Shown piece after piece: positions 1 through 64,000 of a stretch of 64,000 nt of DNA. The DNA comes from Arcticibacter tournemirensis. Its GTDB lineage: Bacteria; Bacteroidota; Bacteroidia; Sphingobacteriales; Sphingobacteriaceae. Every line of letters starts with the position of its first letter. Position 1 is the stretch's first letter. The stretch covers positions 3,348,001 through 3,412,000 of the forward strand of contig NZ_VFPL01000001.1 of NCBI RefSeq assembly GCF_006716645.1, written 5' to 3'. The notes under the pieces are model-generated. The model had not been told where the DNA came from. It was given only the letters and a program-made list of their open reading frames with translations, and did no database searches. The translations under genes were made by a program, and so were the position numbers.

Positions 1-62
1 TTTAAATTACAAGGTTATACGCGCTATGCCTGGATTTGTTATATAATTTTAGTCTACATAAC

Positions 63-92
63 TTGTAGATTAAATATCTTTTACTATATTTG
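63..92 (+). promoter_or_regulatory. Bacteroidota promoter for the leader-peptide/redoxin transcript
   Basis: A TTG at 63-65 is followed after exactly 19 bases by TATATTTG at 85-92. This matches the Bacteroidota primary-sigma consensus (TTG, about 19 bases, TAnnTTTG). Transcription would start near 97-100, leaving a leader of about 170 nt before the ATG at 269, which contains the cysteine-rich short ORF at 141-185. Confidence 0.75.
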
Positions 93-140
93 TATTCAAT
101 GGAAATAAGGAACACATATAAGCATACCCGCTCACATCGA

Positions 141-185
141 ATGATGTGTTGTTCCCGAATGTGCAACGGCGCCTGCTGTTGTTAA
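141..185 (+). CDS. Cysteine-rich leader peptide (14 aa), candidate attenuator
   Basis: The short frame reads MMCCSRMCNGACCC then TAA: six cysteines in 14 residues, three of them consecutive just before the stop. It lies about 40 nt downstream of the predicted transcription start and 83 nt upstream of the next ATG, the usual place for an attenuation leader. Cysteine-codon upstream ORFs that sense cysteine supply are known in Actinobacteria; applying that idea here is inference. No clear terminator/antiterminator pair is visible between 186 and 268, so the mechanism could instead be Rho-dependent or translational. A chance ORF with this composition at this position seems unlikely. Confidence 0.6.
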   Translation: MMCCSRMCNGACCC

Positions 186-268
186 CATACTCCCATTCCC
201 TTTAATTCTTCGCATAACAATTTCACTGTAACGTAAATAATAATTTATAACATTTTAATACTAAGACT

Positions 269-874
269 ATGTTTTCACTTATCGCACAATCAGGCTCTTA
301 CCTAAATAGATTATACTCTGGAGAAACAGCAATCTCTGGCAGACAACCATCAGGAACGCCGCTCAGCGAAGGCGACTTCGCACCCGAGTTTACTTTTTCT
401 TCAAAGAACTGGCCAGGAGCATCCGTTCACGCAGATGTAACCTTAAAGGAGCTGCATCAGAAACCTCTGGTTGTAGCATTTTATTCAGTCTTCTGGAACG
501 GAACAGGCATCAGCTTGTTAAAACAACTACAAGCCGTTCAAACGAAGATCGGTGATGCTGCTAATGTGTTAATCGTTACATCAGAAGCACCCCGGCAGTT
601 TATTAGAGCCATTGAAAACCATGATTTGTCGTTCAGCTTTTACTATGATTCCGAAAAAGTCCTGGCAGAGAAGTTTGGCATCTTCTCGGAAGATAAACCG
701 ACATGGAACCTGTTCTCCGGGATCAACACAAACGTCCCCCTTCTTTCAGCTTATGTTATCAGCCCCTCCGGACAAATCAGCTTCAGCTACATTGAAGATT
801 TTTCTTCTCCTTTTCCTGAAGGCGATCTATTGGCGGCCGCTAACGCAGAAACTGAAATACAACAGCATAAATAA
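269..874 (+). CDS. Redoxin-like (AhpC/TSA fold) protein lacking all cysteines
   Basis: 201 residues with a peroxiredoxin/thioredoxin-like layout: a GDFAPEFTF opening near residue 35, a LVVAFYSVFWNG segment near 67-78 where active redoxins carry the peroxidatic or CxxC cysteine, and a sensor-like VLIVTSE strand near residue 98. The whole protein contains no cysteine, so it cannot be a thiol peroxidase or disulfide reductase by the usual chemistry. No signal peptide is evident. It is the first full gene after the cysteine-rich leader and is followed 128 bp later by a hydrolase on the same strand. The ATG at 269 is the first good start in frame. Its function is unknown; the fold assignment is moderately sure. 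Confidence 0.65.
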   Translation: MFSLIAQSGSYLNRLYSGETAISGRQPSGTPLSEGDFAPEFTFSSKNWPGASVHADVTLKELHQKPLVVAFYSVFWNGTGISLLKQLQAVQTKIGDAANVLIVTSEAPRQFIRAIENHDLSFSFYYDSEKVLAEKFGIFSEDKPTWNLFSGINTNVPLLSAYVISPSGQISFSYIEDFSSPFPEGDLLAAANAETEIQQHK

Positions 875-1002
875 AACCACCGGGACAATTTCAATAGTAA
901 AGAGGCTTACCTGCAAACAAAAGCGCGTGCAGAGAGTTAAAGAAAGAGAAGGGCCGGAAAAGCAGAGGTAAGCTTCTTTTTAAGGATTTAAACAATAATC
1001 GG

Positions 1003-1770
1003 ATGCAGGCACAGCCTTCTGAAATTCTGTTTCAAATACCAGAGGCTGGTATTGAAGTCAAAGATATTATATTGCTGCACGGCTTATTCGGGACATTAAG
1101 CAATTGGTACAACGTACAAAAAGAATTTTCAAAAAAGTACAGGGTTTTTATTCCCGAACTTCCCCTGCTCGATATCTATACGGGCGGCAACCGGCTCGAC
1201 AAGCTTGTTGAATACCTTGATAACTACATTACCGAAAACAATATATCCAGACCAGCCCTCGTCGGAAACTCTCTTGGGGGCCATATTGCCTTGCTCTACA
1301 CATTAAAGTATCCAGGCAAGGTAAACAGGCTCGTCTTAACAGGCAGTTCTGGTCTGTACGAAAAATCTTTTGGCGGAAGTTTTCCAAGGATTAAAGACTA
1401 CCGGTACATAAAGAGCAAAGTAGAAGAGATCTTTCATAAAAAGGAAGTAGTGAAGCGTGATGTAGTAAATAAAGTTTACTCTATTGTTCAAAGCAACAGC
1501 TCGGTCATTTCTGTTATCGGCCTCGCGCGCGAAGCACAACGGCAAAATCTTGCTCAACAGTTAAGCAAGATCAACCTACCCGTCCTGCTGATATGGGGAC
1601 TTCAGGACACCGTTACTCCACCATCGGTTGCCCACGAATTTTACGAACGCCTCCCCTATGCAAGACTTTGTCTCATTAACGATTGCGGACACGTTCCCAT
1701 GATGGAGCAGCCCGAATTATTTAACAAACACCTGAACGACTTCCTTGAAAAGCACAATGCTGTGTCCTAG
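1003..1770 (+). CDS. Alpha/beta-fold hydrolase
   Basis: 255 residues with the full catalytic set: oxyanion-hole motif LLHGLFGT near residue 25, nucleophile elbow GNSLGG near residue 88 (Ser), acid in WGLQDTVTPP near residue 201, and the histidine in DCGHVPMMEQP near residue 231. No signal peptide, so it is cytosolic. It probably shares the transcript of the cysteine-free redoxin upstream, but the 128-bp gap could hide its own control. The substrate cannot be read from sequence; esterase, thioesterase or C-C hydrolase activity are all possible. Confidence 0.8.
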   Translation: MQAQPSEILFQIPEAGIEVKDIILLHGLFGTLSNWYNVQKEFSKKYRVFIPELPLLDIYTGGNRLDKLVEYLDNYITENNISRPALVGNSLGGHIALLYTLKYPGKVNRLVLTGSSGLYEKSFGGSFPRIKDYRYIKSKVEEIFHKKEVVKRDVVNKVYSIVQSNSSVISVIGLAREAQRQNLAQQLSKINLPVLLIWGLQDTVTPPSVAHEFYERLPYARLCLINDCGHVPMMEQPELFNKHLNDFLEKHNAVS

Positions 1771-1909
1771 CTGCCCCCGGTACTCATTGATTCAGAACTA
1801 AACCGTGATTCAGTCGATAATCGCCTTTCCCCGGTCGGGTTGCCAACTTCAATATAAAATGTAATGACCCCGGAAAGCTGCCAGAAGATTAAAGTACAGG
1901 CGACAGTGT

Positions 1910-3487
1910 TCAATAACTAAAATAGCGCATCTTTTCCTCCTCGAGATCCAGGAATAACAAATGGCGACGGATAACATCTTCAATAACGGCATTCTGTTCA
2001 CGGTTTTGCTGAACTAACCATTGTCGCTGTTTTTCCAGTATCTCACGGTAAATATCCCGCGGTTCTTCAGCCAACGAAACTGTATCCGCATCGCCGATTT
2101 CCTGCCATTTTTGAGCCATTTGCTGCAATACAGGATATTTACCTACTTTATCGTGATAGTTTTGCTGCAGATGGGTCAATGCAAGCTGATTGAGCTGTCG
2201 CCTTAAATTCTGGTACATTTCTTCCTCTGGCTTATCATAGTCAGGGTCGGTCAACTTAAAACGCTTAATGATCACAGGCAACGTGAGTCCTTGCAATAAC
2301 AGGGTGGTAAGTATAACAATAAAAGTAATAAATAGAATTAAGTTACGTTCCGGAAATAACGTTCCGTTTTCTAAATGGACGGGTATCGACAGGGCTGCCG
2401 CCAATGACACAACTCCCCTCATACCTGCCCATCCAATGATAAAGGGTCCTTTTAACCCCGGGTGGCGTGTATCTGCAACAGGAATATAGTTACGTGCAAT
2501 TAAAGTTACGACCACAGCACCGTAGGCAGAAATCAGTCTGGTAATAATTAGCACAGCAGTGATTAATAGACCGTAACCAATAGCTGACATTATGCTCACC
2601 GTTTCCAGCTCGGCTGTGATCTGCGGCAGGTCCAATCCTATTATGATAAATACCAGGCCATTCAATATAAAACTTAAACTCTCCCATACATTTGCATATC
2701 GCAGGCGCGACGTACTGGTTAAAAAAACAAGGCGGCGGTTAGAAAGGAGTAAACCACCTGCTACTACTGCCAGCACACCCGAACTTCCTGTTGCTTCAGC
2801 AATAATATATATGGCATGAGGAGTAACAAGTGTCAGGATGATATCCATATTAGCATCAGTTGGTAAAAATTTATGCATTTTCATAATAACATAACCCACC
2901 AATAAACCGCAGCCAATACCGCCGGCCACCATCCATAAAAAGGAAAAGGCGGCCTGTTGCCAGATAAACTGACCTGTTCCTACTGCTAACAGTGCGAACC
3001 TGAAAACAATAAGCGACGATGCATCATTCAATAAGCTTTCACCTTCTAAGATAGACGAGATTCGTTGGGGAACTTTTACAAATTTGAGTATAGCCCCTGC
3101 GCTTACAGCATCTGGCGGAGAGACTATTGCCCCCAATAAGAACCCCAGCGCAAGTGAAAAGCCAGGAATAAAATAGTTAGCAGCCAACGCCACGGCCAAT
3201 GCCGTGATGAGCACCACAACAAAGGCGAAACTTCCTATAACCCTGCGCCAGTGCCATAACTCCTTCCAGGAGATCTGCCACGCAGCATCATACAGCAAGG
3301 GCGGCAGAAAAATGATAAAAATGAGCTCCGAATCGATATGGAGGTTTGGAATCCAGGGAACAAAGCTGATAAGCAATCCTGCAAGAACTAGTAATACCGG
3401 GTAAGCTACCTTTATTTTATTAGCCAGCATTATTAGGAGCAAAATAATTACGACAAGGCCCAGGTAAAATGGAAAATGATCAATCAT
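1910..3487 (-). CDS. Na+/H+ antiporter, CPA1 (NhaP) family
   Basis: 525 residues with about 12 membrane segments over the first 420, including the ion-binding core PPDAV followed by GESLLNDASSLIVF (the ND pair typical of CPA1 exchangers), then a hydrophilic C-terminal tail of about 105 residues predicted to be helical and cytoplasmic. It would exchange Na+ (possibly K+) for protons across the inner membrane for pH and salt balance. It is a single gene, convergent with the hydrolase at 1003-1770. The start at 3487 gives an N-terminus that enters directly into the first membrane helix, as usual for the family. Confidence 0.88.
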   Translation of the reverse strand: MIDHFPFYLGLVVIILLLIMLANKIKVAYPVLLVLAGLLISFVPWIPNLHIDSELIFIIFLPPLLYDAAWQISWKELWHWRRVIGSFAFVVVLITALAVALAANYFIPGFSLALGFLLGAIVSPPDAVSAGAILKFVKVPQRISSILEGESLLNDASSLIVFRFALLAVGTGQFIWQQAAFSFLWMVAGGIGCGLLVGYVIMKMHKFLPTDANMDIILTLVTPHAIYIIAEATGSSGVLAVVAGGLLLSNRRLVFLTSTSRLRYANVWESLSFILNGLVFIIIGLDLPQITAELETVSIMSAIGYGLLITAVLIITRLISAYGAVVVTLIARNYIPVADTRHPGLKGPFIIGWAGMRGVVSLAAALSIPVHLENGTLFPERNLILFITFIVILTTLLLQGLTLPVIIKRFKLTDPDYDKPEEEMYQNLRRQLNQLALTHLQQNYHDKVGKYPVLQQMAQKWQEIGDADTVSLAEEPRDIYREILEKQRQWLVQQNREQNAVIEDVIRRHLLFLDLEEEKMRYFSY

Positions 3488-3769
3488 CGGAAAATGTTTA
3501 CTTTATAGATAAAAGAGCCGCTGGATACAAAAGAATCGTCGTTTGTAGAACTCCTCTCGCTATAAATTTAATATTTTTTTCTTAAATCCGATCTCAGATG
3601 TAGATCAATGGCATTTTATGAATCAAAATAGAAAAATCGCATTTACAACCTTTCATGTTAGCCAATCTGACAAATTCCTGAACCTCAATATCGATACTTT
3701 ATTAAAACTCCCTTTGTAAAACTCAGTTTTCATAAGAAATGCGTATGTTCGGATATTAAAACATCCAAT

Positions 3770-5857
3770 ATGAATCTCAGATATCTGCTACTTCTGGCTC
3801 TTGTAGCTATGCAAATCACTTACACACAAGCACAATTCAAGCTAAATATCACACAATTCAATCCCAAAGGCGAAGCGACGCTCACACGTGAAAATAACCT
3901 GATTGAAATTACATGGCCCGCTGGTCAGCAGAAATTTGGGAAGGCACAGTTCGATCTCTCGCCTTCAGGCCCCTTGTTGAAACGCATCGCTTTGGGTACA
4001 AAGGCTAAATTCAATATCATATCGGAAGATCTGGACCCCGCCTTTTTGCTAAGTATTGGCAAGCGCGACCTGCTATCGCAGAACGGATGGAATATATTTT
4101 TCGATAAAGTGCCTTCACGACCGTTCAAAACGGTCCCTATATTGCTTAAAAAGGCGACGGTAGACGTTAAAAGTATTGGCAGCCGTACAGTAGTGACCAT
4201 CGGCAAACTTACGGCCGACCGGTTTTCAGGAAAGCTCGAAGTGACCTTTTACAACGGCAGTCCCCTGTTCAATATTGCCGCGGTAATGTCTACTGATGTT
4301 GACGCAACAGCTATCGTTTACGATGCCGGCCTGATCAGTAAAACAGAGAAATGGAACAATGTTTCCTGGATCAACACAGGTGATGAGATGAACTCAACTC
4401 CGGTAAATTATAGTGATTCTGCAAAAAACCTTTCCGTAAAATACCGGACGATTGCGGCCCGGAGCAATGGCGGCACACTGGCTCTATTCCCTGCCCCTCA
4501 CCAATATTTTTATCCCCTGGACGAAGCTTTCAATCTGAAGTTCGTATGGCATGGAAAGGGCTACAGGAACATGTTGAATGGATATGGAATAGGCATCCGG
4601 CAAGAACTGGAAGGTGACCGTCGTTTCGTGCCGTGGTTCAACGCCCCTCCCGGAACACATCAGCGCTTAAACTTTTACTGCCTTGTCAGTGATGCAGCTG
4701 ATGCTGTTGCCCTCGATGCTGTCAAAAAGTTCACCAACGCCGACCGGTATGTTAAACTCCCCGGCTTCAAGACGATGTCCAGCCACTTTCACAACGAATT
4801 TATCATGAACGTTGTACTGGCGGGGAAACCTGTGCCTGAAAAACCGGAATTTGTAGAGGTGTTCAAACGGCTGGGTGTCGATATGGTCCACCTCGGCGAA
4901 TTTCACTATACCGCTCACCCTAAAGGACCAGATTCGCTTCGCTTAAGGGAATTGAAAGCACTATTTGAGCAATGTGAACGCTTGTCGGACAATAACTTCC
5001 TGTTAATACCAGGAGAAGAGCCCAACGAATTCTTCGGTGGGCATTGGTTACAGATCTTTCCAAAACCAGTTTATTGGGTCATGTCACGACAAAAAGGACA
5101 GCCTTTTGTTGAAAACAAACCTGGTTTCGGCAAGGTGTACCATATCGGAGATAAGAACGACATGCTGAAGTTGCTGGAGGATGAACAGGGTCTCGCCTGG
5201 ACGGCACATCCCCGTACCAAGGGATCAGTGAACACCCCTGACATCTATAACCATGAAAATTTCTATAAATCGGATCGTTTCATGGGGGCAGCCTGGAAGG
5301 CTATCCCTGCAGATCTCTCACATCCCCGCCTGGGAAAACGTGCACTCGACTTGCTGGATGACATGAATAACTGGGGGGAAAAGAAGACCATGATTGCCGA
5401 GGCCGATCTGTTTACAGTCACACAGGAGAACGAGATGTACGCCCATATGAACGTCAATTACATGATGCTCGACCAGCTGCCCAAATATAACGAAGGTTGG
5501 GAACCAGTGGTAGAAGCCATGCAAAAAGGCAAATTCTTTAGCACCACCGGAGAAGTACTGATACATGAACTTAAGGTAAACGGCAAATCATCGGGCGAGA
5601 CAGTAAGGCTTAATGCTGATGGCACCGCCGAAATACGCTTAAAGCTAAGCTGGACCTTCCCAATGAACTTTGTGGAAATCATAACAGGTGACGGCGAAAA
5701 AGTGTACCGTGAAAAGATAGACCTCATGCATACGAAGGCATTCGGTGAGCAGCAGTTTCAATTTCGTTCTAAGGTGAAAGGCTGCAAATGGTTACGTGTC
5801 GAAGCCTGGGACAGCGCCGCAAATGGAGCTTTTAGTCAGACGTTCTATTTGCAATAG
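3770..5857 (+). CDS. Secreted protein with PHP-like (CehA/McbA-type) metallohydrolase region
   Basis: 695 residues. A Sec signal peptide (LLLLALVAMQITYTQAQ) suggests a periplasmic or exported protein. The first 330 residues look beta-rich and match nothing I recognise. From about 335 to 500 there is a sequence of metal-ligand motifs like the PHP superfamily of the CehA/McbA type: HFH near residue 338, LGEFH near 375, IPGEEPNEFFGGHW near 413 and WTAHPR near 477. A short C-terminal beta domain (about 570-695) follows. This suggests a metal-dependent phosphoesterase or hydrolase; the substrate is unknown. The gene stands alone and converges with a YdeI-family gene 36 bp away. Confidence 0.5.
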   Translation: MNLRYLLLLALVAMQITYTQAQFKLNITQFNPKGEATLTRENNLIEITWPAGQQKFGKAQFDLSPSGPLLKRIALGTKAKFNIISEDLDPAFLLSIGKRDLLSQNGWNIFFDKVPSRPFKTVPILLKKATVDVKSIGSRTVVTIGKLTADRFSGKLEVTFYNGSPLFNIAAVMSTDVDATAIVYDAGLISKTEKWNNVSWINTGDEMNSTPVNYSDSAKNLSVKYRTIAARSNGGTLALFPAPHQYFYPLDEAFNLKFVWHGKGYRNMLNGYGIGIRQELEGDRRFVPWFNAPPGTHQRLNFYCLVSDAADAVALDAVKKFTNADRYVKLPGFKTMSSHFHNEFIMNVVLAGKPVPEKPEFVEVFKRLGVDMVHLGEFHYTAHPKGPDSLRLRELKALFEQCERLSDNNFLLIPGEEPNEFFGGHWLQIFPKPVYWVMSRQKGQPFVENKPGFGKVYHIGDKNDMLKLLEDEQGLAWTAHPRTKGSVNTPDIYNHENFYKSDRFMGAAWKAIPADLSHPRLGKRALDLLDDMNNWGEKKTMIAEADLFTVTQENEMYAHMNVNYMMLDQLPKYNEGWEPVVEAMQKGKFFSTTGEVLIHELKVNGKSSGETVRLNADGTAEIRLKLSWTFPMNFVEIITGDGEKVYREKIDLMHTKAFGEQQFQFRSKVKGCKWLRVEAWDSAANGAFSQTFYLQ

Positions 5858-5893
5858 ATCAGCGTTATATTGCTACCCCTGGTGGGCTATTAT

Positions 5894-6484
5894 TCACACA
5901 AGAAACTGCTTTGGCAGTGACTTCCGTCCTGCTTTTTCAGCCACTTCAATGATCCTTTTTTGCCGGGTCTCAGGCCGTTTGGCCAGCACCAGCCATTGCA
6001 GGATTCTTTTCCTCATGGATTTGCTCAAACGCAGAAAAAATGGCTTCGATCCCCGGTACATTTTGAATGCTTCTGCCAGATCTTTTGGAACTCTGGTTTC
6101 CTCTACGCTGTCCAATATAGACCAGGAGCCATTGAGCCTTGCAGCTTCAACACATTCAAACCCCGCTTGCGTCATAAGGTTCTCTTTAATTAATCGCACG
6201 ACTTTGATTTTATTAATCTTTGACCACACGCTATTCCGTTTTCGTTTGCAAAAGAACTGCATAAACGTATCATCATCAAGTGATTTACGGGTACTGTCAA
6301 TCCAGCCGAAGCAAAGGGCCTGATCTACCGCCTCACTCCACGACAAACTTGGCACCCCCGACAGCTTCTTATTATAAATAAGCCAGACAGATTCCTCGGA
6401 CCTATGATTTTCAATTAACCATTGTCTCCACTCCTCCTGATTCGCCGGGCGAAAAGATTTAACAAGTTCGTTTTTCATTAGCAT
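5894..6484 (-). CDS. YdeI/OmpD-associated family protein
   Basis: About 196 residues with the family landmarks EEWRQWLIENH, WSEAVDQALCFGWIDS and KRKRNSVWSKINK, and a C-terminal half rich in basic residues. Members are small cytosolic proteins of unclear function, sometimes labelled bacteriocin-protection proteins. The open frame extends to a GTG at 6565, but a TAGATTTG -7-like element lies at 6506-6499 on the minus strand just upstream of ATGs at 6484 and 6478, so the shorter start is preferred. A second YdeI-type gene occurs at 29098-29676. Confidence 0.75.
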   Translation of the reverse strand: MLMKNELVKSFRPANQEEWRQWLIENHRSEESVWLIYNKKLSGVPSLSWSEAVDQALCFGWIDSTRKSLDDDTFMQFFCKRKRNSVWSKINKIKVVRLIKENLMTQAGFECVEAARLNGSWSILDSVEETRVPKDLAEAFKMYRGSKPFFLRLSKSMRKRILQWLVLAKRPETRQKRIIEVAEKAGRKSLPKQFLV

Positions 6485-6576
6485 ATAATTAAAGCATACA
6501 AATCTAACCCGGGCCAATGACAACCCTATGTCAGGGTAATCAATTAAAGTGAATGAGCTGCGCACCCTCTCCCGGC

Positions 6577-6645
6577 TGGCTTCGGTACGGGTATGGGATT
6601 TCTTCTACAGTTCTTCTAAAAAATCCAATACCCAGACCGAAGCCA
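6577..6645. repeat. Long imperfect inverted repeat (25-bp arms, 19-nt loop)
   Basis: Arms at 6577-6601 and 6621-6645 pair over 25 positions with two mismatches, closing a 19-nt loop. There is no T-tract, and no gene ends on the plus strand here, so a terminator is unlikely. It could be a REP/MITE-like element or a structured RNA upstream of the YdeI gene. Confidence 0.5.
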
Positions 6646-6748
6646 AGTCATAGCCAGACAGAACCTGTGAAGGAGCCACTACGAACATGGTCAGGAGAAG
6701 GTGTCAAAAGAGCGGAACAAAAGGACAAATGAAAAATACATATTAAAA

Positions 6749-6781
6749 GGGAAGAGCAACCTTACGCAGGAGGCTCTTCCC
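6749..6781 (-). terminator. Stem-loop with minus-strand T-tract
   Basis: GGGAAGAGC at 6749-6757 pairs perfectly with GCTCTTCCC at 6773-6781 around a 15-nt loop; read on the minus strand it is followed by TTTTAAT, as in an intrinsic terminator. No minus-strand gene is visible upstream of it (6782-7612), so it may end an unannotated transcript or be a leftover. A second, smaller hairpin (GAGGCA/TGCCTC, 7-nt loop) sits at 6795-6813. Confidence 0.4.
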
Positions 6782-6852
6782 GCAACAATTATATGAGGCA
6801 TCCTAACTGCCTCAAAACTAAATATCAAGCAAAATAATAAATTTCAATAAAT

Positions 6853-6984
6853 ATGAAAAACATCGGCAGACTGTATTGTCACCAAGCATGTGAATGCTTC
6901 TGTTTGCAACGGAACCGCTCCAGTCAATCTTCAATTGACGATAATAACCAGACTATCGGAGCTACACTACTGCCCATTAAATAG
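6853..6984 (+). CDS. Candidate small cysteine-rich peptide (43 aa)
   Basis: An ATG-to-TAG frame of 43 residues containing a cluster of four cysteines in nine positions (CHQACECFC, residues 9-17), then a polar Ser/Asn/Asp-rich tail ending in LLPIK. It lies in a 1.1-kb region without other genes. There is no recognisable leader motif, modification enzyme or transporter next to it, and no convincing ribosome-binding site or perfect promoter. It may be a genuine small protein or a chance frame. Confidence 0.25.
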   Translation: MKNIGRLYCHQACECFCLQRNRSSQSSIDDNNQTIGATLLPIK

Positions 6985-7612
6985 AGAGCAGCATCTGTAG
7001 CTCGTCAAGAAATCCGGTTTTTGACTTGACATCCTTTCTAAATCCTTTCCTACTGGTTATTAACTGTCCTTCAAGCTTTGTCTTTTAGCCTATAAAAACA
7101 TCGCTTGATCCTGTAACGTCTCTAAAAACCCGCTTTGCGGACTGGCTGCAGAGGTTTGTTACCACTTCTGCGGGAGGTTTATGGTGCCCAATGAATCTAT
7201 TGTATTTAGTAGTTAATGATATAGAGGAATGAGGGGTCAATTCTTTTGTAGTGTTATTTGTTCAGCTTCTTTTTAACAAATTATTGAATGGTTAGCAGCG
7301 CATCTAATTCAAAGTACTTGAGGAGCGCTTACTAACGTAGGATTTCTTTTTCATCGTCATATTTTATATTGTTACCATAACTCAAAATTACATTTGCTCA
7401 TGTGGCTTTATTTACGGGTTCCCGTAAGGCTAAATTATTTTAAAACAGGTACTTTTAGCTTATCGGCCGCCTTGGCGGCGAGCACGTCAGAAAAATGAAA
7501 TTATGCGGATAGTGCTGCAGGATGACGGTATTGCCCAAAAAAAAAGCAAAGGCCGACCATAAAAAAGCGTGTACTTTTTTGTTTCTTTATAAATTGAGTA
7601 ACAAAATACTAT
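6985..7612. other. Gene-poor intergenic stretch
   Basis: I see no credible protein gene here. It holds an imperfect structured segment at 7129-7174 (CCCGC closing with GCGGG around a bulged inner hairpin), a perfect GCCGCC-TT-GGCGGC palindrome at 7466-7479 and an A-tract near 7539-7548. On the minus strand 7437-7490 translates to a short C-terminal-like tail without a start. Decayed DNA or a non-coding RNA are both possible. Confidence 0.4.
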
Positions 7613-8464
7613 ATGACATCGCATCCGAAACCTTCTATGTCAGGAAAATATCAAACCCTTGTTATTGCAACTCTTGATTACCTGATCGATCACTATACTG
7701 GCGAATTTGTTTATGATGGATGGGATCCCGTAAAGCAACATTATGAAAACCAGAAAGTGCAGGCGGAAAAATACGGCAAGAAAGGTCAGCTTGGGAAACT
7801 CAAGAAGCAACTGGATGAATTTGTAGAAAGGCTTCAAATAAATGCAGATTTAGACTTCCATGATTATATCAAGAAAAAAACTGGATTTGAGTTGAACATA
7901 TTTAAAGATTTGGAAGACTTCCGGGACGAAGTTTTATTAAGGGGCGAGATTCGAGACGAAATTGAAAGCCGGAAACTAAGTAGGTTGTTAATGTACTATG
8001 AACGGACTGGTGTAGATACTGAAAAGCAAACAGGGCTCTATAAGATCCTGACTGACTTTCATGAAAAAGCTGCCACTCAACAGAAACAAAGCGGTACATC
8101 ACGAGTTGTCAGGACGGAGGAAAAAGACGGGATAATAACAGAAACCATAGAGGTTTCATTTGGTCCCAGGCCGAAGCACCATGAAAGGCGCGAGGTACTT
8201 TCTCCCGATGGCGAAAGACGGCTCTACATTTCCGAATGGATGAATAATGAAGGAACGCAGGCTAACACCTCCATAGGCATCTCATTTAAAACAGCCACGG
8301 GGGGTATTTACGCCGTTGACGGAATTCACCCTGATATCAACGCCCTCTGGAAAAACAATAATACCGTTGTTATTGAAACCTCTAAAGATTATAGCATATT
8401 ATTTCAGCATAGGCTTATTCAAAGCTTTGATGACGTGGTGAATGTGGAATATGTAGAGCGATAA
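7613..8464 (+). CDS. Hypothetical cytosolic protein, 283 aa
   Basis: No family recognised. There is no signal peptide or membrane segment. The N-terminal 165 residues are charged and probably helical, rich in Lys/Glu/Gln with a basic stretch near residue 50-65; the C-terminal part from about 180 looks beta-rich. Residues 158-170 are a Gln/Lys/Ser linker. The gene is isolated: 1.1 kb of gene-poor DNA precedes it and a permease gene follows on the same strand after about 190 bp. The ATG at 7613 is the first start in frame; an alternative Met lies nine codons later. Confidence 0.6.
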   Translation: MTSHPKPSMSGKYQTLVIATLDYLIDHYTGEFVYDGWDPVKQHYENQKVQAEKYGKKGQLGKLKKQLDEFVERLQINADLDFHDYIKKKTGFELNIFKDLEDFRDEVLLRGEIRDEIESRKLSRLLMYYERTGVDTEKQTGLYKILTDFHEKAATQQKQSGTSRVVRTEEKDGIITETIEVSFGPRPKHHERREVLSPDGERRLYISEWMNNEGTQANTSIGISFKTATGGIYAVDGIHPDINALWKNNNTVVIETSKDYSILFQHRLIQSFDDVVNVEYVER

Positions 8465-8651
8465 TAAAACGGACAGTCCTTACCTTTTAACATAAAGCCA
8501 CAACTTTTCAGCCGACTGAATTCGTTAAAGTTAGCAGCATTAATAAATAGAGTCGAATGACAGCCGGATGCCATTGTGCGGTAAAAGCCCGGTCAAATTA
8601 AACGCGCAGTTTAGAAATTCTTATTTTTTTGCTTATTATTGGAGCTACATC

Positions 8652-9563
8652 TTGAAAAATCTTAAATACTATTTAGCTGCTATATCTGCTTTTTCTCTCT
8701 GGGGATTTTTTAGCCTGGTGTTAAGACCATTACAGGCATACTCTTCATTAGACATTCTCTTCTATCGTGTATTCAGTTGTGCGCTGATTATGTCGGTTAT
8801 ATCCATTCTCTTTAAAAGGAAAAAAATAAGGGACAATGTGAGTTTGTTTAGATCATTGCCGGCAAGAAGCAGGCGGGCAATTATCTGGTTAAATGTTGGC
8901 GGCAGTGTTTTTTTAACGGTCAACTGGTTCTCTTTCATTTATGTGATGAACCACGTCAGTGTACGGGCAACTTCGGTGGCTTATTTAGTTTGCCCGATAT
9001 TAACAACATTACTCGCATTCTTTCTATTGCATGACAGACTGAGCCGCCCGCAATGGATTTCTGTCGCGTTGAGCTGTATCGGATGCTTATTGCTCTCGTA
9101 TACCAGCCTGAGCGTGATGTTCTATAGTACTTTTATCGGGCTTAGTTATGCTTGCTATCTGATCAGTCAAAACAAAAACGCCAGGTTCGACAAGTTCCTG
9201 GTGCTCAATTTCCATATTCTTTTATCGGCTATTATACTGATGCCCTTTTACCCTGCGTTCGCAGGCGAGATTCCTTCTGACTTTAAGTTCTATTTTTACG
9301 TAGAAATCATTGCTGTAATGTACACCATCGTGCCATTGTTCCTAAATCTGTACGCGCTCAATGGTATTAGTTCATCGAAGGTGGGCATGTTATTGAATAT
9401 TAACCCTATTATTGCCTTTGTCTTATCTGGGGTTGTTTATCATGAACCGTTAGGAACCTTACAGATATTCGCCTATGCGCTGATATTCCTGGCCGTGATC
9501 GTCTTCAACGCGAAAGAGATCTTCGTCTCAATAAAAGGGGCTAAATCGAGCCATAACTATTAA
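8652..9563 (+). CDS. rarD: EamA/DMT-family permease, RarD-like
   Basis: About 303 residues, ten predicted membrane helices and the RarD N-terminus (LKYYLAAISAFSLWGFFSLVL). The open frame runs back to 8568, but its first 28 codons do not fit the family, whereas a TTG at 8652 is preceded by GGAG at 8641-8644 with 7-nt spacing and begins at the usual RarD N-terminus, so TTG is the probable start. RarD was named from chloramphenicol sensitivity in Pseudomonas and is a drug/metabolite transporter; the real substrate is unknown. A shared terminator separates it from the convergent DUF2911 gene. Confidence 0.8.
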   Translation: MKNLKYYLAAISAFSLWGFFSLVLRPLQAYSSLDILFYRVFSCALIMSVISILFKRKKIRDNVSLFRSLPARSRRAIIWLNVGGSVFLTVNWFSFIYVMNHVSVRATSVAYLVCPILTTLLAFFLLHDRLSRPQWISVALSCIGCLLLSYTSLSVMFYSTFIGLSYACYLISQNKNARFDKFLVLNFHILLSAIILMPFYPAFAGEIPSDFKFYFYVEIIAVMYTIVPLFLNLYALNGISSSKVGMLLNINPIIAFVLSGVVYHEPLGTLQIFAYALIFLAVIVFNAKEIFVSIKGAKSSHNY

Positions 9564-9693
9564 TGTCTCTTCCGATTTTGTCTTTTAATAAAAGGAATGT
9601 CGGGTCTACGGTGTTTTGTTTGGAAGATCTGAAGCCAATGCCAATATAAAAAACAGGCAACCAACACGCCAGGACATAAATTAAGATCCCAAT

Positions 9694-9731
9694 AAAAACA
9701 CAACCACTTTCTGAGAACGGTTGTGTTTTTT
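9694..9731. terminator. Bidirectional rho-independent terminator
   Basis: AAAAACACAACC at 9694-9705 pairs with GGTTGTGTTTTT at 9719-9730 around a 13-nt loop; the A-rich and T-rich flanks make it work in both directions, between convergent rarD and the DUF2911 gene. Confidence 0.8.
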
Positions 9732-9762
9732 TATTAATTAATACCCTTAACGATATCACAAG

Positions 9763-10611
9763 TTATTTACTTGCTTCGGCGATCAATTTCTTGTTTAAAG
9801 CTACGTAATCAGGATTCTTCTGAGTTTCTGCCTTTTTCATTGAACTCGTGGCAGAGGCGATCGCTCCTTTTTTGTCACCTTTCTTCAGCTGGATCTTGGC
9901 TTTTAGGTGTTCAATGTAATAGGCATCCGGCTGTGCTTTAACGGCTTCGTTCGCCCAATTGAGCGCCTTATCAAGATCAAGTCCTTTTTCATAGTACCAG
10001 CTTGCAGCCTGGAAGTAAGGTTTCTTTTCGCCTTTCATGGCAGTCTCTATTGAAGTCAGGATCTTATCGTCGATATCGGCTTTAACGTCAAATCCAACAA
10101 TTACATTGGCCCACAGCAACTGTACTTCGATCGAGTTAGCTGTCTGACTACCAAAAAGAATGGTAAAGTTCTCGATGTTAAAAGGCAATTCTTGAGGAAC
10201 AGCTGTAAATCTCAGCAGATCATCAGCTGGCGAATAGCCACTCGCACCCCAGAGTGTGAGCTTCTTGCTGAGGATAAATGTCCATTGATCTTTACCGGGA
10301 ATGGTGTATAGAGCGTATTCGCCCGCAGGAACTGCTTTCCCGTTCACGGTAACGTCTTCTCCAAACTTAATTTTTGTAGGCGAGTTGGCCCCTGTCCTCC
10401 AAACCTCTCCATAAGGAACAAGATCACCGAAGATAGTCCTTCCTTTCATTGCCGGCCGGGAGTACGTAACCGAGATACTGGATAATGCAAAATCCTGATT
10501 AATGATTTGTGTAGGACTCGCTGCAGGAGTTTTTACCCCTTGTGCAAAGCCTGGCGTCGCAAAGACCAGGGCAACACATGCACATGCTAAAATTTTTCTA
10601 AGATGTTTCAT
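9763..10611 (-). CDS. DUF2911 domain protein, exported
   Basis: 282 residues: signal peptide (ILACACVALVFATPGFAQ), then a DUF2911 domain with the diagnostic ISVTYSRPAMKGRTIFG, YGEVWRTGAN and VPAGEYALYTIPG segments (about residues 45-110), and a C-terminal pair of TPR-like helices from about 200. The family is widespread in Bacteroidota with no proven function. A CAAAGTTA (minus strand TAACTTTG, -7 type) at 10616-10623 lies only 4 bp from the ATG, which implies a leaderless or nearly leaderless mRNA. Confidence 0.85.
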   Translation of the reverse strand: MKHLRKILACACVALVFATPGFAQGVKTPAASPTQIINQDFALSSISVTYSRPAMKGRTIFGDLVPYGEVWRTGANSPTKIKFGEDVTVNGKAVPAGEYALYTIPGKDQWTFILSKKLTLWGASGYSPADDLLRFTAVPQELPFNIENFTILFGSQTANSIEVQLLWANVIVGFDVKADIDDKILTSIETAMKGEKKPYFQAASWYYEKGLDLDKALNWANEAVKAQPDAYYIEHLKAKIQLKKGDKKGAIASATSSMKKAETQKNPDYVALNKKLIAEASK

Positions 10612-10615
10612 TAAG

Positions 10616-10623
10616 CAAAGTTA
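10616..10623 (-). promoter_or_regulatory. -7 promoter element, very close to ATG
   Basis: TAACTTTG on the minus strand fits TAnnTTTG. It ends 4 bases before the ATG of the DUF2911 gene at 10611, so the transcript probably starts at or beside the start codon. No matching TTG is seen at the -33 distance. Confidence 0.4.
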
Positions 10624-10726
10624 AACTGTTACGCGACTTTTGGAATAGCCAGAAGATTATTCATTTTAAAGGAGGGGAGTTAAGGATATTTTCAATTTTT
10701 TTATCTTTACATTAACAACTAATCTT

Positions 10727-10825
10727 ATGACAATTAAACACCTACTCTTCCACCTCAAAAAAATAAGTCTCAGCCCCAGGGTTAATACAGAATGTGGGTA
10801 TAAAGGTCACAAATCAATACAATGA
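10727..10825 (+). CDS. Candidate 32-aa ORF overlapping the DUF2200 start
   Basis: A short frame ([15 protein letters not shown]..., one Cys) ends with a TGA that overlaps the ATG of the DUF2200 gene in an ATGA arrangement, typical of translational coupling. A TATCTTTA element at 10702-10709 resembles a -7 box except for its last base. It could be a small leader or a chance overlap. Confidence 0.25.
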
Positions 10826-11184
10826 ACAACAACAACAATACAAGAGTTTACAAAATGTCCTTCGCTAGCGTTTATCCGCTTTATATCCAAAAAGCTGAGA
10901 AAAAAGGACGTACAAAAGAAGAAGTGGACCAAATCATCTTCTGGCTGACAGGGTATGACGCACAAAGTTTACAACATCATATTGATAATAAAACAGATTT
11001 CGAGACCTTCTTCGCCCAGGCACCTCGAATCAATCCAAATGCTTCCAAAATTACCGGTGTAATTTGCGGTTACCGGGTAGAAGAGATCGAAGATGAACTG
11101 ATACAAAAGGTCAGGTACCTGGATAAGCTGATTGACGAACTGGCCAAAGGAAAAGCAATGGGTAAAATTTTACGAACTAGCTGA
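10822..11184 (+). CDS. DUF2200 domain-containing protein
   Basis: 120 residues. The family is recognisable from [44 protein letters not shown] and the closing [15 protein letters not shown] segment. It is a small soluble cytosolic protein found alone in many bacteria, without known activity. An Asn-rich N-terminus (five in a row) precedes the conserved part; the Met at residue 12 is an alternative start. It is followed 30 bp later by a DUF4920 gene that has its own -7 box, so the two are probably transcribed separately. Confidence 0.85.
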
Positions 11185-11214
11185 TTATATTTGCAATAAT
11201 TCGATAAATAAAAC

Positions 11215-11691
11215 ATGGGAAAAATATTGTTTCTGACTCTGTTATTGATCGGAGCAACTTATTGCTCCGCACAAACCACGATCACTCCTGCTGCTCCGGG
11301 AGTAAGTTACGGGAATGGTGTAGAGAAAGGTGAAAGTATTGGGCTTGCCACCCTCACCAAAAAACTAAACAGCGACTCAGTCTATACAGGCCGTATTTCC
11401 GGAAAGGTGATAGAAGTTTGCAAGAAGAAAGGATGCTTTATGAAAATAAGTGACGGGAACGGAGACCCCGTTCTGGTCCGTTTCACAGGCTACAGCTTTT
11501 TTATGCCGCAGAACATCGTAGGTAACGAAGTAATAGTGGAAGGAAAAGCTAAAGTAAAAGAAACTTCTGTTAAACAGCTGCGCCATTGGGCTGAAGATGC
11601 GGGTAAAAGTAAAGAGGAGATAGAAAAGATCAATACACCGAAGAAAGACGTTGAAATAATGGCCGACGGTGTGTTGGTAAATAAGGGATAA
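11215..11691 (+). CDS. DUF4920 domain-containing exported protein
   Basis: 158 residues with a signal peptide (FLTLLLIGATYCSAQ) and the DUF4920 core: GRISGKVIEVCKKKGCFM, DPVLVRFTGYSFFMP and VVEGKAKVKETS-type strands, forming an OB-like beta fold. The conserved CxxxGC pair could bind metal or form a disulfide in the periplasm (inference). TATATTTG at 11186-11193, 22 bp before the ATG, is a good -7 promoter element. Confidence 0.85.
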   Translation: MGKILFLTLLLIGATYCSAQTTITPAAPGVSYGNGVEKGESIGLATLTKKLNSDSVYTGRISGKVIEVCKKKGCFMKISDGNGDPVLVRFTGYSFFMPQNIVGNEVIVEGKAKVKETSVKQLRHWAEDAGKSKEEIEKINTPKKDVEIMADGVLVNKG

Positions 11692-11701
11692 TGCCGGTTA
11701 T

Positions 11702-11730
11702 AAAAGAGGCCGCCTCGCATGGAGGCGGCC
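11702..11730 (-). terminator. Terminator of the susCD transcript
   Basis: GGCCGCCTC (11708-11716) pairs perfectly with GAGGCGGCC (11722-11730) around a 5-nt loop. On the minus strand the stem is followed by TCTTTTAT, so it should end the susD transcript; it may also stop plus-strand transcription from the DUF4920 gene. Confidence 0.75.
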
Positions 11731-11756
11731 CAAACAATAATCAATCAACAATATTA

Positions 11757-13334
11757 TTATTGATCCTGGTACCCTGGATTTTGGGTTAGTTCGGGGTTAC
11801 GTTGTAGTTCATCCAAAGAGATTGGCCATACAAGATCCGTTTCCTTAAATACGGCACCTGAACCGTTGGCTGCTCCAACTAAGTTTTGATAGGTTACGGC
11901 GCCCTTGGTAGTTGCAGAGATGACAGGGAACTTTCCGGTACGCAGACAATCATCCCACATCTTAAATTCAAGAGGAAGTTCGCGTAGTCGTTCCGTCCAA
12001 ACTTCTTCTACAAAAGCATTTAGTGATAAAACTTGCAACTCTGTAGTAAACTGCGCTGCTGTTTTCCCGGAAGTACTGGCCCGCGCCTTGATTCGTGCTA
12101 AATACCCGGCGGCCTCAGCAGTCACAGAGTTAGCCGACCTTGCTGTAGCTTCAGCTGCAATAAGAAGCGCCTCCGCATAGCGATAGAAGTTCCAGTCTTT
12201 AGTACCTCTTCCGCTAGTAAGCAAAGCTTCCTCATCAAAATAATACCAGACGCCAGCAACGTTTGAAGTCCATTTTTTACCGTTATTGGGGTTAGTATAT
12301 TCCCAATGATAGAACTGGTTCGGCTTAATACGTAAGTCATCCGGAGTATAGACATTGAGGAAGCGGTCGGTAGGTCCGAACACTCGCTCGAAAATTGAGT
12401 ATGTAGTAAACACTGAAGTAGCAGAAGAGCTGAAGGCGTAAGTTGGCCACCAGCTGCTGTTGCTGATGCTCGCGTCATATTCGTACGCGTAAATTACTTC
12501 AGGAAGATCATCGGTTTTGCGCAACTTATTGTATGCGCTGTTCATCGCTAGATCATCGTTTGAAGTTAGACTGTGGGGAGAGTTAACTACTATTTTTGCG
12601 TATGTAGCTGCATCAGCGAATTTACCTTGTTGAAGGTAAACGTTAGCTAAAGCCATAGCTGCTGCAAATTTTGTTATACGGTGCCCGTTAGACGCAAAAA
12701 CTGAGGCCGGAAGAACATCCACAGCCTCTTTCAGGTCAGCCTCAATCAAAGCGTAAACTTGCGGCACTTCAGTACGTGCCAGATATATATTTTCAAGACT
12801 TTCATAGGGTTCTGTAGGGAGAGGAATAGCACCGAATGTTTTCACGAGATAGAAATAATTAAATGCCCGGAAAAACTTTGCTTCGCCAACGAGGCGTTTC
12901 TGCAGATTAGCGTCATTCATCGCGATGCCGGGAATATGCTTAATGGCTCCATTGGCAACATTAATTGCGCGGTAGCTATCATTCCAGATTCCATTCATGG
13001 TATTAGAAACTATTCGGGTATTCTGCTGACGCGTAAGTTGCCTGGCGTACAAGGTGACTAACTCCTGGCCTTCGTATGAGTTGGTGAAGTACCCGGTTAA
13101 CATCGTATTAATAGAAGCGGAAGGGCCAATATAGGCGCTACCAGCCGAAGCATAAGTGACCGGAGTTCCTAACCGATAGAGAGTATTTACGTTTTCTATT
13201 GCCTGCGCCTCATTTTGGTAATATACTCCAGAGGTTACTCCTGATCGTGGTTCCTCATCCAAAAAATCCTTGCAGGAATTCAATCCAACCATACTTCCGA
13301 GAAGTACAGCAATTGCAATATATTTAGTTTTCAT
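11757..13334 (-). CDS. SusD/RagB family outer-membrane lipoprotein
   Basis: 525 residues with a lipoprotein signal (GLNSC at about residues 18-22) and the SusD pattern: KDFLDEEP after the lipidated Cys, TPR-like helices (AKFFRAFNYFYLVKTFGAIPL near 150), FRYAEALLIAAEA-type helix near 390 and a C-terminus ending LDELQRNPELTQNPGY. It forms the surface lid that binds a nutrient, usually a glycan or glycoconjugate, over the SusC channel. It lies 17 bp downstream of susC in one transcription unit. With susC interrupted, its role is probably lost and its expression may depend on read-through or on an element-borne promoter. No glycoside hydrolase nearby indicates the substrate. Confidence 0.92.
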   Translation of the reverse strand: MKTKYIAIAVLLGSMVGLNSCKDFLDEEPRSGVTSGVYYQNEAQAIENVNTLYRLGTPVTYASAGSAYIGPSASINTMLTGYFTNSYEGQELVTLYARQLTRQQNTRIVSNTMNGIWNDSYRAINVANGAIKHIPGIAMNDANLQKRLVGEAKFFRAFNYFYLVKTFGAIPLPTEPYESLENIYLARTEVPQVYALIEADLKEAVDVLPASVFASNGHRITKFAAAMALANVYLQQGKFADAATYAKIVVNSPHSLTSNDDLAMNSAYNKLRKTDDLPEVIYAYEYDASISNSSWWPTYAFSSSATSVFTTYSIFERVFGPTDRFLNVYTPDDLRIKPNQFYHWEYTNPNNGKKWTSNVAGVWYYFDEEALLTSGRGTKDWNFYRYAEALLIAAEATARSANSVTAEAAGYLARIKARASTSGKTAAQFTTELQVLSLNAFVEEVWTERLRELPLEFKMWDDCLRTGKFPVISATTKGAVTYQNLVGAANGSGAVFKETDLVWPISLDELQRNPELTQNPGYQDQ

Positions 13335-13351
13335 ACAACGTCTCTTATTAA

Positions 13352-16300
13352 TTATAAAGTTAAATTGACACCGAGTGTGAATGTCTTTGCCCGGGGATAG
13401 GAGAAAAATGTAACATTCTGACCAAATCTATATCCCTCGCCCGACGTGATTTGAGAAGTACTTTCGGGATCGTAACCTTTAAAGTCTTTCGAAGTGATCA
13501 GCCAGGGGTTATTGGCACTAGCATAGACACGCAGTGCTGAAATCCCCATTCTTTTCGTCAGGCTGGGCTGAAAAGTATATCCCAATTGCAATACATTCAC
13601 GCGGAGATAGGAACCATCGACAATCCATTGAGAATCTACATTTGTATCCTGGCCGGCGTGACCGCTATTAGTCAGGTAAATAGCTTGCTGCATGGTATTA
13701 GGATTCGATCCGTTATATGCGTCAGTTAAAATCTCCTTTAAGCCATTGGTAATGCCAAAGCGATCGTAGGTAGAGTGAAAGAACTGCTGCATGGTCTCAA
13801 CGCCATAAACGAATTGCAGATCAAGGGTAAAATCAAAGTTCCCGTAATTCAGGGTATTGATGAAGCTTCCCGTCCAATCAGGAACGCCTTTACCCAAGAT
13901 TTCCTGCTTGGCTGAACGGTTAGGCCGACCGATTTTATCCATGGTGATATCACCACGTTCATAATCTTCAACCGTATATATTCCATTGCGTTTGTATCCA
14001 TAGAAGCTATTAAGGTTCTCTCCTACCCGAATGATACCATTAGGTCCGCCTACCCAGCCGAGCACTGTGATGTCTTCGTTATTCTCACCAAGTTTCAGAA
14101 CTTCGTTCTTATTAAAATTAGCATTCAGACTGGTATTCCAGGTGAAGTTGGTTGACTTTACCGGACTGGCAGTGATCATTAAGTCGACACCCTGATTCCT
14201 TACAGAACCTATGTTCCTCATTACTGAAGAAAAACCGGTAGTATTCGGTAGCGGTGCATCCAGCAATAAGTCTGTGGTTTTACGGTTATAATAAGACACG
14301 TCGAAGTTCAGACGGCTATCAAATAAACCTAACTCCACACCAACATCATAGGTGGCGGTCCTCTCCCACTTTAAATCATCATTCGGCATAGTACCGATGT
14401 ACGAATACGGAGCTCGTGAGCCGTTCAACAAATATGTCCCAGAAGTAACGTTAGCTAATTTTTTATAGGGATCGATTTCCGAGTTGCCAGTAATCCCATA
14501 ACTGGTATGTAGCTTCAGGTTGCTAATAATAGTGTTATTCTTTAAGAAATCTTCATTGGATACGTTCCAGGCAAGTCCCACAGAAGGAAAGAATGCATAT
14601 TCATTGTTAGCACCAAACTTTGACGAACCATCATAGCGGCCGGTTACCGTAGCCGAATACCGGTCGTTATAAGTGTAGGCCGCGCGGAGGAAATACGAAT
14701 TCATTCCCCACCTGTTATAGCTTGAATACGGCGAGGAAGGTGTACTTCCCACTCCCATATTGTACCACTCGAAGAAATCATTACTAAAGCCCTCAGTTCT
14801 GCCCCCATCATAGTTATAAGTACGTTCCTGCCATGACAAACCCGCCATTGTGTTTATGCGATGTTTATCAAAGGTTTTGTTATACGTAAGATATGTTTCC
14901 TCCTGCCAGTATAATACATCCGTATGGTTGATTTCCGCCCATCCATTTGGCATAGATATATTATTTAGGGTAATGGAAGAATATCCTTTATAGGCCTTTT
15001 TATGATTATCAACACCAAATTGTGTTTTCAGGTCGAGGCCATCTGCTAAATGGAATGTTAACGCTGCATTTCCGAAGATTTGTGTATTATAACGCATGCG
15101 TTTCTGCAGGTCCAGAATAGCAGCAGGATTGGACATCCCCTCAAAACCTAAAACGTTAGAAACAGTTGAAGATGCGGACGAGGTATATTTCCCATCAGGT
15201 TGGCGAAGTGGCAACCACGGCAGCATTTCAATCATGGTACGCCTGGCATCCTGACCTCCTCCATCTTCCGGAGTATAGCGACCCCAGGTGTGATTAGCCG
15301 TCAGGTTCACACTAGCTGACAACCAATCTTTTACCTTGGTGTCATAAGCGAGCTTACCGTTGATCCTTTTATTGTTGGTATTTAATACAATTCCTTGCTG
15401 ATCTGAGTAATTAAGAAATGTACCCATTGACGAGTTTTCATCACCTTGCTGAATATTCAACTGGTGGTTTTGAGAAGTAGCCGTTCTTGTAGCCTCCTTT
15501 TGCCAGTTAGTATTATATAGAGGATTACCATTGGAATCGAAGTAATTGGGATCATTGAACCATGTCTTTTTATCCAGCGACCAATTCTTGCCCTGCCACT
15601 TATTTTCGTTTTCCAAACCGATCATGAAGGCGTCGACCCACTCCTGCCCGCTAAGCACGTCCATATAATGCTGCGCGGAGCTAGAACCGAGAGAGCCTTG
15701 GTAGCTGATGGTCCGGCGCCCATCCTTATTGCCTCTTTTTGTTGTTACAAGAATCACCCCATTAGCACCACGGGCCCCATAAATTGCTGCAGACGAGGCG
15801 TCTTTAAGTACTTCAATCCGCTCAATATCGTTGGGATTTAATAAATGGAAATCTTCCATTACAACGCCATCAACCACATAGAGCGGATTTGATGAAGAGT
15901 TAATGGTGGCTGTACCACGGATGATAACGCGGTTGGCATACGCACCTGGCTGACTAGAGTTGGAGAAAATGTTAACACCGGCAGCCTTGCCTCTGAGGTT
16001 ATCCAGGGGACTAAAGTTCTGTGCTTTAACCATATCGGAACCCTTGGCAATGGCAATAGATCCAGTGACGTCCGATTTCCGCATGGTACCATATCCCACC
16101 ACAACAACTTCTTCTAATTTGGTATTCGATTTATCCATTCTGATCTCAATCGTATTTCTTCCATTTAAAGGAACCCGCTGACTTTCATATCCGATATAGG
16201 AAACTATCAGAACAGCATTCAGGTTAGGAACTTCGATTGAAAAGGCCCCGTTTACATCGGTACTGGTTCCTTTACCATTTGCTACCCCAAGTGTTACTCC

Positions 16301-16505
16301 AGGCAGCGTTTCGCCGGTTGAGGCGTCCTTGACCGTCCCCGTTACCTTTTGCACCTGTGGAGAAGCTGCGGGTTTATCTGCTTTTACCTCTACCTTTTTT
16401 GTTATAAAAATGATGTTGTTTTGAACTTTGTACTGAAGCGGCTGTCCTTCGAAACAGAGATCCAGTACTTTCATAATATCCAGATTTTTAGCCTGAACAG
16501 TAATT
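13352..16505 (-). pseudogene. susC (TonB-dependent receptor), 3' part, cut off by IS21-type element
   Basis: Encodes the rest of the STN domain (VQAKNLDIMKVLDLCF...), a carboxypeptidase-like regulatory domain (VTGTVKDASTGETLPGV), the plug with EVVVVGYG and the ERIEVLKDASSAAIYG signature, and a full beta-barrel of some 800 residues ending in LGVNLTL. Signal peptide and first half of STN lie beyond the insertion at 19119-19372. Joining both parts with one copy of the duplicated AATTAC gives 3,402 nt, an unbroken frame of 1,133 codons plus stop, so the insertion is the only lesion seen. Translation from the internal ATG at 16474 would lack an export signal. Confidence 0.93.
16500..16505. repeat. 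Target-site duplication, left copy
   Basis: GTAATT directly outside the left end of the IS21-type element; repeated at 19119-19124 directly outside its right end. Confidence 0.85.
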
Positions 16506-16513
16506 TGGAGATT

Positions 16514-16550
16514 CCGGAGATGCTGACCCCGTACCGGGCATACTGACCCC
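16514..16550. repeat. Left-end terminal repeats of the IS (two copies)
   Basis: CCGGAGATGCTGACCCC (16514-16530) and CCGGGCATACTGACCCC (16534-16550) are direct repeats spaced by 20 bp and inverted relative to the right-end copies. Multiple terminal repeats are a known trait of IS21 elements and are bound by the transposase. Confidence 0.8.
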
Positions 16551-16592
16551 CTAATTTGGCTTTGGCCCTTAGATTCTGAAGGCCTGACAATT

Positions 16593-17309
16593 TTACCTTT
16601 TTTTTCTTAGACTTTCACCTTTAAGTTCAATTCGGTAAGCGGTATGTACCAACCGGTCGAGTATGGCATCAGCAATCGTCTCTTCACCGATCACATCATA
16701 CCAGCTTGCCACCGGCAGCTGGCTGGCGATGATAGTAGATTTGCGACTGTGCCTGTCTTCTATGATTTCCATCAGGTCCATTCGTTGCTGCTGTTCCAGG
16801 TGAGTGAGTCCGAAGTCGTCCAGAATAAGCAGTTCCGTGCGTGAAAGCTTTTCCATAAACTTATAGATACTTCCGTCAATGCGGCTCATCTTCGTGCGCA
16901 GCAGTAACTTCTGCAGGTTATAATAAGCCACTTTATATCCCTGTGCACAAGCCTGGTGCCCCAGGGCAGAAGCCAGAAAGCTTTTACCGGCACCTGAGGC
17001 CCCGCTGATCAGAACGGCATCTCCACTGGAGAGATAAGTTCCCATGGCAAGGTCCGTAATCAGTGAACGGTCAATCCCCCTGGAGGCATCCATGTTCAGT
17101 TCTTCCACAGAAGCCCGGTAGCGGAAGCCAGCATTTTTAAGCAGACGGTCAAAGCGTTTTCCGCTGCGCTGTTCCTGCTCGGCCTGCAGCAGCAGTTGAA
17201 GGCCCTCTGAGAGGTTCAGTTCGTGATGGCGGCGGGTTTCCATCAGTACCTGCCAGCTGCGGCACATTCCATGCAGGCGCAGCTCTTTGAGTTGTGTTTC
17301 GATTTGCAT
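16593..17309 (-). CDS. istB: IS21-family ATPase helper IstB
   Basis: 238 residues, an AAA+ ATPase related to DnaC/DnaA that loads and stimulates the IstA transposase and selects targets. Walker A is GASGAGKSF near residue 102, Walker B LLILDDFG near 165, and the typical IstB arginine region RLVHTAYRIELKGESLR is near the C-terminus. The start at 17309 (MQIETQLKELRLHGM) is 1 base after the istA stop; a longer frame to 17384 overlaps istA and is not the likely start. Confidence 0.93.
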   Translation of the reverse strand: MQIETQLKELRLHGMCRSWQVLMETRRHHELNLSEGLQLLLQAEQEQRSGKRFDRLLKNAGFRYRASVEELNMDASRGIDRSLITDLAMGTYLSSGDAVLISGASGAGKSFLASALGHQACAQGYKVAYYNLQKLLLRTKMSRIDGSIYKFMEKLSRTELLILDDFGLTHLEQQQRMDLMEIIEDRHSRKSTIIASQLPVASWYDVIGEETIADAILDRLVHTAYRIELKGESLRKKR

Positions 17310-17310
17310 A

Positions 17311-18867
17311 TTAAAAGTGAATAGTGGATTGTATATAGTATTCTTTTCCTCTGATATTGTTATGGGCAGGAAGCGGCTGTTCAATGGCCTCCTCCTGCAG
17401 GTAGAGCGTCATATTGTTTTCCAGTATTTTCTGGATGGCCTTATAGGAGCAAATGCGGTGCTGCAGGGCAATACGGCAAACACGGGCGAACTTTTCAGGA
17501 TCGGTGTTCCGGTATAAACGAAACAGGCCATCACAGGTACGGTACAACTGCTCGGGATACCGGTCCTGCTGAAAAATGATCTCAAGGAGGCGGTAGAGGT
17601 CTTCCGACTTATAACGGGCCCGCTCCAGATAATATTCCGGACTGCGGTTCAGCCAGGCCTGATTAGCCGAACTCAGGTGTTCCTTTACCGAAGTATATCC
17701 CCCGCTGTAGCTTCTGATATGGACAGCCACCTGTTTCCCTTCAGCATAGATAGAGACCATACTGCGGGTATAGATCACCTTTACTTTGGAACCGATCAGG
17801 GCATAGGGCACACTGTAAAAGTGCTTCTGAACACTGACATGTCCGTTGCTGGCGATCTTGGGCTCACAATAGTGTTTCAGTTCAAAGTCCTGCCGGGGGA
17901 GCTCAGATAGTAACGGCTTTTCAGCGGCCAGGAAGCGTTCTTCCCTGCAGTAGTCCTTCCGCTGCATGCGGGTCTGGTTATGTTCCCGCACTTTTTCCCT
18001 GATGGCCTGATTTAGAGAAGCCAGATCGAAGAACTGCCGGTTGCGCAGCCGGGCATACACTCTGGTATAGAGCAGCTTTACCTGGTTCTCAACCAGACTT
18101 TTATCGCGGGGACGGCCCGGTCTTGCAGGCACGACCGACATCTGATAATGATTGGCAAAGTCTTCCAGGCTCTGGTTGACCTCCGGCTCATACCGGTTTG
18201 CCTTGACGATAGCAGACTTAAGGTTGTCGGGTACCAGTACCCGGGGCACCCCGCCCAATTCCTTCAGGCAGCAGGAAAGGGCATACAGAAAGTCGCCGAT
18301 TCGCTGAGAGGGTACAGCCATAGCAAAGGCATAATCAGAAAAAGGAAGGCAGGCTACAAACAACTGGCAACTGATGATCTCCCCGGTCTGGCGGTCTGTA
18401 TAACTGATCTGTTTGCCGGCGAAGTCGACAAACAGCTTATCGGCAGGTTCATGGCTTAATACAGATGTGGGTTTACGGGCAACAAGCTGCTGATGAAGAT
18501 GAAAGCAGAACTGAGAGTAGGCGTACCCCTGGGGAAAGCCCCGGATATATTCATCCCACAACAGCTTTCTGGTAACCCCCGTTTTTTTAAGCTCTTTGGA
18601 GAGATGTTCCAGCTTTCCTTTAAAATGAATATAACGGGGATCTTTGTAAGCAGGGTTACCGGAATGGAAACGGGTTTCCAGAACAGGATCCTCCAACTGA
18701 AGCAGTTCCTGCGGGTCCAGGGCAGCAGACTGAAGCTTGGCAAGGTAAGACTTCACCGTGTTCTTGCTGATGTTCAGCGTTCGTGCGATGGCCTTAATCG
18801 AATAGCCCTGGGTGTGTAAGCGTAATAGTTGTTTTATCTGACTCATGGGTCTTGGTTTTCCGGCCAT
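17311..18867 (-). CDS. istA: IS21-family transposase IstA
   Basis: 518 residues. An N-terminal helix-turn-helix (YSIKAIARTLNISKNTVKSY, about residues 17-36) recognises the terminal repeats. The DDE/RNase H-like core shows LFVDFAGKQI (first Asp), LVPDNLKSAIVK (second Asp) and KSLVENQVK (Glu), followed by the Mu-transposase C-terminal beta region. The length matches intact family members. It is transcribed with istB, which starts just after its stop. Confidence 0.94.
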   Translation of the reverse strand: MAGKPRPMSQIKQLLRLHTQGYSIKAIARTLNISKNTVKSYLAKLQSAALDPQELLQLEDPVLETRFHSGNPAYKDPRYIHFKGKLEHLSKELKKTGVTRKLLWDEYIRGFPQGYAYSQFCFHLHQQLVARKPTSVLSHEPADKLFVDFAGKQISYTDRQTGEIISCQLFVACLPFSDYAFAMAVPSQRIGDFLYALSCCLKELGGVPRVLVPDNLKSAIVKANRYEPEVNQSLEDFANHYQMSVVPARPGRPRDKSLVENQVKLLYTRVYARLRNRQFFDLASLNQAIREKVREHNQTRMQRKDYCREERFLAAEKPLLSELPRQDFELKHYCEPKIASNGHVSVQKHFYSVPYALIGSKVKVIYTRSMVSIYAEGKQVAVHIRSYSGGYTSVKEHLSSANQAWLNRSPEYYLERARYKSEDLYRLLEIIFQQDRYPEQLYRTCDGLFRLYRNTDPEKFARVCRIALQHRICSYKAIQKILENNMTLYLQEEAIEQPLPAHNNIRGKEYYIQSTIHF

Positions 18868-18925
18868 CAGCGATCTTCTTTTTTAATAAATTGGATCACT
18901 AAGTATAACCAAAACCAAAGTTAGA

Positions 18926-19110
18926 GGGGTCAATATGCTCCGGTAAAGCCTTCCCTTTAATCATATCAAGGGGGTCAACATGCTCCGGTACGCATTGCGC
19001 CTATCTCCTAGAGGGGGTCAGCATCCGCCGGAATGGCAGGCGATTCTGTTGAATTAAGCCGCATTCCTATGCGCTATTCTAACCGCTTTTGAGGGGTCAA
19101 CATGCTCCGG
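18926..19110. repeat. Right-end terminal repeats of the IS (four copies)
   Basis: Four copies of an 18-bp motif, GGGGTCAACATGCTCCGG in two cases, at 18926-18943, 18971-18988, 19014-19031 (most diverged) and 19093-19110. They are inverted relative to the two left-end copies, giving a 2:4 asymmetric arrangement. Confidence 0.85.
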
Positions 19111-19118
19111 AATATCCA

Positions 19119-19124
19119 GTAATT
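19119..19124. repeat. Target-site duplication, right copy
   Basis: GTAATT directly outside the right end of the element, identical to 16500-16505. Confidence 0.85.
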
Positions 19125-19372
19125 GGTTTAGCTTCCTTTAATGTTACATTGTTATACAAAAAGTCAAACTTTGTTTGCTTCTTTATTTGTGCGATCACCT
19201 CTGATATAGGGGCATTCGTAACCGTTAAAGATATTTTTTGCGCAAAACCTTCCGCCCTTATCTGAGAAAAGGCGGTAACAAGCAAAATAAAGGTCAATTT
19301 CATTATTAGAAAAAGATTTGAACGCGCACAGGAACCTCTCCTGAAAGGGAGTTCAGTAAATTTTTTATACAT
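19119..19372 (-). pseudogene. susC 5' part: signal peptide and start of STN domain
   Basis: Begins at the ATG at 19372 with a basic N-region, then a signal peptide (MKLTFILLVTAFSQIRAEGFAQ; a second ATG marks its usual start) and the first half of the secretin/TonB N-terminal domain (ISLTVTNAPISEVIAQIKKQ ... LKEAKPIT). The natural frame stops being susC at PIT, where the insertion element begins; translation runs a few codons into the element and stops. The STN domain receives the FecR signal in regulated SusC receptors, which fits the sigma/anti-sigma genes upstream. Confidence 0.9.
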
Positions 19373-19450
19373 TTGAGTGTTAGGTTAAAATTTAAATTTA
19401 TTGTTAGCTTCAATCTATTTAATGAATTACCTGGCTCAGCTTTGCTGACG

Positions 19451-19480
19451 AACCAAGGGAGATTCGACCATCCCTTGGTT
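19451..19480. promoter_or_regulatory. Perfect stem-loop in the susC leader region
   Basis: AACCAAGGGA (19451-19460) pairs with TCCCTTGGTT (19471-19480) around a 10-nt loop in the 247-bp gap between fecR and susC. A small second hairpin (TCAGC/GCTGA) lies at 19436-19448. Neither has a minus-strand T-tract, so they may structure the susC mRNA leader rather than terminate fecR. No -7 box is visible in the gap. Confidence 0.5.
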
Positions 19481-19619
19481 TAGGTATTTAGTCTTTGTAT
19501 CTTCTTTAAGATTCCTCCTTTCTTAAGTTGATTCGTAAATTGGTTAATTTGATTACAATATTCTTTCTCTATTGTTTATTAAATATCCAATAAGTTTATA
19601 ATACTGTCTTTTTGAGATA

Positions 19620-20813
19620 TTAATTCGATACAACTATCGTCCTTCCTTCTACTTTAAAATCAACATTTCCTAATATTTTGAGAACTTTTAAAATGTCATC
19701 TAAGTCTGAAGAACGGGAAAATGTGCCGCCGAACTTTTCTTCTTTGTTAATACTTTGATAGTCGATATTTACATCATACCACCGGCCTATCACTTTCATT
19801 ATACTGGTTATATCTTGATTGTCGAATATAAAATATCCGTTTTTCCAGGAGATGATATTCTCGGTGTTGACATTTCTTACATCAATTGCTCCGTCGCCGC
19901 TAAAAACCGTAGATTGCTGGCCCGGTGATAGTATACGTGAATTTCCAGACGATGTATTACTCGTCTTTATACTACCCTCCATTAAAGTAGTGCTGATAAT
20001 CGGTTCGTCTTTATAACCATTGATATTAAAATGGGTGCCCAACACAGTTACTTCTTGTTTTCCGGTTTTTACGATAAACGGCCGGTTTTTATCTTTTGCT
20101 ACCTCGAAGTAGGCTTCTCCGTCTAGCTGTATCCTGCGTTCTTTGCTCCCATGGAAATTTACAGGATACACCAATTTCGAAGCGGCATTCAACCAAACGG
20201 AAGTCCCATCGGGCAAGCGTACCTGATACTGCCCTCCCCTGGGTGTTTCTATGGTGTTGTACTGCGATGAGCCTGAACCAGCAGAAGAGTTTTCAGTGGT
20301 ATAGATGATCTGTCCGTCTGCTGTTTTTATAATTTTTATACCTGCCTGGGCAGCGATACTTCCATTGGCTGCATCAGTAAGCGATATTTTCTTTCCGTTA
20401 CTTAATGTTAAAAATGCCTTATTTCCACCGGGATGAACAACTGTAGGCTTAACGGCCAAACTTTGTGTACTATCTTTCCGGTTGAATAAAAGATAACCAG
20501 CACTCATAACGATTAATATAGTGGCAGCAATTGAAACCGGCCACCATAACCTCAACGTTCTTTGACGTAAAGACGATACGCCGGGTGAAGACAAACGAGA
20601 TTCGACCGCTTCATACATACGGTTTACTTCTGAACTTGTTAAGTTGCTTTGCCTATCAGAAGCAAGGACGTGTTCCACGTCCTCTTCAATTGCAGAGTCC
20701 CACTCGGCCTGGCGAGTACCGCTTTCTATATGCGAAAACACCTCATCTAGCTCCTCGCGACTGCATTGCCCGTTGATGTATTTTAGAAAAAGGTCCTTAA
20801 TTTTATAGTCCAC
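19620..20813 (-). CDS. FecR-family anti-sigma factor
   Basis: 397 residues: cytoplasmic N-terminal sigma-binding region, one membrane helix (WWPVSIAATILIVMSAGYLLF, about residues 89-109), a periplasmic FecR domain (YNTIETPRGGQYQVRLPDGTSVWLNAAS ... GEAYFEVAKDKNRPF) and a C-terminal DUF4974/STN-like domain ending in TIVVSN. It relays the state of the SusC STN domain to the sigma factor. The likely start is GTG at 20813; 91 bp separate it from the sigma gene. Confidence 0.92.
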   Translation of the reverse strand: MDYKIKDLFLKYINGQCSREELDEVFSHIESGTRQAEWDSAIEEDVEHVLASDRQSNLTSSEVNRMYEAVESRLSSPGVSSLRQRTLRLWWPVSIAATILIVMSAGYLLFNRKDSTQSLAVKPTVVHPGGNKAFLTLSNGKKISLTDAANGSIAAQAGIKIIKTADGQIIYTTENSSAGSGSSQYNTIETPRGGQYQVRLPDGTSVWLNAASKLVYPVNFHGSKERRIQLDGEAYFEVAKDKNRPFIVKTGKQEVTVLGTHFNINGYKDEPIISTTLMEGSIKTSNTSSGNSRILSPGQQSTVFSGDGAIDVRNVNTENIISWKNGYFIFDNQDITSIMKVIGRWYDVNIDYQSINKEEKFGGTFSRSSDLDDILKVLKILGNVDFKVEGRTIVVSN

Positions 20814-20904
20814 TTCCGGCTTTTTATGACTTATACAATCGGCAGGAGATTTACATATACGATCAATGTAAAAAAAGATTATATAATTTATAAAACTCTG
20901 ACTG

Positions 20905-21513
20905 TTAGTCTAATAAATTTGAGAGAAATACTAGAAGAGCCAGTGCCGCGTTTTTAAATGTGATATACTCCCGGATAGATCTTAGCGCTTTCACCATCTG
21001 ACTGTTAACAGTGCCTTCAGTGATGGCCAATTCAGCAGCGACCTGCTTATAAGAAAGGCCCTGCATTTTACAACGAATGAAAACTTCTTTGCACTGTGGT
21101 GGCAATTTGGAGATTGCTTCAGTTAACATAACATTGCTTTCTGAGTATTCAACCTGCAATTCGGTAGTATTTTCACTGGGATCGACGTATTTTCTGATTT
21201 CGTTAAGGATACCTGATTCGTGCTGCAAGCGCTTTAATAGGTTAAGTAAATGCCGCTTGGCTATGGTGTAGAGATAAGTCCTAAATGGCAGCTCGGGGTC
21301 AATTAGTACACGGGTTTCCCATATCTTAATAAAAACATCCTGAACAACATCTTCAGCTAACTGACGCGATTTCGCTGTGCGCAAGATAAAATAGTGTAGT
21401 TTTTTTACGTGGATATCATATAATGACCTTAATGCGCCTTCATGCCCTTCGTGAAGAAGGAAAATAAGTTCTTTTTCAGAAAGTTCACTATACTTAACGG
21501 TAGCTATATCCAT
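20905..21513 (-). CDS. ECF sigma factor, FecI-like, Bacteroidota family 1
   Basis: About 202 residues with region 2 (LYDIHVKKLHYFILR ... AEDVVQDVFIKIWE) and region 4 (LPPQCKEVFIRCKMQGLSYKQVAAELAITEGTVNSQM). It would drive the susCD operon when released by the FecR protein. The frame also opens with a TTG at 21528, but the ATG at 21513 is preferred. Sigma, anti-sigma, susC and susD are collinear, the standard trans-envelope signalling arrangement of Bacteroidota polysaccharide loci. The insertion in susC probably leaves this sigma factor without its normal inducing signal. Confidence 0.92.
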   Translation of the reverse strand: MDIATVKYSELSEKELIFLLHEGHEGALRSLYDIHVKKLHYFILRTAKSRQLAEDVVQDVFIKIWETRVLIDPELPFRTYLYTIAKRHLLNLLKRLQHESGILNEIRKYVDPSENTTELQVEYSESNVMLTEAISKLPPQCKEVFIRCKMQGLSYKQVAAELAITEGTVNSQMVKALRSIREYITFKNAALALLVFLSNLLD

Positions 21514-21841
21514 ATTCAATGGAATCAATATTTTATAGGTAACTCAGACTCCGAAAGATATCTTTCAAAAGCCGGGACATAAAAGCATTTTTTTTATTGA
21601 TAACCGGGCATTAAAATGCGTCAAACAAATACATCCTGCATACCAAAGATAATGATAGAATATCTGAAATAAAAGTGCAAGTTATATATGCTAAAACGTT
21701 ACAGAAGGGCTCAACAGCCGTTATTGTAAATTGCTGTCAATAGTTACTCCTTTCTTTCTTCTCTTACATTATTTCCATCTTCAACTCCCTGGTTTTGCGA
21801 GTGTTTTATTTTGCTGATATTTGATTAATAATACTTATCAT
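21514..21841. other. Divergent intergenic region
   Basis: About 330 bp between the sigma gene (minus) and the TonB-like/TPR gene (plus). It is A/T-rich, with an A/T run at 21587-21600. It should contain both promoters, but I could not find a full TTG/TAnnTTTG pair on either strand. Confidence 0.35.
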
Positions 21842-22840
21842 ATGCGTAATTTTCTCTTAGCCCTTTCCTTTTTATTATATCATACCCTATGCATTGGCCA
21901 GATTGCTGGCAGCTGGATAAAAACAAGAGTGGTGTTCAGTAACAACACAGAGCTTCCTGAAGACATGGAATTGAAATATAGTTACGCCCGGTATACCTTT
22001 GAAAGAGACGGTAATTTGTATATCTCGATGAAATATGATTCAAAAGGAACCGCGGTAAAGTATGTCACCGATAACAATGTTCTGACAACCAGTTTAAAGG
22101 AAACTGGTATGCCCCTTAATTGTTATAAAATCGAAGAGTATAATGACAGTTCACTGGTTTTGCTGCAATCCGGAAGAAGCGGTTTTGACGGCAATGATTG
22201 TCTTCGTTTATTTCTGACTTCGGAAAAGAAATACACGTCTTCATTTACAGCAACGATGAATGACATCTTTTCCATTAAAGGTCCCGACACGATTTTTGTA
22301 GCCAATGACAGGCTATTCCCCCGATATAAAGGAAAAGGAGAGCTTTTTGATGTACTCAAATCGGGTATGCCGGAGCAACAATCTGCCGACATGCGCTTTC
22401 TTGCCACTTATGTAGTCGATAAAAACGGTCTCGCCGACAGTCTTCATATTATAGAAGGTATCAGCAAGGATTTCGATCGTATAATCTTGAAGAACTTTAA
22501 CAAAATCAGGAAAAACTGGACGCCTGCCCTCTACAAGGGACGGCCGGTTGCTGTATTGATGACACAGGAATACAGGTACTTTTCCTCTGAAACAATGCTG
22601 CCTGTTTTTGATTTCGGAAAAAAAGGAAAGGATGCTATACATGAAGGAGATTATGGGAAAGCTCTTTATTATTTTGATCTAGCTATTAAAAAGTATCCGG
22701 ATAATGTCGAACTTCTGTACCAAAGAGCAGTTTGCCGGGGGTACCTTGGTAATAATGATGCTGCCTGCGCCGATCTTGAGAAAATAAAGGAGCTGGGAAG
22801 CAATCTAGGAAAGGAATTGCAGGGAAGGTTCTGTAAATAA
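21842..22840 (+). CDS. Exported protein with TonB-C-like domain and TPR tail
   Basis: About 332 residues starting at MRNFLLALSFLLY (an upstream ATG at 21821 adds seven residues). After the signal peptide there is a beta-rich region of about 150 residues, then a segment like the TonB C-terminal domain (ATYVVDKNGLADSLHIIEGIS ... NWTPALYKGRPVAVLMTQEYRY, about residues 195-260), and a TPR pair (EGDYGKALYYFDLAIKKYPDNVELLYQRAVCRGYLGN) near the end. Bacteroidota have many such proteins, where the TonB-like fold serves protein binding. There is no membrane anchor apart from the signal peptide. Confidence 0.6.
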   Translation: MRNFLLALSFLLYHTLCIGQIAGSWIKTRVVFSNNTELPEDMELKYSYARYTFERDGNLYISMKYDSKGTAVKYVTDNNVLTTSLKETGMPLNCYKIEEYNDSSLVLLQSGRSGFDGNDCLRLFLTSEKKYTSSFTATMNDIFSIKGPDTIFVANDRLFPRYKGKGELFDVLKSGMPEQQSADMRFLATYVVDKNGLADSLHIIEGISKDFDRIILKNFNKIRKNWTPALYKGRPVAVLMTQEYRYFSSETMLPVFDFGKKGKDAIHEGDYGKALYYFDLAIKKYPDNVELLYQRAVCRGYLGNNDAACADLEKIKELGSNLGKELQGRFCK

Positions 22841-22919
22841 GGGTCTCTTTACGATTAACAACAACGATCAAGTCTGGATGTTGTAAGCCGGGACCTGGAA
22901 ATATTCACGAGTGATATAT

Positions 22920-23792
22920 ATGAAACCATTCATTACATTCTTTTGCTTGACAGTCCTTGCATTAACTTCGTATAGAGAAAAAGCAGGAGCGAAAACTATC
23001 ATTATGAAAACAACCGACAGTCTAACTTTCAAAAGCGGCTATTCTGAAGTGAATGGTCTTAAGATGTACTACGAAATTTATGGATATGGAAAACCGCTTG
23101 TCTTAATTCATGGCGGTGGCTCTACAATCCAAACAAGTTTTGGAAGAGTGATTCCTCTGCTTGCCAAAAGCAGACAAGTAATCGCGGTAGAGCTGCAGGC
23201 ACACGGGCGGACAAGCGACAGAAACGCAGATCTCTCATTTGAACAAGATGCCGATGATGTAGCAGCGCTTTTGAAAAATCTCAATATTGATAAAGCCGAT
23301 TTTTTCGGTTTCAGTAATGGCGGGACAACTACGCTGCAGATCGCCATTCGTCATCCAGAAATAACAGGCAAGATTATTCTAGGTTCCGCTCTTTCCAAAA
23401 GGAACGGAGTTCCGTCAGCTTTTTGGAATTTCATGAAACAAGCCAGCTTGGATCAAATGCCCGGACAGCTGAAATTAGCCTATATAGAGGTTGCACCGGA
23501 CACAAATGGCTTGCAAATAATGCACGACAGGGACGCAAAGAGAATGGTAAATTTCACAGATATACCCGATGAGAAAATAAAATCAATTAAAGCCCCCGCC
23601 TTAATTATTATAGGCGACAAAGACGTCATTACTCCTGAACACGCTATTGAAATGCACAGAATGATTGGCGGTTCACAGTTAGCCATCATCCCCGGTGTAC
23701 ATGGTGAATACATAGGAGAAATAACAACGCTAAAACAAGAGTTTAAGGAAGCTGACTTGGTAGTGGGCATGATTGAAAAATTTCTTGATTAA
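22920..23792 (+). CDS. Exported alpha/beta hydrolase
   Basis: About 290 residues from MKPFITFFCL (the frame opens three codons earlier). A hydrophobic N-terminus suggests export. Catalytic features: LIHGGGSTI oxyanion motif near residue 58, GFSNGG nucleophile elbow near 122, IIGDKDVITPEHA acid near 233 and the histidine in PGVHGEY near 258. Lipase, esterase or epoxide-hydrolase-like activities are possible. It lies 79 bp after the TonB-like/TPR gene, without obvious operon control. Confidence 0.78.
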   Translation: MKPFITFFCLTVLALTSYREKAGAKTIIMKTTDSLTFKSGYSEVNGLKMYYEIYGYGKPLVLIHGGGSTIQTSFGRVIPLLAKSRQVIAVELQAHGRTSDRNADLSFEQDADDVAALLKNLNIDKADFFGFSNGGTTTLQIAIRHPEITGKIILGSALSKRNGVPSAFWNFMKQASLDQMPGQLKLAYIEVAPDTNGLQIMHDRDAKRMVNFTDIPDEKIKSIKAPALIIIGDKDVITPEHAIEMHRMIGGSQLAIIPGVHGEYIGEITTLKQEFKEADLVVGMIEKFLD

Positions 23793-23984
23793 TAACGAAC
23801 TGATAACAGGATATTGACAACAGTCTAACCAAGAAGTAACCCGGAAGCCATCACCACCGGAACTGCTTCGACACAGCACCTGATCACCTTGCTGAAACGG
23901 CGATCGCTTCATGAAGGAAATAGGGTTCCATGCAATTGCATCGACGTATCGATAGGCATGTTGGTTAGATAAGGGTTAGATAGA

Positions 23985-24025
23985 AGTAAAAGAACGAAGG
24001 CGCTTGAATCACGTGCCTCCGTTCT
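23985..24025 (-). terminator. Terminator after the susD remnant
   Basis: An 11-bp stem with one mismatch (23991-24001 with 24015-24025) is followed on the minus strand by TTTTAC. It sits 16 bp beyond the stop of the susD remnant and probably was that gene's native terminator. Confidence 0.6.
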
Positions 24026-24040
24026 TATGCAATTAGTTCA

Positions 24041-24820
24041 TTACCATTCTGGATTTTGCACCAGTGTTGGGCAGCGCTGTAACTCAGTATACATAATCGG
24101 GAATAAATAATGCTTGGTTGAGAACACTCTTTCTTCTACGCAAAATCTTTCCATTTTATACTTAACCCCACCTATAATAATCTTCCCGTTATCAGACTGA
24201 ACGGGTCTCATTCCATTGATCATCCGCTGACATTTGGGATAAGCTCCGTTGTTACTTTTCCAGTAAATTTGAGATCTTTCAGTATTTGTTGATCCTGAAG
24301 CTTTCCATAGGGTTTCTTTAGCAAGTTCAGTTGTACTGCTGGGCTCAAGATACAGTCTGCTTTGCCAAGGCCTTTTGTCCTCGTAAAAGAACTCAACCCT
24401 GCGTTCCCGTTTTATGTAATCCCTCATAACAGCAGCATCAACTTTGGCAGATGGAGGCATTGGGACCATAAAAGAGCGGGCCCTAACCCTGTTTATCATG
24501 TCGTATATCTCTTGATTTGGGCCACTAATTTCATTTACTGCTTCACAATAGATATATATAAATTCAGGCAGCCGCCAAACAGGAGGACAATTAATATCAA
24601 AGCTACCGCTCTTATTGTAAGCCTCTTTCTGAAATTTGCGTAAGTAGTATCCTGTGGTAGTTGCGTTTGTGGCGCCTATCTTGTCGGAACCAGTAGCTGT
24701 ATTGACTGTCTTTTTATTATTGCTGTTGTCTCTATATGGCGCACCGTGATAAATTATGTCCCGATAGAAACGAGGGTCGCGCCTCTGATAGGGTATGTAA
24801 CACCGAAACCAGAGTCGTGT
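24041..24820 (-). pseudogene. 3' remnant of a second susD/ragB gene
   Basis: The frame is open from 24820 to the stop at 24041 (about 260 codons) and reads as the C-terminal half of SusD: PYQRRDPRFYRDIIYHG, TTGYYLRKF, RLPEFIYIYCEAVNEI, YDMINRVRARS, RDYIKRERRVEFFYEDKR and the closing LFPIMYTELQRCPTLVQNPEW. Its first ATG is at 24499; no signal peptide, lipobox or N-terminal half exists, and the homology ends beside the ABC transporter ATPase gene at 24853. No susC partner is adjacent. It is a decayed glycan-uptake gene whose 5' half was lost by a rearrangement. Confidence 0.85.
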
Positions 24821-24852
24821 CTAATCCGAAAGCCAGTCTATCTCAATCCTCC

Positions 24853-25506
24853 ATGCTAAAACTACAAAAATTCCGGAAAAGATACGGTTCTTATGCTGCA
24901 CTGAATATCGGAGATATAGAAATTCCCTCAGGTATCTTTTGGATCCAGGGAAGCAATGGCTCCGGAAAAAGCACTTTTTTGAAAGCTCTAGCCGGCGTAC
25001 TTGCCTTCGATGGAGATATATTGTTAGACGGCGTCTTAAGTATTAAAAAACAGCCAGTTAGATATAGGTCGACCGTGAATTTTGCCGAGGCTGAACCTCT
25101 GTTTCCTGAATTTCTGACCGGTACAGAGATGGTTAGGCTTTTTATTGAGGCTAAGGGAGGCTCCCCTGATCAAACCGACCGCTATGTTGAAAACATTGGA
25201 ATGGCACCACATATTCATCGGTCGATAGGCAGCTTTTCCAGCGGAATGGTTAAAAAACTGTCGCTCATCCTCGCTTTTATTGGTAAACCGCAACTCATTC
25301 TGCTTGATGAGCCGCTTATAACACTTGATGCACTTTCTCTGGATGTTTTGTATTCCTGGATACAGGAAGCAAATCGCGATCATGGTGTTTCGTTTTTGCT
25401 TTCATCTCACCAGTCGTTAAATACGGACTTTGTAAAAGATGCCTCTGAAATTGTGGTCGAAAACAAAACCTTAAACCTGCTAAATGATCCTCTCGTCAAC
25501 AAGTAA
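24853..25506 (+). CDS. ABC transporter ATP-binding protein
   Basis: 217 residues starting at MLKLQKFRKRYG; a longer frame to 24736 overlaps the susD remnant on the other strand and is not needed. Walker A is GSNGSGKST near residue 34, the signature is SFSSGMVKKLSL near 129 and Walker B LILLDEPL near 152. It overlaps the next gene by 23 bp and so works with that membrane protein, probably as an exporter or ABC-2-type system. The substrate is unknown. Confidence 0.88.
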   Translation: MLKLQKFRKRYGSYAALNIGDIEIPSGIFWIQGSNGSGKSTFLKALAGVLAFDGDILLDGVLSIKKQPVRYRSTVNFAEAEPLFPEFLTGTEMVRLFIEAKGGSPDQTDRYVENIGMAPHIHRSIGSFSSGMVKKLSLILAFIGKPQLILLDEPLITLDALSLDVLYSWIQEANRDHGVSFLLSSHQSLNTDFVKDASEIVVENKTLNLLNDPLVNK

Positions 25507-26626
25507 TATACTCATTAAGTTGTTTGCCAAAGATTTCCTCAAGTCGAATTCAGGATTCCTTGTGTTTCTTTTTGGCTCCTTAGCGAGCTATCTTTTTTTC
25601 ATTAACACAGTGGGAGATGTAAACCTGATCACTCCTGAGGAGCTGACCTTTTATCACTTTATATTTGTCATGACTTTCATAAGCAGTCCTGTGATGACGC
25701 TAATAATTGCCATGCTACTTATTATTTATTCCGTTAAAAGCTGGTCGTATATCTGCAAGTCAATCACTACTGAACGGAATGTTTTTTTGTTATACAGTAT
25801 TACTTCTTTAAGCCGACAAAAACAGTTTAAAAACTGGTTTCTTGTGCAGTTTGTAGTTTATCTGCCCGTATTGGCGTACTGTACTTTTGCTCTAACCTTC
25901 GGCGTTATTTTCGGACACATTCTCCTGCCCTTTCTAATGTTAATCTTCCTTTTGCTTATGACTACCTTCAGCGCCTGGATTTACATGGGCAGGATGGCTT
26001 TGATGCAGGAGTGTAAAGAAGTTTCAGAGTTTATCTACCCTTTATTGTCCCTGGGTAAAAGCCAGAGATATCTATCTCTTTATTATGTGGCACATCGGCA
26101 GAAAGCAGCATTGATGATTGTAAAGGGGCTGTCGTTGATACTCGTATTGTTTATTGGTGAAGCTTTTCAGAATGTAACAGAGGGATCAAAGATCGCCGCT
26201 TTTTTTATGCTGAGCATTGCTATCTCACACTCCTATCTCTTAATCAGGCAACATCAATTTCTGGAAGAGTATTTTAGTTTGGACCGCAATCTTCCTCAAC
26301 CCAGGTTCCAGCGATTTCTATGGTTTGTCTTTGAGTGGTTGCTGTTGGTCATCCCTGAAATTGTTTGGCTCTTTTACAGCTTCGATGGCATAGTCGCCGG
26401 CGAATCGTTATTATTGTCCATTGGGCTTGCCCTGTTGTTAAGATGCATTTTATACCTCGGCAAAATACCTATAAAGCGTTATTATCAAATGGTGTTTATC
26501 CTCTATTTTGTTTTCCTGATCCTGATTCTCTACGAACAGACGTTGCCGCTAGCAGTTCTTGCCGGCACCGGGGCTTTCGTAATTTTTTATAAAAAATATT
26601 ACAATGGAAACGGATACAGTCTTTAA
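25484..26626 (+). CDS. ABC transporter membrane subunit (ABC-2-like)
   Basis: 380 residues, strongly hydrophobic, about nine or ten membrane helices. No periplasmic binding protein or large extracytoplasmic domain. Its start lies inside the end of the ATPase gene, implying translational coupling. It is diverged, and I assign it mostly from context. Heterodimeric or homodimeric export of a small molecule or peptide is possible; no biosynthetic or immunity gene nearby points to a substrate. Confidence 0.7.
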   Translation: MILSSTSNILIKLFAKDFLKSNSGFLVFLFGSLASYLFFINTVGDVNLITPEELTFYHFIFVMTFISSPVMTLIIAMLLIIYSVKSWSYICKSITTERNVFLLYSITSLSRQKQFKNWFLVQFVVYLPVLAYCTFALTFGVIFGHILLPFLMLIFLLLMTTFSAWIYMGRMALMQECKEVSEFIYPLLSLGKSQRYLSLYYVAHRQKAALMIVKGLSLILVLFIGEAFQNVTEGSKIAAFFMLSIAISHSYLLIRQHQFLEEYFSLDRNLPQPRFQRFLWFVFEWLLLVIPEIVWLFYSFDGIVAGESLLLSIGLALLLRCILYLGKIPIKRYYQMVFILYFVFLILILYEQTLPLAVLAGTGAFVIFYKKYYNGNGYSL

Positions 26627-26666
26627 TGAAATTTCATATAAAGCACCGACTTTGTCTTAATCTTCC

Positions 26667-28940
26667 TCATAGACGACCGATAGCGGAAGCCTTGCCTTTT
26701 AAAATTATGTCCTGCGCCTTTTCCAGTAATTCATCCTTACCCTCTTTTATGCCTTTTATGGTTGGTTTAAGGAAATAGTCAATCTTAACCCCCTTACGTT
26801 GTGCATTGGTTCCATCCGGATAAAAAACACCAAGGCCGGAAATGTTCGTTGTAATGCCGCCTGGCAGATTAATGTTGGAGATGTTACCATCAGCGCCGGC
26901 CGTGGTGCTTCCGATTACGGTAACGTTTGGACTGCTTTGAAAAGCCATCGTTACATATTCTGCATTACTCTGGGTATAAGCATTTACAAGAACAACAACT
27001 CTTTCTTTGTAGTTATCACTGCTTTTCTCGCCGTTTTCTATAGAATCCGTATAAACAAACAATCCCGGATGGTCAGCGAATCCCCTCGTAAATTTTGCAA
27101 AAGCTGAGGTAAATGGCTTAATGTAGTTGCCGAGGGTATGTATCATTTCATCGGTTGGGTAGCAACGAAGATCCACGACAAGACCTTTTGTATTTTTAAA
27201 CTCTTTCCTGATGTCTTTTAAGTGACCACTTTTAAACTTTGCGGCGAACAGGTAACCGATACTGTCGGATAACACAAAACGGGCGGGAGCTTCCGGCTTT
27301 GGATTCCAGTCCTTTCTCCAGAAATCGAGCTGGGAATTTTTTACTCCGCTAATACTTAAATTAAAAGGCTTACCATCTCTTGATAGCCGAAAAATAAAAT
27401 GCTTCTTATCACTTCTCAATAAATAGGAGCCCGGCATATCTCTTAATTTCGTATCATAATTTGATGCTGGAACATAGGGTATATACTTCCTGACAAGGTC
27501 CTGCACCTTTTCTCCGTTAATAGATAATATTATGTCACCAATTCTGAATTTTGATTTTACCTCCTTTGAGTCGCTGTAATAATCCGTTATTACCAGTTTA
27601 TTTTCAATGAACTTCGCTTGGAAGGGCACCCTATAGTCGCCCTGAAATTTACTTAATGCCTTAAAATCTCCTAACGCGGCATGTCCATCATGAATGGAGG
27701 CTATCATCTTAGTCATTGCTTTAGCATACTCTGTTGCATTGCGGGCATAAATAAAACCTGGAAGATACTGATGTAGCATGCTATTCCATCTTTCCGTGAT
27801 CAGATGACGACTTGGAAAAAAATATTGGATAATATTCCAATACCTGTAAAGTGCTAAAAGACGATAGCCTGCATCGGGATAAAGCATATCGGCGTATAAC
27901 TTTTCATGGCGGAATTCCGGATTCCCGACCTGCTCATTAATGGTGACATAGTAATTATATGTCGTATTACGGTTAGCAAGTATGTATTGTAGTTTTTGGA
28001 GCAATCCAGAACTGAACACAGGGTTATTGAAGATATTTCCATAATCTGGGGCGATTGCAATATTCTGTTCATTGGTAATCGGCTTACAATCTGTACAGGC
28101 TGCGGGTTGCCCAAGCTTATCGAGCCATGCTTCGAATAAAGCTGATGCTTCGTTGTTGTTTTTACATTTTAACAAGTGAGGCAATAATCTTATCAGCTCT
28201 GCATCCCAATTGTAATCGCCTTTCGCGACAGCGGGATGGTGGTACTTTAAAAATCCCCATAGTTGCCCTACTAAATTCAAATACTCCGTATTTTTTCTAG
28301 TTAAAATAATAGTATCAATACCAGAACCCCTTGAAAAAGCGGTGTCAAGTTCACCTGGGAAAAAAGGAGTTTGTTTTACATGTGCCTCGTCAATTGGTTT
28401 CTCATCAAGGTAAAGTCGCAAACTGTCTATCCAGACTTTACCTTTCCCAACCAAGAGGGCACCGGCATTTATACTTACCGCCTCATATTCATTGTAAGGT
28501 AACTCAATATAGTATTCCTTCCAATCATTAGTCCCCTTAATACCGTCATCCTCCATATTCTCATAGGCAAGTACTTTATTTTCAAGGCCGTTAACGCATA
28601 ACCACAACCCGGCAAATCCATCGTTTACATCTTCGGTTTTAACTGAGCCTACCAACATAAGATGCTTGCCATGAAAAGAGTGATTTATAATATGCTTGAT
28701 GGTTCCGTAGATATCTTTTCCTTCCTGAGCTGTTATAGAAACGGAATATTTTCCTTGCCGCTTAATCACACTGTCTAAGCCAACATTATAAGTATGTTCT
28801 TTACCAAGATAGAAAGTCCATCCACCGGGCCTCCCGCTATCTTTATCAATAATCTCCAGATTGCCATTGAAATTGACCTGAGCGGGCAGAATAAGCCATC
28901 TTGCCACTAATAGAGCCGTTAACAGTATCCGTTTAAGCAT
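26667..28940 (-). CDS. S41-family peptidase, exported
   Basis: About 757 residues from MLKRILLTALLVARWLILPAQ, a signal peptide (the frame opens eight codons earlier). Residues 20-190 look like a beta-sandwich (VNFNGNLEI ... WIDSLRLYLDE). After a helical linker, a PDZ-like segment (FRIGDIILSINGEKVQDLV) is near 465 and the tail-specific protease core near 560-740 includes LVVDLRCYPTD, VVLVNAYTQSNAEYVTMAF with the presumed nucleophile Ser, and TTAGADGNISNINLPGG. The substrate is unknown; S41 enzymes often trim misfolded or secreted proteins in the periplasm. Monocistronic. Confidence 0.85.
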   Translation of the reverse strand: MLKRILLTALLVARWLILPAQVNFNGNLEIIDKDSGRPGGWTFYLGKEHTYNVGLDSVIKRQGKYSVSITAQEGKDIYGTIKHIINHSFHGKHLMLVGSVKTEDVNDGFAGLWLCVNGLENKVLAYENMEDDGIKGTNDWKEYYIELPYNEYEAVSINAGALLVGKGKVWIDSLRLYLDEKPIDEAHVKQTPFFPGELDTAFSRGSGIDTIILTRKNTEYLNLVGQLWGFLKYHHPAVAKGDYNWDAELIRLLPHLLKCKNNNEASALFEAWLDKLGQPAACTDCKPITNEQNIAIAPDYGNIFNNPVFSSGLLQKLQYILANRNTTYNYYVTINEQVGNPEFRHEKLYADMLYPDAGYRLLALYRYWNIIQYFFPSRHLITERWNSMLHQYLPGFIYARNATEYAKAMTKMIASIHDGHAALGDFKALSKFQGDYRVPFQAKFIENKLVITDYYSDSKEVKSKFRIGDIILSINGEKVQDLVRKYIPYVPASNYDTKLRDMPGSYLLRSDKKHFIFRLSRDGKPFNLSISGVKNSQLDFWRKDWNPKPEAPARFVLSDSIGYLFAAKFKSGHLKDIRKEFKNTKGLVVDLRCYPTDEMIHTLGNYIKPFTSAFAKFTRGFADHPGLFVYTDSIENGEKSSDNYKERVVVLVNAYTQSNAEYVTMAFQSSPNVTVIGSTTAGADGNISNINLPGGITTNISGLGVFYPDGTNAQRKGVKIDYFLKPTIKGIKEGKDELLEKAQDIILKGKASAIGRL

Positions 28941-29097
28941 AACAACTAGGTTAATAATGAACAAATTAGGGATTTATTCATACACGACTATACAATTAAC
29001 ATAGTTTAACGATTGAAAATATAAAACTGCATGCATTTATTCCATTAGCAGAATAAATCTACATAGAAATAATCTACGAACGAATGAGCGAGTAACT

Positions 29098-29676
29098 TCA
29101 GTCTTCTAGTCCTTTCCCTGCAAGAATTTTAGGAATGTATTTTTCAATCCGCGATTCCTTTGTTTTCGACTGTTTTGCTTGTGAGAAATGAAATAGATAG
29201 GCTCTTTGCCTTCCTGGTGTTAAGGCGTTAAAAGCGTTCTTCAAATCAGTATTCTGGTCTAGTCTTGTTTTAAATTCGGCAGGTACAGTATAATCTGATG
29301 TTTTTTTTAAAGTTAACTTCCTTCCGGACTTTTCGATTTCAATTGCTTCTTTGATGTAGGATTTAATAGTGGACGTTTGTTGTTTTATCTCACTGACATC
29401 TGTAAACCGGATTTGACGGGCTGATTGAACATTTTCTGTTTGCTGGATTAAGATGCCATCGGGGTCTTCGAGTAGTGCCCCTTTATGAAACAGTAAGGCA
29501 CAGTATTCTTTAAAGCCGTGGATCAAAACGACGTTTTTACCATGGAAGGTGTAGCAAGGATGCATCCATTTATAATCTTCAGCTAGTTCACTATCAAGAA
29601 CAATGGCTCTCAACATTATCATTTCCTCTTTCCACTTTGTGGCATTATTTAAAAACAGGTCGACTTTAGCATTCAT
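29098..29676 (-). CDS. DUF1801/YdeI-family protein
   Basis: 192 residues: an N-terminal DUF1801-like domain (YKWMHPCYTFHGKNVVLIHGFKEYCALLFHKGALL, about 35-70) and a C-terminal YdeI-type helical segment (LTPGRQRAYLFHFSQAKQSKTKESRIEKYIPKILAGKG). It is the last gene of the ArsR/AHSA1/DoxX operon and overlaps the DoxX gene by 11 bp. This ArsR-AHSA1-DoxX-DUF1801 combination recurs in Bacteroidota; the function remains unknown. Confidence 0.8.
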   Translation of the reverse strand: MNAKVDLFLNNATKWKEEMIMLRAIVLDSELAEDYKWMHPCYTFHGKNVVLIHGFKEYCALLFHKGALLEDPDGILIQQTENVQSARQIRFTDVSEIKQQTSTIKSYIKEAIEIEKSGRKLTLKKTSDYTVPAEFKTRLDQNTDLKNAFNALTPGRQRAYLFHFSQAKQSKTKESRIEKYIPKILAGKGLED

Positions 29677-30067
29677 TTTTAACCAACTTTATTTGATCGA
29701 AAGATTTTTTGTTCTCAGGTCTGAAATACCAGGATACTACAGTAAGTGCAACAAAAACTAGCGGAGCTATAAATTCTGCAAAGCTATCCTTAATGATAAT
29801 ATGTGAGATTACTGCGCCTGTCATTGCAAAGAAAAAGCCGGCATACGCCCATTCCTTCAGCAATGCGAATTTAGGCATTAGTATAGCCACCACACCCATC
29901 ACCTTCCATATCCCAAGTATGGTCATAAAATATACCGGGTACCCCAGATGTAAGATACCCTCTACGCTTTCTTTGACCCTTAAGATCTGCGCCACTCCCC
30001 CTGAAAACATTCCCAGGGCAAGAGGAATGGTCGACATCCAATAGATAAATTTATTACGCTTGTTCAC
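29666..30067 (-). CDS. DoxX-family membrane protein
   Basis: 133 residues with four membrane helices and the DoxX-like pattern (IPLALGMFSGGVAQILR, YPVYFMTILGIWKVMGVVAIL, WAYAGFFFAMTGAVISH). The start is GTG at 30067, directly after the preceding gene's stop at 30074; the conserved N-terminus (NKRNKFIYW) argues for this start. Some DoxX members are quinone-linked membrane proteins in redox or oxidative-stress complexes, but the role here is not known. Confidence 0.8.
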   Translation of the reverse strand: MNKRNKFIYWMSTIPLALGMFSGGVAQILRVKESVEGILHLGYPVYFMTILGIWKVMGVVAILMPKFALLKEWAYAGFFFAMTGAVISHIIIKDSFAEFIAPLVFVALTVVSWYFRPENKKSFDQIKLVKNEC

Positions 30068-30073
30068 TGCTTG

Positions 30074-30538
30074 TTATTTTAGTCTCTTTACGATTTCCTG
30101 TAAGCGGTTGTGAGCCATATTTAAACCTTGAGCAAATGGCATTTGAAGTAACTGGTTTCTGAATTCAACCGACTTGAAAACAATTTGCATCGTTAACCTG
30201 CTGGTATCGTCGGTTAATTTCTCAAATTCAAAAAATTCTAATTGAACAGGAAACGGACTATTTTCCATCTCGAAAGTCCGCGTAATTTTTTCATTCGGAA
30301 TAAATTCGAGTACCACTCCATTCGCACCGAATACGACCTTTCCGTCATAAGAGGTTTCAAATTGCCAGCTTCCATGCTTCTTGTTTTCAAGCTTCAGCAC
30401 TTTTGTCCCCATCCATTGTTCTACAATATCTGCATCTTCATAGGCTTTAAAAAGCAGCTCCAAAGGCAAATCAAATTCCCTCGTAATAATAAGTTCCTGT
30501 TTACCCTCTTCGGCCCTGATATTCGTTTTCTGTTCCAT
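30074..30538 (-). CDS. SRPBCC/AHSA1-type protein
   Basis: 154 residues of the START-like helix-grip fold: ITREFDLPLELLFKAYEDADIVEQWMG at the N-terminus, GSWQFETSYDGKVVFGANGVVLEFIPNEKITRTFEME in the middle, and a long C-terminal helix. Such proteins bind hydrophobic ligands or act like Hsp90 activators. It begins immediately after the ArsR gene's stop, and this ArsR-SRPBCC pairing is common; the ligand may be the operon's inducer (inference). Confidence 0.85.
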   Translation of the reverse strand: MEQKTNIRAEEGKQELIITREFDLPLELLFKAYEDADIVEQWMGTKVLKLENKKHGSWQFETSYDGKVVFGANGVVLEFIPNEKITRTFEMENSPFPVQLEFFEFEKLTDDTSRLTMQIVFKSVEFRNQLLQMPFAQGLNMAHNRLQEIVKRLK

Positions 30539-30862
30539 CTATTTGTTTTTATAGTTTTTCATTATTGATTCTAATTTGTTAAACCGGTCATCCCACATCC
30601 TTCTAAATGGTTCTATGAAGTCGGCTATCTCTTTCATCTTTTTCGCGTTAACATGGTAGTAAATCTCCCTTCCGCTTTGCTCGGGTCTGAGTAATTCGCA
30701 TTCTGTAAGTATTTGAAGATGCTTTGATACTGTCGGCCTTGCCGTGTCAAAATTTGAGGCAATTGCCCCTGCAGTCATTGACTGAGTTGCTACCAGCATC
30801 AATATTGCCCGCCTTGTAGGATCGGCAATTGCCTGAAATACGTCTCTCCTTAAATTCATCAT
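30539..30862 (-). CDS. ArsR/SmtB-family winged-helix repressor
   Basis: 107 residues: [68 protein letters not shown] is the complete winged helix. The alpha3/alpha5 metal-site cysteines of ArsR, SmtB or CmtR types are absent, so metal sensing is unlikely; it belongs to the group that pairs with SRPBCC proteins. It probably represses its own operon through the two palindromes in its promoter. There are two adjacent ATGs (30862 and 30859). Confidence 0.88.
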
Positions 30863-30864
30863 GA

Positions 30865-30904
30865 AGTCATTTGACTACAAATATATATGTAGTTATTTAA
30901 CTAC
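30865..30904 (-). promoter_or_regulatory. Two tandem ArsR operator palindromes
   Basis: AGTCATTTGACT (30865-30876) and GTAGTTATTTAACTAC (30889-30904) are perfect palindromes sharing the core AGTyA-TT-TrACT, with centres 26 bp apart. One lies beside the ArsR start codon near the predicted transcription start, the other between the -33 and -7 boxes. They are the obvious candidate binding sites for the ArsR protein. Confidence 0.7.
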
Positions 30905-30908
30905 GCAA
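30878..30908 (-). promoter_or_regulatory. Promoter of the ArsR operon
   Basis: On the minus strand TTG (30908-30906), 20 bases, then TATATTTG (30885-30878), a near-perfect Bacteroidota promoter. Its spacer contains one operator palindrome and the other lies just downstream. Confidence 0.75.
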
Positions 30909-31124
30909 ATTTCAAAGAGAATTTTGAGAAGGAATATTTGTTGAGTAAAATGGGGCACTTCGCATCCGCTTTTCAAATGCTTCTGAGTGGGAAGGCACCA
31001 TTTAGCGACCATACTTTGTCTTCCTTCCCTGCTCTTCGAGAAAATATGGGAGAAGCAGGTGAACGAGCGGCAACCTGCACCGAATCGAGACAAACTGCAT
31101 TGTGACAAGGTACCGACTGCGGTC

Positions 31125-32249
31125 TTAAAAAAGCGAGAGCTGGAGACTTAGCTTTTCAGGACGATGAGCTAAGTCGGGATCTTTGAAATTGGAAAGAGAT
31201 ATCCCCAGTAGGCGGGTTGGTTTTCCTTCTGGAGAGGTTGATATTAAAAGCTGGCGGGCAGTTTGAACAATGGTTTCCAGATCAGACACCGGCTGAGGAT
31301 AAGACTGACTGCGGGTAATCTGCTTAAAATCGCTGTATTTTATTTTAAGTGTAATGGTTCGGCCTTTTAAATCATTTTTCTGCAGACGTTTATGCACGAG
31401 CCCGGCGATTCGGGTAAGCTCATCGTCCATTTCCTCCTGCGTAAGCAGATCGCGCGCAAAAGTATCTTCAGCCGCAAGCGATTTAGTTTCACGGTATGAC
31501 TGTACGGCCCTTTCGTCTATGCCTCTGACGATTCTATAATAAAAACGGCCTGTTTTTCCAAAGTTTCGAATGAGCTCATCTTCTGTAAGCTTCTTAAGAT
31601 CAGCACCGGTATGCAGCCCCATTCCCTTCATCTTTGAAGCTGTCACTTTTCCCACTCCATGGAATTTTTCAACCGGCAGGGTTTCCATGAAGGCCTCTAT
31701 TGACGATGGTCCAATAAACTTCAGACCGTCAGGTTTATTAATATCCGAAGCTATTTTAGCAACAAACTTATTGACGGATACACCGGCAGAAGCCGTTAAC
31801 TGCAGTTCGTCCTTTATCGCTTGCTTTATTTGTTTTGCGATCTCTAATGCCGAACCAATGTTCAATTTATCACTAGTAACATCCAGGTACGCTTCATCCA
31901 GCGATAAGGGTTCAATCAGGTCGGTATACCTGCTGAATATTTCGCGTATTTTCCGGGAAACATCTTTATAAACTTCAAATCTGGGGCGTACAAATAATGC
32001 ATGGGGACAAAGTTGCAAAGCCTGCTTACTGGGCATAGCCGATCGTATACCAAATTTGCGCGCTTCATAACTGGCAGTAGCGACGACACCTCCCCTGCCT
32101 TGCGGCAAACCACCAACAACTAAAGGCTTTTCGCGATATTCCGGATTATCGCGTTGTTCTACCGATGCATAAAACGCATCCATATCTACATGAATGATCT
32201 TGCGGAGGCGTGGAACTATGGCGGCGTTGTCATTCTGTTTATTCATCAT
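31125..32249 (-). CDS. dinB: DNA polymerase IV (Y-family translesion polymerase)
   Basis: 374 residues. Catalytic motifs: IIHVDMDAFYASVEQRD near residue 20 and LSLDEAYLDVT near 117, followed by the helix-hairpin-helix thumb (EKFHGVGKVTASKMKGMG) and little-finger domain. The C-terminus QLSLF fits the beta-clamp-binding motif. It copies damaged DNA with low fidelity. A minus-strand TATCTTTG at 32298-32291 is a probable -7 box about 40 bp upstream; no LexA-like site was recognised. Two adjacent ATGs at 32249/32246. Confidence 0.94.
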   Translation of the reverse strand: MMNKQNDNAAIVPRLRKIIHVDMDAFYASVEQRDNPEYREKPLVVGGLPQGRGGVVATASYEARKFGIRSAMPSKQALQLCPHALFVRPRFEVYKDVSRKIREIFSRYTDLIEPLSLDEAYLDVTSDKLNIGSALEIAKQIKQAIKDELQLTASAGVSVNKFVAKIASDINKPDGLKFIGPSSIEAFMETLPVEKFHGVGKVTASKMKGMGLHTGADLKKLTEDELIRNFGKTGRFYYRIVRGIDERAVQSYRETKSLAAEDTFARDLLTQEEMDDELTRIAGLVHKRLQKNDLKGRTITLKIKYSDFKQITRSQSYPQPVSDLETIVQTARQLLISTSPEGKPTRLLGISLSNFKDPDLAHRPEKLSLQLSLF

Positions 32250-32352
32250 GAGATCGGCATGTTTCGTATAATCTCCAGAAAAGTTATTAACAAAGATAGC
32301 AAAATACTAATGTTTTTAGCATAGTATTACCTTTATTTGATTAGCTTTACTT

Positions 32353-32616
32353 ATGGTAAATAAACAGGAGAACCCGTATAGACTATTTGACCAGGAAATC
32401 CTTCAGTTTTGGAAGGATGATGGGGTAAAGTATATAAAGCTGGTTGAGTTACAGACTAACCTTCGAACCAGGTTTTTTGAACTGATTCCTGATTCTGAGA
32501 TTCCCGATTCTGATGAAACGATTTATTCCATCGACTCTGACGATATTACGGAATTACTGGAAGATGGAGGCAATATCAAGTTTTTAGTACATGAAATCTA
32601 CCTTGGGGAAGCGTAA
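32353..32616 (+). CDS. Hypothetical acidic protein, 87 aa
   Basis: Small soluble protein with no recognised family. It is acidic in its second half (PDSEIPDSDETIYSIDSDDITELLEDGG) and ends in a hydrophobic strand (IKFLVHEIYLGE). There is no signal peptide. It diverges from dinB with about 100 bp between and converges with the SDR gene, whose end is 6 bp away. Its composition and clean boundaries suggest a true gene. Confidence 0.6.
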   Translation: MVNKQENPYRLFDQEILQFWKDDGVKYIKLVELQTNLRTRFFELIPDSEIPDSDETIYSIDSDDITELLEDGGNIKFLVHEIYLGEA

Positions 32617-32622
32617 TACGCG

Positions 32623-34074
32623 TTATATCGCCCTTGTATATTTAACCAGATTATTAGCCATACCATTAAAAACAAAGAAATGAAATGGTGATACGAGATA
32701 CCAATATAATCTACCCGAAAGGCCGCTGGGACGAAACGTCGCTGTTTGCTGAAGGTATTTATCCCCTTCTTTCTCTATGATACGAAACTCGAGCCAGGCC
32801 TCTCCCGGAAGTTTCATCTCTGCGTAAAGCAATAGCCGCTTTTCCGGCCGGTCTGCTGCAAGCACCCTCCAGAAGTCGAGCGTATCCCCGTTATAAATGG
32901 TATGCATATTTGTCCTTCCGCGACGTAGACCCACTCCGCCACAAATTTTATCCATAAAACCTCTTAGCCCCCATAGCCAATCAGCATAATACCAACCTCT
33001 TTTTCCCCCTATAGACCATATATTATTGAGCACCTGCTCCTCGTTCGCACTAATAAGCTTCAGTCTTCGGTCAACAAAACACCCGTCCGATGGGATATCG
33101 ATGTGTTTAAACAGGGAGCTGTCGGCATAACTTGAGATGAACGAATCCTTCCAGCTTGAAACAACATCGTTCTGCTCGATTTTCTGAAAAGCTAACTGAA
33201 CAGCCTTTCGGTAAGACAAGGGGACAATACCCAGCATTTCCCGTAGATTGTTAGGGGTTGCCACCACTTCTGTTTTCATGCTGTTCACAAGGTTTACGGC
33301 CAGCTTATAGGAAGTAGAGGTAACAAAGTAAAGCCAGTAAGAAGAAATCCGCGGTGTCATAACCGGAACAGTCAGGATAAATCTTTTCAATCCCCGCACT
33401 TCTGCATACTGCAATAGCATTTCTTTATACGACAGAACATCAGCGCCTCCTACGTCATATGACTTGCCAAGAGTTTCGGACCTGAGTAACACACCCGTAA
33501 GATACTCAAGAACATTTCTCACAGCAATTGGATGCGTTCGCGTATTTACCCATCTGGGTGTGATCATAAAGGGAAGTTTTTCTACCAGATCACGAATTAT
33601 TTCGAACGAAGCGCTTCCTGAACCAACTATTATACCAGCTTTTATTGCTGTAAGAGGGACAGTGCCCGAAGCAAGAATTTCTTCGACCTTCTTTCTTGAA
33701 GCAAGATGCCTGGAAAGTATGGTGTGGTTGGCAATACCTCCAAGATAGATGATCTGTTTTGCCGACGTTTTCGAAACCAGTGAAAGGAAATTAGTGGCGG
33801 ATATTTCTTCCATTATTTCGAAATCTTTTATGCCTGCACTCATCGAATGAATGAGATAATAAGCACAATCGATATCGTGAACAGGTGAAACGTCTGTAAT
33901 CTCCTTCAGAAAGTCAGCCTCGAAAAGTGACACCCCTTGATGGTTGTATATTCCTTCCGAGGGGATACGTCTTTTATCTCTCACACAACATACTACTTCA
34001 TGTCCTTGTTCCAGGAGCAGAGGAAGAAGTCTTTTCCCTATATATCCGGATGCACCTGTTAATAGAATTTTCAT
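32623..34074 (-). CDS. SDR-type NAD(P)-binding protein with DUF2867 C-terminus
   Basis: 483 residues. N-terminal atypical SDR Rossmann domain: LLTGASGYIGKRLLPLL at residues 3-19 (dinucleotide-binding GxxGxxG), a YYLIHSMS segment near 92 and a NADB-like LGGIANH strand near 108. From about 330 to 483 a DUF2867 domain (WYYADWLWGLRGFMDKICGGVGLRRGR ... FWRVL) with a possible membrane-associated C-terminal helix. Related proteins are annotated as nucleoside-diphosphate-sugar epimerases or YbjT-like, but the substrate is unproven. Confidence 0.82.
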   Translation of the reverse strand: MKILLTGASGYIGKRLLPLLLEQGHEVVCCVRDKRRIPSEGIYNHQGVSLFEADFLKEITDVSPVHDIDCAYYLIHSMSAGIKDFEIMEEISATNFLSLVSKTSAKQIIYLGGIANHTILSRHLASRKKVEEILASGTVPLTAIKAGIIVGSGSASFEIIRDLVEKLPFMITPRWVNTRTHPIAVRNVLEYLTGVLLRSETLGKSYDVGGADVLSYKEMLLQYAEVRGLKRFILTVPVMTPRISSYWLYFVTSTSYKLAVNLVNSMKTEVVATPNNLREMLGIVPLSYRKAVQLAFQKIEQNDVVSSWKDSFISSYADSSLFKHIDIPSDGCFVDRRLKLISANEEQVLNNIWSIGGKRGWYYADWLWGLRGFMDKICGGVGLRRGRTNMHTIYNGDTLDFWRVLAADRPEKRLLLYAEMKLPGEAWLEFRIIEKEGDKYLQQTATFRPSGLSGRLYWYLVSPFHFFVFNGMANNLVKYTRAI

Positions 34075-34291
34075 TTTGAGAATAATTGCCGGTAATTAAG
34101 TCGCTTTGTAGCTCACCTTATCAGACCGGTGTATACATAGAATAGTGTATAAAGGTTGCACCCATAATAGTTAAGAAACCCAGGAAAAGTATGAAATAAG
34201 GCTATCGTAATACACTGAGGGATATCAGGTGACTATAATATCCGAATGTTAAAGGAGCTTTAGAAAAATCACTCCGCCAGGAAAGCAGAAT

Positions 34292-34331
34292 AAAAAAAAA
34301 CCGGGATAAAGCCTCATAAGCCTTCCCGGTT
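34292..34331 (-). terminator. Strong terminator of the small Lys/Ser-rich gene
   Basis: AACCGGGA (34299-34306) pairs with TCCCGGTT (34324-34331), with an inner AAGCCT/AGGCTT-type helix, and on the minus strand is followed by nine T residues. Confidence 0.85.
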
Positions 34332-34341
34332 GAAGATTTTA

Positions 34342-34473
34342 CTACTTCTTTTTCCCAATTGCTGAATCGTCTTTTGAAGACGACTTTTTGCTGGCCTGAT
34401 AGTCAGAGGTTGATTTTTTACCTTCTGTGCTTGGCGCTTTCTTAATGTTTTTGCTGCCTTTATCTTTACTCAT
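34342..34473 (-). CDS. Small basic Lys/Ser-rich protein, 43 aa
   Basis: Starts MSKDKGSKNIKKAPS and ends AIGKKK; about 12 lysines and many serines, without cysteine or hydrophobic core, so probably disordered. A minus-strand TATATTTG -7 box lies at 34528-34521, about 50 bp upstream, and a strong terminator follows 10 bp after the stop, so it looks like a complete independent transcription unit. Similar small lysine-rich proteins occur in Sphingobacteriaceae without known role; nucleic-acid binding is conceivable. Confidence 0.6.
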   Translation of the reverse strand: MSKDKGSKNIKKAPSTEGKKSTSDYQASKKSSSKDDSAIGKKK

Positions 34474-34570
34474 GGTACTTATATTTAGGTCTATTTAAGC
34501 TTTCTACTTGCTTATTAACACAAATATACCGAACTCGTTTTACAAAAAACGTATTAATCGTTAAGGCTTT

Positions 34571-35623
34571 TTATACCAAGGGTTCCTGCTGGCTCAAACA
34601 ATGGAAACTACCCAGCCCCCAGATAATATCTGTGGAGTCAATACCTGTAACCTGCCTTTCGGGAAAACAGCCACTAATGATGTCCAGAGCTTTGTCATCA
34701 TGCTTACAACGATATGTAGGTACAATAACGTGCCTGTTGCTGATATAAAAATTGGCGTAAGACGCCGGGAGGCGCATGCCTTCGTATACCACGGCATCAG
34801 GCATTGGCAGTTCTATTACGTTCAACTGTTTACCACTGAGGAGACGCATATGACTTAATGCTTGTAAGTTCTGCTGCAGTAAGCTATAGTTATCATCGTT
34901 GATATTGGTTTCTACTACAGAAAGTACGGTATCTTCATTCACAAAGCGGATCGTATCATCAATATGCCCATCAGTATCATCGCCCACAATTCCTTCGTCT
35001 ACCCACAGTACCTGGTCAATGCCATAAAACTCACTGAGGTATTTCTCAATCTGGTTTTGCTTAAGTTGCGGATTGCGATTCTGATTTAGAAGGCAGCAAG
35101 TGGAGGTAAGCACAGTGCCTTTTCCATTAAATTCAACAGAACCACCTTCCATGACGATACCGGGATGAAAAACAGGAATGTTAAACTGACTACCGATTAA
35201 CGAGGGGATTACGTCGTCGAGATCGTAGGGAGGATATTTGTCACCCCAGGCATTGTATCCCCAATCTACGATAACTTTTTTATCAACTGCTTCCGGATTG
35301 ATCAGAAAAGCAGGACCGTGGTCCCTGCACCAGGCGTCGTTCGTAGGGTGCAGAAAGAACTCTACCTGGCTGAGATCTACGCCCGCTTCGACGAGATGAC
35401 ACTTGGCAGACTGTTTCATAGCCTCGTCATTTACATTGATTCGTACTTTTTCGCCGGTACTGAGCATTTTAACGAATTGGCTGTATTGGCTGTAAATGCT
35501 TGCAATTTTCCCCGGCCAGCTTTCTTCTTTATGCGGCCAACTCAGCCATGTCGCTTCATGTGGTGCCCACTCTGCAGGAAAACTGTAACCCAGACTCTTG
35601 GGAGTTGCATATTCCGTATTCAT
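34571..35623 (-). CDS. aguA: Agmatine deiminase
   Basis: 350 residues of the guanidino-group-modifying (pentein) fold: WAPHEATWLSWPHKEESWPG near residue 20, WCRDHGPAFL near 96, EGGSVEFNGKGTVLTS near 158, DDTDGHIDDTIRFV near 215 and the catalytic cysteine in GSFHCLSQQ near 343. It converts agmatine to N-carbamoylputrescine and ammonia. It is encoded 7 bp downstream of aguB, forming a two-gene agmatine-to-putrescine module; arginine decarboxylase is not in this window. Confidence 0.93.
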   Translation of the reverse strand: MNTEYATPKSLGYSFPAEWAPHEATWLSWPHKEESWPGKIASIYSQYSQFVKMLSTGEKVRINVNDEAMKQSAKCHLVEAGVDLSQVEFFLHPTNDAWCRDHGPAFLINPEAVDKKVIVDWGYNAWGDKYPPYDLDDVIPSLIGSQFNIPVFHPGIVMEGGSVEFNGKGTVLTSTCCLLNQNRNPQLKQNQIEKYLSEFYGIDQVLWVDEGIVGDDTDGHIDDTIRFVNEDTVLSVVETNINDDNYSLLQQNLQALSHMRLLSGKQLNVIELPMPDAVVYEGMRLPASYANFYISNRHVIVPTYRCKHDDKALDIISGCFPERQVTGIDSTDIIWGLGSFHCLSQQEPLV

Positions 35624-35630
35624 ATCCTAG

Positions 35631-36503
35631 CTAGTCTTCGTCGATGTAACGTTTGGTAATCGGTCCATAAGAATCAATGCGGCGATCGCGGAGGAAAGGC
35701 CAATGCGTGCGATAACGATCAGATTTACTTAGATCAATATCCTCTACATGAATTTCTTCATCCTGATGGGAGGCTTGATAAAGCACTGTACCAAAGGGAT
35801 TTGCTACAAATGATCCACCCCAGAATTTCATAGGCCCTTCGTCTCCTACCCTGTTCACACTCACCACATGAACACCATTTGCCACTGCATGACTGCGCTG
35901 GATTGTTTGCCATGCATTATACTGTTCAGTATTGGTACCCACATCCTGAGAAGAGGCCCAGCCGATCGCAGTAGGAAAGAATAATATCTCGGCACCCATC
36001 AGCGAAGTAATGCGCGCTGCCTCGGGATACCATTGATCCCAGCAGATGAGAACTCCAATAGTGGCATAACGTGTTTTAAATACCTTATAGCCCATGTCAC
36101 CAGGGGTAAAATAGAATTTTTCGTAATATCCTGGATCATCTGGAATATGCATCTTCCGGTATTTTCCCAGATAGCTGCCGTCAGCATCAATCACGGCAGT
36201 GGTATTGTGATAAAGCCCCTGTGTACGTTTCTCAAAAAGAGAAGCGATAATTACAACATTCAGTTCTTTGGCAACTTCAGAAAGTGAGGTTGTAGATGGA
36301 CCAGGGATACTTTCTGCAAGAAGAAAATTGTCGTAATCTTCTACGTCACAAAAATACAGGGAAGTAAACAACTCCTGAAGACACACAATCTCCGCTCCTT
36401 TTTCTGCTGCCTCCCTTACTTTGGATATTGCCTTCGCAAGGTTTTCTTCCTTAGCGGCGGTGCAGCTCATCTGTACAAGTCCTACTTTTACGTTCTGCTT
36501 CAT
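35631..36503 (-). CDS. aguB: N-carbamoylputrescine amidase
   Basis: 290 residues, nitrilase superfamily. The Glu-Lys-Cys triad is visible: CLQELFTSLYFC near residue 41 (Glu), YRKMHIPDDPGYYEKFYF near 116 (Lys) and GVLICWDQWYPEAAR near 150 (Cys). It hydrolyses N-carbamoylputrescine to putrescine, CO2 and ammonia, completing the agmatine pathway with AguA. First gene of the pair; a minus-strand TAACTTTG at 36619-36612 may be its -7 box, giving a leader of about 100 nt. Confidence 0.93.
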   Translation of the reverse strand: MKQNVKVGLVQMSCTAAKEENLAKAISKVREAAEKGAEIVCLQELFTSLYFCDVEDYDNFLLAESIPGPSTTSLSEVAKELNVVIIASLFEKRTQGLYHNTTAVIDADGSYLGKYRKMHIPDDPGYYEKFYFTPGDMGYKVFKTRYATIGVLICWDQWYPEAARITSLMGAEILFFPTAIGWASSQDVGTNTEQYNAWQTIQRSHAVANGVHVVSVNRVGDEGPMKFWGGSFVANPFGTVLYQASHQDEEIHVEDIDLSKSDRYRTHWPFLRDRRIDSYGPITKRYIDED

Positions 36504-36761
36504 TTTATGTCTTACATTTAGCGTTTCAGGGGCACTCTATTTGTTAATTATTGTTAATTCTTCAAATCGCCTGAGTCCTTAATCAGGAACATCGACTTCG
36601 TTAAAAAGCTGCAAAGTTAAAAATTTTAGCGGCGAACGATGCAGTTCGTGCAGCTTTTAATATACGGATGAGAATTTTCGACACTTTGGCCCGCAACTTT
36701 TTGAAAATGAGCACCAACATTTTAGAAGCTGAAAAGTTTATATTTAAACTTTTCAAAGACA

Positions 36762-37529
36762 ATGTTGGGAACAGAGCAAGGTAAAAGTAATTTATTGGAG
36801 GCCTCGAAAGACGAGGTTTTTAAAGAGACGATAACTAAAGTATCGGATTTTAAGTTCGGTGCTAAAGTGGCAGGGGTCTTTGATGATATGGTAAGCCGTT
36901 CGGTGCCGTTTTATGGAGAAATGCAGAGAATGATCTCTGAACTGGCGGCAGATCACGCTCAGATGGGGACAAATGTATATGATCTCGGCTGCTCAACTGG
37001 AACTACCATGATCGGCATGAACACCACAATACCCCATGATATCAAATTTATAGGGATTGATGAAGCCGAACAGATGCTGATAAAATGCGATGAGAAACTG
37101 AAAGAAGCCGGTTTTACGCGTCCCTACGAGCTAGTTACAGCCAATATGCATGAGGGGTTTAAAATAGAGAACGCGTCGGTCGTGGTACTTTGTCTTACAC
37201 TGCAGTTTATCCGACCTATAGCCAGAGAAAAGGTTTTGAAAACAATAGTCGACGGTCTTGCTCCGGGGGGAGTATTGATACTGATAGAAAAGATCCTTGC
37301 TGAAGAGAGCCTCTTTAACCGCAACTTCATTAAATATTACTATGATTTGAAACGGCGCAATCACTATAGTGAAATGGAGATTTCGCAGAAGAGAGAAGCC
37401 TTAGAGAATGTACTGATACCCTATAAGCTGAGTGAGAATATCCTCATGCTACGCGAAGCCGGTTTCTCACACTGCGAGGTGTTTTTCAAATGGTATAATT
37501 TTTCGGGTGTAATCGCTATAAAAAACTAA
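36762..37529 (+). CDS. cmoA: Carboxy-S-adenosyl-methionine synthase-like methyltransferase (CmoA family)
   Basis: 255 residues. VFDDMVSRSVPFYGEMQRMI near residue 42, VYDLGCSTGTTMIGM (SAM-binding motif I) near 75, the acidic FIGIDEAEQML near 100 and YYYDLKRRNHYSEMEISQKREALENVL near 195 are the CmoA pattern. CmoA turns SAM and prephenate into carboxy-SAM, which CmoB uses to modify uridine-34 of tRNA. No CmoB gene is adjacent; instead a membrane methyltransferase gene starts 1 bp after its stop. The family call is firm; the exact role in this organism is open. Confidence 0.85.
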   Translation: MLGTEQGKSNLLEASKDEVFKETITKVSDFKFGAKVAGVFDDMVSRSVPFYGEMQRMISELAADHAQMGTNVYDLGCSTGTTMIGMNTTIPHDIKFIGIDEAEQMLIKCDEKLKEAGFTRPYELVTANMHEGFKIENASVVVLCLTLQFIRPIAREKVLKTIVDGLAPGGVLILIEKILAEESLFNRNFIKYYYDLKRRNHYSEMEISQKREALENVLIPYKLSENILMLREAGFSHCEVFFKWYNFSGVIAIKN

Positions 37530-37530
37530 T

Positions 37531-38253
37531 ATGATTGCTATAGGCAACTTCTTTTTCAAGTACCGGAACCTTCTCTTCGTTTTTCTTTATCTGGCGTTGT
37601 TTATTCCTTCAGACAAAGTATTCAGCCCCGATCTTCTCGGCACCAATTACTATGTCTGGCCGATTTCTCTGGGTTTAATTATAACAGTACTGGGACAGCT
37701 TATCAGGGGGCTCACTATCGGCCTTGCTTATATTGTCCGCGGCGGTCGCGACAAGAAGGTTTATGCAGATAAACTGGTAACTGAAGGCATTTTTAACCAT
37801 TGCCGTAACCCGCTCTATGTGGGTAATATTCTGATGTTGTTAGGAGTAGGCATCCTTTCCAACTCTCTTTTGTTTATAGCTGTGTTTATGCCGCTGTTCC
37901 TTTTTATTTATCAAGCAATTGTATTGGCCGAGGAAAACTTCCTGAGAAATAAGTTTGGCGGCGACTTTATTGCTTACTGCAGCAGGGTAAACCGCTGGTT
38001 AATTAACCTTAAGGGTCTGACAGCAACGTTTAAAAGCATGCGCTTTAACGCTAAACGGTGGGTACTGAAGGAATATAACACACAGTACGTATGGCTTGTG
38101 GGCATAGCGCTGCTCCTTCTAAAATATCCGGAGGTTACGCGTAACGACAGCGACCTGAGAAATATTCTTATAGTAATAATCCTTACCGCGCTCACTCTAA
38201 TATATCTCTTTGTAAGGTATCTGAAGAAGTCGGGTAAGATGGTGGAATCGTGA
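37531..38253 (+). CDS. Isoprenylcysteine/phospholipid methyltransferase-like membrane protein
   Basis: 240 residues with five or six membrane helices and the ICMT/PEMT core: VTEGIFNHCRNPLYVGNILMLLGVG near residue 85 and EENFLRNKFGGDFIAYCSRVNRWL near 132, which form the SAM-binding region of integral-membrane methyltransferases. A C-terminal extension of about 80 residues adds two further helices. It begins 1 bp after cmoA, so the two are co-transcribed and probably coupled. The substrate is unknown; lipids or small molecules are more likely than prenylated proteins in a bacterium. Confidence 0.8.
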   Translation: MIAIGNFFFKYRNLLFVFLYLALFIPSDKVFSPDLLGTNYYVWPISLGLIITVLGQLIRGLTIGLAYIVRGGRDKKVYADKLVTEGIFNHCRNPLYVGNILMLLGVGILSNSLLFIAVFMPLFLFIYQAIVLAEENFLRNKFGGDFIAYCSRVNRWLINLKGLTATFKSMRFNAKRWVLKEYNTQYVWLVGIALLLLKYPEVTRNDSDLRNILIVIILTALTLIYLFVRYLKKSGKMVES

Positions 38254-38348
38254 ACATAACACATTCTGTAGCAACTATAATTGCCATGATCTACGATGAG
38301 AAACTCCGGATCTGAAAAATTTTAAAACTTAATTCCCTTTATTTTTAT

Positions 38349-38378
38349 TTGATAATATCATCATCCGGTCTATATTTG
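38349..38378 (+). promoter_or_regulatory. Promoter of hppA
   Basis: TTG at 38349-38351, exactly 19 bases, then TATATTTG at 38371-38378: a perfect Bacteroidota promoter, 28 bp before the hppA ATG. Confidence 0.8.
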
Positions 38379-38406
38379 GCAATTACTAACAGAATTAACC
38401 ACTCTA

Positions 38407-40650
38407 ATGGATTTATTTTACGAAAACTTAATTTACTTTATCCCGGTTATGGGACTGATTGGGATCGTGATAATGCTGTCGAAATCGCGATGGGTTATTA
38501 AACAAGAAACAGGTGACGAGAACATGAATACTCTGGCAGGGTATATCGCCGCCGGTGCGATGGCTTTCCTCCGGGCCGAATGGAAGATACTTTCTTACTT
38601 TGCCATTGTTACGGCAGCTATACTTGCATGGTCGGGAACTCTTATTGAAACATCAAGCTGGGTTATCGCCATTTCTTTTCTTATAGGCGCTTTTACTTCT
38701 GCCCTCGCAGGATACATCGGCATGAATATCGCCACTAAAGCTAATGTTCGCACTACCCAGGCGGCACGAACCAGTCTGGCAAAAGCACTTAAGGTTTCGT
38801 TTACCGGCGGAAGCGTGATGGGGCTTGGAGTTGCAGGACTTGCAGTTCTGGGGCTTGGCTCATTGTTCATTGTCTTTTACCAGATGTATGTAGTACAGGT
38901 AGGCGGACACGTAAACGGACCAGGAATGCAGAAGGCATTGGAGGTGCTTGCTGGCTTTTCTCTCGGAGCGGAATCGATTGCACTGTTTGCTCGTGTGGGT
39001 GGTGGAATCTATACAAAAGCTGCAGATGTGGGCGCAGATCTTGTAGGAAAAGTTGAAGCCGGTATCCCTGAGGATGACGTTCGTAACCCGGCAACCATCG
39101 CCGATAATGTTGGCGATAACGTCGGAGATGTTGCAGGTATGGGTGCTGACCTTTTTGGGTCATATGTCGCTACAATTCTTGCGACAATGGTTCTTGGACG
39201 GGAGATTGTATCAAACGACAGCTTCGGAGGTATTGCTCCGGTTCTGCTTCCCATGTTTATTGCGGGTATCGGGCTGATCTTTTCGATTATTTCTACAAGT
39301 TTTGTTAAAATCAAAAATGAAACAGACAGCGTCCAGAACGCACTCAATCTGGGTAACTGGTCGTCTATCATACTCACAGCGATTGCTTCATATTTCGCGG
39401 TACAGTGGTTACTTCCCGATACCATGAGCATACGTGGAGTGAGCTTTGACAAAACGGATGTTTTTTATGCTATTGTAGTGGGATTGATCGTTGGAACTCT
39501 AATGAGCCTGATCACCGAATATTACACTGCAATGGGTAAACGACCAGTATTGTCAATTATCAGCCGTTCAGGTACAGGACATGCTACAAATATTATAGGC
39601 GGACTTTCGGTTGGAATGGAATCTACCCTTATGCCGGCGATTGTACTTGCTTTAGGAATTTATGGATCGTTCTTCTTTGCCGGATTATACGGCGTGGCTA
39701 TTGCCGCTGCGGGTATGATGGCTACCACAGCCATGCAATTAGCAATTGATGCTTTCGGACCAATAGCCGATAACGCAGGTGGAATTGCCGAAATGAGCAA
39801 ACTTCCTGAAGAAGTACGTAAACGTACAGATAACCTCGATGCCGTAGGAAACACAACTGCTGCCACAGGCAAAGGATTTGCGATCGCTTCAGCTGCGTTG
39901 ACTTCTCTTGCGCTGTTCGCTGCATTTGTTGGCATTGCGGGAATTAACTCGATCGATATATATAAAGCGAATGTTCTAGCCGGATTATTTATCGGCGGAA
40001 TGATCCCTTATATCTTTTCGTCTCTGGCAATCGCTGCCGTTGGTCGCGCGGCTATGGATATGGTACAGGAGGTACGGAGGCAGTTCAGAGAAATCCCAGG
40101 AATAATGGAATACAAGGCACGGCCGGAGTATGAAAAGTGTATCGCTATTTCTACGAAGGCTTCTATACGCGAAATGTTGCTTCCTGGCGCTATTGCACTC
40201 ATTGTACCTATTATTGTAGGGTTTACCTTAGGCCCGGAAGTACTGGGAGGCTTACTGGCTGGCGTTACCGTTTCAGGGGTACTGCTAGGGATGTTTCAGT
40301 CTAACGCAGGTGGCGCCTGGGATAACGCAAAGAAATCTTTTGAAAAAGGTGCAGATATCAAGGGTGAAATGTTCTATAAGAACTCAGATCCGCATAAAGC
40401 ATCTGTTACAGGCGACACAGTGGGCGATCCTTTTAAAGACACCTCAGGTCCATCTATGAATATCCTGATCAAATTAATGTCTATTGTTTCACTCATTATT
40501 GCTCCTCATATCGCTGTTTCTCCACCATCAGAGTCCGGGGCTGGATTAAACAAGAAAAAGCACGAAGCGATGACTACTGCGAAGACTCTTGATTCAGGTA
40601 CATCAAAGGCCGGAGTTACGAGCACAGAAACTTTAAGCTTTTTTAAATAA
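38407..40650 (+). CDS. hppA: Membrane-bound ion-pumping pyrophosphatase, K+-dependent type
   Basis: 747 residues, about 16 membrane helices. The pyrophosphate/Mg-binding motifs are [35 protein letters not shown] near 215-245 and GGAWDNAKK near 638. The NTTAATGKG segment near 480 has Ala and Gly where K+-independent enzymes carry Lys and Thr, so this is the K+-dependent group; whether it pumps H+, Na+ or both cannot be told with confidence. It energises the inner membrane from pyrophosphate. The C-terminal 40 residues are an unusual hydrophilic Thr/Lys-rich tail. Confidence 0.93.
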
Positions 40651-40664
40651 ATCATTTTACCGGC

Positions 40665-40694
40665 AACTAATTAGTATGACGAATTAGTTTTTTT
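40665..40694 (+). terminator. Terminator of hppA
   Basis: AACTAATT (40665-40672) pairs with AATTAGTT (40682-40689) around a 9-nt loop and runs into a seven-T tract. Confidence 0.8.
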
Positions 40695-40785
40695 GGAGAT
40701 TTAACAAAGAATTGATTAATTTTTAAGAAGAATGCACATTACGTTCTTTCATAAATAAAAATTATCAGTATTTTGTTAAATCTCC
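40695..40785. repeat. Widely spaced inverted repeat upstream of the amino acid permease
   Basis: GGAGATTTAACAAA (40695-40708) is the exact reverse complement of TTTGTTAAATCTCC (40772-40785), with further imperfect pairing inward. The element begins directly after the hppA terminator. It could be a small mobile remnant or a structured RNA. A TAGGTTTG -7-like box lies at 40810-40817, downstream of it. Confidence 0.45.
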
Positions 40786-40869
40786 TTCTTTTTTTTATAC
40801 AAAAAGCATTAGGTTTGGGGAAATTTCAATTATTAATACAAGTCTTTATTAAAAACGTAAAAAAACTAC

Positions 40870-42333
40870 ATGTTTTACAAGAAATCGATTGAACAGTTAT
40901 TACTTGAAGCAGGCGCAAGTGGCGAGGGCCACTTAAAGAGATCGCTCACTAGCTTCAATCTGGTCGCTCTGGGTATCGGTGCAATTATTGGAGCTGGTTT
41001 GTTTTCCCTTACAGGAATAGCGGCTGCTGAAAATGCTGGCCCGGCCGTAACTATTTCGTTTGTTCTTGCTGCAGTGGCATGCGCTTTTGCGGGACTTTGT
41101 TATGCTGAATTTGCGTCCATGATTCCGGTGGCAGGAAGTGCCTATACCTATTCATATGCTACCATGGGAGAGTTTATGGCCTGGATAATTGGCTGGGACC
41201 TTGTGCTTGAGTATGCTTTAGGCGCTGCAACAGTTTCGGTAAGCTGGTCGAGATACTTACTTGAGTTTTTACATAAATACAATCTATCTCTTCCCCACCA
41301 GCTGGCGGTGTCTCCCTGGGAGACTGTGAAGTTAGGCGATGGTACTGTTATCGAGGGCGGTTTTATTAATCTTCCTGCAATTTTCATTGTAATGCTGCTA
41401 TCGCTCGTTCTGATGCGCGGGACTAAAGAGTCGGCAACGATGAATAATGTCCTGGTCGTCGTAAAGGTAGCTGTAGTACTTATCTTTATTACTCTGGGAT
41501 GGAGTCATATAAATCCTGCTAATTACGATCCTTATATACCGGCTAACACTGGAAAATTTGAAAACTTTGGATGGACGGGTATCTCAACAGGTGCTGCCGT
41601 TGTGTTTTTTGCTTTCATCGGCTTTGATGCAGTGTCGACCGCCGCTCAGGAAGCTAAAGACCCTAAGAAGAGTATGCCCATCGGGATATTGGGTTCCCTC
41701 GTTGTTTGTACTGTTTTATATGTACTGTTTGCTCATGTGATGACAGGTCTTGTAAATTATAAAGATTTTGCAGGCGATGCTAAACCAGCAGCTACGGCTT
41801 TTGCTCAAACCGGTTATAGCTTTCTGCAGGATGCGCTGATCATTGCGATCCTGGCAGGTTACACCTCTGTTATCCTTGTAATGCTCATGGGACAGTCGCG
41901 CGTATTTTATACGATGTCTAAAGATGGGTTGCTACCGAAGTTCTTCAGCTCCATCCATTCTAAGTTTGCTACCCCCTGGAAAACCAATGTCTTCTTCATG
42001 CTTTTTGTAAGCATTTTTGCCGGTTTTGTTCCGGTCTCTGATTTGGGTCACATGGTTAGCATTGGAACTCTCTTCGCATTCGTTCTGGTATGTATTGGTG
42101 TAATAGTAATGCGCAAAAAATTACCTCATGCTATACGGCCGTTTAAAACGCCGCTAGTCCCTTTAATCCCTATGCTGGGCGTGATCGTATGTATGTATCT
42201 GATGTATTCTTTACCCACAGAAAGCTGGGTGCGTTTATTTGTCTGGATGAGCTTAGGTGTTATTATTTACTTCTCATACGGCAGAAAGCACAGTAAAGTA
42301 CGTGAGGTTATAAATGAAAAAATAGTAGATTAG
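40870..42333 (+). CDS. APC-family amino acid permease (cationic amino acid transporter group)
   Basis: 487 residues, 12 membrane helices. LKRSLTSFNLVALGIGAIIGAGLFSLTGIAA at the N-terminus is the classic substrate/ion-binding helix 1 of the APC/CAT group; GFDAVSTAAQEAKDPKKSMPIGI near 255 is the conserved loop. The substrate is an amino acid or polyamine, not further defined. Monocistronic, with a long leader. Confidence 0.88.
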   Translation: MFYKKSIEQLLLEAGASGEGHLKRSLTSFNLVALGIGAIIGAGLFSLTGIAAAENAGPAVTISFVLAAVACAFAGLCYAEFASMIPVAGSAYTYSYATMGEFMAWIIGWDLVLEYALGAATVSVSWSRYLLEFLHKYNLSLPHQLAVSPWETVKLGDGTVIEGGFINLPAIFIVMLLSLVLMRGTKESATMNNVLVVVKVAVVLIFITLGWSHINPANYDPYIPANTGKFENFGWTGISTGAAVVFFAFIGFDAVSTAAQEAKDPKKSMPIGILGSLVVCTVLYVLFAHVMTGLVNYKDFAGDAKPAATAFAQTGYSFLQDALIIAILAGYTSVILVMLMGQSRVFYTMSKDGLLPKFFSSIHSKFATPWKTNVFFMLFVSIFAGFVPVSDLGHMVSIGTLFAFVLVCIGVIVMRKKLPHAIRPFKTPLVPLIPMLGVIVCMYLMYSLPTESWVRLFVWMSLGVIIYFSYGRKHSKVREVINEKIVD

Positions 42334-42341
42334 ATTTTTCT

Positions 42342-42349
42342 TATCTTTG
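42342..42349 (+). promoter_or_regulatory. -7 element for marC
   Basis: TATCTTTG 24 bp before the marC ATG, just after the permease stop codon; a matching TTG at -33 is not seen. Confidence 0.5.
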
Positions 42350-42373
42350 CGGCTTTAGTAAAAAGACCGCTCC

Positions 42374-42952
42374 ATGAAAGATTACCTCGTATTTGATCAC
42401 AAACAGATTCTTTCGGTTACAATGATTCTGTTTGCAATCATTGATATAATCGGGTCCATTCCGGTGGTGATTGAATTGAGGAAGAAGGCCGGCCATATTC
42501 AATCTGAAAAGGCTACTATCGTTTCATTGTTCCTGATGATCCTTTTTCTGTTTCTCGGAACGCAACTGCTAAATATCATCGGACTGGACGTGGCTTCTTT
42601 TGCTATCGCCGGTTCTTTTGTGATTTTCTTTATTGCAATGGAGATGATCCTGGGCGTCAACTTTTTTAAAGAAGAGATACCCGAAACGGTTTCTATTGTT
42701 CCTCTTGCGTTTCCGCTCATTGCAGGTGCAGGAACAATGACTACCCTCCTGTCACTGAAATCCGAATATGCAACTCAGAATATCCTTGTAGGCATCGTGC
42801 TCAATATGGTATTCGTTTATTTTGTCCTTAAAAATGTGGTCCTGCTTGAAAGACTGCTTGGCAAATCTGGCTTAAATATACTTCGTAAAGCATTTGGTGT
42901 GATTCTCTTGGCTATTGCCATTAAACTGTTCAGAACCAATACCGGGATATAA
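42374..42952 (+). CDS. MarC-family integral membrane protein
   Basis: 192 residues with six membrane helices; VTMILFAIIDIIGSIPVVIELRKK and EEIPETVSIVPLAFPLIAGAGTMTTLLSL are the MarC/NAAT signature. The family was once tied to multiple antibiotic resistance, but that link was not upheld and the function is unknown. It ends just before a block of heptamer repeats. Confidence 0.87.
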   Translation: MKDYLVFDHKQILSVTMILFAIIDIIGSIPVVIELRKKAGHIQSEKATIVSLFLMILFLFLGTQLLNIIGLDVASFAIAGSFVIFFIAMEMILGVNFFKEEIPETVSIVPLAFPLIAGAGTMTTLLSLKSEYATQNILVGIVLNMVFVYFVLKNVVLLERLLGKSGLNILRKAFGVILLAIAIKLFRTNTGI

Positions 42953-42955
42953 ATA

Positions 42956-43105
42956 TAGTATCAAGTATTTAGTATCAGGTATCAAGACGTTATGCGATTC
43001 TCAGTATCAGGTAACTGGTATCAAGTATCAAGAGGTGATGCTAAACGTAAAACACTAACAGAACCCCATCTTGATACTTGATACTAAATACTTGATACTA
43101 AACAC
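42956..43105. repeat. Heptamer repeat block A (word TATCAAG/AGTATCA) forming a large inverted repeat
   Basis: Degenerate 7-bp units occur in three clusters (42956-42990, 43002-43036, 43071-43105), all in strict 7-bp steps. The outer clusters form a 32-bp inverted repeat (42956-42987 with 43069-43100) with one mismatch. The block fills the space between convergent marC and the RsmB-like gene and overlaps the latter's stop codon. As RNA it would fold into a long hairpin, possibly a bidirectional terminator. Confidence 0.75.
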
Positions 43106-44285
43106 AGAGTCGCGCCGCAAACATAGTGTCCGCTTTTCTGCCGTAGCCTTTGATTGTCTTTTGTTCTTCTAGTTGCAGGTTATAATTTTTAACAAGAAAG
43201 TCGACATTATCCTCATTCTCTTCTTTAAATACAGAGCATGTGATATAGATGAGTGGCTTGCCTGGTTTTAAATATTTTATTACGTTCGCTGCTATTGAAC
43301 GCTGCAGTCGTTGAAATACTTCGATGCGTGATTCTTTAAACTGACTAATCAATTCAGGACTGCGTCCCCAGGTACCCGAGCCACTGCAGGGGGCATCAAG
43401 TATAATCCCGTCAAATGAGTAACCGTGGAGGAAAGGCTGAGGGTCTTTGGTAAGATCGAGTATTTTTTTCTGATACTTACCAACGCCGGCAGCACGAAAA
43501 CGCTCATCAAGATTTTCCAGGATATTGTCGCGAATGTCAGAAACGAGCAGTTTAATATCCGGCTGCTGATGGAACAGATAAAGTGATTTTCCTCCTGAGG
43601 CGGCACAACAATCCCACCAGTGTTCGTATTTGTTCGGTTTGAATAGCGATCCTGCTTCCTGCGAAGACAGATCCTGTACTTCAATCCCCTCTGGACCTCC
43701 CTTTCCCGAAGAAAACAACTGATCCAGCTTTGTGCCATTTGGTAAAGCAAGTGTTTGGTCGCTGTATTCTGTAAACGAAATGGCTTCCTGCCGAAGTCTT
43801 GACTTCACGAAGGTCTCTCTTCCAGGATGTATTCTTATAAAAAGATCGGGCTGGATAAAAAAAGAACGAAGGAATCCCGGCTGTTCTATTTCGCTCGATA
43901 GATGTTTATGAAATGGGAAAACATCTTCAAGTCTAAAATCATAGTCGCCCGCCTCAAGCAACTTTATTTTTTCTTCAATTGACAGCGTGGCATAGCTGTT
44001 CAAATCGGGACGGAAGTTCTCAAGGAACGGATCAGAATGGCTGTTGCAAAGAAATTCGGCGATAAAGAGCCTCTCTTCAGGAGACAACGAAGCGCTCGCC
44101 TTTCCCAACCTGAAGTAATTATACATCAGGCGGCTGGCAGTTCGCCTGTCGCCCGAACCCATTTGACGGTTTGCACGAAAAAACACCGGAAGAAAACGCG
44201 AAAGCTGCCCATCCTGAGGATATTCATTCAATATCCTTAGAAAGGTACGCAGCTGATTATGATATTTCGTATTCGACGTTGTCAA
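43098..44285 (-). CDS. RsmB/NOP2-type RNA m5C methyltransferase
   Basis: 395 residues. SAM motif CCAASGGKSLYL near 220, LDAPCSGSGTWGRSPE near 305 (release-assisting Cys in PC) and ITCSVFKEENEDN near 350 (catalytic Cys in TCS), the two-cysteine signature of RNA 5-methylcytosine methyltransferases; the N-terminal region (YHNQLRTFLRILNEY ... DRRTASRLMYNYFRLG) is NusB-like. The target is probably rRNA. The only start after the upstream in-frame stop that keeps the conserved N-terminus is TTG at 44285. Heptamer repeats touch both ends of the gene. Confidence 0.85.
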   Translation of the reverse strand: MTTSNTKYHNQLRTFLRILNEYPQDGQLSRFLPVFFRANRQMGSGDRRTASRLMYNYFRLGKASASLSPEERLFIAEFLCNSHSDPFLENFRPDLNSYATLSIEEKIKLLEAGDYDFRLEDVFPFHKHLSSEIEQPGFLRSFFIQPDLFIRIHPGRETFVKSRLRQEAISFTEYSDQTLALPNGTKLDQLFSSGKGGPEGIEVQDLSSQEAGSLFKPNKYEHWWDCCAASGGKSLYLFHQQPDIKLLVSDIRDNILENLDERFRAAGVGKYQKKILDLTKDPQPFLHGYSFDGIILDAPCSGSGTWGRSPELISQFKESRIEVFQRLQRSIAANVIKYLKPGKPLIYITCSVFKEENEDNVDFLVKNYNLQLEEQKTIKGYGRKADTMFAARLCV

Positions 44286-44310
44286 AATTTAAAAGCGCTC
44301 TATCTAGATA

Positions 44311-44394
44311 TTGTCCATTCTCAATTGTCCATTGTCCCCTGTTCACTGTTCACTGTCCACTGTCCACTGTCAATTGTCACCTGTCCATGGTCAA
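44311..44394. repeat. Heptamer repeat block B (word CTGTCCA/TTGTCCA), 12 units
   Basis: Exactly 84 bp of 12 consecutive 7-bp units without an indel. Only positions 1-2 and the last bases of the unit vary strongly, with a core TGTCC or TGTTC. It occupies nearly the whole gap between the guaA stop (44396) and the start of the RsmB-like gene (44285). Confidence 0.9.
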
Positions 44395-44395
44395 A

Positions 44396-45925
44396 CTATT
44401 CCCATTCTATGGTAGCAGGTGGCTTGGAGCTGATATCGTATACGACTCTATTTATTCCCTTCACATTATTAATGATCTCATTAGAGATCTTTGCAAGCAA
44501 CTCGTAAGGAAGATGACTCCAGTCTGCTGTCATTCCATCAACAGAGCCTACTGCGCGAAGACAAATCACATTTTCGTAGGTACGTTCATCACCCATTACC
44601 CCTACAGACTGAACCGGGAGAAAAATTGCTCCTGCCTGCCATACTTTATCGTACCAGCCGGAGGTCTTTAAGTTGTTTATATATATGGCATCTGCCTCTT
44701 GCAGGATTGCAACTTTTTCTGCGGTGATTTCTCCTAAGATACGAATTGCAAGACCGGGACCGGGGAATGGATGACGACTAAGAATAATATCATCTATGCC
44801 CAATGCTCTGCCAACTTTCCGCACTTCGTCTTTAAAAAGCGTGTTAAGCGGTTCAATCACTTTCAGTTTCATAAAATCGGGCAAACCACCCACATTATGA
44901 TGCGATTTGATCGTCGCTGAAGGACCTTTAACGGATACCGACTCGATGACATCAGGATAAATCGTGCCTTGACCCAGCCATTTTACATCCTGAACTTCAT
45001 GTGCGGCATCATCAAATACTTCAATAAATACGCGGCCGATTATCTTTCTTTTCTGCTCCGGCTCTTTTATTCCGGTAAGTTGACTAATGAAGCGGTCCCG
45101 GGCATTAATTCCTCTTACATTAAGTCCCATGTGCTGATAAGAATCAAGCACCTGTTCAAACTCGTCCTTTCGGAGAAGACCATTATCAACAAAGATACAA
45201 TGCAGATTAGGACCAATGGCCTTATGCAGAAGCACCGCTGCTACCGACGAATCTACGCCGCCTGACAAGCCCAATACCACCTTATCAGTTCCAATTTTCT
45301 CACGTAGCGATGCGATTGTACTTTCAACGAACGAATCTGGAGTCCAGTCCTGTGAACATCCGCAAATGTCAACCAGGAAATTCTCCAGCAACTGTTTACC
45401 ATCGCTGCTGTGTGTTACCTCAGGATGAAACTGTATGCCATAGGTTTTCGACTCTTTTATATGGTATGCTGCAACTCTCACGGTATCGGTGCTGGCGATA
45501 ACCTCGAAGTCGTCAGGGATAGACGAAATAGTGTCGCCATGCGACATCCAAACCTGAGATCCTTCAGGTATATTCTTTAAGAGCGCGTGGCTATCATCTA
45601 TATATTGAAGGTTTGCCCTTCCATATTCTCTGATAGTCGACGGTATAACTTCTCCCCCTGAATAATGGGCAAAGTATTGCGCGCCGTAACATACACCTAG
45701 TACCGGATATTGATTGTGGAACTGCGATAATTCAACCTGAGGTGCATCATCCTGACGAACAGAATAAGGACTACCCGAAAGAATAATTCCTTTTACACTT
45801 TCATCAAACTCTGGAAGGTGATTAAATGGATGTATTTCACAATAAACGTTTAGTTCTCTAACTCTGCGGGCTATAAGCTGAGTATATTGCGAACCGAAAT
45901 CAAGAATGATAATTTTCTCTTGCAT
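44396..45925 (-). CDS. guaA: GMP synthase (glutamine-hydrolysing)
   Basis: 509 residues. Class I glutaminase domain with nucleophile in [10 protein letters not shown] near residue 78 and QFHPEVTH near 166; ATP-pyrophosphatase P-loop [10 protein letters not shown] near 217; C-terminal dimerisation domain ending [13 protein letters not shown]. It aminates XMP to GMP. The stop codon lies one base from heptamer block B. The gene starts 19 bp after the end of the M16 pair and may be read with it. Confidence 0.96.
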
Positions 45926-45944
45926 GGGCGAAGCTACTGAAAAT

Positions 45945-47219
45945 TTATTTTTTTCCTACAATTACCTTGTTAAATGAATCAAAATCGAGATAAAACCTTG
46001 CCAATTCAAGCAAAGTTTCTGAATTAATCTCCTTTACTGTTTTAATATACCTGTCGTAATAGTCATATTCAAGCCCCGAAAACCAGATGTTTTTAAATTT
46101 ATCAGCATGAGAAAACGCATTCTCCAGGCTCCCCAGAAAAGAGCCAAGCATATAATTTTTAACAAGATCAAGTTCTTCGGCAGGAATCAAATCAGTCTTT
46201 AACAGGTTAACTTCTTTCTCTATTTCAACCAACGTGGCCGCACATACATCAGCTCCAACCTCAGAGGCTATAAAAAAATACCCACTGTTGACAAGCGATA
46301 CTACAGCCGAGCCGATACCATAAGTGTACCCTTTATCCTCGCGGATATTAGACATCAACCTGGAGCCAAAATAACCGCCCAAAACGGTGTTCAGCACCTG
46401 AAGAGCAGGAAAATCAGGATGGCTCCGATTAACAGAAACCTTACCTATCCGGATAGCTGATTGCAGGGCTTCCGGCTTTTCGAGATAACGCAAAGAGGCT
46501 TCTTGCACAGGGAAAGAAAACACGTTATGAGAGACCTTTAAACTTGTGTCCCAATTATGTCCAAAATACTTATTAAGCAGTTCTATCACCCCCGAATCTA
46601 CCTTTCCCGACACTATGATACTGCAATTCTCCGGTTGATAAGCCTGATGAAAATACTCAATTAACTCATCGCGTCCAAGTCTGTCGTAATCCTCTGCCTG
46701 GGTGCTATATCCATAAAGAGAGTTGCCGAAAAGCATATTATTAAAAATACGACGGCTCTGAAAATCGTTCTTCTCCAGATTTACCATCAGCTTTTGCTTC
46801 TGGTTCCTTTTAAAAGTTTCAAGGTCGTCTTCAGGAAACACTGCATCTGTAACAATATCTTTAACAATTGGAAGGACACTATCAAGATGTTTACTCAGTG
46901 AATAGAGTGTTACAGATGAAATATCATAGTTGTAGTCCGTTTGAAGAAAAGCACCGTAATAATCAACCCTTTCGGCAATCTGATAAGCTGTTAAGGTGCT
47001 TGTACCTTCAACAAGCATTGCATTCACTGCATAAGCCTGAAGGGGTTTACTAATATTCCAGTTTACATTATTAAAGATCAGTTCTACCCTTACGAGCTCC
47101 TGTTCGCCGGCGTTAATCACGTACAACTGTATGCCATTGTTCAGAGTAACCGGCGCTGCTTTAATTATATTTATCTTTTCAACCTGCTTAAATGCAGGCG
47201 CTGTAGTTCTTTCAATCAT
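45945..47219 (-). CDS. M16-family peptidase homologue, catalytically inactive subunit
   Basis: 424 residues with the M16 fold but no HxxEH zinc motif in the N-terminal domain (the place reads [13 protein letters not shown]). It retains [20 protein letters not shown] near 290, the Arg/Tyr substrate-binding pair typical of the non-catalytic partner. It overlaps the active M16 gene by 4 bp, as in two-subunit M16B proteases. Together they probably cleave peptides or small proteins in the cytosol or periplasm; no signal peptide is visible. Confidence 0.85.
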
Positions 47220-48454
47220 TTATTTGCCAGATATAGTAGTGTAGACGAATTTTCTTTAGTAAACACAGACTCCGCACGTTTTTTCAGCTGTTCCGCACTT
47301 ATACGGAAGTATCTTTCGGTCTCCTTATTCAAATCTTCTGCGTTGCCGAACAACTCGAAGAATGCCAGGTTCATTGCTTTGTCAAGAAGGTTCATCTCAG
47401 AAAAAACCATTGTTGATTCAACCTTATTCTTAACCTTTATCAGTTCGTGATCCTTCACTAGCTCTGTTCTGAGCATTTCAAGCTCATCCCATATTGCTCT
47501 CTCTGCATCTTCAATCGTCACTCCCTGCAGGGGTTTCCCTTCGACTACAAATAATCCGGGATCATGACTTCCGGTAACATAGGCATTAATGTCACTGAAA
47601 AGCTTTTTATCTTTTATAAGATTTACATGAAGGCGGGATGAGTTGCCCTGAGAAAGGATATCTGATAATAATTCTGATTCGTAATAGCCCTGATCGGTTC
47701 GTCCGGGAATATGGAAAGCGATATATATAGCATTCAGAGGAACATCGGCATATACGGTTTCACGCCGTTCTTCACGCTGCTGTGGTTCTGCAGGAAGGCT
47801 TCGGACTTGAGTTTCGCCCGATGGAATAGATCCAAACCATTTTTCAGCGAGCTTGATAACCTCTTCAGTCGACACGTCGCCTCCAACCACCATAATCGCA
47901 TTGGAAGGGTTATAGTGCTTAGTAAAGAATGCTTTAACATCCTCAATAGAAGCGTTTTCTATATGTGATAATTCTTTACCAATGGTGGCCCAACGGTAAG
48001 GATGTACCTTATAAGCGAGGGGCCGCAGTTTTAACCAAACATCTCCATAGGGCTGGTTGAGATAGCGTTGTTTAAACTCTTCGGCTACTACATTACGTTG
48101 CACTTCAAGGCTTTTTTCGGAGAAGGCCAGGCTTAACATCCTGTCGCTTTCCAGCCAAAATGCTGTTTCGAGGTTAGAAGCCGGAAGTGTAATATAATAG
48201 TTTGTAATATCGTTGCTTGTGAAGGCATTGTTCTCGCCGCCAACACGTTGTAACGGCTCGTCATATGAAGGAATGTTTACCGATCCACCAAACATAAGGT
48301 GTTCAAAAAGATGAGCAAAACCTGTTTTTTCCGGATCCTCATCTCTCGCTCCTACATTGTATAATATGTTCACTACCGCCATCGGCGTAGTATGATCTTC
48401 GTGAACAAGAACTCTTAGTCCATTGCTTAAAGTTATTCTGTTAAATGTTACCAT
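47216..48454 (-). CDS. M16-family zinc peptidase, active subunit
   Basis: 412 residues with the inverted zinc motif HLFEH (residues about 47-51) and downstream glutamates in the NAFTSNDITNYYITLP region. It lacks the Arg/Tyr pair of its partner, so the two subunits are complementary. A minus-strand TACCTTTG (48487-48480), a -7 element, lies about 26 bp upstream. First gene of the pair, translationally coupled to the inactive subunit by an ATGA overlap. Confidence 0.88.
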   Translation of the reverse strand: MVTFNRITLSNGLRVLVHEDHTTPMAVVNILYNVGARDEDPEKTGFAHLFEHLMFGGSVNIPSYDEPLQRVGGENNAFTSNDITNYYITLPASNLETAFWLESDRMLSLAFSEKSLEVQRNVVAEEFKQRYLNQPYGDVWLKLRPLAYKVHPYRWATIGKELSHIENASIEDVKAFFTKHYNPSNAIMVVGGDVSTEEVIKLAEKWFGSIPSGETQVRSLPAEPQQREERRETVYADVPLNAIYIAFHIPGRTDQGYYESELLSDILSQGNSSRLHVNLIKDKKLFSDINAYVTGSHDPGLFVVEGKPLQGVTIEDAERAIWDELEMLRTELVKDHELIKVKNKVESTMVFSEMNLLDKAMNLAFFELFGNAEDLNKETERYFRISAEQLKKRAESVFTKENSSTLLYLANK

Positions 48455-48507
48455 TCAGGGACTGTTTCGATGTAAGCGGCAAAGGTAATTGTTTTACGCA
48501 GAAAGCC

Positions 48508-48623
48508 TGAAAATTGAAAGTGGAAAGTTGAGAGGAAAGGTTAAGGTAAAAAAGTTGAATGTTCAAGGTTGAGGGTTCAAGGTCCTTTTAAAGCAGAAAC
48601 AAAAAAGTTGAAGGTTGAAAGTT
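48508..48623. repeat. Heptamer repeat block C (word AAGTTGA/CAAGGTT)
   Basis: Eleven consecutive 7-bp units at 48508-48584 (core GAAAGTT or CAAGGTT) and three more at 48603-48623, separated by an unrelated 18 bp. It lies in the 466-bp gap between the divergent M16 and pyrG genes; the -7 boxes of both genes are outside the block. Confidence 0.85.
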
Positions 48624-48694
48624 CAGATTGAAAGCGAAGATTGAGATAACACATCAGCAATAGGATATAATAATATTAACAGCATTCTCAGTAA

Positions 48695-48770
48695 CCAATA
48701 GCTAATGGCAGATAGCTGAGGCTAATAGCTAATGCCTGATAACAAACGCCTGACAGCTAATAGTTAACTA
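48695..48770. repeat. Heptamer repeat block D (word CTAATAG)
   Basis: Eleven units in 7-bp steps (one is 6 bp), e.g. CTAATAG at 48722-48728 and 48757-48763. It is in the same divergent M16/pyrG gap as block C, but its word is unrelated. Confidence 0.8.
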
Positions 48771-48844
48771 ACAACGAATGATGAATGTTAATATCTATTT
48801 CGACTGCTTTCTGCTTTTACCTTTCGGCTTTGAGCTTTTTTACA

Positions 48845-48852
48845 TAACTTTG
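48845..48852 (+). promoter_or_regulatory. -7 element for pyrG
   Basis: TAACTTTG fits TAnnTTTG; it is 68 bp before the pyrG ATG at 48921. The -33 box is weak (TTT near 48822). Confidence 0.55.
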
Positions 48853-48920
48853 TAACCCGTACAAAAGCATGATCGGCCTGCGATAAAAAGCAGGTATTTC
48901 ATGAAAACCCATCAATAATC

Positions 48921-50531
48921 ATGACCAAATATATTTTTGTTACGGGCGGCGTAACTTCGTCGTTAGGAAAAGGCATAATTTCTGCTTCATTAGCTAAACT
49001 TTTACAGGCACGCGGCTATCGTGTTACAATTCAAAAGTTTGATCCCTATATCAATATTGATCCGGGAACACTTAATCCCTATGAACACGGTGAATGTTAT
49101 GTTACGGAAGACGGAGCGGAGACCGACCTTGACCTTGGTCATTACGAACGTTTTTTAAACGTTCCCACATCGCAGGCGAACAATATTACCACCGGCAGGA
49201 TCTACCAGAATGTTATCAACAAAGAGCGGGAAGGCGCTTATCTTGGGAAAACGGTACAGGTTGTACCGCATATTACGGATGAGATCAAACGTAATATTAG
49301 GATCCTGGGTGAGAACGGACAGTACGACATCGTGATCACTGAGCTCGGTGGTACGGTAGGCGACATTGAGTCGTTGCCTTATATCGAGGCTGTAAGGCAG
49401 TTCAGATGGGAAACCGGTGCAAATAATTCCCTGGTTATTCATCTTACATTAATTCCTTTTCTTGCAGCCGCTGGCGAACTGAAGACCAAACCAACTCAGC
49501 ACTCTGTAAAGATGTTACTGGAATACGGTATACAACCGGATATACTTGTCTGCCGTACAGAACACCATCTGTCTGCTGATCTGAGACGTAAAATTGCTTT
49601 ATTCTGTAACGTCAATATTAACGCAGTTGTCGAATCAATCGATGCTTCAACTATTTACGATGTACCTCTTCTAATGCTCAAAGAGCAGCTTGATAAGACT
49701 GTTCTTGCCAAGCTGAAGCTATCCCATAAAAATGAGCCGAACCTTGAAAACTGGAAGAACTTTTTAGGACACCTGAAGAACCCGACATCCGAGATCCGCA
49801 TCGGACTTGTGGGTAAATACGTGGAGCTGCCCGATGCTTATAAATCTATCAATGAAGCATTTATTCATGCAGGTGCGAGCAACGAGTGTAAGGTAAAGGT
49901 TGTATGTGTGCATTCTGAAAGTATTACAGACGAAAATGTTGAGGAGCGGCTGGAAGGGATGCACGGAGTTTTGGTTGCCCCTGGATTCGGAAACCGTGGG
50001 ATCGAAGGTAAAATCACAGCGATAAAGTACGTGAGAGAGAACAATATTCCATTCTTTGGAATTTGTCTTGGAATGCAGTGTGCAGTGATTGAATTTGCCA
50101 GAAACGTACTTGGCCTTACCGGCGCTCATAGTACTGAAATGGATGAAAATACCCCCTACCCGGTTATATCCATGATGGAAGAGCAGAAAAAGATAAAAAA
50201 TAAAGGAGGAACAATGCGCCTTGGCGCTTATACCTGCGACCTTAAAAAAGGAACTAAAGCTGCGCTGGTATATGGTAAGCCACAGATATCTGAGCGCCAC
50301 CGCCACCGCTTCGAATTTAACAACGAATATCTGAAACAGTATGAAGATGCAGGAATGATCGCATCGGGTATTAACCCCGATAACAATCTTGTAGAAATTA
50401 TGGAGTTAAAACATCACAATTTTTTTCTGGCTGCGCAATTTCATCCGGAATTAAAATCAACGGTTGCTAATCCTCACCCACTTTTTGTTAACTTTGTCGC
50501 CGCTTCTTTGGCATTTGCCAGAAAAAAATAA
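48921..50531 (+). CDS. pyrG: CTP synthase
   Basis: 536 residues. N-terminal synthetase domain starts [24 protein letters not shown] (P-loop) with the conserved [15 protein letters not shown] segment; C-terminal class I glutaminase has GFGNRG near 356, nucleophile in [10 protein letters not shown] near 384 and AQFHPE near 512. It converts UTP to CTP with glutamine or ammonia. It is followed 27 bp later by yidC, probably in one transcript. Confidence 0.97.
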
Positions 50532-50558
50532 TATTTAGAAAGAGGATATCAGCAAATA

Positions 50559-52403
50559 ATGGATAGAAACACGTTCACAGGGCTATTTTTAATCTTAATT
50601 ATTCTTATTGGGTTTACGTATCTTACTAAGCCTTCGGAAGAAGAGATCAAGAGAGAGAGAATAGTACAAGATTCTATAGCCCGTTCAAAAACAACAAAAG
50701 ATACAGCGGCTATTGCTGCTAATGCGTCGCCGGTCAAAAAGGATACTACACCCACTGTTGATTCTGCAGTGTTGGGCGGGCCTTTCGGCCCAGCCAATCA
50801 GGGCACAGCATCAACGGTAGTTCTTCAGAACGAACACCTGAAAGTTAATCTTAGCACCAAAGGAGGCAGAATTGCATCGGTAGAATTAAAGGAATATAAA
50901 ACCTATGATAAGAAACCTGTAATTCTTTTTAACGAAGAAGAAAGTAATTTTGGATTGGTATTTAATGCAGGTAATGCCGTTATCAGTACAAAAAACCTTT
51001 ACTTCATTCCTTCCGCCAGCCAGTTGACTGTAAGCAGCAAGGATTCAGGAGCGGTTACCATGCGCTTAAATTATTCACCGGAACAGTATATCGATTATAT
51101 TTACTCTTTAAAGGGCGGTAGTTATAAGGTAGATCTCACTATTGTTACCAAAGGACTGCAGAAGGTGATTTCACCTACTCAGCCTCTCTCTCTAAACTGG
51201 GAAGCGACTTTAAGACAGAAAGAAAAAGACCTTAATAGTGAACACCGCTATTCAGGCGCCTATTTTAACCACGCCGAAAACGAAGTTGATCATATTGGTA
51301 CTACCAAAGATGAGAAAAAAGATCTTGGCGAAGACGGTAAGATCAAATGGATCTCCTTTAAACAACACTTCTTTTCCAATGTGCTGATTGCCAGGAACGG
51401 ATTTGATAAAGGAACGCTTTCTGTTACCACATCCTCTGCCCCTGGTATTGTAAAATCGTTTGCAGCCAGTATGCAGCTCGCAGCCCCTAAACAGGATGTG
51501 AACACGTATCCTCTTGAGTTTTATTTCGGACCAAACCGCTTTACTACTTTAAAGTCTCAGGGATATGACCTTGAACGTCAGATTGACCTGGGATGGGGCC
51601 CGCTGAAATGGATCAACAGGGTTGCTGTAATTCCGCTTTTCAATGGTCTGGAGGCGCTTGGATGGGGATATGGTTTAATCATCCTCGTTTTGACTATCAT
51701 CTTAAAGCTTGTTCTTACTCCGCTAACGTATAAATCTTACCTGTCTATGGCCAAGATGCGTGTGCTAAAGCCCGAGATGGATGAAATAAAAGCGAAAGTT
51801 GGCGAAGACAACGCAACATTGCTCCAGCAGGAATACCTTAAGCTCTATAAGAAAGCAGGAGTAAATCCCCTTGGTGGTTGTATCCCGATGGTATTACAGC
51901 TGCCAATAGTAATGGCCTTCTTCTTTTTCTTCCCCAACCTCTTTGAGCTAAGGCAGGAAAGCTTTTTGTGGATGAAGGATTTGTCGACATACGACTCGGT
52001 AATCAACTTTGCCAAAATACCGTTGATCAACGTTGACCACATTAGCTTAATGTGTTTACTGATGACCCTTTCAACTCTGGTAATCACCTACTTCAATAAT
52101 CAGACGTCCGGTGCAACAGGCCAGATGAAATATATAGGTTATATCACACCGGTAATTTTCCTTGGTGTGTTGAACAGCTACCCTGCAGGTTTAAATTACT
52201 ATTATTTCCTCGCTAACTTATTAACGTTTGTACAGCAAATGATTATACGGCAGTGGGTGAATGATGATAAGATTCACGCCCGTATTCAGGAGAATAAAAA
52301 GAAGCCAACTACCGAAAAGAAGAAATCAAAGTTCCAGCAACGCATGGACGACTATATGCGTCAGCAACAAGCTAAGGCAAAGGAACAACCTAAGAAAAAA
52401 TAA
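50559..52403 (+). CDS. yidC: Membrane protein insertase YidC
   Basis: 614 residues: N-terminal membrane anchor (FTGLFLILIILIGFTYL), a large periplasmic beta domain to about 350, then the five-helix Oxa1/Alb3 core starting LFNGLEALGWGYGLIILVLTIILKLVLTPLTYKSY, and a Lys/Gln-rich C-terminal tail. It inserts and folds inner-membrane proteins with or without SecYEG. The length and the pyrG-yidC order are usual for Bacteroidota. Confidence 0.96.
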   Translation: MDRNTFTGLFLILIILIGFTYLTKPSEEEIKRERIVQDSIARSKTTKDTAAIAANASPVKKDTTPTVDSAVLGGPFGPANQGTASTVVLQNEHLKVNLSTKGGRIASVELKEYKTYDKKPVILFNEEESNFGLVFNAGNAVISTKNLYFIPSASQLTVSSKDSGAVTMRLNYSPEQYIDYIYSLKGGSYKVDLTIVTKGLQKVISPTQPLSLNWEATLRQKEKDLNSEHRYSGAYFNHAENEVDHIGTTKDEKKDLGEDGKIKWISFKQHFFSNVLIARNGFDKGTLSVTTSSAPGIVKSFAASMQLAAPKQDVNTYPLEFYFGPNRFTTLKSQGYDLERQIDLGWGPLKWINRVAVIPLFNGLEALGWGYGLIILVLTIILKLVLTPLTYKSYLSMAKMRVLKPEMDEIKAKVGEDNATLLQQEYLKLYKKAGVNPLGGCIPMVLQLPIVMAFFFFFPNLFELRQESFLWMKDLSTYDSVINFAKIPLINVDHISLMCLLMTLSTLVITYFNNQTSGATGQMKYIGYITPVIFLGVLNSYPAGLNYYYFLANLLTFVQQMIIRQWVNDDKIHARIQENKKKPTTEKKKSKFQQRMDDYMRQQQAKAKEQPKKK

Positions 52404-52412
52404 AACAGGTTT

Positions 52413-52443
52413 AACAACTGAAAGCAGACTGCTTTCAGTTGTT
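52413..52443 (+). terminator. Terminator after pyrG-yidC
   Basis: A perfect 13-bp stem, AACAACTGAAAGC (52413-52425) with its complement at 52431-52443, around a 5-nt loop and followed by ATTCTT. Confidence 0.8.
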
Positions 52444-52517
52444 ATTCTTAAAATCATCCCGTTTACGTAACTCCTTCACCAGATAAACCCTTCATCAACA
52501 GATCCACACCTGGCTTG

Positions 52518-52587
52518 TTAAAAGAGTTAATTGAGTTATTGAACGCCGTTTCAGGCTTTCAACCTTACGCTGTCAACTCTTAACTTT
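52518..52587. repeat. Possible decayed heptamer block (type C word, minus strand)
   Basis: Read on the minus strand, these 70 bp divide into ten 7-bp units, several resembling block C (AAAGTTA, AAGGTTG). The match is weak and the call uncertain. Confidence 0.3.
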
Positions 52588-52613
52588 ATTCTGTGAGGAA
52601 GCCTAAAAAGACA

Positions 52614-53795
52614 CTATTGTCTGTCCTTCTTCATCAGCTTTTTCCTCTTTACTAATACATAAAACAGCGCTATAAATGTAACCCCAGCTGAAAGGTAGAA
52701 GTTTAAGGGAATGTTACTGATAACATCCTGATAGATCCAGCCTGCGAATAACGCTCCGAGGCCAATACCGGCCTCAAGTGCGATATACATCGTTGCCATT
52801 GCTTTTCCGCGGCGATCGGGATGACTCAGGTCGGCGGTCCAGGCATTGGTTGCCGGCGACAATACACCGGTAGCAATGCCATAAACTACAGAAGCTACAA
52901 GCAACATGCCGACGGAGGTTGCATACCCTATCAGGATGAAAGCCACTCCAAGAATAAATAAAGCCACTATAATTACCTTGACGCGTCCATACTGATCTGA
53001 CACTTTTCCTGCCACAAAGCGGATAAGCAAAGAAGATATCGTAAAGGTCATGAAGAACAAGCCTTTGTTCGCTATCCCGAGGTGATCAGCCCAGTCTGGC
53101 ACCAGCGTGAGCAAGACGCCATAACCCATATACGAGAGGAATGTTACCAGGGCAGCGGGAAGTACTCGGCCCTCAATGATCTCATTTGGAGAGATCTTTA
53201 GAAGTGAAAAGCTAAACTTATGCTTAATCTTCACCGTCTCTTTCATGTTCATGAGAATAACGATAGACATGAGAGCAAAAAGCGAGGAGCAATAAAACAA
53301 TACATTTATGGAATAATATGCTGTAATAGCGCTTCCTATAGCCGGCCCTATAGCCATTCCTGTACTAAAACACAATCCATGGATTCCGATTGCTTCTCCC
53401 CAACGACTTACAGGAATAATATCCGCGACATATGCAGCTGTTGCGGTAGGTTTAAATCCGGTCGAAAACCCATGCAGTAAGCGCAGAAAAAGAAAACCAG
53501 AAACGGTGGTTAACACAGGATAAAGGAACCCACAAACAAAACATACTATTGATCCAACCGCCATTACCGGTACACGTCCTATAGTATCGGTTAGCTTTCC
53601 GCTGAAGGGTCGTGATATGCCAGCCGTTACAGTGAACAATGCGATAATTAGACCTTTATATTCCGCTCCTCCCATGGCGCTTAGGTAAGCCGGAAGTTCA
53701 GGGATGAGCATGTTAAAGCTGGCCGAGAAAAGCAGAGAACTGAGGCAAAGAAGGCCGAACGACCAATTGTATATAGGGTGATGTTGTCGCAACAT
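52614..53795 (-). CDS. MFS transporter
   Basis: 393 residues, 12 membrane helices; GKLTDTIGRVPVM between helices 2 and 3 is the MFS motif A, repeated in the second half as GKVSDQYGRVKVI. Drug/sugar efflux type by appearance, substrate unknown. TACTTTTG on the minus strand (53813-53806) is a -7 box 11 bp from the ATG, back to back with the queG promoter. Confidence 0.88.
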   Translation of the reverse strand: MLRQHHPIYNWSFGLLCLSSLLFSASFNMLIPELPAYLSAMGGAEYKGLIIALFTVTAGISRPFSGKLTDTIGRVPVMAVGSIVCFVCGFLYPVLTTVSGFLFLRLLHGFSTGFKPTATAAYVADIIPVSRWGEAIGIHGLCFSTGMAIGPAIGSAITAYYSINVLFYCSSLFALMSIVILMNMKETVKIKHKFSFSLLKISPNEIIEGRVLPAALVTFLSYMGYGVLLTLVPDWADHLGIANKGLFFMTFTISSLLIRFVAGKVSDQYGRVKVIIVALFILGVAFILIGYATSVGMLLVASVVYGIATGVLSPATNAWTADLSHPDRRGKAMATMYIALEAGIGLGALFAGWIYQDVISNIPLNFYLSAGVTFIALFYVLVKRKKLMKKDRQ

Positions 53796-53805
53796 AATGA
53801 AGGCG

Positions 53806-53846
53806 CAAAAGTAAGAACTATCCGAATAAATTATTAGCTATCTTTG
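53806..53846. promoter_or_regulatory. Divergent -7 boxes of the MFS gene and queG
   Basis: Minus-strand TACTTTTG (53813-53806) and plus-strand TATCTTTG (53839-53846) face outward in a 57-bp gap. Both are within 7-11 bp of their start codons, so both mRNAs would be almost leaderless. The close packing makes mutual interference likely. Confidence 0.55.
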
Positions 53847-53852
53847 TATTAT

Positions 53853-54818
53853 ATGTTTACCAATGCAACGAAATACAGCAAACTCATTAAGGATGAAGCT
53901 TTAAAGCTTGGATTTATGTTCTGTGGTATTTCAAAAGCTACCTATCTTGAAGAGGAGGCTCCACGACTCGAGGCATGGCTTAGTCAGGGCAAGCATGGTA
54001 AAATGGCATACATGGAAAACCACTTCGATAAGCGACTCGATCCACGTAAGCTGGTAGAAGGTGCAAAGTCGGTAATTTCGTTGGGACTTAATTATTATAC
54101 CGATGCCCAACCAATCGACACCATGGCCCCGAAAATTTCTAAATATGCTTATGGCAAGGATTATCACGATGTTATTAAAGAAAAGCTGAAAGAACTGTTT
54201 AAGATAATGTCTGATAATATAGGCGATATAGGAGGACGCGCATTTGTAGACTCTGCACCGGTTCTTGACAGGGCGTGGGCCAAAAGGTCCGGACTGGGGT
54301 GGATTGGCAAAAACTCAAACCTCATCAACAAGCATAGCGGATCATTCTTCTTTCTGGCAGAATTAATTGTAGACCTGGAACTGGAATATGATATGCCCCT
54401 CGCCAAAGACCACTGTGGCACCTGTACCCGGTGTATTGATGCCTGCCCTACCGAAGCTATTGTAGCTCCACAAGTTGTTGATGGTAGCCGATGCATCTCC
54501 TATCTCACCATTGAGCTGAAAGAAGAGCTGCCAATTGAATTTAAAGATAAGATGGATAACTGGATGTTTGGATGCGATATCTGCCAGGACGTTTGTCCAT
54601 GGAATCGTTTCTCTACCCTGCATAATGAAGCTGCGTTTACACCGCATCCATCCTTGCTTGACATGAATAGAACCGAATGGGAGGAGATCACAGAAGATAT
54701 ATTTCAACAGCTATTTAAAGGATCGCCTGTCAAACGAACGAAATTTACCGGACTAAAGAGAAATATCGATTTTCTGAGAACTCTCGAAAATGTCCCCTCC
54801 TTTACAGAAGGGGACTAA
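53853..54818 (+). CDS. queG: Epoxyqueuosine reductase
   Basis: 321 residues from the ATG at 53853 (an upstream in-frame TTG at 53844 lies inside the -7 box and is rejected). Cobalamin-binding N-terminal domain with [10 protein letters not shown] near residue 70, [30 protein letters not shown] near 135 and two 4Fe-4S motifs, [12 protein letters not shown] near 190 and [11 protein letters not shown] near 240. It performs the last step of queuosine synthesis in tRNA anticodons. Confidence 0.94.
54792..54815. terminator. Stem-loop overlapping the end of queG
   Basis: GTCCCCT (54792-54798) pairs with AGGGGAC (54809-54815) around a 10-nt loop, and the stem sits in the last codons of queG before the TAA. 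It is probably a terminator shared by the convergent queG and exonuclease genes, although the T-tracts are weak. Confidence 0.5.
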
Positions 54819-54824
54819 AATATC

Positions 54825-55835
54825 TTATTTACCGAACTTCTGTTTTAAAAGCTCAAGCATATCAGTTGTAATAGGCTCTGCTTTTTCTTTCTTATATTCG
54901 GGTCTGGGATTGTTAGGTTTAAAATCTCTCTTTTGAAACTGAGGTCTTGGTGCAGCTTCTGGTTGCGGCGCCTTCGCATCGGGCCTGTCTATCACAACCG
55001 TTTTCTCAGTTTGCTGTTTAATAATCACCTTCTTTTCGTTCCAACGTATCCAGATTTTTTCAAGGCATCGTTTGGTATAAAGGGGAAAATCTCCCTGCTG
55101 CATCCACGAATAATAACTTGGTTCTGCATGAAAAACATCTTCAACGCATTTACCTTTATGTTTACCAAAATTAAACACTTCTATACCGTCTTCATTGAAC
55201 ACAATCCTGCCGGCAAAGTCAACCGGCCTGCTCAAATTCGTAAAAGTGTGCAGTGCGTCAATGTCGTTCTTAACAGGAACAGAAATGTTTCCTTTTTTAT
55301 CTTCCCATTCCTTGTCTTTATATTTATCCAGCTGCGCTAGTAATACTTCATAGGTTGCGAGTGTATCAGCTTCGGCCGAATGAGCATTTTCTATCTTTTT
55401 GCCGCAATAAAATTGGTAGGCTGCTTTCAGCGTACGCTGTTCCATCTGGTGAAAGATATTCTGAACATCCACAAAACGCCTGCTTTCGAGATCGAACTCT
55501 ACCCCCGCACGAAGAAATTCCTCCATCAGCATAGGGATGTCAAACTTGTTTGAGTTGTAGCCGGCAAGATCGCAGTCGGCCAGAAACTCTGCAAAGTCTG
55601 CAGCAACCTGCTTAAATGAAGGTGCATCCTTTACGTCTTCATCAAAGATACCATGTATCATTGACGTTTCGTAAGGGATAGACATCTGCGGATTGATTCG
55701 CGAGCTTTTCATTTCCTTTGAACCGTCGGGCGATACCTTAAGTATTGCTATCTCAACAATTCTGTCTAATCCAATAATGGTACCCGTGGTTTCGAGATCG
55801 AAAAAAGCAATCGGACGTGTAAGATTAAGATTCAT
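54825..55835 (-). CDS. DEDDh 3'-5' exonuclease (DNA polymerase III epsilon-like)
   Basis: 336 residues. Exo I FFDLETTG near residue 13, Exo II YNSKFDIPML near 95 and Exo III ENAHSAEADTLATYEVL near 150 complete the DEDDh set. The region 165-255 holds a second small domain (NFGKHKGKCVEDVFHAEPSYYSWMQQGDFP), a segment often fused to such exonucleases in Bacteroidota, and the tail is Pro/Lys-rich. It could be a proofreading subunit or a separate repair exonuclease. Confidence 0.88.
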   Translation of the reverse strand: MNLNLTRPIAFFDLETTGTIIGLDRIVEIAILKVSPDGSKEMKSSRINPQMSIPYETSMIHGIFDEDVKDAPSFKQVAADFAEFLADCDLAGYNSNKFDIPMLMEEFLRAGVEFDLESRRFVDVQNIFHQMEQRTLKAAYQFYCGKKIENAHSAEADTLATYEVLLAQLDKYKDKEWEDKKGNISVPVKNDIDALHTFTNLSRPVDFAGRIVFNEDGIEVFNFGKHKGKCVEDVFHAEPSYYSWMQQGDFPLYTKRCLEKIWIRWNEKKVIIKQQTEKTVVIDRPDAKAPQPEAAPRPQFQKRDFKPNNPRPEYKKEKAEPITTDMLELLKQKFGK

Positions 55836-56018
55836 TACTAATTTGTTAAAGGCAGAAGAGCTCCTGCCCTGCTTGCTGTTTTACAAAAGTCGGAAATTTA
55901 TATCAGATAATTCAGTTCTGTGTGATTTTGATTTTTAACGCTTTAAATATTTTACCCATAAAAATTTGAAATACAATAATCACTACCTATCTTTCACCAA
56001 CCAAATATCCTTATTTCA

Positions 56019-57995
56019 ATGAACAAGTTTTTACTTATCATGGTAGCAGTAATAAGCACCACTTATGCTGTTGCCCAACCTGAAGAATTTCCTTTTGCCA
56101 AACCTACCCCAGCCGAGTTTGACTTAAAGAAGTATGATCGTGATACCACTGCAAATGCAGTAGTTTTGAGAGAATACGGTACAGCCTACATCAGTACAAA
56201 TGTGGATCTGCGCCTTGTTTTTGAATACCATGTCCGCATTAAAATATTTAATGAAAAGGGGTTTAATGCAGGAGATGTAAAGATCCGGCTTCACAAAAAT
56301 GACAATAACACATTTGAGACTGTCGGTGATATAGAAGCGATTACGTTTTACCCAGACGACCAGGACCTGATCAGGAAGAGCGTTCTGGATCCGAAACAAA
56401 TATTTAAGGAAAACAGTAATAAATATACTGATGTTACAAAATTTGCCATGCCTAACCTTCGTTCCGGCTGTATTATTGAGTATAAGTACCGCTTAGAATC
56501 TCCCTTTATTCACCACTTTCGCAGTTGGGAATTTCAGGCGGAAATCCCTAAGATCTACAGCGAGTATTTCGTCCGTATCCCCGCGGTATTTAATTACAAT
56601 ATCTCTCTCCGTGGCCCCTATAAACTCACTAAAAACACGGGGAGAGTCGAAAAAGATTGTTATAGCGGAGGCGGCTTTAAGTCAGACTGTTCTGCTATGA
56701 CTTATGTGATGGAGAATGTGCCCGCCTTTGTCGAGGAAGATAATATGACTTCCCCCGCGAATTTCCTGTCGGCTATGTATTTCGAGCTTTCTGATTATGT
56801 AGACCCTCGCGGCATTACGCACAAGTTGACTAAAGAATGGAGCAGCATTGACCAGGAAATGAAATCATACGAGTCTTTTGGAGGACAGCTAAAGAAGAGA
56901 GATTATTTCAAGGATAAATTAGCCCAGGTTACTGGCGGAATAACCGACCCTTTAGCCAAAGCAAAGGCGATATACAACCATATGCATACATGGTTCAAAT
57001 GGAACAATTTTTATGGCATCTATAGCGATAACGGAATAAAAAAGGCCTACGAAAGCCATACAGGCAATGTTGCAGATATTAACCTTTCGCTTACTGCATT
57101 CATGTTAGCTGCCGGTTTGGATGCCGAAGCCGTTATGCTTTCTACACGAAGAAACGGGCTTATAAACAAGCTGTTTCCGGGAACAAGCGACTTTGACTAC
57201 GTGGTTTCAAAAGTGAATATAGCGGGCCAGTCGTACCTTCTGGATGCGACGGAACCTCTTCTACCATGGGGACTGCTTCCCATGCGTTGCATCAACGATC
57301 AGGGCCGTGTAATGAGCCTTAAAAAACCATCTTACTGGATCGATCTGAAGGCCTCACAAAAGGACCAGAAAACATATACACTTGCACTAACCCTGCAGGA
57401 GGACGGAAAGCTAACCGGAAAGATCACCTTTATATCTTCGGGATATGCGGCATATAAGAAAAGGAATTCTATCAAAGCAAATAACTCCTTAGAAGAGTAT
57501 GTAGAAAAGCTGGAAGAGCGATGGCCCAAAATGAAGATCCATAAATTCAATATCGTAAACGTCGACTCGCTGGAAAAACCAGTTTACGAAGAATACGAAG
57601 TGGAAACGAATGCATTCGATAACCTCAACAAAGAGAAATTATTTTTCAATCCCTTCATATTAGATCGCATTTCAGAAAATCCCTTTAAGCTGGCTGAACG
57701 AAGCTACCCCGTTGACTTAGGTGCAGCGTCGGAAACCAGAGTAAATATGCAGCTAACCTTCCCTGCTAAGTTTGAGGTCGCAAGTAAGCCGGAGACCGTC
57801 GGACTGGCGTTGCCAAATAAGGGTGGTAAGTTTGTAATGCAGGTTAGCGACGAGGGGAATGTGCTTAGTTTGTATCAGTTCACCCAACTCGACAAATCGG
57901 TTTATGACGCCAGTGAATATCCTTATTTAAAGGAATTATTTAATAAAATAGTGCTATCTCAAAAGGCCGACATTGTGTTAAAGAAAAAGATATGA
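56019..57995 (+). CDS. DUF3857/transglutaminase-like exported protein, catalytic Cys lost
   Basis: 658 residues with a signal peptide (FLLIMVAVISTTYAVAQ), a DUF3857 beta domain to about 270 and a transglutaminase-like core near 310-410. The place of the catalytic cysteine reads HTGNVADINLSLTAFML, so the nucleophile is missing and the domain is probably a binding module. Overlaps the next DUF3857 gene by 4 bp (ATGA). Many Bacteroidota carry such pairs; the role is unknown. Confidence 0.82.
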   Translation: MNKFLLIMVAVISTTYAVAQPEEFPFAKPTPAEFDLKKYDRDTTANAVVLREYGTAYISTNVDLRLVFEYHVRIKIFNEKGFNAGDVKIRLHKNDNNTFETVGDIEAITFYPDDQDLIRKSVLDPKQIFKENSNKYTDVTKFAMPNLRSGCIIEYKYRLESPFIHHFRSWEFQAEIPKIYSEYFVRIPAVFNYNISLRGPYKLTKNTGRVEKDCYSGGGFKSDCSAMTYVMENVPAFVEEDNMTSPANFLSAMYFELSDYVDPRGITHKLTKEWSSIDQEMKSYESFGGQLKKRDYFKDKLAQVTGGITDPLAKAKAIYNHMHTWFKWNNFYGIYSDNGIKKAYESHTGNVADINLSLTAFMLAAGLDAEAVMLSTRRNGLINKLFPGTSDFDYVVSKVNIAGQSYLLDATEPLLPWGLLPMRCINDQGRVMSLKKPSYWIDLKASQKDQKTYTLALTLQEDGKLTGKITFISSGYAAYKKRNSIKANNSLEEYVEKLEERWPKMKIHKFNIVNVDSLEKPVYEEYEVETNAFDNLNKEKLFFNPFILDRISENPFKLAERSYPVDLGAASETRVNMQLTFPAKFEVASKPETVGLALPNKGGKFVMQVSDEGNVLSLYQFTQLDKSVYDASEYPYLKELFNKIVLSQKADIVLKKKI

Positions 57996-59893
57996 TCCGA
58001 TTTGTAATCGCTTTCCTTGCCTTATTTATCTGTAATGCAACTATGGGACAGGAAAACTACGCCGTTTCGGCTATTCCGAAAGCCTTACTTACACGTGCCT
58101 CTGCGGTAATAAGAAACGACGAGCTGACGATACAGGTAAATGGACTTGATGACGTCACCCGCCATAGAAAAACAGCTGTGACGATTTTAAACAGCGCGGG
58201 CGATGATGAATCCCAGATTGTATTGTTTTACGATAAAAACAATCAAATAAAGTCTTTGAAAGGCATAATTTACAATGAGTTCGGGCTTCCTGCCGGCAAG
58301 TTCGGTGAAAAGGACTTTAAGGATATGAGTGCCGTCTCCGACGGCACTCTATACCAGGATGACCGGGTTAAAGTATTTGAGCCGGCACAGACGACCTATC
58401 CCTATACCGTTGTTTACGAGTATGAAATAAAGTCGAAACAAAGCCTGTTCTTTCCGCGATGGAAGCCGGTAACGTCAACCGGCGTGTCCATAGAGAAAAG
58501 CTCGCTCCGCTTTATTTGTCCTCCCGACTTTACCCTTCGGCATCAGGAGATCAATTACCCCGGCAAACCAGATGAAAGTACAGGCAAGGATACCAGGATC
58601 TTTACCTGGCAGGTAAAAGATGTTCAGGCTATCCGGTCTGAGCCTTTTAGCCCCGATCCTGAACGATTTATGACGTCTGTTAAACTCGCTCCTGAGAGCT
58701 TCGCCTATCGCGGCTTGAAAGGCCGTTTCAGCAACTGGACCGAATATGGAAAATGGATGTATGAAAATCTGCTGCGCGAAAGAGAAGCATTACCCGAAAC
58801 CACAAAGTTATTTATAAATGAGCTAGTTAAAGATATTCCGGATCCGAAGGCAAAGGCAAAAAAGATCTATACTTACATGCAGGATAAGACAAGGTATATC
58901 AGCGTCCAAATTGGGATTGGCGGCTTCCAGCCCTATCCGGCAGCTGATGTAGATCGCTTAAGTTACGGCGATTGTAAAGGCCTTGTGAATTATACGAGAG
59001 CGCTCTTAAAAGCTGTAAATATTGAATCCTATTATTGCATAGTAAATTCCGGGTCTTTTAAAAAGGATGTATCAACCGACTTTGCCAGTATCAACGACGG
59101 CGATCATATTATTCTATGTCTGCCATTTAAAAATGACACAACGTGGCTCGAATGTACCAACAAACGTATTCCTTTTGGTTTTCTCGGTGATTTTACGGAC
59201 GACAGACTTGTATTAGCCTGTACACCGGATGGGGGCAAATTGCTGCGTACACCGAAATTTACCTATTCGGATAACAGGCAAACCCGGAAAGCCAGCTTCT
59301 CCCTTGAAGAGAACGGCAATCTGAAAGGTAGTATTACTACGCGTTTTGAGGGCACTCAATACGACAATCATGATATTCTTGAAGAAGAGCCCTTTAAAGA
59401 ACAGGTAAAGCACTTAGCTAAATTGTATTCCATTCCAAATTTTGACATTCATTCACTTGAGTTTAAAAAAGAAAAAGACGTTAAGCCGGTCACAATAGAA
59501 AATATAAATTTTTCATCGAGGGAGTACGCTTCTTTAAGTAACGGTCGTATGTATTTATCAATGAATGTGTTGAATAAAGAAGATCATACAATTCCGGACA
59601 TTCGAAATCGAACAAACCTTGTTTATATTAACCGGGGGTTTCTGGATGAAGACGAGTACATATTCGAAATTCCAGCAAAGTTAAAGGCGGAACATATCCC
59701 AGGAAATACCGTTATAGAGAAACCTTTTGGGAAATACTCGGCTGTTATATCAATAAAGGGCAATGTTATAACCTATCATCGTACCTTGCAGTTTAATGAA
59801 GGAACATATCCAAAGGAGCAGTATAGCGACTTGGCAAAGTTTTATCAGGATATTGTCGAGGCTGATAACTCCAGGCTGGTACTAAAACTGTAA
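57992..59893 (+). CDS. DUF3857/transglutaminase-like exported protein, Cys retained
   Basis: 633 residues with a signal peptide (FLALFICNATMGQ), DUF3857 to about 250 and a transglutaminase-like core where YGDCKGLVNYTRALLKA (near 328) keeps the nucleophile Cys; the INDGDHIILCLP segment (near 370) supplies the His region. It is paralogous to the upstream protein and translationally coupled to it, suggesting an active/inactive partnership. Located in the periplasm or outer envelope. Confidence 0.82.
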   Translation: MIRFVIAFLALFICNATMGQENYAVSAIPKALLTRASAVIRNDELTIQVNGLDDVTRHRKTAVTILNSAGDDESQIVLFYDKNNQIKSLKGIIYNEFGLPAGKFGEKDFKDMSAVSDGTLYQDDRVKVFEPAQTTYPYTVVYEYEIKSKQSLFFPRWKPVTSTGVSIEKSSLRFICPPDFTLRHQEINYPGKPDESTGKDTRIFTWQVKDVQAIRSEPFSPDPERFMTSVKLAPESFAYRGLKGRFSNWTEYGKWMYENLLREREALPETTKLFINELVKDIPDPKAKAKKIYTYMQDKTRYISVQIGIGGFQPYPAADVDRLSYGDCKGLVNYTRALLKAVNIESYYCIVNSGSFKKDVSTDFASINDGDHIILCLPFKNDTTWLECTNKRIPFGFLGDFTDDRLVLACTPDGGKLLRTPKFTYSDNRQTRKASFSLEENGNLKGSITTRFEGTQYDNHDILEEEPFKEQVKHLAKLYSIPNFDIHSLEFKKEKDVKPVTIENINFSSREYASLSNGRMYLSMNVLNKEDHTIPDIRNRTNLVYINRGFLDEDEYIFEIPAKLKAEHIPGNTVIEKPFGKYSAVISIKGNVITYHRTLQFNEGTYPKEQYSDLAKFYQDIVEADNSRLVLKL

Positions 59894-59917
59894 TGTATCA
59901 GAAGGTATTTTATTAAG

Positions 59918-60493
59918 CTACCTCGGCCTTTCAGGATAATTGACTGATTTGTTGTCATCGACAGAACCGCAACGTGAAAAGTACTTATAATACCAGGGAT
60001 CTTTTAAATCACTGATAATTACACCGCGACTGGTAGATACGTGAACAAACTTATTGTTATGGAGGTATATTCCCACGTGATCAAATTTCTTACCACTGAA
60101 ATCAAAAAAAACAAGGTCTCCTTCTTTTAGTTCTTCCTCGTATTTACGTTTTACAAAATCAGCCATTCCACTTGCAGTCCGCGGCATGGTCCGGTTATAG
60201 ATCTCCTTCTGAAGAATTGTCGTGAAGCCTGAACAATCTATACCTCCTTTGTCCATCCCGCCGGCCCGGTGAGGAACGCCCATCCACGAATCAATGAACT
60301 TATATAGTTTTTCATTAGTAATTTCGTTCTCGGGTATGTTAAGCAGAACTGAATAACGCTCTTTAACAGTCCCAGAAACGTTCTTTCCTCTAAGTCCCGA
60401 CGCATCAGTGATAACCTTCCTGGTTTTGCATGAAGACAAAACGATACAGAATATAAAAAAAAGAAAGATCGCGGGCCGTTTAAAAATTACCAT
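59918..60493 (-). CDS. NlpC/P60 (C40) family lipoprotein endopeptidase
   Basis: 191 residues with a lipobox (IVLSSC) and an NlpC/P60 domain: GGMDKGGIDCSGFTTIL (catalytic Cys near residue 86), FDHVGIYLHNNKFVHVSTSRGV (His near 137). Such enzymes cut D-Glu-diamino-acid bonds in peptidoglycan peptides. It starts 15 bp after the mutS stop on the same strand, so it is probably carried on the mutS transcript. Confidence 0.88.
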   Translation of the reverse strand: MVIFKRPAIFLFFIFCIVLSSCKTRKVITDASGLRGKNVSGTVKERYSVLLNIPENEITNEKLYKFIDSWMGVPHRAGGMDKGGIDCSGFTTILQKEIYNRTMPRTASGMADFVKRKYEEELKEGDLVFFDFSGKKFDHVGIYLHNNKFVHVSTSRGVIISDLKDPWYYKYFSRCGSVDDNKSVNYPERPR

Positions 60494-60508
60494 ATCAGCA
60501 CTTTAAAT

Positions 60509-63118
60509 TTATCCTTTCAGTATCCTTTGTATATCATCAAGCTTCATCAAAGCCTCCACCGGCGTAAGCGTATTTACGTCGAGATTATTAAGCATATCTC
60601 GTATTTTCACTAAAACCGGGTCATCAATAGAGAACATCTGCAACTGGTAGGCCTGCTGTTGCACCTTTTTTATGCTGTCTTTTATATGCTCGCCACCTGT
60701 GCGCTCCTGTTCGAGCCTTTTTAAAATTTCGTTGGCGCGGTTTATGAGCTTTGGCGGCATGCCGGCCATTTTAGCTACATGGATACCGAAACTGTGTTCG
60801 CTCCCTCCCGGAACCAGCTTACGGAGAAATATGACCTTGTTACCAACCTCTTTAACAGAAACATTATAATTTTTTATCCTGTTAAAAGAACCTGCAAGTT
60901 CATTTAACTCATGGTAGTGTGTTGCAAACAACGTTTTTGCCTTCGCTGTGGGATGGTTATGAAGAAATTCGGCAATAGCCCATGCAATGGATATACCATC
61001 GTAAGTGGATGTTCCGCGACCAATTTCATCAAGTAATATCAAACTCCTGTCCGACAGGTTATTCAGAATACTTGCGGTTTCGTTCATTTCGACCATGAAC
61101 GTAGATTCTCCCGACGATAAGTTGTCAGAAGCCCCTACCCTGGTAAAGATCTTATCCACCAGCCCAATGCGGGCTTCTTTCGCAGGTACAAAACAACCCA
61201 TCTGAGCCATCAAAACGATTAGTCCGCTTTGACGAAGCAAAGCCGATTTACCGGCCATGTTAGGACCGGTTATGATAATGATCTGTTGCGTTTCGTTGTC
61301 GAGATATACATCGTTCGTTATATAATCCTCCCCAACCGGTAAATGTTTCTCAATAACAGGATGCCGACCGCCTTTTATGTCCAGCAGGTTATCTTCTGTG
61401 ATTTGCGGTTTTACATAAAAGTTCTTCGTAGCAACAGTAGCAAAACATAATAAAACGTCGAGCTGAGCTGTTAGCTGGGCATTTAGCTGAATAGGCTTAA
61501 TATACTCTGATAAAGTATATACCAGCTCATTATATAACCTCGTCTCCAGGCTAAGAATCTTTTCCTCTGCACCGAGGATCTGTTCTTCATATTCTTTCAG
61601 CTCGGGAGTAATGTACCGCTCGGCATTTACAAGCGTTTGTTTACGGATCCAGTCAGAAGGAACCTTGTCTTTATGAGAATTCGTTACCTCCAGATAATAG
61701 CCAAAGACATTGTTGAAAGCTACTTTCAAAGACGGAATGCCGGTAGCCTCTGCTTCTCTTTTCTGAATTTCAACCAGATAACCTTTCCCGCCGAACGCTA
61801 TTTTCCGAAGGCGATCAAGTTCTTCGTTTACACCAGATGATATGACGCCTCCTTTTGCGATCATTACCGGGGGCTCTGCGTGAAGTTCCTTTTCTATTTT
61901 CTCCCGTATAAGGACACAAGGATTGAGCTGTTCTCCAATGGTTTTAAGTGACTCGCTTGAAGAAGATGTGCAATAGTTTTTGATATTTTCAATAGAGTAC
62001 AGAGCCTTTTTAAGCTGGCAAACCTCTCTTGGATTGGCTTTCTGAAGGCCTATTTTGGAGATCAGGCGTTCCAAATCGCCTATCTGCCTTATCTCCTGAA
62101 GCAGGTTTTCGCGTAATTCTTCATTTTGAAGAAGGAACTCTACAACATTTAGCCGGTCTTCAATAGGCTTACGTTCCTTTAGTGGCATAATGATCCACCG
62201 TCTTAACATACGGGCCCCCATAGGCGAGCAAGTATGATCAAGCACATCAACCAGAGTTACAGCATTTTCATTTGCCGATCCAATCAGTTCAAGGTTCCGG
62301 ATTGTGAAACGGTCGAGCCACATGTATTTCTCTTCCTCGATCCGGGCAACCGATGAAATATGTTGCAGGTTGCGGTGTTCTGTTTCATTCAGGTAATGCA
62401 GTGCCACTCCCGCTGCGATAACTGCTAACGAAAGCCTCTCGATACCAAATCCCTTCAGCGACTTTACCTCAAAATGCTTAAGTAAACTTTCGTAAGCATA
62501 GTCGCCTGTATAGGCCCATTCATCAAGTGCATAAGTATAAAAACGATCACCATACGTTTCGGTAAACTCTTTGTACCTGCTCTTTGGAAAAATAACTTCA
62601 CTGGGCTTAAAACTCTGAAGGAGCTTATCAATATAGTCGCTATTGCCCTGTGCAACAAGGAATTCACCCGTTGATATATCTATAAACGCAATTCCGGCGC
62701 TATTTTTCTCAAAGAATAGCGAAGCAAGATAGTTATTCGATTTTTGCTGAAGTATGTTATCGCTATAAGAAACTCCAGGGGTAACAAGTTCTGTCACTCC
62801 GCGTTTAACGATGGTCTTTACCGTTTTCGGATCTTCAAGCTGATCGCAGATAGCGACTCTTTGCCCGGCCCTTACCAATTTCGGAAGGTATGTTTCGAGT
62901 GAGTGATGCGGGAAGCCTGCCAGCTCGATATGCGAAGCAGAACCATTGGCCCTTTTGGTAAGAACAATACCTAAAATACCGGATGCTTTTATCGCATCCT
63001 CCCCGAATGTTTCATAAAAATCACCTACCCTGAATAACAATAAGGCACCTGGGTATTTCGCCTTAATGGTATTGTATTGCTGCATTAACGGGGTTTCTTT
63101 CGTAGTGCTCTTTGCCAA
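60509..63118 (-). CDS. mutS: DNA mismatch repair protein MutS
   Basis: 869 residues. Mismatch-binding FYE motif in [16 protein letters not shown] near residue 35; ATPase Walker [16 protein letters not shown] near 625; [15 protein letters not shown] near 700; C-terminal helix-turn-helix dimer region. The start is TTG at 63118: upstream sequence gives AAAAAGGAGAACCGC before it, a strong Shine-Dalgarno site unusual for this window, and the next ATG is inside the conserved N-terminus. Confidence 0.96.
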
Positions 63119-63326
63119 GCGGTTCTCCTTTTTAAACCTGCTAAGTTAATTTATTATGTTTATCCCTTCTGTTTTTGTTGAAAAATGAATGAATGTGGAA
63201 AGGGTGGATGCAACCTGCTTTAACAATAAATCGTCTTTATCATAGTTGAGTAACAATTAAGAGAGGAAAACATAACGGATAAACCTTTATAAAGTTAACT
63301 CATCAAACACATAAACACACACGAAG

Positions 63327-64000
63327 ATGAAAGTATTAAAGAGAGTTTTGCTGCTTTGTCTATTGTTTCTGATAACAGGCAGTCTTACAGGTACAGGGAG
63401 AGCGGCTGCACAGCCAGGGGTAAGTGTCTCTTTTCAGTCCTTCTACGATGAACTGGCCCCCTACGGGCGATGGGTCGAGAACCGTGACTATGGGCGGGTA
63501 TGGATTCCCCGCGTCGAAGCGGGATTTCAACCTTATGGCACCCGCGGGCACTGGGTAGTTACCGAATACGGGAATACCTGGGTATCGGACTATGAATGGG
63601 GATGGGCGCCTTTTCACTATGGCCGATGGGTTTTTGATGACTATTACGGATGGATCTGGGTTCCGGGAGAAGAATGGGGACCAGCATGGGTAACGTGGCG
63701 ATCCGGAGGCGGCTACTACGGCTGGGCACCACTATCTCCAGGGCTTGATATCAATATCAACATTAACATCCCGCTATTACGATGGATTTTTGTGCCCCAA
63801 CGCTACATTACGAGCCACTCGGTGTACTCCTACTGCGTTCCCCATCGTCATTCTGTAAATATTTACCGGTCTACTACGGTGATCAATAATATCTACGTCA
63901 ATAATAACAGACGATATTTCTACGGGCCCCGTCCGCAAGAGATTGAAAGGGTTACCAGGAGCCGGGTCAGGGTACATCATATAGATAATATGGACCGCCC
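63327..64000 (+). CDS. DUF6600 domain-containing exported protein, partial at window end
   Basis: The first 224 codons of a gene that runs off the window. A signal peptide (VLLLCLLFLITG ... AAAQ) is followed by the Trp/Tyr/Gly-rich DUF6600 repeats: FYDELAPYGRWVENRDYGRVWIPRV, GHWVVTEYGNTWVSDYEWGWAPFHYGRWVFDDYYGWIWVPG and EWGPAWVTWR. Proteins of this kind are exported and of unknown function in Bacteroidota. Monocistronic as far as visible. Confidence 0.85.
   Translation, partial: MKVLKRVLLLCLLFLITGSLTGTGRAAAQPGVSVSFQSFYDELAPYGRWVENRDYGRVWIPRVEAGFQPYGTRGHWVVTEYGNTWVSDYEWGWAPFHYGRWVFDDYYGWIWVPGEEWGPAWVTWRSGGGYYGWAPLSPGLDINININIPLLRWIFVPQRYITSHSVYSYCVPHRHSVNIYRSTTVINNIYVNNNRRYFYGPRPQEIERVTRSRVRVHHIDNMDR

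Follow-up and report, generated by a model that had tools for sequence, protein, structure and literature searches.

The gene of a redoxin-fold protein that contains no cysteine is preceded in Arcticibacter tournemirensis by a short reading frame that closes with several consecutive cysteine codons, and we interpret this arrangement as a cysteine-supply sensor within a sulfur-starvation regulon. The window, that is, the whole stretch of DNA analyzed, comprises 64,000 nt (GCF_006716645.1, NZ_VFPL01000001.1, positions 3,348,001 to 3,412,000 of the forward strand), and unlabelled coordinates below refer to it. The interpretation has three steps: an operator for a sulfur-responsive regulator, a leader peptide read by the ribosome, and a product nearly free of cysteine and methionine. 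With the Rho detail of the output left aside, we assign it a probability of about 0.78, in the absence of expression data. Within it, membership of the redoxin gene in a sulfur-starvation regulon is held with high confidence, as is, to the same degree and again without expression data, the response of the leader to cysteine supply, in which both leader translation and the response itself are inferred.

Bacteroidota promoters follow the consensus TTTG-N19-TAnnTTTG, a type that lies outside the coverage of a generic sigma-70 scan. On the forward strand at 63-92, a TTG (63-65), a spacer of 19 nt and TATATTTG (85-92) fit this type; the initial annotation had proposed a promoter here, and sequence comparison places the same element in Pararcticibacter amylolyticus. 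The distance from the -7 element to the redoxin ATG measures 176 nt (93-268), in agreement with the earlier estimate of about 170 nt. An inverted repeat, TCTAC-N7-GTAGA, occupies positions 53-69 (+) and is a candidate operator of a sulfur regulon, on the basis of the pattern counts given below. An Rfam scan of the window yielded no match, and no SAM riboswitch aptamer (RF00162) at or over the gathering score was present in it.

The leader frame starts at the ATG at position 99, 6 nt past the -7 element, and extends over 28 codons on the forward strand to position 185, encoding MEIRNTYKHTRSHRMMCCSRMCNGACCC followed by a stop. Its cysteine codons lie at 147-152, 162-164 and 174-182, and the Cys-rich end, MMCCSRMCNGACCC, contains six cysteines and closes with CCC-TAA at 174-185. 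Two inner ATGs of the same frame, at 141 and 144, account for the 14-residue form originally described. Since the frame is open from the ATG at 99 and has equal length in the sister species, this form is probably just its end, and a leader peptide of 28 rather than 14 residues appears more likely; the six cysteines and the terminal triplet of the original description are retained, while its length is corrected. Dinucleotide shuffles of 93-268 produced a short ORF with six cysteines in 0 of 5,000 cases and a CCC-stop ending in 0 of 5,000. No NCBIfam model matches any of the leaders tested. In the second step of the proposed mechanism, a ribosome is inferred to begin translating these 28 codons close to the 5' terminus of the mRNA.

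Scanning 84,980 species genomes with an alignment of the redoxin family returned 41 loci, nearly all from Mucilaginibacter; the leader tally (n = 41) includes the window and excludes one locus without a gene start. A poly-Cys short ORF, usually of 27-30 codons, lies upstream of the redoxin gene at 34 of these loci, and most of the leaders end in CCC or CCCC. When 60 related genomes were searched for the leader signature, the pattern appeared only in the window genome and in the sister species P. amylolyticus, of the same genus, whose leader (MNKAKTYSFPSTHQTMCCSRMCSNFCCC) likewise has 28 codons, begins 5 nt past the promoter and precedes a redoxin 55% identical to that of the window. Six of the 41 loci are leaderless and have 5' regions of only 19-34 nt; they constitute one supported clade, which indicates that the leader state changed rarely. 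The redoxin locus of Pedobacter sp. BS3 carries only a weak version of the leader, MYGLYRC. The bacterial family that carries these leaders belongs to the soil Bacteroidota.

Codon changes were counted pairwise within groups of close leaders, so that the events are not independent. Codons encoding cysteine in either member were identical in 183 cases, synonymous in 36 and non-synonymous in 27 (N/S 0.75), as against 236 synonymous and 621 non-synonymous changes at the other leader codons (N/S 2.6). Conservation and codon constraint, which the initial annotation had left to be checked, are thus both found, and the direction is clear: the Cys run is maintained at the level of the protein sequence. 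Were the ORF to encode a small Cys-rich protein with a function of its own, such as a metallothionein-like peptide, and to have no regulatory role, the run would likewise be conserved at the protein level. We consider this very unlikely, because the remainder of the peptide is poorly conserved and is wholly different among the leaders of redoxin, TonB and metY genes, and because the ORF is always located within the 5' region of another gene. Many Mucilaginibacter redoxin loci (e.g. L023, L047 and L050) contain a second tandem uORF ending in YGLC(R/S)C(C), situated between the first leader and the redoxin gene, with a conserved stretch, TTTACTGACCTCATTATTTAA, ahead of it; the motif YGLC(R/S)CC was absent from the 60 relatives searched, one unrelated match excepted.

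The window genome contains 51 matches to TGYTGYTGYTRA, only two of which are leader-like, namely that of the window and one near 3335.5 kb (G000:C1). Outside the window, a 40-codon ORF ending in ICCCCC is followed by 113 nt and then by metY, the gene of O-acetylhomoserine sulfhydrylase (locus L194, 536-956), and this leader itself follows a SAM riboswitch (RF00162, 60.4 bits). In the family, about 24 of 30 metY loci contain a uORF with a Cys-rich tail, which includes CCC in 18 of them; the SAM riboswitch was found in 17 of the 20 metY loci scanned, and the remaining three are also without a convincing leader. Before metY, a SAM riboswitch and a poly-Cys uORF place two sulfur sensors in tandem on a single mRNA, an arrangement common in Sphingobacteriaceae. 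The gene of a textbook enzyme of sulfur assimilation thus has the same device ahead of it, in this genome and in related ones, and because a similar leader stands before such a gene in the same genome, the poly-Cys leader is very probably a sensor of cysteine shortage.

The downstream gene (269-874, +) encodes a redoxin-fold protein of 201 aa from the AhpC/TSA family (PF00578, E 7.9e-11, 42.4 bits against a cut-off of 26), which, as had been claimed, contains no cysteine and, in addition, no methionine beyond the start residue. Its AlphaFold2 model (mean pLDDT 73.5) matches PrxQ and AhpE in Foldseek (E 2e-9). The active-site motif WCPYC is replaced by WNGTG: where the redoxin family has FYSVFWNGTG, a relative from the same genome has FYRGSWCPYC, and the replacement excludes thiol peroxidase chemistry for the family. 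The peroxidatic cysteine is absent from the window redoxin, and 37 of the 41 family members are Cys-free or nearly so. Of the 8,555 residues that make up the 41 proteins, only 4 are Cys and 11 are internal Met (0.18%), whereas sulfur residues account for 2.8% across 308 other ORFs at these loci; no sulfur residue occurs past the start in 33 of the 41, versus 0 of 93 size-matched background proteins. Each of six CxxC relatives contains 2-3 Cys and 2-12 Met. Sulfur poverty extends to the leaderless clade and is therefore independent of the leader, and the existence of six leaderless loci with a sulfur-poor protein implies that the redoxin gene can do without a leader. In the third step of the mechanism, a product that, like its family, is almost without Cys and Met in sequence could be produced when sulfur is short. 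A thiol-less redoxin made under sulfur limitation is accordingly the best-supported inference for this gene; its expression under limitation has not been shown, and the role of the protein is unknown. The sulfur role of the regulated gene is clear for metY, whereas that of the redoxin is inferred only from the box and the sulfur-free sequence.

The box was searched together with the promoter as TCTAY-N7-GTAGATT-N3..14-TAnnTTTG, the promoter being added because TCTAY-N6-TGTAGATTA by itself, a shorter box, also matches coding sequence (L092). The combined pattern gave 98 matches across 300 genomes of the order, and its reversed control gave 0. Behind the boxes are PLP enzymes of Cys/Met metabolism, a PLP enzyme with a CBS domain, a sulfatase, TauE permeases, the NIL-domain ATPase of a methionine importer, SAM riboswitches and TonB/SusC receptors, together with an inositol-phosphatase-family protein, CysQ-looking, that adjoins a permease. 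From the box we infer the first step of the mechanism, in which a transcription factor responsive to sulfur would act at TCTAC-N7-GTAGA. A CymR-like Rrf2 protein is encoded directly after a siroheme-synthase-like gene in the window genome (L292, G000:C2:145630), and a relative of it adjoins a boxed receptor in L106; that this protein is the regulator binding the sulfur box is a guess, and it is offered only as a candidate.

A CCC-tailed short ORF lies within 350 nt of the box at 19 of 91 distinct boxed loci, against 0.27 in shuffles. A functionless Cys-rich frame arisen by chance, which might be suspected given that most of the 51 strings counted above look like chance, is opposed by this excess, by the absence of comparable frames from the shuffled leader and by the conservation and synonymous change described above; leader conservation refutes it, and we reject it. 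Boxed TonB receptors have a median of 0.43% sulfur residues versus 1.09% in 29 other receptors (p 4e-4). This contrast is approximate, as the control proteins are mostly incomplete at the locus end, and the controls include L278, with a SAM-riboswitch-like leader, and the sulfur-free L263. Over its 720 visible residues, the latter is free of Cys and internal Met, and it has neither a box nor a poly-Cys leader upstream, which remains unexplained. Very Cys/Met-poor boxed TonB/SusC receptors are found in L242, L256, L246 and L260, the 872-aa receptor of L242 being without Cys or Met past the start.

The shared box, the metY leader in the same genome and the lack of methionine as well as cysteine in the redoxin family support the earlier proposal that the gene is made when cysteine is scarce, the response to cysteine supply being inferred; for its alternative, that the cysteine is oxidized, no support was found. 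A related possibility is that the Cys-rich nascent peptide senses thiol redox state or metals, binding copper or zinc or becoming oxidized and thereby changing ribosome stalling, given that poly-Cys peptides can bind metals and that the product has a redoxin fold. Yet this product lacks a thiol, leaders of the same kind are found before metY, downstream of SAM riboswitches, and before genes with the sulfur box, and no metal-handling gene was recognized among the boxed genes, which leaves redox or metal sensing unlikely, though not excluded.

How a cysteine-sensing leader would control the redoxin gene is less certain. Attenuation at an intrinsic terminator was rejected, because none lies between leader and redoxin gene; a search for a hairpin followed by a T-run found none in the window and one weak match across all redoxin leaders. 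The spacer from the leader stop to the redoxin start (186-268, +) is C-rich and G-poor and constitutes a candidate Rho-loading (rut) region. In the 60 nt past the leader stop, C exceeds G in 43 of 46 leaders, including all 29 redoxin loci counted, a bias significant relative to 196 other 5' regions (p 2e-15) and to boxed genes without a leader (p 8e-10); it is weaker in the non-redoxin leaders (14 of 17). The position of the Cys run at the extreme end of the ORF, next to a C-rich post-stop stretch, fits a starved ribosome that shields a Rho-loading region. With ample cysteinyl-tRNA, the ribosome is inferred to reach the stop and depart, exposing the C-rich, G-poor stretch, on which Rho would load and terminate transcription ahead of the redoxin gene; with little cysteinyl-tRNA, the ribosome would stall at the terminal Cys codons and cover this stretch, allowing the redoxin to be expressed. 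The spacer favors Rho-dependent attenuation only suggestively, as there is no conserved motif and Rho dependence is inferred, and we hold this output, rather than another, at just short of even odds.

Cysteine sensing might also have a translational or structural output, in which the stalled ribosome alters mRNA folding, re-initiation or stability without Rho. Two stable hairpins occur in the Pararcticibacter leaders, both of which have a hairpin over the Cys run, many Mucilaginibacter loci carry the second tandem uORF, ending in YGLCRCC, and translation attenuation has been cited for mycobacterial cysteine genes (PMC13236596). However, the folds show no conserved pairing with the redoxin start, leader and gene lie anywhere from about 57 to 242 nt apart, and the post-stop C-rich bias is left unexplained. 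Owing to the hairpins and the tandem leader, such a mechanism is not excluded, and we regard it as a live possibility at somewhat less than even odds, leaving the question open.

Downstream of the redoxin gene, an alpha/beta hydrolase (1003-1770, +; PF00561, E 2.9e-24), which is not sulfur-free, is possibly co-transcribed with it; such a hydrolase also adjoins the redoxin homologue in P. amylolyticus (L004) and Pedobacter sp. BS3 (L006). In P. amylolyticus, a TauE-like permease is divergent from the redoxin gene (L004, 2-1243, -). Similar sterol-desaturase-like genes occur near the Pedobacter redoxin gene (L006, 2-439, -) and behind one box (L136), and a link to lipids drawn from these neighbors is speculation. 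Elsewhere in the window (13352-19372, -), an IS21-type element with istA-like (17311-18867) and istB-like (16593-17384) genes separates the N-terminal part (19097-19372) of a SusC/TonB receptor gene from its remainder (13352-16474), so that this receptor gene looks interrupted; a FecR-like gene adjoins it.

Cysteine leader peptides in Actinobacteria are reportedly the subject of work by Canestrari et al. in 2020 (Mol Microbiol 114:93). Such leaders were described for actinobacterial cys and cbs operons, where shielding of a Rho-loading site by the ribosome was proposed, not shown (Seliverstov et al. 2005, PMC1262725). The leaders reported here share with them a short ORF whose Cys codons are clustered next to its stop, a position before sulfur genes (here most clearly metY), the lack of an intrinsic terminator with Rho-dependent termination proposed instead, and a leaderless or nearly leaderless start (PMC1262725). 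They differ in belonging to another phylum, with no sequence homology claimed, in having a Bacteroidota promoter with a TCTAY-N7-GTAGA box, and in the genes that they precede, namely those of a redoxin devoid of sulfur and of TonB receptors, and metY where it follows a SAM riboswitch. The uORFC-8-2 motif before cysS in Rhodobacterales is likewise a uORF with tandem Cys codons, thought to read cysteinyl-tRNA (PMC8632094). That motif ends in an intrinsic terminator, whereas none is found here. In E. coli tnaC, attenuation is Rho-dependent and free tryptophan is sensed via the nascent peptide. The proposed logic of a ribosome held at the leader end and shielding an adjacent Rho-loading region is similar, whereas codon starvation is proposed here; no sequence comparison was made with tnaC.

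The redoxin family shares its fold and Pfam family with AhpE, PrxQ and the WCPYC-bearing AhpC/TSA-like proteins of the same genomes, but is without the peroxidatic Cys and has nearly no Cys and almost no Met. Sulfur-sparing proteins such as the cyanobacterial low-sulfur phycocyanin are poor in Cys and Met and are made under sulfur limitation. The redoxin resembles them in composition, whereas here a whole family is affected and a sensor leader is present, with expression under limitation still to be shown. We found no earlier description of a cysteine leader in Bacteroidota, in a literature search that lacks most subscription journals; papers on Flavobacterium psychrophilum (PMC9723704) and Bacteroides thetaiotaomicron (PMC7366714) treat leader-peptide attenuation in general and no cysteine leaders. 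New here are, besides the phylum, the combination with either a SAM riboswitch or the TCTAY box and, most importantly, a product free of sulfur.

Taken together, it is reasonably probable that Sphingobacteriaceae possess a dedicated sulfur-starvation regulon of three layers, in which a sulfur operator or SAM riboswitch is combined with poly-Cys leaders that read cysteinyl-tRNA and with outputs purged of Cys and Met, namely the thiol-less redoxin-fold protein and TonB receptors. If so, sulfur sparing at the protein level would be encoded in the genes themselves and coupled to a sensor of its own, and the sulfur-free redoxin makes it testable via one gene. The SAM riboswitch and cysteine leader before metY would read two sulfur metabolites on one mRNA, and a Cys run ending a short ORF would become a readable marker of genes for sulfur starvation in the phylum, including TonB receptors of unknown substrate.
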